DNA of 26,428 nucleotides from the IMG/VR virus record IMGVR_UViG_3300030451_000678, positions 2,139 to 28,566 of that record. One strand, written 5' to 3'. This document shows positions 1 to 26,428 of this stretch, piece after piece. Position 1 is the stretch's first letter. Each line of letters starts with the position of its first letter. The position numbers and the translations under genes were made by a program. The DNA is from a virus. The notes beneath the pieces were generated by a model that saw nothing but the letters and a program-made list of their open reading frames with translations, made no database searches and was not told the origin of the DNA.

Positions 1-249
1 AAAGAAGAAAAACTTATAATTTCAGAATTGACACTATACTATTCACAAAATATCAAGTACAAGAATACTTCAGAATTAAATGCGTATATTTATTCTGATA
101 AAAGAATTAAGGACTTCAATCATAGATATGCTGAAGTGCTTAAACTAAGGAACCGTAGCAAGATTAGATACGAGACCTTTAAAACGTTCAGAGAAGACTT
201 GAGAACAAAAGTTGTAAACGAACGAGAATTGGCGAAACACAACATTTAA
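1..249 (+). CDS. Partial small helical phage protein (5' end outside window)
   Basis: The reading frame is open from the first base of the window, so the gene starts upstream; the TTG at 28 is only an internal codon. The visible 82 residues are charged and predicted helical, with an Arg/Lys-rich stretch followed by RYETFKTFREDLRTK and a C-terminal VNERELAKHNI. Small proteins with a similar RYE...K...RTK...ER pattern occur in replication/recombination regions of phages, but I cannot assign a function. It ends 16 bases before the next gene, which has its own AAAGGAG site, so the two are probably co-transcribed. Coding status is fairly sure; role unknown. Confidence 0.7.
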   Translation, partial: KEEKLIISELTLYYSQNIKYKNTSELNAYIYSDKRIKDFNHRYAEVLKLRNRSKIRYETFKTFREDLRTKVVNERELAKHNI

Positions 250-265
250 CAGAAAGGAGTATGTT

Positions 266-481
266 ATGAGCCAGACACAAGATGAAAAAATCCTAGATCA
301 TTTAAAATCAGGAAAACCAATAACACCAATAGACGCATTAAACTTGTTCGGTTGTTTTAGGTTAAGTGCAAGAATATTTAATTTAAGACAAGATGGACAT
401 AATATCATAACAAAAAATATTACAAGTGAAGGCAAAACTTTTGCTGAATATCATTTACTTAGCGAAAATAAAAATGCGTGA
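266..481 (+). CDS. Small winged-helix/HTH protein (HTH_39-like)
   Basis: 71 residues. The pattern QDEKILDHLKSGKPITPIDAL, then LFGCFRLSARIFNLR, then GHNI is the standard layout of the small phage helix-turn-helix family (Pfam Helix-turn-helix domain 39): a first helix, the ITPIDALNLFG helix-turn, and the recognition helix RLSARIFNLRQ, then a short wing ending in TFAEYHL. Such proteins are assumed to bind DNA in phage early or replication regions; their targets are generally unknown. ATG 266 has a good AAAGGAG site. The 3' end overlaps the start of a 24-residue membrane peptide (474-548), suggesting translational coupling. Confident on fold, weak on role. Confidence 0.8.
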   Translation: MSQTQDEKILDHLKSGKPITPIDALNLFGCFRLSARIFNLRQDGHNIITKNITSEGKTFAEYHLLSENKNA

Positions 482-548
482 ATATAGAAGTTTTATTTTA
501 GGGGTAATTGTTTTTGCGATAGCGATACAGTTATTTGGTGGCTTATGA
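474..548 (+). CDS. 24-residue single-pass membrane peptide
   Basis: Reads MREYRSFILGVIVFAIAIQL then FGGL and stop. A basic N-terminus precedes one hydrophobic helix (about residues 7-21), so it should sit in the inner membrane with the N-terminus in the cytoplasm. ATG 474 lies inside the end of the HTH gene and the stop TGA (546-548) overlaps the ATG of the nuclease gene in an ATGA junction, so this ORF bridges two genes that would otherwise be separated by 63 bases. That double overlap and the textbook membrane-segment composition are the reasons for calling it. It could still be a chance ORF whose translation merely couples the neighbours. Confidence 0.5.
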   Translation: MREYRSFILGVIVFAIAIQLFGGL

Positions 549-1330
549 TAGAACATTTTAAAAAGTTTGATATTGAAGATAAAAAAAGTATTTTACCATT
601 ATCATTTAGTCAATTAACCGAGTTTGCTTTTCACAGAGAACGTTGGGCTTTAAGAAGAATTTTTGGATATGAGTTTGAAGGCAGTCCAGCTATGGTGCGT
701 GGTAACGCTGTTGAAACAGCTTTGTATATGTATTTACAAGGACACGATACTGAAACTGCAATAATCAATATGATGACAGAGTATGATGAGAATAGTAGAT
801 TGATGACTCAGAAAGTGCCAGAAGAAAGAGAAAACTTAGTGCCATTATTTAATGAAGGTGTAGAAAGATTAAAAGAATATGCCTTTAAATTAAATTTAAT
901 TGGTTATCAAGAAAAGGTTGAAATGGATATAGAAGGAATACCTTTAGTAGGGTATACAGATTTTCATTTTGAAGATAAGACTACAAAGGAAGATTTCTTT
1001 ATTGATTTAAAAACAACTTTGCGAAAACCAACTGGCATTTCATACAGTCACGCTATGCAACAATCTATATACCATCAAGGAACAAATGCCCAGCAGAAAC
1101 TATGGTATTTAGTTTGCAAAAAATCTGGAACTGAATTTTATGAGTTTAGTGTAGATGATTACCAGAAACCAATGAAGATATGCAATCATATTGTAAAGGT
1201 GATGGGTAATTTTTTAAAAAAAGTAGATACATTAGATGATGTAAAAGATTTATTAATACCTAATCCTGATGACTGGATATGGAAAGAAGAAGCAGTAAAA
1301 AAAGCTAGAACAGAGGTATGGGGGTATTAA
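545..1330 (+). CDS. PD-(D/E)XK nuclease, Cas4/RecB-like exonuclease
   Basis: 261 residues. Visible motifs of the RecB/Cas4 branch of the PD-(D/E)XK superfamily: N-terminal SFSQLTEFAFHRERWALR; RGNAVETAL around residue 52, where E57 takes the place often held by His; GYTDF (D139); FIDLKTT (D154, K156), the core metal and catalytic residues; and QQSIY (Q172-Y176), the QxxxY motif. It lacks the four Cys of iron-sulfur Cas4 proteins; the few Cys seen do not form that pattern. Such phage nucleases are thought to resect DNA ends during recombination or replication, which fits its place beside a DUF1376 protein. ATG 545 overlaps the preceding peptide gene. Confidence 0.85.
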   Translation: MIEHFKKFDIEDKKSILPLSFSQLTEFAFHRERWALRRIFGYEFEGSPAMVRGNAVETALYMYLQGHDTETAIINMMTEYDENSRLMTQKVPEERENLVPLFNEGVERLKEYAFKLNLIGYQEKVEMDIEGIPLVGYTDFHFEDKTTKEDFFIDLKTTLRKPTGISYSHAMQQSIYHQGTNAQQKLWYLVCKKSGTEFYEFSVDDYQKPMKICNHIVKVMGNFLKKVDTLDDVKDLLIPNPDDWIWKEEAVKKARTEVWGY

Positions 1331-1340
1331 TTACCCCTTT
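1321..1340 (+). terminator. Weak terminator-like hairpin at the end of the nuclease gene
   Basis: GGGGTA and TACCCC (1321-1326 and 1332-1337) form a 6-bp stem with a 5-base loop TTAAT, followed by TTT. The stop codon of the nuclease gene is inside the loop. The T run is short, so termination would be partial at best; it may instead stabilise the upstream mRNA. Similar G-run/C-run hairpins recur at 2233-2268 and 2659-2681. Confidence 0.4.
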
Positions 1341-1387
1341 ACCAAAAAAATCTTTTAGGATAATTATGAAAATACGAGGAGAAAGAA

Positions 1388-2224
1388 ATGTATATAAATG
1401 AAAATTCAAAACCAACGGAAAAGCTAAAAGCTTGGTATTTATTTACTGAGGATTTTATTGCGGGAACTACTCACTTAACTAATGAGATGATAGGCGTTTA
1501 TATTCGCTTGCTATGCTGGAATTGGAATAAAAGATGTAAAGGTATACCATTAGAGCCCCAGGCTCATCATAGGATAGCAAATTGTATTACAGATGCAGAA
1601 AAAAAATCTTGCGATCAAATTATTAAAGAGTTCTTTATAGAAGTAAATGGGCATTATCAAAATGAAAGACAGTTACAAGAATATCTATTTATTACAAAAA
1701 GAATTGAAGCATCAAAGATAAATGGAAGGCTTGGCGGTAGACCAAAAAAACCTAGCCTAAACCCCCCTACCCCTACCACTACCCCTACCAATATTCCTAA
1801 AACCAAGAAGAAGGATAATTTTCCTATATTCTGGAAAGATATAACAAATAAAATCAGTAAAGGAATAGCAGAAAAGAATTATAAAAATGTAGATAAAGAG
1901 TGGATAGAAAAACCAAAAGAATTGGCGGAAATGTATAATAAATATTATCACAGCGTAGAAGATAAAAAATTTGCCAAACAACCAGCTTACTGGTTGAGTG
2001 CGAAAAAATATGAAGATCAAGAAGCTGAAAAACAAAACGGAACAACTGAAGTTTATCCTTTAAGACTAAAGATATTTAAACAAGCTATAAAAGATAAAGA
2101 TAATAGTTCATTTGTAACGAGTTTCGCTAATCAACATTTTCCTGATGTACAAAGAGCAATCAAAGAAGGAGAAATTACAAAAGAAGAAGCAATAAAATAT
2201 CTAAATATGGGCAATAGGCTTTAA
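1388..2224 (+). CDS. DUF1376 (YdaU-like) phage replication protein
   Basis: 278 residues. Residues 14-100 (KAWYLFTEDFIAGTTHLTNE, then MIGVYIRLLCWNWNKRCKG, then a helical segment) match the DUF1376/YdaU family, found where lambda-type phages have their replication initiator. A GRLGGRPKK basic patch (113-121) follows, as is usual, then a Pro/Thr linker (about 122-142) and a helical, charged C-terminal half. Family members are thought to help start phage DNA replication, though biochemical evidence is thin. ATG 1388 has a GAGGAGAAAG site. The linker is encoded by an unusually C-rich repeat (1762-1789), discussed separately, in a gene otherwise rich in A and T. Confidence 0.8.
   Translation: MYINENSKPTEKLKAWYLFTEDFIAGTTHLTNEMIGVYIRLLCWNWNKRCKGIPLEPQAHHRIANCITDAEKKSCDQIIKEFFIEVNGHYQNERQLQEYLFITKRIEASKINGRLGGRPKKPSLNPPTPTTTPTNIPKTKKKDNFPIFWKDITNKISKGIAEKNYKNVDKEWIEKPKELAEMYNKYYHSVEDKKFAKQPAYWLSAKKYEDQEAEKQNGTTEVYPLRLKIFKQAIKDKDNSSFVTSFANQHFPDVQRAIKEGEITKEEAIKYLNMGNRL
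1762..1789 (+). repeat. C-rich iteron-like repeat inside the DUF1376 gene
   Basis: Three copies of CCCCTACC start at 1764, 1770 and 1782 (offsets 6 and 12) within a C-rich tract. The opposite strand therefore carries several GGGG runs separated by TA or TAGTGGTA, able in principle to form a G-quadruplex. It encodes a Pro-Thr linker, but uses ACC repeatedly for Thr in a genome that favours ACA and ACT, hinting that the DNA sequence itself is kept. By analogy with lambda, whose origin iterons lie within gene O, this could be a replication origin element; that is inference. Confidence 0.45.
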
Positions 2225-2232
2225 TTCTTATC

Positions 2233-2268
2233 AGGGGTTATATTGTATCTTGAATATAGTTTACCCCT
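2233..2268 (+). other. Imperfect hairpin between DUF1376 gene and the next operon
   Basis: AGGGGT (2233-2238) pairs with ACCCCT (2263-2268), and inside it TATATT (2239-2244) pairs with AATATA (2253-2258), leaving a bulge of four bases on the 3' side. It starts 9 bases after the stop of the DUF1376 gene. No T run follows, so it is not a classic terminator; it overlaps the candidate promoter at 2250-2278. Confidence 0.4.
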
Positions 2269-2278
2269 ACTGTATGAT
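2250..2278 (+). promoter_or_regulatory. Candidate sigma70-type promoter upstream of the modification/packaging genes
   Basis: TTGAAT (2250-2255) and TATGAT (2273-2278) are separated by exactly 17 bases; matches to TTGACA and TATAAT are 4/6 and 5/6. It lies in the 85-base gap before the gene at 2310, one of the few gaps long enough for a promoter in this half, and could drive the run from 2310 through the terminase and head genes. Predicted by eye only, in AT-rich DNA where such matches arise by chance. Confidence 0.45.
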
Positions 2279-2309
2279 CATTTAAACTCTTTTAAATACG
2301 GAGATTTAT

Positions 2310-2528
2310 ATGGCAGATAGGTTTAAAGATGATCAAGTAAAGCAAGATTATACTTTTTACAGTATGAGTAAGAAGACTGATAAAAAAGTAAATATGGTAA
2401 AGTTTATGTATTGTATTAAATGTGGAAGTAATCCTATTATTGCTGTAGATAATGCTAAAGAATATATATGTAATAAATGTATAGAAAAAACTTTATCTGA
2501 AAAATGGAATATCAAAAACAGAAAATAG
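2310..2528 (+). CDS. Small zinc-ribbon protein
   Basis: 72 residues. Two CxxC pairs (Cys35/Cys38 in YCIKCGS and Cys54/Cys57 in ICNKCIEK), 15 residues apart, form a likely zinc ribbon in the second half; the first half is charged and lacks a known motif. Zinc ribbons of this size bind nucleic acid or protein; the target here is unknown. TACGGAGATTT precedes ATG 2310. The gene overlaps the next short ORF (2504-2635) by 25 bases. It is the first gene after the candidate promoter at 2250-2278, so it probably opens the operon that continues to ParB-like and terminase genes. Confidence 0.65.
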   Translation: MADRFKDDQVKQDYTFYSMSKKTDKKVNMVKFMYCIKCGSNPIIAVDNAKEYICNKCIEKTLSEKWNIKNRK

Positions 2529-2635
2529 AATTATTTAAAAAGCTCATATCTGAAATTGATATTAGTAAATATGATCAGAAAGAATATCAGAAAATAGTAA
2601 ATCTAATTTATCAAGATATATTCAGGGTTGAATAA
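2504..2635 (+). CDS. Small hypothetical protein, 43 residues
   Basis: Reads MEYQKQKIELFKKLISEIDI then SKYDQKEYQKIVNLIYQDIF then RVE. It is charged, helical and free of Cys, and its ATG lies within the last 25 bases of the zinc-ribbon gene. There is no clear Shine-Dalgarno site of its own (AAAAATGG context), so it would depend on coupling to the upstream gene. Amphipathic heptad-like spacing of I/L/F residues suggests a helical hairpin. No family recognised; coding status plausible from composition and placement only. Confidence 0.5.
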   Translation: MEYQKQKIELFKKLISEIDISKYDQKEYQKIVNLIYQDIFRVE

Positions 2636-2658
2636 ACATATTTTTATTGTTAAAGTAA

Positions 2659-2681
2659 AATTACCAAACTAAAGGGTAATT
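2659..2681 (+). other. Hairpin overlapping the ribosome-binding region of the ParB-like gene
   Basis: AATTACC (2659-2665) pairs with GGTAATT (2675-2681) over a 9-base loop. The 3' arm and loop contain AAAGGG (2671-2676), the best Shine-Dalgarno candidate for the ATG at 2686, so folding would partly hide it. This could tune translation of the ParB-like protein. Short stem; suggestive only. Confidence 0.35.
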
Positions 2682-2685
2682 AGGT

Positions 2686-3291
2686 ATGCAAGTAAAAGAA
2701 GTAGATATAAATAAAATAATTCCTTATCATAATAATCCAAGAAAAAACCAAGCAGTAAATAAAGTAGCAAGTTCTATAAGTGAGTATGGATTTCAACAAC
2801 CTATAGTAGTAGATAAAAATATGGTTGTTATAGTAGGGCATACAAGATTATTAGCATCAAAAAAATTAGGTTTGAAAAAAGTTCCAATTGCAATCGCAAA
2901 TTTATCAAAAAGTCAAGCAAAAGCTTATAGAATTGCTGATAATAGAACAAATGAGGACAGTACTTGGGATATAGATTTATTAAAAGGCGAATTATCAGAT
3001 TTAAATGGTTTATTAGACAATACTGGTTTTGAGGACAGTGAGTTAGATAAAATGCTTGATAAAAATTCTCAAGAAGAAGACCCAGAAATAATATTTACAG
3101 AAGAAGTTGGCGAACAGCATAACTATGTAATTTTGTATTTTGAAAATGATTTAGATTGGATTTCAGCACAAACACATTTCAATTTAAAAACAGTACATTC
3201 AAAAAGAAGTACTGGAAAGCCCTGGGCAAAGGGAATAGGTAGAGTAGTGAATGGAGGAAAGTATTTAACAAATCTAAATAAGATAACATAA
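2686..3291 (+). CDS. ParB/Srx-like nuclease-domain protein
   Basis: 201 residues. Residues 1-100 are a ParB N-terminal-type domain: VDINKIIPYHNNPRKN, SISEYGFQQPIVVD, the box II motif IVGHTRLLASKKLG (GHTR 51-54), then SKSQAKAYRIADNRTNE. This version is the one often fused to phage DNA methyltransferases, but no methyltransferase is attached. Instead there is a short C-terminal module (about 135-201; EEVGEQHNYVILYFENDLDW, later KGIGRVVNGGKYL). ParB-fold domains of this kind bind DNA and some bind or cleave nucleotides. Its stop overlaps the ATG of the glycosyltransferase gene (TAATG at 3289-3293), which suggests joint function, perhaps in DNA modification. Confidence 0.8.
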   Translation: MQVKEVDINKIIPYHNNPRKNQAVNKVASSISEYGFQQPIVVDKNMVVIVGHTRLLASKKLGLKKVPIAIANLSKSQAKAYRIADNRTNEDSTWDIDLLKGELSDLNGLLDNTGFEDSELDKMLDKNSQEEDPEIIFTEEVGEQHNYVILYFENDLDWISAQTHFNLKTVHSKRSTGKPWAKGIGRVVNGGKYLTNLNKIT

Positions 3292-4022
3292 TGAGTAATA
3301 TAAAATTTTATTCACCATCTTATAAAAGAGCAGATACATCAATAACTCAAGATTATTTACCTTATTGCAAATATGTTGTAGCTGAATTTGAAGCAGAGGA
3401 TTATAAAAAAAATAAAAAAGATATTTGGGTAGTTCCTAATAATGCACAAGGGTCAGTCAGTAAAATAAGAAATTATATTTTAGATAATAGTAAATCAAAG
3501 AAAATAGTTATGCTTGATGATGATATGAGTTGCATAGGAAGATGGCAAAATCAAAAAGTAAAAAAATTAAATTCTGATGAGGTTCTGGAGTTTTGTGAAA
3601 ATGCTTTTAATATTTGTGATGAGTTAGGAATAAAGTATTGGGGAATGAACTTGAACTGCGATAAGGGAGCATATAGAGAATATACCCCTTTTAGTTTTAC
3701 CAGTACAATATTAGGACCTTTTCAAGCGTTTAATAATTTAGATTTAAGATATTCGGAAGATTTACCATTAAAAGAGGATTATGATTTATCTTTACAAGTT
3801 CTTAATAAGTATAGAAGGACATTACGATTTAATGCTTATCATTATTATGTAAAACAACAAACAAATACAGGCGGTTGTGCAAACTACAGAACTTTGGATT
3901 ATGAAAAAAAACAATTCAAATTATTTCAAAAAAAATGGGGAAAGAAAATTGTTCAAGAAGACAAAAGAAGTGTTGGATATGATATTAACCCTATAGTTAT
4001 AGTGCCTATAAAGGGGGTATAA
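3291..4022 (+). CDS. TET-associated-type glycosyltransferase (TAGT-like, GT-A fold)
   Basis: 243 residues. FYSPSYKRADT at the N-terminus, NNAQGSVSKIRNYI (about 50-63), the DxD-type metal site VMLDDDMS (D76-D78), a GMN strand near 119, GPFQAFNNLDLRYSEDLPL and KEDYDLSLQVL (161-170) with the acidic pair expected near the active site, and a HYYVKQQTNTGG segment. These match the GT-A-fold phage glycosyltransferases known as TET-associated glycosyltransferases, which are thought to add sugars to hydroxymethylated bases in phage DNA. No TET/JBP oxidase or hydroxymethyltransferase gene is seen in this window, so the acceptor is uncertain. It overlaps both neighbours by one base (TAATG). Confidence 0.75.
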   Translation: MSNIKFYSPSYKRADTSITQDYLPYCKYVVAEFEAEDYKKNKKDIWVVPNNAQGSVSKIRNYILDNSKSKKIVMLDDDMSCIGRWQNQKVKKLNSDEVLEFCENAFNICDELGIKYWGMNLNCDKGAYREYTPFSFTSTILGPFQAFNNLDLRYSEDLPLKEDYDLSLQVLNKYRRTLRFNAYHYYVKQQTNTGGCANYRTLDYEKKQFKLFQKKWGKKIVQEDKRSVGYDINPIVIVPIKGV

Positions 4023-4327
4023 TGGCAAGACCTAAAAAATATAATATAGATACAAAACAAGTAGAAAAACTTGCATCTTTAGGGTGTACAAATACTGAAA
4101 TGGGTGATTTCTTCGGTTGTAGTCCTGATCTATTAGAAAAGAGTTATTCGGAATTTCTGATAAAAGGGAGGGCAACCCAACGTATTCGATTGCGACAGTT
4201 ACAATGGAAGTCTGCAGAACGTGGAAATGTAACAATGCAAATCTTTTTAGGAAAGAATATGCTTGGACAACAAGATAGGTTAGAGGAGAACCAAATAGAG
4301 GAACCTTTGGTTTGGACAAATGATTAA
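4022..4327 (+). CDS. terS: Terminase small subunit-like protein
   Basis: 101 residues immediately before the large terminase gene, overlapping it by one base (TAATG). ARPKKYNIDTKQVEKLASLG, CTNTEMGDFFGCSPDLLEKS is a helix-turn-helix (about 13-45), and the C-terminal half (RATQRIRLRQLQWKSAERGN, VTMQIFLGKNMLGQQDRLEE) is the pattern seen in many phage small-terminase-type proteins, where it helps oligomerise and contact the large subunit. Role: recognises viral DNA to start packaging. No strong Shine-Dalgarno site; the upstream AAGGGGGTATA may suffice along with coupling to the glycosyltransferase gene. Confidence 0.8.
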   Translation: MARPKKYNIDTKQVEKLASLGCTNTEMGDFFGCSPDLLEKSYSEFLIKGRATQRIRLRQLQWKSAERGNVTMQIFLGKNMLGQQDRLEENQIEEPLVWTND

Positions 4328-5544
4328 TGCCACTAACTAAACCCCAGAAAAAAGTTATAAGTTCAAAAGCTAGATTTAGAGTTTTAATAACTGGCAGAAG
4401 ATTTGGAAAAACTTATTTAGCAATAAATGAGATCGCTAAATTTTCAAGCCAACCAAATAAAAGAGTTTGGTATGTAGCTCCAAGTTATAGACAAGCAAAG
4501 GCGATATGTTGGACAGTCTTAAAAGAAAAGTTAATTGCTCATAAATGGGTCAAGTCAATAAATCATAGTGATTTAACAATAACATTAAGAAATAATACTC
4601 AAATAACTTTAAGAGGAAGTGATAATGAAAATTCCTTACGAGGTGTTGGGTTGGATTTTTTAGTACTTGATGAATTTTCAGATATATATAAACAAGCTTG
4701 GTTTGAAGTATTACGACCAACTTTATCAGATACAAAAGGACACGCTTTTTTTTGCGGTAGTCCAAGAGGTTTCGGTAATTGGTCTTACGAACTGTTCAAA
4801 ATGGGAGAAACAAATAAAGATTGGGAAAGTTTCAAATATACGACATTAGAAGGACAGCAAGTAAGTGAAGAAGAAATTGAACAAGCAAAACAAGATCTTG
4901 ATTTGAGAACATTTCAGCAAGAGTATGAAGCAACTTTTGTAAATTATTCAGGAATGATATACTATAATTTTAGTAGGGATAAAAACATAATAGAAAAATT
5001 TAAAAATAATAGTTTGTTTTTACATATAGGATTAGACTTCAACGTTGACCCAATGTGTGCTGTCGTAACAGTAATTGAAAACAATATTGTAATTGTAGTA
5101 GATGAAATACAAATTTATTCTTCTAATACAAATGAAATGTGTGAAGAAATTAGAAATAGATATAAACATCAAAATATAATTATTTATCCAGACCCAAGTG
5201 CAAGACAAAGAAAAACATCAGCTGGCGGACTTACAGATTTGGCGATATTAAAAAACTTTGGTTTTGATGTAAGATGCAAGAATACTGCACCTTTGGTAAG
5301 AGATAGGATAAATGCAGTAAATGCTAAATTGAAAAATGTTGCTGGAAAAAGTACTTTATTTTTTTTAAATGGTTGCAAAAATGTAATAAAAAGTATAGAA
5401 AGACAGATATACAAAGAAGGAACTCATATACCAGATAAGGATAGTGGGTACGATCATTTTAATGATGCTTTGGGTTACTTAATAGAATATAACTATCCTA
5501 TAAGAAGAAACTTTGTACCAACCGAACCAAAGAGGTGGAGCTAA
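4327..5544 (+). CDS. terL: Terminase large subunit (packaging ATPase-nuclease)
   Basis: 405 residues, normal length. ATPase domain: Walker A LITGRRFGKT (20-29), a VWYVAPSYRQAK strand, Walker B FLVLDE (111-116) with the catalytic Glu, and the coupling motif CGSPRG (143-148). RNase H-like nuclease domain: GLDFNVDP with D237, YPDPSA with D289, and HFNDALGY with D380, the acidic metal cluster. It pumps DNA into the prohead through the portal and cuts the concatemer. It begins in a TAATG overlap with the small subunit and is followed with no gap by the portal gene (TAAATG). One of the surest calls in the window. Confidence 0.96.
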   Translation: MPLTKPQKKVISSKARFRVLITGRRFGKTYLAINEIAKFSSQPNKRVWYVAPSYRQAKAICWTVLKEKLIAHKWVKSINHSDLTITLRNNTQITLRGSDNENSLRGVGLDFLVLDEFSDIYKQAWFEVLRPTLSDTKGHAFFCGSPRGFGNWSYELFKMGETNKDWESFKYTTLEGQQVSEEEIEQAKQDLDLRTFQQEYEATFVNYSGMIYYNFSRDKNIIEKFKNNSLFLHIGLDFNVDPMCAVVTVIENNIVIVVDEIQIYSSNTNEMCEEIRNRYKHQNIIIYPDPSARQRKTSAGGLTDLAILKNFGFDVRCKNTAPLVRDRINAVNAKLKNVAGKSTLFFLNGCKNVIKSIERQIYKEGTHIPDKDSGYDHFNDALGYLIEYNYPIRRNFVPTEPKRWS

Positions 5545-6975
5545 ATGGATAGAGAACAATTACAAGAAAAACATCATTTATGGAAAGCTAATATTGAGAA
5601 TTGGGAATTTTACATAAGGAGTTATTTAGGCGGTAATGATTATAAGAATGGATATTATCTGCATAGATATATTTTGGAGTCACCAGAAGAATATGATGCA
5701 AGAATAAGACATACTCCTTTAGATAATCACTGCAAAAATGTTGTTCAAATCTATACAAGTTTTTTATGGAGAGTTCCACCAACCAGAGATTATGGAAGCC
5801 TAGATGGAGATGAGCAACTACGATCATTTATCAAAGATGCTGATTTAGATGGAAGAAATTTTAACACCGTTATGAGAGAGGTGCAAATGAATGCATCTAT
5901 TTATGGGAACTGTTGGGTAATTGTAGATAAACCACAATCAAATGCAAAAACAAGAGCAGAAGAACTTGCTCAAGACATAAGACCTTATGTTTCTATATAT
6001 ACCCCTGAAAATATTGTAAATTGGAATTATAAAAGAGCTAGTTCAGGAAGATTTTATTTAGATTATTTAGTAGTAGTAGAAGATATTAATTCAGAAAGAG
6101 CAATATTAAAAGTATTTACAGAAGAAACTATAAGCACTTATGAGGTTGAGGAATATGATAAAGAGTATTCAGAAGGCGACTCCAAGCTGTTAGAAGAAAT
6201 ATCAAATCCTATTGGTGTTATTCCAGCAGTAAATGTTTATAATTTAAGAGGAAATAAAAGACCTATAGGTATAAGTGATTTATCAGATGTGGCATATTTA
6301 CAACAATCTATTTATAATGATTATTCAGAAAAAGAACAACTAATAAGATTAGCAAACCACCCCAGCTTAGTAAAAACCCCCAATGTAGAAGCATCAGCTG
6401 GGGCTGGTTCTATTATAGAAATACCTGAAGATATGGACAGTTCATTAAAACCTTATATAATTCAACCTTCAGGACAGAACCTTGATGGTATTATGAAGTG
6501 CATACAAAATAAAGTAGATGCTATTGATAGAATTACTCATATGGGTTCAGTAAGAGCAACAAGCGGTCAGATAGCTAGTGGAATAGCATTACAAACAGAG
6601 TTCCAATTATTAAATGCAAGATTGTCAGAAAAGGCAGATTATTTAGAAAATGCAGAGGAACATATTTGGAGTTTATTTGCAAAATGGTTAGAAAAAGAGT
6701 TTGATGGCAACATTAATTATCCAGACACTTTTGATGTCAGAGATTGGGCGAATGATATGCAATACTTACAGATGGCAAAAGCAAGTGGAGTAAAATCAGA
6801 AACATTCAATAAAGAAATAGACAAACAAATTGCAGATACAGTTATAGATGATAATGACAAGATAAAAACAATAAATGAAGAGATTGATAATGCAAGAACA
6901 GTAAGAGGTCAATTTCAAACAACAAATGTAGAAGGAGTAACAGTTGGCGAAACGGAAACAGAGACGAGTTCCTAA
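5545..6975 (+). CDS. Portal protein (DUF4055-like)
   Basis: 476 residues. TPLDNHCKNVVQIYTSFLWR, a wing-like segment NASIYGNCWVIVDKP, TPENIVNWNYKR, then PAVNVYNLRGNKRPIGISDL and the stem-type helix IASGIALQTEFQLLNARLSE all fit portal proteins of the DUF4055/SPP1-like kind. The portal forms the 12-subunit ring at the special vertex, through which terminase packages DNA and to which the connector binds. It directly follows the large terminase and ends in an acidic, Thr-rich tail (VGETETETSS) that overlaps the next small gene by 32 bases. The gene has GAGGTGGAG just before ATG. Confidence 0.9.
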   Translation: MDREQLQEKHHLWKANIENWEFYIRSYLGGNDYKNGYYLHRYILESPEEYDARIRHTPLDNHCKNVVQIYTSFLWRVPPTRDYGSLDGDEQLRSFIKDADLDGRNFNTVMREVQMNASIYGNCWVIVDKPQSNAKTRAEELAQDIRPYVSIYTPENIVNWNYKRASSGRFYLDYLVVVEDINSERAILKVFTEETISTYEVEEYDKEYSEGDSKLLEEISNPIGVIPAVNVYNLRGNKRPIGISDLSDVAYLQQSIYNDYSEKEQLIRLANHPSLVKTPNVEASAGAGSIIEIPEDMDSSLKPYIIQPSGQNLDGIMKCIQNKVDAIDRITHMGSVRATSGQIASGIALQTEFQLLNARLSEKADYLENAEEHIWSLFAKWLEKEFDGNINYPDTFDVRDWANDMQYLQMAKASGVKSETFNKEIDKQIADTVIDDNDKIKTINEEIDNARTVRGQFQTTNVEGVTVGETETETSS

Positions 6976-7129
6976 AGATAAAAAAACTAAAATACCAAAA
7001 AAGTATTTATCAGGATTAAAAGGAGCAAGAAGAAATCAAAGAGCTAGTTTAATAAAACAAGTAAGTACTTTATATAAAAGCGGTGCGAGAATACCTTTAT
7101 CTTTATTAAGAAAGAGGACAAGAACATAA
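6944..7129 (+). CDS. Small basic protein 1 of head cluster (61 residues)
   Basis: TTG start at 6944 inside the portal gene, with a GAAGGAG site at 6931-6937; no ATG alternative exists near it. The product is strongly basic (MAKRKQRRVPKDKKTKIPKK, then YLSGLKGARRNQRASLIKQV) and ends LLRKRTRT. It has few hydrophobic residues except the YLSGL and LYKSGARIPLSLL patches. The KYLSGLKG...R segment resembles a small protein found near terminase/portal genes of marine phages, whose function is unknown to me. First of four tiny basic genes before the Mu F-like gene; its stop overlaps the next ATG by one base. Confidence 0.65.
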   Translation: MAKRKQRRVPKDKKTKIPKKYLSGLKGARRNQRASLIKQVSTLYKSGARIPLSLLRKRTRT

Positions 7130-7401
7130 TGGCAAGTAAATTTAGAAAACCTTTATCAGCATCTACCTTAAAAACATTAAAAGCAAAAGCAAAAAAATCT
7201 AAATTATTTAATTTAGCAGATTTAAAAGCAAGTTTCCGTAGAGGGCAAGGTGCTTTTTTGTCTGGCGGTAGTAGACCTAGAATACCTATGAACGCTTGGG
7301 CTATGGCTAGAGTAAATAAACTTATCAGTAGAGGAAGATCAGGAACATTTGATAAAGATATTATAAGTAGAGCAAGTAAAAGAAAAAGAAAGAAGAAATA
7401 A
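7129..7401 (+). CDS. Small basic protein 2 of head cluster (DUF5824-like?)
   Basis: 90 residues, very basic ends (KAKAKKSK near 25 and KRKRKKK at the C-terminus). The middle part LKASFRRGQGAFLSGGSRPR then IPMNAWAMARVNKLISRG resembles a small phage domain with a conserved RRG..A..S..RP...P..WAMARV pattern (I think DUF5824, from memory). Function unknown; proteins of this type occur in head-gene regions of marine phages and may be virion parts or help in DNA condensation. Both ends overlap neighbours by one base, TAATG, so it is translated as part of the chain. Confidence 0.65.
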   Translation: MASKFRKPLSASTLKTLKAKAKKSKLFNLADLKASFRRGQGAFLSGGSRPRIPMNAWAMARVNKLISRGRSGTFDKDIISRASKRKRKKK

Positions 7402-7565
7402 TGTCTGCTCCTAAATTATCTACATTAAAAAATAAGATCAGAAAAAAAAAGAAACTAGGTTTTACAGAAAGAGCAAGTGCGGTTGCAAGAGGATTATTGC
7501 CAAGAAAAGCTGGAAAGTATAAAGGAAAAAAAGTAAAGAGCAAAAAATATGGAGGACCAGCTTAA
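7401..7565 (+). CDS. Small basic protein 3 of head cluster (54 residues)
   Basis: Starts at ATG 7401, overlapping the previous stop (TAATG), and ends TAA directly followed by the next ATG. Reads MSAPKLSTLKNKIRKKKKLG, FTERASAVARGLLPRKAGKY, then KGKKVKSKKYGGPA. It is Lys/Arg-rich with a single short non-polar stretch, AVARGLLP. No family recognised. The tight fit without gaps between two other ORFs is the main evidence that it is a gene. An A-rich tract near 7440 (GAAAAAAAAAG) could also promote slippage, but the frame is intact. Confidence 0.6.
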   Translation: MSAPKLSTLKNKIRKKKKLGFTERASAVARGLLPRKAGKYKGKKVKSKKYGGPA

Positions 7566-7853
7566 ATGGCAGAATACAGAGGTAAACAAGTAAAGTTGAA
7601 TAAACCTTTTCGATTATCAACAACTGAATCAAAAAGAAAAAAATTTGGTGTTTATGTTAAAGATAAATCTTCTGGTAGGATAAAAAAAGTAACTTTTGGT
7701 GCAAGAGGTATGAGTATAAAAAAGAATATTCCAGCAAGGCAAAAATCATTTCTTGCGAGAATGGGTGGGGTCTTAAAAGAGGTAAAAGGGCAAAAAACTT
7801 TATCACCAGCTTATTGGTCGATTAGAGCTTGGAAAAAGAACTTTCCGTTGTAA
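7566..7853 (+). CDS. Small basic protein 4 of head cluster (95 residues)
   Basis: MAEYRGKQVKLNKPFRLSTT, FGVYVKDKSSGRIKKVTFGA, RGMSIKKNIPARQKSFLARM, then KTLSPAYWSIRAWKK. The order YRGK.VKLNKPFR, FGVYVKD...IKKVTFG, PAR.KSFLAR, YWS...W is a recognisable small family from marine myo- and siphoviruses, where larger versions are found in prohead/scaffold regions. Its role is not established. The Tyr-Trp-Ser...Trp end is its most conserved part as I remember it. Predicted beta-rich, unlike the other three basic proteins. Its stop overlaps the ATG of the Mu F-like gene. Confidence 0.65.
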   Translation: MAEYRGKQVKLNKPFRLSTTESKRKKFGVYVKDKSSGRIKKVTFGARGMSIKKNIPARQKSFLARMGGVLKEVKGQKTLSPAYWSIRAWKKNFPL

Positions 7854-8758
7854 TGTCTAGGATATTAGAAAAATTAGCTGATCAACACGAGGAACGTATA
7901 ATTAATGTATTATACAAACTTGAAGAAGATATTATAAAAGAAGTAAATAAAGCTACAAAGGGTGAATTAGTATCACAGAGATTAGCTATTCAATTACAAC
8001 CAAAGATAAGACAAGCTATAGAAAATAATTTTCTAAATGAAGCAGACCTGATTATAAATGAAGAATACAATAAAATAGCAAAAGAAGTATTAGATACATT
8101 TGGCGAAATGCCGATACCAGAAAAATTCAAAAGTTTAACTGAAGCAAACCTATCAACTATAAATGCTTTAAAGTATCAAAGCTATTCAGGATTTGAAGAT
8201 ATAGGAGAAAGATTTATAAAAGTAATTAATGACGAACTTTATCAAAGTGCAATAGCTGGTAGGCCCTATGAAGATATGGTAAGTAATATAAGATCGCACA
8301 TAAATGGAGTTTATAAAAAATCTAATCAAAGAGAAATAAATGAGTTAGTAGATTTTATAAATGAAAACAAATTTAATATGCAAATGAAAACACAAGTAGA
8401 AGATGCAGTAAGAAAATTACATACGCAATATGCTAGTGATAGAGCTGGCAATAATTTAAGAAGATATGTTGGACAAATAGCACACGATAGTGTGATGCAG
8501 TTCCACGGACAATTTACAATAGCGAAAGCAAAAGAAAGTGGACTTACACACTTCACTTATACTGGAACATTAGTAAGAGATAGCCGAGATTGGTGTAGAG
8601 GTATACTAGGTAAAACCTTTACAGAAAAAGAAATAAGAAATTTATGGAATACAAGATCGTGGGGAGGAAAATCAATTGGTGACCCATTTATAGTTAGAGG
8701 TGGGTATAGATGCAGACATACTTGGATACCTACTGACCCAAGTTGGAATATTGATTAA
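7853..8758 (+). CDS. Head morphogenesis protein, Mu gpF/SPP1 gp7-like
   Basis: 301 residues. I start at ATG 7853, which overlaps the previous stop as TAATG like its neighbours; an in-frame TTG at 7829 would add 8 residues but has no better site. The long helical N-terminal part (EERIINVLYKLEEDIIKEVN onward) leads to the C-terminal Mu F-type domain: TYTGTLVRDSRDWCRGILGK, FTEKEI, then GGYRCRHTWIPTD. In this family the RDSR..C and YRC..H residues form a conserved core. Members are minor capsid proteins bound near the portal, needed for prohead assembly or DNA ejection. Position after the portal agrees. A gap with a promoter candidate follows. Confidence 0.87.
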   Translation: MSRILEKLADQHEERIINVLYKLEEDIIKEVNKATKGELVSQRLAIQLQPKIRQAIENNFLNEADLIINEEYNKIAKEVLDTFGEMPIPEKFKSLTEANLSTINALKYQSYSGFEDIGERFIKVINDELYQSAIAGRPYEDMVSNIRSHINGVYKKSNQREINELVDFINENKFNMQMKTQVEDAVRKLHTQYASDRAGNNLRRYVGQIAHDSVMQFHGQFTIAKAKESGLTHFTYTGTLVRDSRDWCRGILGKTFTEKEIRNLWNTRSWGGKSIGDPFIVRGGYRCRHTWIPTDPSWNID

Positions 8759-8767
8759 TAGTAAGAT

Positions 8768-8796
8768 TTGTAATTTTAAAAAAACTTTGCTATAAA
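8768..8796 (+). promoter_or_regulatory. Candidate sigma70-type promoter for scaffold and capsid genes
   Basis: TTGTAA (8768-8773) and TATAAA (8791-8796) are 17 bases apart (4/6 and 5/6 matches to consensus), in the 63-base gap before the scaffold gene. A start point near 8803 would leave a short leader containing CTGGAG at 8807-8812. Extra transcription of scaffold and major capsid genes would make sense because they are needed in many copies. Predicted by eye. Confidence 0.5.
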
Positions 8797-8821
8797 TAAA
8801 TTACAACTGGAGAAAAAACAA

Positions 8822-9538
8822 ATGGATAAACAAATGGAACAAGAACAAGTAGAACAAACTACGGAAGTTAAAGAAGAAGTGCTAACCCCTGGCATAGAAG
8901 AAAAACCTAAAACTAAAACATTTACTCAAGAAGAATTAAATGAAATAGTGGAAAGAAGATTACATAAGGAAAGAATGACGATTAACAAAAAAATAGGTGT
9001 TGATGATTTGGACTCTGCAATAAATATAGTAAAAGCTCAAAAAGAAGCAGAGGAAAAACAAAAAATTCAAAAAGGCGAATTTGAAGAAATATTGAAAAAT
9101 AAAACTCAGGAATGGAATAAAGAAAAAACTAATTTAGAAACACAATTAAAAGATATTAAGATAAATAAATCTTTATTATCTTCTGCATCAAAAAATAGGG
9201 CAATAAATCCTGATCAGGTTGTAGAATTATTAAACAAAAATATTAAATTAAATGATGCTGGTAATGTAGAAATCCTAGACAAAAATGGATTAGCCAGATA
9301 TAACAGTAATGGGGAACTCTTGACTACTGATGAATTGGTGCAAGAGTTTTTGACACAGAACCCACACTTTGTTAGTGCTACCCCAAGTGGCTCTGGCTCG
9401 GTGTCAAATGTGGATAGGGGAGAACTCAGCTCCAGTTTTAAAATTGAGGATTTAGATATGAGTAATCCAAAGGATAGAGAAAAATATGCTAAATGGAAAC
9501 AAAAGCGTAGTTCTCAACCTAGAGTAATTAACTCATAA
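8822..9538 (+). CDS. Capsid scaffolding protein
   Basis: 238 residues, immediately before the capsid gene, as usual. Acidic, Gln/Glu/Lys-rich N-terminus (MDKQMEQEQVEQTTEVKEEV), then FTQEELNEIVERRLHKERM, a typical scaffold motif, and a coiled-coil stretch to about residue 115 (QKEAEEKQKIQKGEFEEILK). The C-terminal part (ASKNRAINPDQVVELL, then low-complexity ATPSGSGSVSN, then a basic tail KWKQKRSSQ) agrees with the scaffold pattern, in which the basic end contacts coat protein. It organises coat subunits into the prohead and is then lost. ATG 8822 is preceded by CTGGAGAAAAAAC. Confidence 0.85.
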   Translation: MDKQMEQEQVEQTTEVKEEVLTPGIEEKPKTKTFTQEELNEIVERRLHKERMTINKKIGVDDLDSAINIVKAQKEAEEKQKIQKGEFEEILKNKTQEWNKEKTNLETQLKDIKINKSLLSSASKNRAINPDQVVELLNKNIKLNDAGNVEILDKNGLARYNSNGELLTTDELVQEFLTQNPHFVSATPSGSGSVSNVDRGELSSSFKIEDLDMSNPKDREKYAKWKQKRSSQPRVINS

Positions 9539-9565
9539 TTTTTAATTTTTTTTATGGAGTAAAAT

Positions 9566-10405
9566 ATGGCAAACGAAACTACAAGTAGTACTATATCAGA
9601 ACTTTATACTGAGATAGTAGCAGAAGCGTTATTTGTTGCTAATGAGCAATCAATAATGAGAAATTTAGTAAGAAACTATACAATAGCAGGTGGAGGAAAA
9701 TCAGTTGAAGTTCCTATTTATGCAACTGTGTCTGCCGCCGCTGTGAATGAAGCAACTGATTTATCTAATACAGCAGTCAACCCAAGTTCTGTTACTATAA
9801 CAGCATCAGAGGTTGGAATTATGACCACACTAACTGATTTAGCAAGAAATTCAGCATCAAGAAATGTAGCTGGAGATATTGGAAAATTATTTGGCGAAGC
9901 TATAGCAAAAAAGATTGACTCAGACCTATCAGCTTTATTTACTGGTTTTTCAGTTGAAAAAGGCGGTGGAGCTGGAAATGAAATAACTGTAACAGATTTA
10001 TTTGAAGCCGCTGCTGAATTAAGAGTGGCAAATGCCCCTGGACCTTATTATGGAGTATTCCACCCAAGAATGATTTTTAATGTAAAAAAATCTTTAACAA
10101 ATACTTTTGTGGGAAGAGATACAGAACTTTCAAATGAAGCTATGAGAACTGGTTTTGTAGGAACTATTGCTGGAATACAAATATTTGAAAGCTCAAACGT
10201 ATCTGTAGATGGTTCAGATGACTCAATAGCTGGAGTATTTTCACAAGATGCTTTAGGTCTAGCTATGATGCAAGATTTAAAAATTGAAAGTCAAAGAGAT
10301 GCTTCTTTAAGAGCTGATGAGATTGTAGCCACAGCAGTTTATGGAGTTGGTGAACTACACGACAGTTATGGCGTAAAATTAACTGGCGACACTTTAGCTA
10401 ACTAA
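9566..10405 (+). CDS. Major capsid protein (HK97-fold)
   Basis: 279 residues. An N-terminal helix region (ISELYTEIVAEALFVANEQS) then IAGGGKSVEVPIYATVSAAA, a strand-rich E-loop-like segment; the long spine helix SASRNVAGDIGKLFGEAIAK with KKIDSDLSALFTGF; then the P/A-domain stretch GPYYGVFHPRMIFNVKKSLT, GTIAGIQIFESSNV and a late QRDASLRADEIVATAVYGVG. This pattern fits capsid proteins of marine siphophages with the HK97 fold. It forms the icosahedral shell. Position after scaffold and normal length support the call. Better codon and amino-acid balance than neighbours (Ala/Gly-rich) suggests high expression. ATG 9566 has an ATGGAG site. A GNRA hairpin follows the gene. Confidence 0.92.
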   Translation: MANETTSSTISELYTEIVAEALFVANEQSIMRNLVRNYTIAGGGKSVEVPIYATVSAAAVNEATDLSNTAVNPSSVTITASEVGIMTTLTDLARNSASRNVAGDIGKLFGEAIAKKIDSDLSALFTGFSVEKGGGAGNEITVTDLFEAAAELRVANAPGPYYGVFHPRMIFNVKKSLTNTFVGRDTELSNEAMRTGFVGTIAGIQIFESSNVSVDGSDDSIAGVFSQDALGLAMMQDLKIESQRDASLRADEIVATAVYGVGELHDSYGVKLTGDTLAN

Positions 10406-10412
10406 AACTTAT

Positions 10413-10430
10413 GGGGTGGGAAACCACCCC
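10413..10430 (+). terminator. Strong GNRA hairpin just after the major capsid gene
   Basis: GGGGTGG (10413-10419) and CCACCCC (10424-10430) form a perfect 7-bp stem closed by the stable tetraloop GAAA, starting 7 bases after the capsid stop codon. What follows is TATTATAAAGG, not a T run, so it could be a weak terminator or, more likely, a 3' barrier that protects the capsid message from exonucleases while letting some transcription pass to the connector genes. Confidence 0.6.
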
Positions 10431-10449
10431 TATTATAAAGGAGTTTACT

Positions 10450-10629
10450 ATGGATATGGTCAAATTAGTAAAGGGCGATAGAATTATTGAAAGAAGTAAA
10501 GTTGATTATGAAAATAACAAAGGTATGTGGGGGATAAGAGGTTGGAGCTTATATGAAGGTAAACCACAAGCTGAAACCAAACCAGTAGAAGAACCAAAAA
10601 AGACTAAACCTAAAAAGAAAGGTAAATAA
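10450..10629 (+). CDS. Small hypothetical protein with Lys/Pro-rich tail (59 residues)
   Basis: I start at ATG 10450, which has AAAGGAG at 10437-10443; an upstream ATG at 10411 is in frame but lies in the capsid-end hairpin. Reads MDMVKLVKGDRIIERSKVDY, ENNKGMWGIRGWSLYEGKPQ, then a tail rich in EPKKTKPKKK. Small proteins with a compact KGD..I...VDY..N..MW.IRGW core and charged tail often occur between capsid and connector genes of marine phages; role unknown, perhaps a head-associated or rho-factor-like fold. It closely parallels the 53-residue gene at 12009-12170. The stop overlaps the next ATG by one base. Confidence 0.65.
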   Translation: MDMVKLVKGDRIIERSKVDYENNKGMWGIRGWSLYEGKPQAETKPVEEPKKTKPKKKGK

Positions 10630-11105
10630 TGGCTACAACAGAATTTAGTGTAGCTAATTCAAATTTACAAGCTATACAACCTGATATACTAGGTTTTGGA
10701 ATTACAGACTTTGGTGATCAATTACAGTTCGCAGAAAATGATGTACTTAGAAGGATAAGAGAAGAATGGTGGGAGAGATACAGACACCAAGTTCGTTATA
10801 AAGATATTACAAAAGTAACTACAGTTGAAATGACTAATAGTAAACTTACCAATGCACAATGGACACAATCAGTAGTTTATTTAGCATTATGGAAATATGT
10901 TTATCCTATCCTTACAAAATGGCGAGACCCTGATACTGGAGAAGGAAAAGATGCTTTTCAGGTGCAGATTGATTTTTATAGAGATAGATATGAAGAGGAG
11001 TTTCAAGCAATATTGAGAGATGGTGTTGAGTATGATGAAGATAGTTCAGGGGCAGTAAGTGACTCGGAAAAAGAGCCTATTCATCATTTAAGGCTAGTTA
11101 GATAA
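10629..11105 (+). CDS. Head-tail connector/adaptor protein
   Basis: 158 residues. NLQAIQPDILGFGITDFGDQ, LQFAENDVLRRIREEWWERY, and a helical core ending in a long segment (DAFQVQIDFYRDRYEEEFQA) fit the small helical head-completion proteins (gp6/gp15 type) that bind beneath the portal. The C-terminus is acidic and less ordered. Position, between capsid and neck/tail terminator genes, is the main argument; sequence similarity to any one family was not tested. It begins in a TAATG overlap and ends in one. Confidence 0.65.
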   Translation: MATTEFSVANSNLQAIQPDILGFGITDFGDQLQFAENDVLRRIREEWWERYRHQVRYKDITKVTTVEMTNSKLTNAQWTQSVVYLALWKYVYPILTKWRDPDTGEGKDAFQVQIDFYRDRYEEEFQAILRDGVEYDEDSSGAVSDSEKEPIHHLRLVR

Positions 11106-11569
11106 TGCAAGTAAAGATAGACATAAATACTATCAATGTAAAAAATGAATTGCAAAGATTAACTAGAAAACAAAAATCTGCTGTTAAAAAAGCTCTAAAC
11201 AGAGTTTCTAATATGGCAATATTTATGATAACTAAAAGAACACAAAAAGGAAAATTACCAAATGGCGGGCAAATGAGAGCCTATGCACCATCTACAGTTA
11301 AAAGTAGAAAGAAAAGGGGAAGACAAACTGGTTTCGTAGATTTAACTGATACTGGAAAAATGTTTAGAAGTTTAGATTATAAAGTAAAAGGATTAAAAAG
11401 TACTTTGTTTTTTTCTAATATGGAAAGAAATAAAATAGCATCATATCACGATATTTTTGGTGCTGGTAAAAGCAAAGTTGTAAGACCTTTCTTTTCTATT
11501 GGAAGAAGAGAAGAAGATAAAATTCAAAAAGAATTTACTTCAACTTATTTTAAAGAAATGAGAATATGA
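11105..11569 (+). CDS. Neck/tail completion protein (HK97 gp10 or Mu gpG-like)
   Basis: 154 residues, very basic. LQRLTRKQKSAVKKALNRVS (N-terminal helix), IMITKRTQKGKLPNGG, PSTVKSRKKRGRQTGFVDLT, DTGKMFRSLDYKVKG, and HDIFGAGKSKVVRPFFSIGR. The N-terminal helix plus the LTDTG...L...RPFFSIG pattern fits virion morphogenesis proteins of the HK97 gp10/Mu G group, which sit at the neck and help finish head or tail. It is located where such a protein is expected, directly before the tail terminator. Ends in an ATGA overlap with that gene. Confidence 0.65.
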   Translation: MQVKIDINTINVKNELQRLTRKQKSAVKKALNRVSNMAIFMITKRTQKGKLPNGGQMRAYAPSTVKSRKKRGRQTGFVDLTDTGKMFRSLDYKVKGLKSTLFFSNMERNKIASYHDIFGAGKSKVVRPFFSIGRREEDKIQKEFTSTYFKEMRI

Positions 11570-12009
11570 GTAAAAGAGAAAATATAGCAAGTGATATAAT
11601 CACAAAACTTGATGCAGTAACCAGTCCAATAGAGTTCAAAAAAATAACTAGAGAACCATTTGAGGTAGAAGAACTTTCAGATGCACAGTTTCCAGCATTG
11701 TTCGTACAATCAGGAGATGAAACAAGAGAAGTATCAAGTATAGGCGATACAGGTGCTGGTAGCTATAGAGGTTCTATTGATTTTTTAATTGTAGCTTTTG
11801 GTAAAGGAACAACAAGTAATATAGACACAGTAAGAAATCAATTAATAGAAGTAGTTGAAGAAACACTAGATAATGATATAACAAGAAATGGAAATGCTTT
11901 AGATACACAGATAGTTGAAGCATCTACAGATGAGGGGACTATATTTCCTTATGGTGGAGTAAGAATAACTGCTAGAGTGATTTATGAATTTACAAGAGGG
12001 AGTGCATAA
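11566..12009 (+). CDS. Tail terminator protein
   Basis: 147 residues. IASDIITKLDAVTSPIEFKK, DAQFPALFVQSGDETR, then RGSIDFLIVAFGKGTTSNID, a strand-rich core, and VRITARVIYEFTRGS at the end. The order helix, FPAL(F/Y)V, SIDF.IVAFGK, helix TVRNQLIEVVEETL, and a C-terminal VRI.ARVIYE strand is typical of tail terminators (lambda gpU/SPP1 gp17 type), which form a hexameric ring capping the tail tube and joining it to the head. Overlaps the previous gene as ATGA and the next as TAATG. Placed before tail tube as expected. Confidence 0.75.
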   Translation: MSKRENIASDIITKLDAVTSPIEFKKITREPFEVEELSDAQFPALFVQSGDETREVSSIGDTGAGSYRGSIDFLIVAFGKGTTSNIDTVRNQLIEVVEETLDNDITRNGNALDTQIVEASTDEGTIFPYGGVRITARVIYEFTRGSA

Positions 12010-12170
12010 TGGCTAAACAAATAACTATGAAAAAAGGCGAAGACATAATTAAATGTTCAGAAGACCATATAGATCATTTTGAAAAAATGGGATATACAAT
12101 TGGCGGTGAAAAAAAAGTTACCAAAAAAAATGAAAAAGTGGTAAAACAAGAAGATAAAGAAAAAAAATAA
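12009..12170 (+). CDS. Small hypothetical protein with Lys/Glu-rich tail (53 residues)
   Basis: Reads MAKQITMKKGEDIIKCSEDH then IDHFEKMGYTIGG then a lysine/glutamate-rich tail of about 20 residues (KKVTKKNEKVVKQEDKEKK). The compact first part, MxKGxxxIxxxxxHxxxFExxGYxxG, resembles small proteins found between head and tail genes in many phages of marine bacteria. Start is set by the TAATG overlap at 12007-12011. Its layout (small folded head, charged tail) matches the gene at 10450-10629, so the two may be related or serve similar virion roles. Function unknown. Confidence 0.65.
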   Translation: MAKQITMKKGEDIIKCSEDHIDHFEKMGYTIGGEKKVTKKNEKVVKQEDKEKK

Positions 12171-12193
12171 ACTATAACAAGGAGGTTTAAAAA

Positions 12194-12580
12194 ATGGCAG
12201 TACATCACGGCAAAGAAGGAGTTGTAACAATAGGGTCAAATACTCTAGGAAATGCAACTGGATTTACAGTAGATACAACACACGATACAGTAGAAAAAAC
12301 AGCATTGGGTGACTCAATGAAATCCTTTTTAGTAGGAAGAGGAACTTTTACTGCATCTATTGATATGAACTTTGATGAAGAAGATACAGCACAAACTACA
12401 TTGGTACAAGGTGCAGAAGTAACATTTGCATTTTTACCAGAGGGCAATGCGTCAGGTGATAGAAAATTCTCTGGAACTGGTATTGTAACAGGAATGTCAG
12501 TAGGTGTTACATTAGATGGTGTAACTACTAGAACTGTATCACTTCAGGGAACTGGTGGCTTAACAATCGGTACTGTGTAA
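12194..12580 (+). CDS. Major tail tube protein
   Basis: 128 residues, beta-rich and low in Lys compared with neighbours. VHHGKEGVVTIGSNTLGNAT, GFTVDTTHDTVEKTALGDSM, KSFLVGRGTFTASIDMNFDE, then a strand region ending in TTRTVSLQGTGGLTIGTV. The pattern, G.V.IG....A....F...TT...VE.T.LGD....F..G..T.T.S......D, is that of siphophage tail tube proteins, which stack as rings to form the tail tube. ATG 12194 has a strong AAGGAGG site (12180-12186), in keeping with high demand. Position between terminator and assembly chaperones is the normal one. Confidence 0.85.
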   Translation: MAVHHGKEGVVTIGSNTLGNATGFTVDTTHDTVEKTALGDSMKSFLVGRGTFTASIDMNFDEEDTAQTTLVQGAEVTFAFLPEGNASGDRKFSGTGIVTGMSVGVTLDGVTTRTVSLQGTGGLTIGTV

Positions 12581-12592
12581 CAGTAATATAGT

Positions 12593-12946
12593 ATGACTGA
12601 CAATAAAATTGATTATTTTGATGGCATACGAGATCATTTTAGTGCATTAGATACTAAAATAATTGAGGTGCCAGAGTGGGGATTAGTTGGCGACAAAGCA
12701 ATTCATTGTAAACCATTTAATATGTTAGAAAAACAAAAGATTTTTAAAGGTGCTAATAATACTGATCTATTAGTTTTGATTGATGTTATTATAGAAAAAT
12801 CTCTTACAAAAGATGGTAAAAAAATGTTTACTGCTCAAGATGTTTTAGGTTTTAAAACAAAAGCAGACACAAATATAATTGCTGACGTGGCTACAAAAAT
12901 AATGGGTACTGATAACAAAGATTTAGAGGACAATAAAAAAAACTAA
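12593..12946 (+). CDS. Tail assembly chaperone, short (G-like) form
   Basis: 117 residues, located between tail tube and tape measure genes, the canonical place of the chaperone pair. IIEVPEWGLVGDKAIHCKPF, NMLEKQKIFKGANNTDLLVL, IDVIIEKSLTKDGKKMFTAQ, DVLGF and ADVATKIMGTDNKD fit the G-like family that coats the tape measure during tail assembly. The gene ends GAC AAT AAA AAA AAC TAA, i.e. a run of eight A and a C right before the stop; the slippery A AAA AAC allows a longer product (see 12593-13116). Without slippage translation ends here. No clear Shine-Dalgarno site; CAGTAATATAGT precedes the ATG. Confidence 0.85.
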   Translation: MTDNKIDYFDGIRDHFSALDTKIIEVPEWGLVGDKAIHCKPFNMLEKQKIFKGANNTDLLVLIDVIIEKSLTKDGKKMFTAQDVLGFKTKADTNIIADVATKIMGTDNKDLEDNKKN

Positions 12947-13116
12947 AAAATGATGTTGAACTACTTAATATCTTTGGGCTAGCAGAAAAACTACATAAAA
13001 CAGTTGCCGAAATTTTAGAAATGTCAGTTGATGAATTTTATTTATGGGTAGCATATTATGAAATTCAAAACGAACAAAAAGAAAGACAACACAGACTAGA
13101 AAGGGCAAGGCGGTAA
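12593..13116 (+). CDS. Tail assembly chaperone, -1 frameshift fusion (GT-like)
   Basis: The -1 frame, opened after the heptamer A AAA AAC at 12937-12943, continues as LKNDVELLNIFGLAEKLHKT, VAEILEMSVDEFYLWVAYYE, IQNEQKERQHRLERARR and stops TAA at 13114-13116, right before the GTG of the tape measure gene. The sequence DEFYLWVAYYEI is the typical end of T-type chaperone domains. The fused product is about 174 residues (117 codons, then 57). The T domain has no start codon of its own: ATGs at 12950 and 12953 are in the other frame. This fits the lambda G/GT pattern, where a minority of ribosomes make the fusion, which recruits tail tube protein to the tape measure. Confidence 0.88.
12937..12943 (+). 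promoter_or_regulatory. Programmed -1 frameshift slippery site
   Basis: A AAA AAC in the reading frame of the G-like gene (XXY = AAA, YYZ = AAC), followed at once by the 0-frame stop TAA. Slipping back one base lets both tRNAs re-pair on AAA AAA, and the next codon is CTA. The stop codon directly after the heptamer may add a pause. No obvious stem-loop was seen within 60 bases downstream. A AAA AAC works as a slippery site in many dsDNA phages and in bacteria. Confidence 0.85.
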
Positions 13117-14997
13117 GTGGCAACTAAACAAGTTAATATAGACATCATAGCTAAAGACAAAACACGTCAAGCTATGAATTCTGCTACTAAAAATGTAGAA
13201 AGACTTAAAGGCTCTTTCTTTAATCTTAAAAATGCAATAATAGGTATAGGAACTGCTGTACTTGTCAAATCTATAGTACAAGTTACTTCAGAGTTTGAAG
13301 ATTTAAAAGACTCTTTAGATGCTGTAACTGGTTCAACTGAAGAAGGAACTAAAGCATTTAATTTTATTTCAGAATTTGCTTTAACATCACAATTTAACAT
13401 TCAACAACTTACAAGATCATTTATTACACTAAAAGCAAGTGGCATAGAGCCAACAGAAAAATTGTTTAGAACATTTACAGATACTGCTTCAGTAACTACA
13501 GATCAATTAGCTACTTTAGAAGCATTAACAAGAGTATTTTCAAGAGGTGTACAAGGCGGTTTAGGTTTAGAAGAATTAAATCAAATAGCAGATAGAGGAA
13601 TAGCTGTTTTCAAAATGCTTGAAGATGAGATAGGAGTAAGTAGAAATGAATTAAGTGAATTTGGAAAAACAGCAGATGGTGCAAAAGTTATTTTGCAAGC
13701 TTTGGAAAAAACATTATCAGAAACTTTTGCTGGTGCTACAGAAAGGAAAATGGATAATATATCAACTGCTTTATCAAATATGAATATAGCTTTACAAAAA
13801 ACACAGTTCACAGTAGGGCAAGAAACATCACCAGCTATTGTAAAATTTGCAAATGCTGTAGAAGATTTACTAGAATTTCTAGACCCATTATTTGTAATGC
13901 TTGGTAAAATAGTTAATTTTATTGCATCAGCTGTAATACACAAATTTGAACAATTAGGAAATGCAATAGCTTTTGTAACTGGAAAAGTAAAAGACTTTTT
14001 AATTTTTACTGGAGTAATGGAAGAGAGTACAAAAAAATTATCTGATGCTCAACAAGACTTAGGAGAAGTTGTAATAGAAGTAAAAAAAGGATTAGAAGAT
14101 ATTGGTAAATTAGATACAGTAACAAAGGCAATAGATAAAAATAAATCAGCTATTGAAAGTATTAAAGAAAGTTTAATGACTGAATTAGAATTAATAGAAC
14201 ATAGAAATAAAAAAGAATTAGAATTACTTGCAGAACAAAAAAAATTACTTAAAGAACAAATAGATTTAAAAATACTAGATGGAATGGACGCAAATGCTAA
14301 AGAATTAGAGATGACAAGACAACACATTGAAGAATTAACTGCATTAGAATTAGAAGTAAAGAAAAAAGGGGTTGATGAAAAACTTGAATTAGCAAGAAAA
14401 ACAGCAGAAGAAGAAAAGAAAATTAGAGATGAATTATTTGAAGATAATTTAAGAGCAATAAAAGAGGGTAACTTTCACGAATTAGAACTTGAAAAATTAA
14501 GTATCTCACAACAAAAAGATCTAACTATGAAAACTGGAAGAGAGCTTGTAAGTCAATTAGCTAAAAGCAATAAAACTATGTTCAAAGTAGATAAGGCTTT
14601 AAAAATTGCTCAAGCAATAATGAACACTGCTACTGGTGTTACAAAAGCATTATCAGTAGGAAATATACCTTTAGCAGTATTGATTGGCGGTTTAGGAGCA
14701 GTACAAGTAGCTACAATAGCAAGTCAAAAGTACCAAGGCTTTGCAAAAGGTGGAAGACCCCCAGTAGGAAGAGCAAGTATTGTTGGAGAAGAGGGTGCAG
14801 AATTATTTGTGCCAGATCAAGCTGGAACTATTGTGCCTAATGATAAACTAGGAATGAGTAAACCAGTAACAGTAAATTTTAATATCAATACAGTAGATGC
14901 AACTGGGTTTGAGGAACTATTAGTAAATAGTAGAGGGGTGCTAATAAACCTTATTAATAGTGCAGTAAATGAAAAAGGTCAAAGGGCAATAATATGA
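13117..14997 (+). CDS. Tape measure protein
   Basis: 626 residues; start GTG 13117 directly after the GT stop. N-terminus VNIDIIAKDKTRQAMNSATK, then the tape-measure domain: FEDLKDSLDAVTGSTEEG, FALTSQFNIQQLTRSFITLK, GGLGLEELNQIADRGIAVFK. Two hydrophobic stretches (near IIGIGTAVLV and FVMLGKIVNFIASAVI), a long charged coiled coil at about 340-470, and a typical end: FAKGGRPPVGRASIVGEEGA and ELFVPDQAGTIVPND. It sets tail length, occupies the tube lumen, and is ejected into the host. At about 0.15 nm per residue it predicts a tail of roughly 90 nm. Ends in an ATGA overlap. Confidence 0.92.
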   Translation: MATKQVNIDIIAKDKTRQAMNSATKNVERLKGSFFNLKNAIIGIGTAVLVKSIVQVTSEFEDLKDSLDAVTGSTEEGTKAFNFISEFALTSQFNIQQLTRSFITLKASGIEPTEKLFRTFTDTASVTTDQLATLEALTRVFSRGVQGGLGLEELNQIADRGIAVFKMLEDEIGVSRNELSEFGKTADGAKVILQALEKTLSETFAGATERKMDNISTALSNMNIALQKTQFTVGQETSPAIVKFANAVEDLLEFLDPLFVMLGKIVNFIASAVIHKFEQLGNAIAFVTGKVKDFLIFTGVMEESTKKLSDAQQDLGEVVIEVKKGLEDIGKLDTVTKAIDKNKSAIESIKESLMTELELIEHRNKKELELLAEQKKLLKEQIDLKILDGMDANAKELEMTRQHIEELTALELEVKKKGVDEKLELARKTAEEEKKIRDELFEDNLRAIKEGNFHELELEKLSISQQKDLTMKTGRELVSQLAKSNKTMFKVDKALKIAQAIMNTATGVTKALSVGNIPLAVLIGGLGAVQVATIASQKYQGFAKGGRPPVGRASIVGEEGAELFVPDQAGTIVPNDKLGMSKPVTVNFNINTVDATGFEELLVNSRGVLINLINSAVNEKGQRAII

Positions 14998-15602
14998 GTG
15001 GCACATTACCAGATACAAGATTTGAAGCAATCAATCTACAAAGCAATCAGAAAACTTTATTCTCTGAAACAGATAGTGGAAAATCTTTTAGAAGGCAAAT
15101 ACAAGGTCAAAGATTTAGTTTTACAATAAGCTACCCACCTATGAAAAGATCAGACTTTGCACCAATAATGGCTTTTATAATGAAACAAAGAAATAGAAAA
15201 GAAGATTTTACGATTACTATGCCAAGCTATCTAAATGCTCAAGGAAATGAAACTGGTACCCTTTTAGTCAATGGTTCACATAGTGCATCAGATACAACTA
15301 TAGCTATTGATGGCTTTGCTGGAGATGGAGCTGGAAGATTAAAAGCTGGCGATCTATTAAAGTTTGCACACGACAAAGTTTATATGGTTGTAGAAGATGT
15401 AACAAGTTCAAGTAATTCTGCAACTGTAACCATTGAACCACCGTTGAGAACTGCTTTAGCTGATAATAGTGGAGTAACTTATGACTCGATACCTTTTAAA
15501 GTGCATTTAACAAGTGATGTTCAAGAGTTTCAAACAAATCAAAATGATGCTGATGGTAATTTATTATTTACATATGAGTTTGATGTAATAGAGAGTTTAT
15601 AA
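14994..15602 (+). CDS. Tail tip / distal tail-like protein
   Basis: 202 residues. GTLPDTRFEAINLQSNQKTL, FRRQIQGQRFSFTISYPPMK, RSDFAPIMAFIMKQR, then a beta-rich insert (GTLLVNGSHSASDTTIAIDG) and PFKVHLTSDVQEFQTN with a final FTYEFDVIES strand. The pattern, with Arg/Gln and FSF.ISYPPM, is common for a protein encoded directly after the tape measure in marine siphophages, probably the distal tail or minor tail protein that joins the tube to the tip. Lacks a name-giving motif, so the call rests mainly on gene order. Starts in an ATGA overlap with the tape measure gene. Confidence 0.65.
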   Translation: MSGTLPDTRFEAINLQSNQKTLFSETDSGKSFRRQIQGQRFSFTISYPPMKRSDFAPIMAFIMKQRNRKEDFTITMPSYLNAQGNETGTLLVNGSHSASDTTIAIDGFAGDGAGRLKAGDLLKFAHDKVYMVVEDVTSSSNSATVTIEPPLRTALADNSGVTYDSIPFKVHLTSDVQEFQTNQNDADGNLLFTYEFDVIESL

Positions 15603-16169
15603 ATGGCTAGAGGTTTAACAAGTGCAGTAAAAACCGAACTAGCTACAGGTAACATAGAACCAGTACTGTTAATAGAAATAGGTTTTAGTACACCAGTATA
15701 TTTAACAAATGCAAGTTTTGATATTACTTCTAGTGTTTCTGGTAGCTCAAGAACTTACTTATCAAATGGTCATTTAAAAAGTATAACAGATATAAGTGAA
15801 ACAAATGTGCCTACAAAAAATACATTGAGCATAAGTTTATCAGGTGTAGATCAAACTTACATAAGTGTTGCACTAAATGAAAATATTATAAATGATGATG
15901 TTTATATCTATAGAGGATTTTTAAATAGTAGTTTAGCTTTAATATCTGACCCTTATTTATCTTTTTTTGGAACAATAGATGAATATAATATAAAAGATGA
16001 TACTAATACTGCATCTTTAGTTTTAAGTGTTACATCACATTGGGGAAACTTCAGCAAAGTAAATGGCAGAACTACAACAGATAATTCACAACAAAAGGTA
16101 TTTAGTGGCGACAAGGGAATGGAATTTTCTGCCTTGACTGTAAAAGATATAAAGTGGGGAAGAGTGTAA
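15603..16169 (+). CDS. Tail tip protein, DUF2163-like
   Basis: 188 residues. Begins MARGLTSAVKTELATGNIEP, VLLIEIGFSTPVYLTNASFD, and continues KSITDISETNVPTKNTLSIS, then VYIYRGFLNSSLALISDPYL, FFGTIDEYNIKD, and ends NGRTTTDNSQQKVFSGDKGM, EFSALTVKDIKWGR. The N-terminal ARGL..A....T, the L..G......DI.E stretch and the terminal GR.T...QQ..F.GDKG.E....KDIKWG block match a family found before J-like proteins in marine siphophages, close to DUF2163. Such proteins form part of the tail tip hub. Starts directly after the previous stop; its stop overlaps the next ATG. Confidence 0.65.
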   Translation: MARGLTSAVKTELATGNIEPVLLIEIGFSTPVYLTNASFDITSSVSGSSRTYLSNGHLKSITDISETNVPTKNTLSISLSGVDQTYISVALNENIINDDVYIYRGFLNSSLALISDPYLSFFGTIDEYNIKDDTNTASLVLSVTSHWGNFSKVNGRTTTDNSQQKVFSGDKGMEFSALTVKDIKWGRV

Positions 16170-19051
16170 TGGGCTTATTCAAATCTATAAAAAGAGCTGT
16201 ATCAAAAACTTTTGACTTTGTTGGAGATTTAGTTGGAGATGTTATAGGTTGGCTAGTTCCTGAACCTGAAATACCTGACTTTGGACAAGATTTTTCTGAT
16301 GAAAATAACAGAGGTGCATTAGTAAATAAATTTAATGCAAATGCTCATATACCTATAGTTTATGGAACAAGAAAAGTTGGCGGTAATGTTGTATTTTTAG
16401 AAACGTCTGGAACTGATAACCAATATTTATATATGGCTTTAGTATTAAGTGAAGGAGAAGTAGCTGATATAGATGCTATATTTATAAATGATAATCAGGT
16501 TACTTGGTCAGGAGATATAGCAGATAATACTCAAATTACTGTTGCTAGTAGTGATGCAAATTTTTATAGTGGCTCAAGTCTAATTACTTGCGAACCGCAT
16601 TTTGGAAGTGATAGCCAAACTGCATCATCTTTATTATCAACATTGAACTCCTGGACATCTAATCATAGGTTAAGAGGTTTATGCTATTTAGCTATAAGAT
16701 TTGAATGGAACCAAGATAAATTTGGCTCATTACCAACTGTTCAGGCGGTGGTGAAGGGAAAGAAGGTTTATAATCCTAATTTAGACAGTACTGTAACAGG
16801 GGGAAGTGGTAGCCATAGAAAAGATGATAGTTCTACTTGGGAATATTCTGATAACCCTATTTTGCAATTATTAGACTATTTAAGAAACGAAAGATTTGGA
16901 ATGGGTATTGCTAACAGTTATTTTGATAGTAACTTTGCAGATTGGCAAACTGCTACAGATGTTTGTGATGCAAATATTACCCCTTTTAGTGGAGCAAGTC
17001 AGATAGATTTAATGGATAGCCACGCAGTTGTAGATACATCAAAAAAAGCTATAGATAATGTAAAAAACTTTATTAGGGGTGCTAGAGCCTATTTAAACTT
17101 CTCTGGAGGAATTTATAATGTATTAGTTGAAACTACTGGCTCTGCTTCAATTACATTAACAGAAGATAACATTATTGGCGGTATATCTGTTAAAAGTAAA
17201 AATAAAAACTCACGATATAACAGAGTTATAGTGAATTTCACGAACCCAGAGAAAAATTATCAATCAGATACAGCACAATTTCCACCTGTTGATGAAACAG
17301 GTCTAGCTAGTGCAGATCAACACGCAACTATGAAAACAGCAGATGGGGGTTTATTGTTAGAAGGTAGATTTGATTTCACTATGCTTACAAGTCCATATCA
17401 AGCCCAGGAGATGGCTGAAATTATTTTAAGGAGGTCAAGGTCAAGTTTAGATATTAGCCTTATTGCTGACGCAACTGCGCTGGATTTAGCGATAGGTGAT
17501 ATAGTAAATATAACTCACGCAACTCCAAGTTTTTCTGCAAAACCATTTAGGGTGCAAGGTTTAAATGTAAATAGTAATTATACAGTTACTATGCAATGCT
17601 CAGAGCATCAAGATAGCTTTTATACTTTCGGAACACAGCAAGAGGTTGCAAGTATTCCAAATACTACTTTACCTAATCCTTTTGTAATTCAACCACCAGC
17701 AAGTGTAACATTATCAGATCAACTAATAGAATATAATGATGGAACAGTTATTGTAGCTTTAGATGTAACTATAGGTGCATCACCTGATAATTTTATAGAT
17801 TTTTACCAAGTTGAATATAAATTAAGTACCGACTCAGATTTTATTATTTATGCTCAGGGCTCTGGATTAAATCATAGAGTTCTAAATGTGATTGACCAAC
17901 AAACCTATGATGTTAGAGTTAAAGCTGTGAATAGTGCTGGAGTATCTTCAACGTATGTATCTGCTCAAAGAAAGATAGTTGGTGCTATACTGCCCCCTTC
18001 AGATGTAACAGATTTTTCTTGCAATATATCTGGTCAAGAAGCGCATCTATCTTGGGAAGCTGTTGATGATTTAGATTTAGCATTTTATAATTTAAGATTT
18101 TCTGAAGAAACTGATGGTACTGCTGACTGGCAAAATTCAGTAGCATTAGTAGAAAAAGTATCTAGACCAGCAACGTCTATTTCTGTACCAGCTAGAAAGG
18201 GTACATATTTAATTAAAGCAGTAGATAAATTAGCAAACTTTAGTTCTAATGCAACTGCCATAATATCAAATGTTACAAGTGCTACAAACTTTAATAACAT
18301 AGTTACCCAAGCAGAACACCCTACTTTCGGAGGTACATTTACAAACACCATTTTAATAGATGGTGCTATTGAATTAGATAGTTCTGAATTATTTGATTCA
18401 GCTAGTGGCAACTTTGATGATGATACAGATAGATTTTTTGATTCTGGTGCTAATAATTCTGATTTTGTTTCAAGTGGTAACTATGAATTTGCAAACGTGG
18501 TGGACATTGGTGCAAAACATACTGTACGAATAACTGCATCAATGACACAAACATCAGATAACCCAGATGATTTATTTGATAGTAGAACTGGTAATTTTGA
18601 TGATGCACCTTCTAACTTTGATGGCGATAACCCAGCTAATAGTAACGCCCATATCGAAATAGCGACAAGTGATGATAATTCAACTTTTACAGATTTTAGG
18701 GGTTTTGTAATTGGAGAATACGAAGCAAGATATTTTAAATTTAGGGTTGTTTTAATATCAAGAAATAATGCTACTACACCAGTAGTTTCAGAAGTAACAG
18801 TAACTTTTGATATGCAAGATAGAATATTTAGTGGAAATGATATTGTTTCTGGAACTGGAACAAAATCAATAACATTTGACAACCCATTTAAAACAAGCAA
18901 TTATGCAGTAGGGATAACAGCACAAGGAATGGCAACTGGAGATTATTTTACTGTAAGCAATAAAGCTATAACTGGATTTGATGTAGCGTTCTTCAATAGT
19001 TCCAATGCTGGTGTATCAAAAACATTTGATTTTATTGCAAAAGGATTTTAA
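16169..19051 (+). CDS. Large central tail / host-contact protein (J-like) with fibronectin-type domains
   Basis: 960 residues; I use ATG 16169 in the TAATG overlap rather than the in-frame GTG at 16154. The N-terminal region is amphipathic (FKSIKRAVSKTFDFVGDLVG). Next comes a hub core: FNANAHIPIVYGTRKVGGNV, YLYMALVLSEGEVADIDAIF, then PILQLLDYLRNERFGMGI, characteristic of phage J-like central tip proteins. Two fibronectin III-like units follow (about residues 515-690), with YQVEYKLSTDSDF and LSWEAVDDLDLAFYNLRFSE. Two related segments near 741 and 803 (FDSASGNFDD and FDSRTGNFDD) mark an internal repeat. The end is strand-rich. Likely forms the central tail tip that binds the receptor. Confidence 0.82.
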   Translation: MGLFKSIKRAVSKTFDFVGDLVGDVIGWLVPEPEIPDFGQDFSDENNRGALVNKFNANAHIPIVYGTRKVGGNVVFLETSGTDNQYLYMALVLSEGEVADIDAIFINDNQVTWSGDIADNTQITVASSDANFYSGSSLITCEPHFGSDSQTASSLLSTLNSWTSNHRLRGLCYLAIRFEWNQDKFGSLPTVQAVVKGKKVYNPNLDSTVTGGSGSHRKDDSSTWEYSDNPILQLLDYLRNERFGMGIANSYFDSNFADWQTATDVCDANITPFSGASQIDLMDSHAVVDTSKKAIDNVKNFIRGARAYLNFSGGIYNVLVETTGSASITLTEDNIIGGISVKSKNKNSRYNRVIVNFTNPEKNYQSDTAQFPPVDETGLASADQHATMKTADGGLLLEGRFDFTMLTSPYQAQEMAEIILRRSRSSLDISLIADATALDLAIGDIVNITHATPSFSAKPFRVQGLNVNSNYTVTMQCSEHQDSFYTFGTQQEVASIPNTTLPNPFVIQPPASVTLSDQLIEYNDGTVIVALDVTIGASPDNFIDFYQVEYKLSTDSDFIIYAQGSGLNHRVLNVIDQQTYDVRVKAVNSAGVSSTYVSAQRKIVGAILPPSDVTDFSCNISGQEAHLSWEAVDDLDLAFYNLRFSEETDGTADWQNSVALVEKVSRPATSISVPARKGTYLIKAVDKLANFSSNATAIISNVTSATNFNNIVTQAEHPTFGGTFTNTILIDGAIELDSSELFDSASGNFDDDTDRFFDSGANNSDFVSSGNYEFANVVDIGAKHTVRITASMTQTSDNPDDLFDSRTGNFDDAPSNFDGDNPANSNAHIEIATSDDNSTFTDFRGFVIGEYEARYFKFRVVLISRNNATTPVVSEVTVTFDMQDRIFSGNDIVSGTGTKSITFDNPFKTSNYAVGITAQGMATGDYFTVSNKAITGFDVAFFNSSNAGVSKTFDFIAKGF

Positions 19052-19068
19052 AAGGAGTACAATTAATT

Positions 19069-20253
19069 ATGGCACAACACGATATGAACATAGCTAACCA
19101 ATCATTTCCTAGCTTTAGGAGTGATTTAAATAATGCTTTAACAGCATTAAATTCTATGCATAGTGGAACTAGCAGACCAAGTGGTGCAACTACTGGCACA
19201 TTATGGCTAGACACTACAAATGCTGGCAGTAATTCTTTAACTATGAAATTTTTTGATGGTTCAGATGATATATCAATAGCAACTGTTGATACATCTGCAA
19301 ATACTATAAATTTTTTAGATAGTACAGTATCAGCAACAGTAGTAGGTGACACTTCACCACAGTTAGGAGGAAACTTAGATGTAAATGGCAACAGCATTGT
19401 TTCTGCATCTAATGGAAATATATCAATTACACCTAATGGTTCTGGTAAAGTTATTTTAGATGGATTATCTCACCCTACCTCTGATGGCACAAGTGGACAA
19501 TTTCTAAAAACTGATGGTTCTGGTAATTTATCTTTTGCAACTGTTGCATCAGATGTTAGTGGTGACTCAACTCCACAGCTTGGAGGTGATTTAGATGTAA
19601 ATGGAAATTCTATAGTTTCAACTTCAAACGGCAACATAGCTATTACACCTAATGGCTCTGGTAACATTGTTCTTGATGGTTTAACTTTTCCTAATGCTGA
19701 TGGTTCTGCTGATCAGTTTTTAAAAACAAATGGTTCTGGAACTTTAAGTTTTGATACTGCTGGCGGTGGTAAAGTTTTACAATTAGTTACTGCTCAAAAA
19801 ACTGATACTTTCTCAACATCAAGCACTTCAGATACAACAGTTACAGGATTAACATTAAATATAACTCCATCAGCAACTACAAGCAAAATACTTGTTATGA
19901 TAAATTTAACAGCTTGTATGGGTCATTTTACGGACTCAAATGGTGTGAATAGCAATAACAGAGTTAATATTTTTAGAGGGTCAACAAATATTGTTGATGA
20001 TTTAGTAACAAGCCCTGGAAGTAGAACTGGTTGTTTAGCTCAACACGGATTTAGAACTTTTGATAAAATGGAATCATTACATTTTCATATTGTAGATTTA
20101 CCAAACTCAACATCTCAACAAACTTACACTGTAAAAGTAAAAGCTAGAAGCAGTACAATATTTGTAAATAGACATTCAGATGATGGAGGTAATAATAATG
20201 CAAATACACCCAGAGGTATATCAACTTTAACTTGTATGGAGATTGGAGCATAA
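19069..20253 (+). CDS. Tail fibre protein with two tandem 72-residue repeats
   Basis: 394 residues. N-terminal part: NQSFPSFRSDLNNALTALNS, GTLWLDTTNAG, the common anchor of marine phage fibres. Then two repeats, each starting GD(T/S)(S/T)PQLGG(N/D)LD, with NGNSIVS, NGNI(S/A)ITPNGSG, ILDGL or IVLDGL, and QFLKT(D/N)GSG(N/T)LSF, typical trimeric beta-helix-like shaft units. A C-terminal beta-rich head (GKVLQLVTAQKTDTFSTSST through STLTCMEIGA) probably binds the receptor. ATG 19069 has AAAGGAG. Directly followed by a chaperone-like gene. Fibre repeats like this are seen in many uncultured marine phages. Its C-terminal His/Asn/Cys-containing portion is likely the most variable. Confidence 0.88.
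   Translation: MAQHDMNIANQSFPSFRSDLNNALTALNSMHSGTSRPSGATTGTLWLDTTNAGSNSLTMKFFDGSDDISIATVDTSANTINFLDSTVSATVVGDTSPQLGGNLDVNGNSIVSASNGNISITPNGSGKVILDGLSHPTSDGTSGQFLKTDGSGNLSFATVASDVSGDSTPQLGGDLDVNGNSIVSTSNGNIAITPNGSGNIVLDGLTFPNADGSADQFLKTNGSGTLSFDTAGGGKVLQLVTAQKTDTFSTSSTSDTTVTGLTLNITPSATTSKILVMINLTACMGHFTDSNGVNSNNRVNIFRGSTNIVDDLVTSPGSRTGCLAQHGFRTFDKMESLHFHIVDLPNSTSQQTYTVKVKARSSTIFVNRHSDDGGNNNANTPRGISTLTCMEIGA
19345..19776 (+). repeat. Tandem 216-bp repeat in the fibre gene
   Basis: Two direct copies begin at 19345 and 19561 (period 216 bases, 72 codons), starting at GGTGAC. The protein copies are about 75 percent alike by eye, and the DNA has drifted more than the protein, mainly at third positions. 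This suggests an older duplication kept by selection on protein structure. Homologous recombination between copies could change fibre length. Confidence 0.8.
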
Positions 20254-20582
20254 TGATAGAAAGAGCAATACATAAAATTAATCCAAATGCTGAGTTTATT
20301 ATAAATGGTGATGATATTGATAATATAGAATGGGTAAATGGTACAAAACCTATATCAAAATCTGACATTGAAGCACAATATCCAGCAGTAGAATTAGAAA
20401 TAGCACTTAAGCATTTAAGAGAAGATAGAAATGTGCTGTTAGCAGAAACAGATTTTTATGCTTTATCAGATGTTACTATGTCTGACGAAATGAAAACATA
20501 TAGACAAAATTTAAGGGATATAACTGAAGGACTTGATACTGTTGATAAAGTAAAAGCTGTAAAAATGCCAACTAAACCATAA
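20253..20582 (+). CDS. Tail fibre assembly chaperone (Phage_tail_APC-like)
   Basis: 109 residues, starting at ATG 20253 in a TAATG overlap with the fibre gene and preceded by GGAGATTGGAG; an in-frame TTG upstream at 20232 is ignored. The C-terminal part, LREDRNVLLAETDFYALSDV, then YRQNLRDITEGL, matches the conserved R..LL..TD......D......YRQ.LRDIT signature of phage tail assembly chaperones that sit after a fibre gene. The N-terminal half (NPNAEFIINGDDIDNIEWVN) is beta-rich and may be the fibre-binding portion. Probably helps the fibre fold or trimerise and is not in the virion. Confidence 0.8.
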   Translation: MIERAIHKINPNAEFIINGDDIDNIEWVNGTKPISKSDIEAQYPAVELEIALKHLREDRNVLLAETDFYALSDVTMSDEMKTYRQNLRDITEGLDTVDKVKAVKMPTKP

Positions 20583-20621
20583 GTATAGTTTATACAACTT
20601 TCTAAAATTTAAGGTGGACAA

Positions 20622-20726
20622 ATGAAAACACAGTTTATAAAGATTTTAAATAAAATAAAAAGTTTATTCAAAAAAAAGAAAAAGAAAAAAAAAAGAGGTA
20701 GACCCCCAAAGTTAAGGGGGTTTTAG
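20622..20726 (+). CDS. 34-residue polylysine/AT-hook-like peptide overlapping a terminator
   Basis: Reads MKTQFIKILNKIKSLF, then eight lysines, then RGRPPKLRGF. The N-terminal 16 residues could form a short amphipathic helix; RGRPPK is close to the AT-hook core (GRP flanked by basic residues), a minor-groove binder of AT-rich DNA. AAGGTGG at 20611-20617 is a plausible ribosome-binding site. The last ten codons coincide with the intrinsic terminator hairpin, so translation could control termination. The A-rich tract (20668-20693) could also cause polymerase or ribosome slippage. Might be a chance ORF; length and site argue mildly for a gene. Confidence 0.45.
   Translation: MKTQFIKILNKIKSLFKKKKKKKKRGRPPKLRGF
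20702..20724 (+). terminator. Intrinsic terminator at the end of the tail operon
   Basis: ACCCCC (20702-20707) pairs with GGGGGT (20716-20721), with an 8-base loop AAAGTTAA, followed by TTT. In AT-rich surroundings this G/C hairpin with T run is the best terminator in the structural half. It lies inside the last codons of the 34-residue ORF and two bases before the GTG start of the next gene. Confidence 0.75.
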
Positions 20727-20962
20727 TGACTATTGACCCTTTTTTAATTTGGAATGTAATTTTGTCTTTTATTGTCGTACCTTTTGGGTGGGCGTTTGGA
20801 AAAATGTTTTCCGAAGTAAAACGTTTACAAATATTGTTAAATAGAACAAGGGAAGATTATGCTACCAAATCAGAACTAAGAAATGAAACAAAGGAGATCA
20901 AAGAACTGGTTATACGCATAGAGCAAAAGCTAGACCGATTTATTGAAAAGAATAATGGCTGA
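20726..20962 (+). CDS. Single-pass membrane protein with coiled coil (lysis-associated?)
   Basis: 78 residues with a GTG start overlapping the previous TAG by one base. N-terminal hydrophobic helix (about 5-25: FLIWNVILSFIVVPFGWAFG) then a charged coiled coil (FSEVKRLQILLNRTREDYAT, ELRNETKEIKELVIRIEQKL). This architecture is like XhlA-type and other small accessory lysis proteins in phages, in which the coil is in the cytoplasm or periplasm. Such proteins sit near endolysin and holin genes, as here. I cannot tell if it is a holin partner or a virion protein. The end overlaps the next gene by 8 bases. Confidence 0.6.
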   Translation: MTIDPFLIWNVILSFIVVPFGWAFGKMFSEVKRLQILLNRTREDYATKSELRNETKEIKELVIRIEQKLDRFIEKNNG

Positions 20963-21599
20963 ACCTGTAACAGCTATATTAACTGGCATAGCACTTGTAA
21001 AAAAATCAGTTGATTTCATAAAGAGCAATATCAGCACAGCACAAGATATTGGCGATATTATCAGCCACGTTGATAATGCTTTAAATGGACAACAACAAGC
21101 CATCAAAGAACGTGAGAAAAGTGGAGCTGACCCTTTTGCTACTGAAAATATTGCAACAGAGGTAATAAATGCTCGCCTTGCCCAGGAACACCTTAACGAG
21201 ATGAAGCAGTTGATTGACTTAAGGTTCGGCCACGGAACTTGGAGTTACATACTAGAATTAAGAAAAAAAAGACTTGATGCAAAAAAAGAAGCGATAAAAA
21301 AAGAAAAAGCAAGAAGATTAAAAAAAAGACAAGAGATAGAGGAATATGTAAAATACGGTTTTATAGCTATAGCAGTAATATTATTTTTAGCAGTTTCTAT
21401 CGGTGTTACAATAAAGTTTTTTGTTTCATCTTCAGAACCAGTATATGCACACGAAATGGACTACGATGATGATACGTGCTTAGTTTACCACCCACGCTGG
21501 TTTTTAGTATGTATGAATGAGGGACGAGAATTTGCAGATACAGACTTATATTTAGAATATAAAAAAAGACAAAATCAATGGGAGCCAGAAAATGATTGA
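20955..21599 (+). CDS. Membrane-anchored protein with conserved GHGTW motif, unknown function
   Basis: 214 residues from ATG 20955 (the in-frame TTG at 20943 adds four residues). MAEPVTAILTGIALVKKSVD, FIKSNISTAQDIGDI, then INARLAQEHLNEMKQLIDLR, FGHGTWSYILELRKKR, a very basic coil (RLDAKKEAIKKEKARRLKKR), one membrane helix (about 133-156, KYGFIAIAVILFLAVSIGVT), and an acidic tail with two Cys (DDDTCLVYHPRWFLVCMNEG). The GHGTW...L.KR block recurs in cyanophage and marine phage proteins of unknown role. Membrane topology likely places the C-terminal, Cys-containing 58 residues in the periplasm. It may be a lysis or infection-membrane protein. Confidence 0.65.
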   Translation: MAEPVTAILTGIALVKKSVDFIKSNISTAQDIGDIISHVDNALNGQQQAIKEREKSGADPFATENIATEVINARLAQEHLNEMKQLIDLRFGHGTWSYILELRKKRLDAKKEAIKKEKARRLKKRQEIEEYVKYGFIAIAVILFLAVSIGVTIKFFVSSSEPVYAHEMDYDDDTCLVYHPRWFLVCMNEGREFADTDLYLEYKKRQNQWEPEND

Positions 21600-21630
21600 T
21601 AAGTTGTATAATCAAAACTATAATTCTTTT

Positions 21631-21648
21631 GAGGTGAATATGCACCTC
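21631..21648 (+). other. Small hairpin upstream of the endolysin promoter
   Basis: GAGGTG (21631-21636) and CACCTC (21643-21648) form a perfect 6-bp stem over a 6-base loop AATATG, followed by GTTTGTGG. It lies 32 bases after the stop of the preceding gene; possibly a weak terminator or mRNA stabiliser. The 135 bases from 21600 to 21734 hold this hairpin and the inverted repeat with promoter at 21670-21716; I see no convincing gene there. Confidence 0.4.
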
Positions 21649-21669
21649 GTTTGTGGTTGTTTTGGGAAT

Positions 21670-21716
21670 GGGGGTTGCAATATTTATTTCTGGTATAATT
21701 CATATATACAACCCCC
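21670..21716 (+). other. Inverted repeat enclosing a promoter
   Basis: GGGGGTTG (21670-21677) and CAACCCCC (21709-21716) form a perfect 8-bp stem with a 31-base loop that contains the extended -10 element at 21691-21699. In RNA the stem could form only if transcription starts upstream; as DNA the two arms flank the promoter symmetrically and might be a repressor or activator operator pair. Confidence 0.45.
21691..21699 (+). promoter_or_regulatory. Extended -10 promoter upstream of endolysin gene
   Basis: TGGTATAAT is a perfect extended -10 (TGn plus TATAAT); no good -35 hexamer at 16-18 bases upstream, which extended -10 promoters can lack. The predicted start point is near 21706, giving a leader of about 30 bases with AAAAGGAG before ATG 21735. 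It would allow the endolysin and holin to be expressed separately from the tail operon. The flanking inverted repeat may regulate it. Confidence 0.6.
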
Positions 21717-21734
21717 TTATAAAAGGAGATAATA

Positions 21735-22184
21735 ATGGAACTATCTAAAAACTTTACACTAGCTGAATTATGCAAAAGTCAAACTGCTGTCAGGCATAAC
21801 ATAATAAATATTCCAACAAAGCAAGATATTATTAATAATTTAATAGCTGTTTCAAATAATATCTTACAACCTATAAGAGATAATTATGGAATACCTTTTA
21901 CACCTAATTCTGGATATAGAAGTGAAGAATTAAATGCAAAGATAGGTGGCTCAAAAACAAGTCAGCATTGTAAAGGACAAGCTGTTGATATAGAAGTACC
22001 TACTGTAAGCAATTTAGATTTGGCGAATTGGTGCAGTATAAATTTAAACTATGATCAGATCATATTAGAGTTTTATAAAGAAGGGGAACCTAGTTCAGGT
22101 TGGGTTCACATATCTTATAATTTAGAAAGTAATAGAAAAAAATATTTAACTTTTGATGGCAGACAATATAAGGAGATGAAATAA
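21735..22184 (+). CDS. Endolysin, M15 family peptidase
   Basis: 149 residues. NFTLAELCKSQTA, ILQPIRDNYGIPFTPNSGYR, then SEELNAKIGGSKTSQHCKGQ, AVDIEV, and GWVHISY. H78, D85 and H125 are the zinc ligands and E112 or neighbours may be catalytic, as in peptidase M15A (D-Ala-D-Ala carboxypeptidase/L-Ala-D-Glu endopeptidase type). The SGYR..E.N..I.G...S.H..G.A.D pattern is a strong match. It has no signal peptide, so it relies on a holin for release; the holin gene overlaps its stop as TAATG. The leader holds the AAGGAGATAATAATG cassette shared with two other genes in the window. It cuts the cell-wall peptide cross-links at lysis. Confidence 0.9.
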   Translation: MELSKNFTLAELCKSQTAVRHNIINIPTKQDIINNLIAVSNNILQPIRDNYGIPFTPNSGYRSEELNAKIGGSKTSQHCKGQAVDIEVPTVSNLDLANWCSINLNYDQIILEFYKEGEPSSGWVHISYNLESNRKKYLTFDGRQYKEMK

Positions 22185-22579
22185 TGGCAATAACATCTTT
22201 AATAGCTCCCGCTACAAAATTAATTGGTAAATTTGTAAAAGATAAAACAAAGCAAATGGAATTGGCTCACGAGATAAGTACAATGGCAGAAAAACATAGC
22301 CAAGAATTAGCTTTGGCTCAAATAAAATTAAATACAGAAGAAGCAAAAGGCAATTGGTTTCAATCAAGCTGGAGACCGCTTATCGGCTGGATTTGTGCAA
22401 TATCTTTAGGCATAAATTTTATGGTTGTGCCTATTTGTGCTGGTTTTGGTATAGAGATACCCCAGGCTGATATGACTATAATGATGCCACTATTATTAGG
22501 TATGCTTGGCATTGGCGGTTTGAGAACTTTTGAAAAATATAAAAAAGTAGATACAAAAGGAAGTGCAGGTAAAAAATAG
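22184..22579 (+). CDS. Holin (three-helix GTA-type family)
   Basis: 131 residues. N-terminal amphipathic half (ITSLIAPATKLIGKFVKD, then a charged helix AEKHSQELALAQIKL), then hydrophobic segments at about 64-86 (SWRPLIGWICAISLGINFMV) and 97-113 (MMPLLLGMLGIGGLRTF). The SWRP.IGW...I.L...F...P pattern with a final GLRTFEKYK matches the GTA holin three-TM family (PF11351-like), common in alphaproteobacterial phages and gene transfer agents. It permeabilises the inner membrane so the endolysin reaches the wall. Overlaps the endolysin gene. The end of the gene runs through AAAAAATAG, after which the -1 frame stays open for 52 codons (see 22576-22734). Confidence 0.87.
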   Translation: MAITSLIAPATKLIGKFVKDKTKQMELAHEISTMAEKHSQELALAQIKLNTEEAKGNWFQSSWRPLIGWICAISLGINFMVVPICAGFGIEIPQADMTIMMPLLLGMLGIGGLRTFEKYKKVDTKGSAGKK

Positions 22580-22734
22580 AAAAAGAAAAAAAAGAAATAC
22601 AAGACATATATTCAGATGAAAAATATTTAGGAACAGATAATGCGTGGAGTGAAAAAGATAAAGTAAATACAAAAAAAGAAAATAAAAAATCTTTTTATGA
22701 AGCTTTTAATTATGTATACTATTATAAACAATAA
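22576..22734 (+). other. Open -1 reading frame after the holin stop (possible frameshift extension)
   Basis: From 22576 the -1 frame relative to the holin reads IEKEKKEIQDIYSDEKYLGT, DNAWSEKDKVNTKKENKKSF, then YEAFNYVYYYKQ, before TAA (22732-22734). It has no ATG, GTG or TTG start; only ATA. GGT AAA AAA TAG before it allows a single-tRNA slip on AAA AAA. It could be a programmed frameshift, an indel in the A tract, a sequencing or assembly slip, or an unused open frame. It stops right before the next gene's AAGGAGG site. Confidence 0.3.
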
Positions 22735-22745
22735 AGGAGGTAAAT

Positions 22746-22838
22746 ATGCCATATCATACAGGTAAAGGTTCACATTCTAAAGGAATGAATAAAAAAGGAA
22801 GAAAGAAGAAAAAGAAAATGGGAAAGAAGAAAAAATAA
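22746..22838 (+). CDS. 30-residue cationic peptide
   Basis: Reads MPYHTGKGSHSKGMNKKGRK, then KKKKMGKKKK. It has 14 lysines, one arginine, two histidines and no acidic residue; no hydrophobic segment. A strong AAGGAGG site (22734-22740) sits 5 bases before the ATG, arguing for real translation. Short peptides starting MPYHTxK occur in marine phage genomes, but their role is unknown. Its location right after endolysin and holin allows a lysis role, for example outer-membrane disruption, or nucleic-acid binding. The stop overlaps the next ATG. Confidence 0.55.
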   Translation: MPYHTGKGSHSKGMNKKGRKKKKKMGKKKK

Positions 22839-23020
22839 TGGTTAAGGTTGCATCTATAAGGAAGTTTACAAAAGACTTAACTCCCAGACAAAAAAAAACT
22901 ATGAACCGACACGCAAGGCATCACAGTTTAAAACATATGAGATCAATGGCGAATGCTATGCGAAAGGGTGCAACCTTTAAAACTGCTCACAATAAAGCAA
23001 TGAGGTCAGTAGGAAAATGA
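22838..23020 (+). CDS. 60-residue His/Lys/Arg-rich protein
   Basis: MVKVASIRKFTKDLTPRQKK, TMNRHARHHSLKHMRSMANA, MRKGATFKTAHNKAMRSVGK. The LTPRQKKTM..H..HH...HM..M...M..G.TF..AH..AM..VGK pattern is a recurring small family in marine phages as I recall it; function unknown. It is helical, with many His and Met, and lacks acidic residues except one Asp. ATG 22838 overlaps the stop of the preceding peptide, and its own stop TGA overlaps the next ATG. So three cationic proteins are translated in a chain. Confidence 0.65.
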   Translation: MVKVASIRKFTKDLTPRQKKTMNRHARHHSLKHMRSMANAMRKGATFKTAHNKAMRSVGK

Positions 23021-23154
23021 GTGGATTTACCACAACATCAACAATATCAGAACTTATAAACAAAAGACCTATAAGAAAAAGAAGACGCAAGAGTTTCAAA
23101 ACAACCCAAAAAAGAAGTCTAAAGGCTAAACAAAAGCTTTTAAAACTTTCATAA
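23017..23154 (+). CDS. 45-residue Arg/Lys-rich protein
   Basis: Starts in an ATGA overlap (23017-23020). Reads MSGFTTTSTISELINKRPIR, KRRRKSFKTTQKRSLKAKQK, LLKLS. The N-terminus is polar (Thr/Ser), the middle has RKRRRK, and the end is a Lys-rich amphipathic helix. No acidic residue but one Glu. Third in the chain of cationic small genes after the holin; it is followed by a noncoding block with terminator-type structures. Unknown function; coding status is supported by the overlap and frame. Confidence 0.55.
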   Translation: MSGFTTTSTISELINKRPIRKRRRKSFKTTQKRSLKAKQKLLKLS

Positions 23155-23172
23155 ACTTCTCCTTATATAAAA

Positions 23173-23200
23173 AACCCTAGCTTTGCCCATAGCTAGGGTT
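23173..23200. terminator. 10-bp perfect hairpin, likely bidirectional terminator
   Basis: AACCCTAGCT (23173-23182) and AGCTAGGGTT (23191-23200) pair perfectly over an 8-base loop TTGCCCAT. On the minus strand it is followed by TTTTTTATA, a classic T run. On the plus strand it is followed by GTAACCC, so forward termination would be weaker unless helped by the second hairpin. It ends the lysis cluster and may also stop any transcript from the opposite strand. Confidence 0.7.
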
Positions 23201-23202
23201 GT

Positions 23203-23236
23203 AACCCTTATACGAGGAGTATAGAACTATAGGGTT
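23203..23236 (+). terminator. Second hairpin with a bulge, followed by a U-rich stretch
   Basis: AACCCT and ATA arms (23203-23212, with T23209 bulged) pair with TATAGGGTT (23228-23236), followed by TATTTATTATT. An alternative internal stem, TATAC/GTATA (23209-23213 with 23219-23223), would present GAGGA in its loop. Its 5' arm is also complementary to the last arm of the first hairpin, so the folds compete. Confidence 0.45.
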
Positions 23237-23295
23237 TATTTATTATCCACCAAGAATTTAAAAGAGCAATAAAAAAATGTAAATAATACTTGTAA

Positions 23296-23317
23296 AACCT
23301 AGAAATGCCTCTAGGTT
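23296..23317 (+). repeat. Hairpin repeat copy 1 upstream of 23359 gene
   Basis: AACCTAGA (23296-23303) and TCTAGGTT (23310-23317) pair over the loop AATGCC. A related copy is at 23553-23572, also just upstream of a small gene. 22 of 28 bases match between 23296-23323 and 23553-23580. Likely a leader element for the small gene that follows. Confidence 0.5.
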
Positions 23318-23358
23318 ATTAGTATATTTAATAATAATAATAAAAAAAGGAGATAATA

Positions 23359-23559
23359 ATGCAGTTAAAAGATTTTCAGAAATTAATGAAAAATGAATTA
23401 GTTTGTCAAATGTATGAAGATTTTATGTATGAATGTAAAAGCTATGAATGGAATATGATCTTAAAAAAGCTTTCAATAAAGCAGATCATTAAATTAGCAG
23501 AGAAAAATGCAGAAGATTATATTGCTGATACATTTGATATAAAAGTTGATTTAACCTAG
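23359..23559 (+). CDS. Hypothetical protein, 66 residues
   Basis: MQLKDFQKLMKNELVCQMYE, DFMYECKSYEWNMILKKLSI, then KQIIKLAEKNAEDYIADTFD. Mixed charged and hydrophobic helix content with a Tyr/Trp/Cys-containing middle; no known motif. The ATG follows the AAGGAGATAATAATG cassette, as strong a start as in any gene here. A hairpin leader (23296-23317) lies 41 bases upstream. First gene of the right-end cluster of small unknowns, likely early or host-directed proteins. No family recognised. Confidence 0.6.
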   Translation: MQLKDFQKLMKNELVCQMYEDFMYECKSYEWNMILKKLSIKQIIKLAEKNAEDYIADTFDIKVDLT

Positions 23560-23572
23560 AAAAGCATTTAGG
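23553..23572 (+). repeat. Hairpin repeat copy 2
   Basis: CCTAGA (23555-23560) pairs with TTTAGG (23567-23572), with one G-T wobble, over the loop AAAGCA; AACC...TAGG matches copy 1 at 23296-23317. The stop codon of the 66-residue gene is inside it. The C-to-T change in the 3' arm keeps pairing as G-U, consistent with a conserved structure. Confidence 0.45.
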
Positions 23573-23613
23573 ATAATAATAATTAATAATAATAATAATA
23601 ATAAGGAGAATAA

Positions 23614-23967
23614 ATGACTAATAAACAATATAAATGGGAAAGCAGTAGTATGATGATAAAATCTGCTACTGAAGAATTAGTAAAAAAATCTATTAAAGAT
23701 GGTTGGGCAGTAAGTATTTTTGCCAGTCATACTTGCATACTTAAAAACAGTAAATGTTTTGATACAATTATGTGGAACTTACATCAAGTTTGCTTCGATG
23801 GTGAATCAGTAGTAGTTGGAATTAGTAAAGGCAATAAAACAGATTATTGTACTGTACTTTTAAATCAAGGCTCACCAGATCAAGAAATTATCCATAGCTG
23901 TAATGATAAATATATTTCTAACTGGTGTTTTAAAACTAATAATGGACAAAAAAAGGAGAGTGCTTAA
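23614..23967 (+). CDS. Hypothetical protein, 117 residues
   Basis: MTNKQYKWESSSMMIKSATE, ELVKKSIKDGWAVSIFASHT, CILKNSKCFDTIMWNLHQVC, FDGESVVVGISKGNKTDYCT, then NDKYISNWCFKTNNGQK. Six Cys in all, several of which could coordinate a metal or form disulfides, but with no recognised spacing. Predicted alpha plus beta; no membrane segment or signal. AATAAGGAGAATAA precedes ATG 23614, and a long TAA-repeat run lies just before that. The last codons form the 5' arm of a strong hairpin (23954-23979). No family recognised. Confidence 0.65.
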   Translation: MTNKQYKWESSSMMIKSATEELVKKSIKDGWAVSIFASHTCILKNSKCFDTIMWNLHQVCFDGESVVVGISKGNKTDYCTVLLNQGSPDQEIIHSCNDKYISNWCFKTNNGQKKESA

Positions 23968-23979
23968 CAGCACTTTCCT
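23954..23979 (+). other. 11-bp hairpin over a stop codon
   Basis: AGGAGAGTGCT (23954-23964) pairs with AGCACTTTCCT (23969-23979) with one G-U pair, around the loop TAAC, which holds part of the stop TAA (23965-23967). It is not followed by a T run. It hides an AAGGAG-like sequence (23953-23958) and lies 26 bases before ATG 24005. It may act as an mRNA end-protector or a spacer that separates two translation units. Confidence 0.5.
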
Positions 23980-24004
23980 ACTAATAATATATGAGGAGAA
24001 TAAA

Positions 24005-24325
24005 ATGCAAAAAACTTGCAAAGAAAGAATACAAGAAGAATATCAAGACAGATTAGAGCAAATACAAACAGAAGAAGAACCGCCTTTTTTATCATTTGAT
24101 TATGTTGAGCCAAATACATTTGAAGGACAAAATATAGGATATTATAGATACCAAATGGGTTGGGGAGGACCATCAGATGAGTTTAGAAAATACGACAATA
24201 AAGATTTTATAGAATATTGGTTTTTAGACTGGTTTGATGGAGCATCTATAGTTGTAAAAGATGCTGACGTAATAAACTTAGTAAATGATTTTATTTATAA
24301 TTTTAATTTGAATGTAAGGAGATAA
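24005..24325 (+). CDS. Hypothetical acidic protein, 106 residues
   Basis: I start at ATG 24005, which has GAGGAGAATAA just upstream; the frame is open further up (to 23903), but that part lies inside the previous gene and across its hairpin. MQKTCKERIQEEYQDRLEQI, QTEEEPPFLSFDYVEP, then NIGYYRYQMGWGGPSDEFRK and YWFLDWFDGASIVVKDADVI. Acidic and aromatic-rich (many Trp/Tyr/Phe in the second half), compatible with a small DNA-mimic or binding protein, which is speculation. The YWF..WFDGA block is its most distinct part. No family recognised. The stop falls inside the leader of the next gene. Confidence 0.6.
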   Translation: MQKTCKERIQEEYQDRLEQIQTEEEPPFLSFDYVEPNTFEGQNIGYYRYQMGWGGPSDEFRKYDNKDFIEYWFLDWFDGASIVVKDADVINLVNDFIYNFNLNVRR

Positions 24326-24327
24326 TA

Positions 24328-24624
24328 ATGAATAAAAAGAATAAACCACAAATAGACGCAGTAACATTGAATTTAGTTAATAAACTAAAGCAGATAAATG
24401 ATACGATCAATGAAGGTGCTTGGGAATTTATCCACTTAGGCGATATATTGCGATTACAAGACGCTTTTCATAAAGTAATAAGCCATTATAATTTAACGCA
24501 TATTGGCGGTAAGAATGAAGATGGAGAATATCAACAGTTTTGGTACAGCGATTACGTTTGCCATACTAATCCTGATGCATTTGACCCAAGTAAAGTAAAA
24601 AATAATAATAAGGAGAAAAAATAG
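24328..24624 (+). CDS. Hypothetical protein, 98 residues
   Basis: MNKKNKPQIDAVTLNLVNKL, KQINDTINEGAWEFIHLGDI, LRLQDAFHKVISHYNLTHIG, then QQFWYSDYVCHTNPDAFDPS. Helical N-terminal two thirds, with an aromatic/His/Cys-containing segment near the end and an Asn/Lys tail. ATG 24328 is part of an exact copy of the AAGGAGATAATAATG cassette. The tail KVKNNNKEKK is encoded by an AAT-rich run with an AAGGAG site for the next gene, so the tail is partly a by-product of that leader. No family recognised. Confidence 0.6.
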   Translation: MNKKNKPQIDAVTLNLVNKLKQINDTINEGAWEFIHLGDILRLQDAFHKVISHYNLTHIGGKNEDGEYQQFWYSDYVCHTNPDAFDPSKVKNNNKEKK

Positions 24625-24801
24625 ATGAGTTATGGTTTTTTAATTATAAAAATAAAGGAATGGTTAAGAGATAATATAAATGGAAATTCCAAGTTATCGC
24701 AAAGCATACCTTTAGTTGAAGATAATAAAAGATTATTAGATTTTATTATAAGATTAGAAAAAAAGATTGATAAAGCAATATTATTAGAGGAGAAAAAATA
24801 A
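24625..24801 (+). CDS. Small hypothetical protein, 58 residues
   Basis: MSYGFLIIKIKEWLRDNING, NSKLSQSIPLVEDNKRLLDF, IIRLEKKIDKAILLEEKK. Starts directly after the previous TAG (24622-24624) and uses the AAGGAG site inside the previous gene's 3' end (24610-24615). Two amphipathic helices with Leu/Ile heptad-like spacing near the C-terminus, so a small coiled coil is possible. The stop TAA is followed at once by the next ATG. No family recognised. Confidence 0.5.
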   Translation: MSYGFLIIKIKEWLRDNINGNSKLSQSIPLVEDNKRLLDFIIRLEKKIDKAILLEEKK

Positions 24802-25092
24802 ATGGTATCAGAAACACAAATGTTAAGAGCAAGGGAGATAGTTCAAGAAAATAGCAGTATCATATTAGATGCTATTACTATCAAATATGCAAAGTTATTT
24901 AATGCAATAGAAGACTATCATTTTATATCAATAGAAGGGACTGAAGAAGAAGAACAAAACCTTTCAACTAAAATAAATTATCTTTTGCAAGAATTAAATA
25001 TATCAGAGGAAGAAGCTACTGATATGTATGATAAGTACCAGTTACAAGTTGATGATTGGAAAAATGCTTGTGGCGAAAGTGAGGATAATTAA
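24802..25092 (+). CDS. Hypothetical acidic helical protein, 96 residues
   Basis: MVSETQMLRAREIVQENSSI, ILDAITIKYAKLFNAIEDYH, FISIEGTEEEEQNLSTKINY, LLQELNISEEEATDMYDKYQ, then LQVDDWKNACGESEDN. Acidic and mostly helical; a run of four Glu splits two helical halves. Starts directly after the preceding stop with GAGGAG about a dozen bases upstream. High negative charge could suit a DNA-mimic or protein-binding role, which is only a guess. No family recognised. Confidence 0.6.
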   Translation: MVSETQMLRAREIVQENSSIILDAITIKYAKLFNAIEDYHFISIEGTEEEEQNLSTKINYLLQELNISEEEATDMYDKYQLQVDDWKNACGESEDN

Positions 25093-25254
25093 ATGAAACA
25101 AATAAAAAATATTAATCATAGTTATACTTTGAGGTTCAAGGTTATTTCAGAAAATAAAATAACATACTATTTAAGGTTAACTCACACTGATGACAGTATT
25201 GGGTTGTATGATAATGATTTTAACTTAGTAAAAACAATAAAAGGGGAAATATAA
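25093..25254 (+). CDS. Small hypothetical beta-rich protein, 53 residues
   Basis: MKQIKNINHSYTLRFKVISE, NKITYYLRLTHTDDSIGLYD, NDFNLVKTIKGEI. Begins right after the preceding stop (TAA then ATG) with GAGGATAATTAA as a weak site. Alternating Tyr/Leu/Thr/Ile pattern suggests three or four beta strands. The stop overlaps the following ATG (TAATG at 25252-25256). No family recognised; placed in a chain of coupled small genes. Confidence 0.5.
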   Translation: MKQIKNINHSYTLRFKVISENKITYYLRLTHTDDSIGLYDNDFNLVKTIKGEI

Positions 25255-25427
25255 TGAAAGTAATAAAACAATCAGAATATCTTGATGCTATAGATAGAGC
25301 AAAGAGAAGAATGGATAACAAAAATACTTTTTTCGTAAAGCAATTACAAGATGACTTAGCAAAAGAAAAATGGGAAAAGAATTTTTGGAAAGAAAAATAT
25401 AAAAATCTTAAAAAAGGGGACATATAA
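25254..25427 (+). CDS. Small hypothetical coiled-coil protein, 57 residues
   Basis: MKVIKQSEYLDAIDRAKRRM, DNKNTFFVKQLQDDLAKEKW, EKNFWKEKYKNLKKGDI. Start set by TAATG overlap; AAAAGGGGAAATATA precedes it. Mostly charged helix with Trp/Tyr at spaced positions, likely coiled coil. Ends just before the zinc-finger gene at 25429, which uses the AAAAGGGGACATA here as its ribosome-binding site. No family recognised. Confidence 0.55.
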   Translation: MKVIKQSEYLDAIDRAKRRMDNKNTFFVKQLQDDLAKEKWEKNFWKEKYKNLKKGDI

Positions 25428-25428
25428 T

Positions 25429-25785
25429 ATGAAATATCTTTTCAAAACTGATGTTGCAGAGATTGTAGTAAATGCTTCAACTAATAGAAAGACTTGTACT
25501 ACTTGCAACGGAAAAGGTCAAATAGATACAGACTTTGGGGAGGAGGAATGCTCAAGTTGCAATGGTTCTGGTGATTTCATAGATGAATTAATACAAAATG
25601 ATTATGATGTTGTTTTTAATAAATATTTTTCTAAAAATGATAGAGAAAAGATTATGTTAATAAAAAAACTTCACGAAAAGTTGTATCATAGTGAGATGTA
25701 CATTTATGAAAATTTACCAGATTTTCAAAGAGAACAATTAGCACCACCTGAAGAAAAAGATATTATCGTTAAACAATTAATTTGA
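25429..25785 (+). CDS. DnaJ-type zinc-finger protein, 118 residues
   Basis: Two CxxCxGxG motifs: CTTCNGKG (C23, C26) and CSSCNGSG (C41, C44), 15 residues apart, as in one zinc site of the DnaJ Cys-rich domain or of anti-TRAP. No J domain or other DnaJ parts are present; the remaining C-terminal part (IDELIQNDYDVVFNKYFSKN, REKIMLIKKLHEKLYHSEMY) is helical and lacks a known motif. A single DnaJ-like zinc site in a small phage protein could bind a host protein or RNA, as anti-TRAP does; this is inference. AAAAGGGG lies upstream of the ATG. Confidence 0.65.
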   Translation: MKYLFKTDVAEIVVNASTNRKTCTTCNGKGQIDTDFGEEECSSCNGSGDFIDELIQNDYDVVFNKYFSKNDREKIMLIKKLHEKLYHSEMYIYENLPDFQREQLAPPEEKDIIVKQLI

Positions 25786-25797
25786 GGGGAATAGATA

Positions 25798-25974
25798 ATG
25801 AATGAAACTAAAAAACATTTAAAAACCATTATTGAAGGTAATTTTTCAGAAAGTATTAAAGTAAAACTTCTGATTAATTTAGCTGAAGATTTGATAAGAT
25901 ATTCTGAAGGACAAGAAAAAATAAGTAAAAAATATCACCAAAACATAAAAAAGATTTTGCAGAAAGTAGGGTAG
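25798..25974 (+). CDS. Small hypothetical helical protein, 58 residues
   Basis: MNETKKHLKTIIEGNFSESI, KVKLLINLAEDLIRYSEGQE, KISKKYHQNIKKILQKVG. Mostly helix, Lys-rich and moderately basic, with LLINLAEDLI as its only hydrophobic stretch. Start ATG 25798 with GAGGGGAATAGATA upstream. Single-base gap to the lipoprotein gene ATG. The alternating charged and Leu/Ile pattern suits a helical bundle or coiled coil. No family recognised. Confidence 0.5.
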   Translation: MNETKKHLKTIIEGNFSESIKVKLLINLAEDLIRYSEGQEKISKKYHQNIKKILQKVG

Positions 25975-25975
25975 T

Positions 25976-26365
25976 ATGAACAAAGATATTTTAAGACATA
26001 TATTAAAATCTACGCCTAAAAGGTACACATTTTGGAATACAAATTTGCGTTTCAAAATATTACTAATTTGCCTTGTTGGTTTACTATTAATTTGTTTAGC
26101 TAGTTGCAGTACAAAACCAATAGTAGACAGCAGAGGTAAATCACCAGCGAATATAGAAGGCGATCACAACCGCTTTCACGACGACTATTACACTTGCGTG
26201 GCTTTAGTCAAAGACCAAACAAATGTCATAGTAGATGCTGGAAAGATAGTATATAATAATATACTAAGGATAAAAACTTTATGGCTTACACCCAAGTTAG
26301 ATACCAGAAAAGACTTTATAAATAATTGCCTAACTGGGCGAGGTTATTCAGTTTTAAATAAATAA
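25976..26365 (+). CDS. Phage-encoded lipoprotein
   Basis: 129 residues. A long basic n-region (MNKDILRHILKSTPKRYTFW), a hydrophobic core (about 26-41, ILLICLVGLLLICL), and the lipobox LASC at 41-44, so Cys44 should be lipidated after cleavage. The mature part of about 86 residues includes VDSRGKSPANIEGDHNRFHD, DYYTCVALVKDQTN and a Cys near the end (NNCLTGRGYSVLNK); two mature Cys besides the lipid one could form a disulfide. Ser after Cys44 favours outer-membrane sorting. This kind of protein is widespread in marine phages; it may act in superinfection exclusion or, less likely from the distance to the lysis genes, as an outer spanin. Confidence 0.75.
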   Translation: MNKDILRHILKSTPKRYTFWNTNLRFKILLICLVGLLLICLASCSTKPIVDSRGKSPANIEGDHNRFHDDYYTCVALVKDQTNVIVDAGKIVYNNILRIKTLWLTPKLDTRKDFINNCLTGRGYSVLNK

Positions 26366-26382
26366 TAATAAAGGAGAAAAAT

Positions 26383-26428
26383 ATGAATGAAGGAAAAATA
26401 GCTAAGACATACGACAATAGCAAAGCTA
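26383..26428 (+). CDS. Partial gene at the right edge
   Basis: ATG 26383 with AAAGGAGAAAAAT upstream opens a frame reading MNEGKIAKTYDNSKA up to the window edge. Too short to identify. The leader has the same TAA-repeat plus AAGGAG pattern as other genes in this cluster, which supports a real start. Confidence 0.5.
   Translation, partial: MNEGKIAKTYDNSKA

Follow-up and report, generated by a model that had tools for sequence, protein, structure and literature searches.

A ParB-domain protein and a TAGT-family glycosyltransferase as a candidate DNA-glycosylation unit in front of phage terminase genes

Two coupled genes before the terminase

The window analysed here, a stretch of 26,428 nt, sits inside a 28,566-base IMG/VR virus record (IMGVR_UViG_3300030451_000678) that is probably a fragment. 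On its plus strand, an open reading frame for a ParB protein (PF02195; positions 2686–3291) is followed by a gene for a TAGT-family GT-A glycosyltransferase (PF20691; 3291–4022) and by the genes for the small (TerS; 4022–4327; phrog_309, E 9e-7) and large (TerL; 4327–5544; PF03237/PF04466) terminase subunits. Upstream lies a gene for a DUF1376 replication-type protein (Pfam; 1388–2224) that is common to sister phages and, together with the terminase genes on the right, delimits the slot occupied by the pair. Adjoining genes share single bases at positions 3291 (ParB/TAGT), 4022 (TAGT/TerS) and 4327 (TerS/TerL), the first two of which had been pointed out in the initial annotation.

The ParB protein comprises an N-terminal domain (residues 1–134; 2686–3087, plus strand) and a C-terminal module of about 65 residues (residues 135–201; 3088–3291, plus strand) that we termed Cmod. 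A Pfam search gave ParB_N (PF02195, residues 2–86, E 1e-9) as the only match, with no helix-turn-helix (HTH, parS-binding) domain of the kind found in partition ParBs after it. Comparison of the protein model with PDB folds returned CTP/CDP-bound ParB structures, including the CTP-analogue-bound Myxococcus xanthus ParB (Z 14.8, 90 residues, 2.0 Å), and according to this model the N-terminal domain has a ParB/sulfiredoxin fold. The window ParB thus shares the CTPase-type ParB_N fold with partition ParBs but lacks their HTH domain, and its GxRR box reads GHTR at the position where partition ParBs carry a GERR-type box. The distinct C-terminal module proposed earlier proved to be a conserved block: when the first 14 sequences, a diverse set, were aligned, 12 columns were invariant. 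Confidence in the model is low over this module (pLDDT about 50–75), and no PDB match covered it.

The glycosyltransferase scored 57.4 bits against the TAGT family profile PF20691 (cut-off 27.5), a family that reportedly owes its name to Iyer et al. in 2013, and its PHROGs match was 'beta-glucosyl-HMC-alpha-glucosyltransferase' (1e-20). A PDB sequence search yielded nothing useful. The AlphaFold2 model (pLDDT 90.1) matched GT-A folds in the PDB with Z up to 14.7, and the best matches in BFVD, the nearest viral folds, were TAGT or beta-glucosyl-HMC-alpha-glucosyltransferases. Residues 76–78 form a DDD motif (3516–3524, plus strand), a DxD-type metal/nucleotide-sugar site that is invariant in 34 aligned TAGT homologues.

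Pairing and co-variation of Cmod and TAGT

To follow the pair, loci were gathered from IMG/VR by scans with the TAGT, the ParB, a TAGT alignment and a tail alignment, supplemented by scans of bacterial genomes, and ParB_N, Cmod and TAGT profiles were run on them. Once near-duplicates had been taken out, every distinct ParB-Cmod gene (120/120) had a TAGT gene just downstream, and every distinct core TAGT gene whose upstream sequence was long enough (132/132) was preceded by a ParB-Cmod gene. The co-occurrence of this tail with TAGT, which the initial annotation had suggested checking, is therefore perfect both ways. As judged from gene neighbourhoods, the pairing is far beyond chance and the two are obligate partners. 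Loci with an apparently unpaired ParB or TAGT were traced to start-codon, overlap or window-size artefacts, or to an inserted gene (L034, L175, L204 and others).

Of 121 arrangements that were counted, 30 have two TAGT genes in tandem. Some loci have further genes inserted between ParB and TAGT, among them genes for FkbM-type or other SAM methyltransferases and, between ParB-Cmod and TAGT at L211:6233–7111, a radical SAM/SPASM gene.

The pair was found in IMG/VR contigs, in prophage-like loci of bacterial genomes from several phyla and in one Streptococcus prophage. A search with Cmod only across 50,697 phage records gave a single match, the Streptococcus prophage Javan291, which is also the only phage record with a TAGT of >40% identity and has the same arrangement before its terminase. 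This arrangement recurred in each of the ten loci from bacterial genomes (Bacteroides, Treponema, Victivallaceae, Phascolarctobacterium and others). Because the pair is also located ahead of terminases that are unrelated to those of the window, it moves between phage lineages.

More distant forms occur in isolated Microbacterium phages of the Quhwah type, in which ParB and a TAGT-like glycosyltransferase are accompanied by a UDP-glucose dehydrogenase. In the complete genome of one of them, Jayden, whose cluster is described as lytic (PMC7302621), the ParB has a divergent Cmod-like tail with a profile match too weak to count, and the TAGT-like transferase is matched by the TAGT profile built here, not by Pfam. 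The UDP-glucose dehydrogenase gene of Jayden adjoins the pair (L251:9612–10397), hinting at a glucuronic acid donor. Gingerbug has ParB followed by TAGT (58.7 bits). The TAGT of Ld17 has no annotated ParB neighbour, and ParB coupling is therefore not universal in the TAGT family.

Similarities between loci were compared across 109 loci in a Mantel-type test. Cmod had the highest median pairwise identity (0.63), ahead of TAGT (0.47) and ParB_N (0.31). Loci with similar TAGTs tended to have similar Cmods (Spearman rho 0.46; 0/500 permutations), whereas ParB_N similarity hardly followed that of TAGT (rho 0.12), and Cmod followed its own ParB_N weakly (rho 0.20). Because Cmod tracks TAGT and ParB_N hardly does, the natural unit is Cmod plus TAGT on exchangeable ParB domains. 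At the sequence level, Cmod and TAGT are thus shown to evolve together, with the ParB domain (residues 1–134) acting as an interchangeable front end.

Exchange of modification enzymes in the slot

Sister phages that share the flanks of the window (DUF1376 protein, TerS and TerL) carry the same ParB domain in the same slot with various partners. The DUF1376 proteins are 47–88% and the small terminases mostly 64–96% identical among these phages, and their ParB_N domains, fused or coupled to other DNA modifiers, are 57–86% identical to that of the window. In many loci ParB is fused to an N6_N4 methyltransferase (L035, L039, L041, L064 and many more); elsewhere it stands with Mom (L054; PF25680, 2e-50), with TET/JBP (L044 and L089; PF12851) or with a 295-residue TAGT of another clade (L048 and L053). 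The slot of L071 holds, in a row, a TET, a TAGT-like transferase and a methyltransferase that is FkbM-like by sequence likeness; genes for FkbM-type methyltransferases are also present in Cmod-TAGT loci. A quick TAGT tree, in which the placement of long rows is unsure, set the TET-linked and 295-residue TAGTs apart from the Cmod group. When sister phages were sampled solely through their large terminase, most proved to lack ParB, usually with a slot of <1 kb, and the others hold methyltransferase, Mom, TET or Cmod-TAGT modules.

Compared with the window, ParB–methyltransferase fusions and ParB–Mom pairs have the same slot and flanks and ParB_N domains that are mostly 54–74% identical, but ParB_N is followed by a fused enzyme or a zinc-ribbon-like tail instead of Cmod, and the enzyme is an amino-methyltransferase or Mom. 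The TET/JBP–TAGT operons of sister phages (L061, L065 and L071) resemble the window in their position before the terminase, in ParB_N (61–63% identical) and in having a TAGT-like transferase, sometimes with an FkbM-like methyltransferase; they differ in the TET/JBP beside ParB, which the window lacks, in the ParB tail and in the TAGT clade.

Several further occupants of such loci were recorded. The sister-phage slot at L060:3339–4400 has ParB and, after it, a PAPS-reductase-like protein (PF01507), which together may form a sulfur-based DNA-modification unit. In L044:5604–8786, ParB, TET/JBP, a glutamine-amidotransferase-like protein, a 326-residue protein and a P-loop kinase-like protein follow one another without interruption ahead of the terminase, probably a longer hypermodification pathway. 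The ParBs paired with Mom (L054, about 5001–5504) and with a C5-methyltransferase (L104, about 4989–5522) end in a short CxxC zinc-ribbon-like tail, and the type of tail therefore seems matched to the type of enzyme. ParB domains recur in three successive open reading frames at L106:1103–2878, two of them with zinc-ribbon-like tails. At L095:3639–4670, ParB is fused to DUF4417 (Pfam match), and similar sequence lies shortly before the terminase in the Streptococcus prophages Javan23 and Javan386 (L004:4992–6071 and L005:4992–6092). These two prophages, suggested as Cmod carriers by tblastn, were rejected, as their ParBs have a long DUF4417-like C terminus and no Cmod match.

Slot exchange is the strongest evidence for DNA modification by the window pair. 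Because its slot in sister phages holds methyltransferases, Mom and TET on the same ParB domain, the pair is itself best read as a DNA-modification unit, an assignment that exchange of enzymes in the slot strongly supports. The reading put forward in the initial annotation, that ParB and the transferase act together on DNA, is supported both by their perfect co-occurrence and by a slot shared with undoubted DNA-modifying enzymes. With a ParB_N gene that overlaps the gene of its enzyme and a slot in which enzymes are exchanged, the pair has the features of a ParB-coupled modification module, in which the TAGT would modify the base.

Acceptor base and proposed mechanism

The initial annotation had remarked that no TET/JBP or hydroxymethylase is visible in the window and had proposed a search of the rest of the genome, including other base-modifying genes. 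No match was found in the 28,566-base record, which is incomplete: neither a phage-encoded TET/JBP, as in TET/JBP–TAGT pathways, nor a thymidylate-synthase-family dCMP hydroxymethylase, as in T4-type hmC glucosylation, nor any other base-modifying family was recognized. Nor did TET/JBP, C5-methylase or thymidylate-synthase families match in any of the Cmod-TAGT virus records searched, most of which are fragments: a first set of 23, to which the window record and the complete prophage Javan291 belong, and 24 further ones. The thymidylate-synthase-type profile PF00303 matched control genomes and none of the 23, 24 or 14 (sister-set) records. TET likewise gave no match in eight bacterial genomes. 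The TET profile PF12851 matched 10/10 TET-carrying sister loci, and the TET search therefore works. Among 27 proteins of Javan291 scanned with Pfam, the majority from early genes, no other base-modifying family appeared. These searches suggest that the acceptor is not made by TET/JBP or a known dCMP/dUMP hydroxymethylase and would be either canonical or the product of an unrecognized enzyme.

The best-known relative is the T6/T2 TAGT (beta-glucosyl-HMC-alpha-glucosyltransferase), which has the same PF20691 family, GT-A fold and phage DNA context. The T6 enzyme glucosylates phage DNA by adding a second glucose to glucosyl-hmC, and the substrate of known TAGTs is a base that has been hydroxymethylated or glucosylated beforehand (PMC13216743, PMC13390438). 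In T6 the glucosyl-hmC is made by a dCMP hydroxymethylase and an alpha-glucosyltransferase, neither of which is recognized in the window, whereas the window TAGT has an obligate ParB-Cmod partner. Solitary TAGTs, likewise without an alpha- or beta-glucosyltransferase or another known DNA glucosyltransferase, were counted in a 2026 study in 288 of 753 phage genomes, and their function was left open (PMC13216743); here a partner protein dedicated to the TAGT and a slot are identified. ParB-domain genes are also frequent neighbours of the CmoX/CmoA/CmoY system for cytosine carboxymethylation, another phage base hypermodification, which uses C5-carboxymethyltransferase and ligase chemistry and no TAGT; the role of ParB there was left unexplained (PMC12783734). 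A literature search, which did not reach the founding 2013 TAGT paper, found no paper describing ParB-Cmod with TAGT.

We consider it likely that the pair works as a single DNA-glycosylation unit, present as an optional cassette directly ahead of the terminase genes, and that its acceptor arises without TET/JBP or a known hydroxymethylase. Two accounts of that acceptor divide this explanation between them and do not oppose it. The base may be hydroxymethylated or hydroxylated by an enzyme encoded elsewhere, whether by the host, by an unlinked gene absent from the fragments or by a family unknown to Pfam. The hydroxymethyl-derived acceptors of all biochemically known TAGTs (PMC13216743, PMC13390438), the fragmentary 28.6-kb window record and the many small phage genes without a Pfam match are in keeping with this account; against it stand the empty searches of the 23 and 24 records and of the early genes of Javan291, the lack of a TET or thymidylate synthase (ThyA) match in the remote, complete Jayden genome, and the fact that where sister phages use a TET it sits inside the same slot, so that we hold this account to be tenable but somewhat short of an even chance. 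Less probable still is direct glycosylation of unmodified bases, for example at the exocyclic amine of C or A, by a complete, self-sufficient one-step system of ParB-Cmod and TAGT in which Cmod is essential to the active complex. Nothing else able to act on a base is recognized in Javan291, other occupants of the slot (amino-methyltransferases and Mom) act in one step on canonical bases, and Cmod is more conserved than TAGT, in line with a role in catalysis or in presenting the base. The case is nevertheless one from the absence of recognized genes, and we know of no DNA glycosyltransferase that acts on a canonical base.

A different explanation would make a virion protein or the host surface the target of the transferase, with no tie to the neighbouring ParB. 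It draws on the PDB fold matches, which are GT-A enzymes of a generic kind with polymers and proteins as substrates, such as TarP and GalNAc-T. It is hard to reconcile with the exceptionless pairing with ParB-Cmod, the co-variation with Cmod, the slot shared with DNA methyltransferases, Mom and TET, and the closest viral folds, which are TAGTs and HMC glucosyltransferases, and we regard it as very improbable.

In the DNA-glycosylation unit that we favour, the ParB domain, perhaps acting as a clamp that depends on a nucleotide, would bring the enzyme onto the phage DNA, and Cmod would dock the TAGT, help to present the acceptor and possibly complete the transferase; as the model gives little confidence for Cmod, we only infer this docking. 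The TAGT would take its sugar from a nucleotide-sugar of the host and attach it to a base in the phage DNA, probably late, when the DNA is packaged. Where a locus has additional genes, such as a second TAGT or an FkbM-type methyltransferase, these may extend or methylate the sugar, and the modified DNA would be shielded from host nucleases or restriction.

Judged from genome comparisons, the pair is real, widespread and well supported as a ParB-coupled phage DNA-modification unit. One large TAGT group now has a named obligate partner, occurs without recognizable TET or hydroxymethylase genes and is tied to a genomic slot in which one ParB domain is combined with different DNA-modifying enzymes from phage to phage. 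Direct glycosylation of an unmodified base, if true, would have no known precedent in DNA chemistry. A distant form of the pair is found in isolated phages, and two questions become testable: the role of the ParB domain in phage DNA modification, and DNA glycosylation without a hydroxymethylated base.
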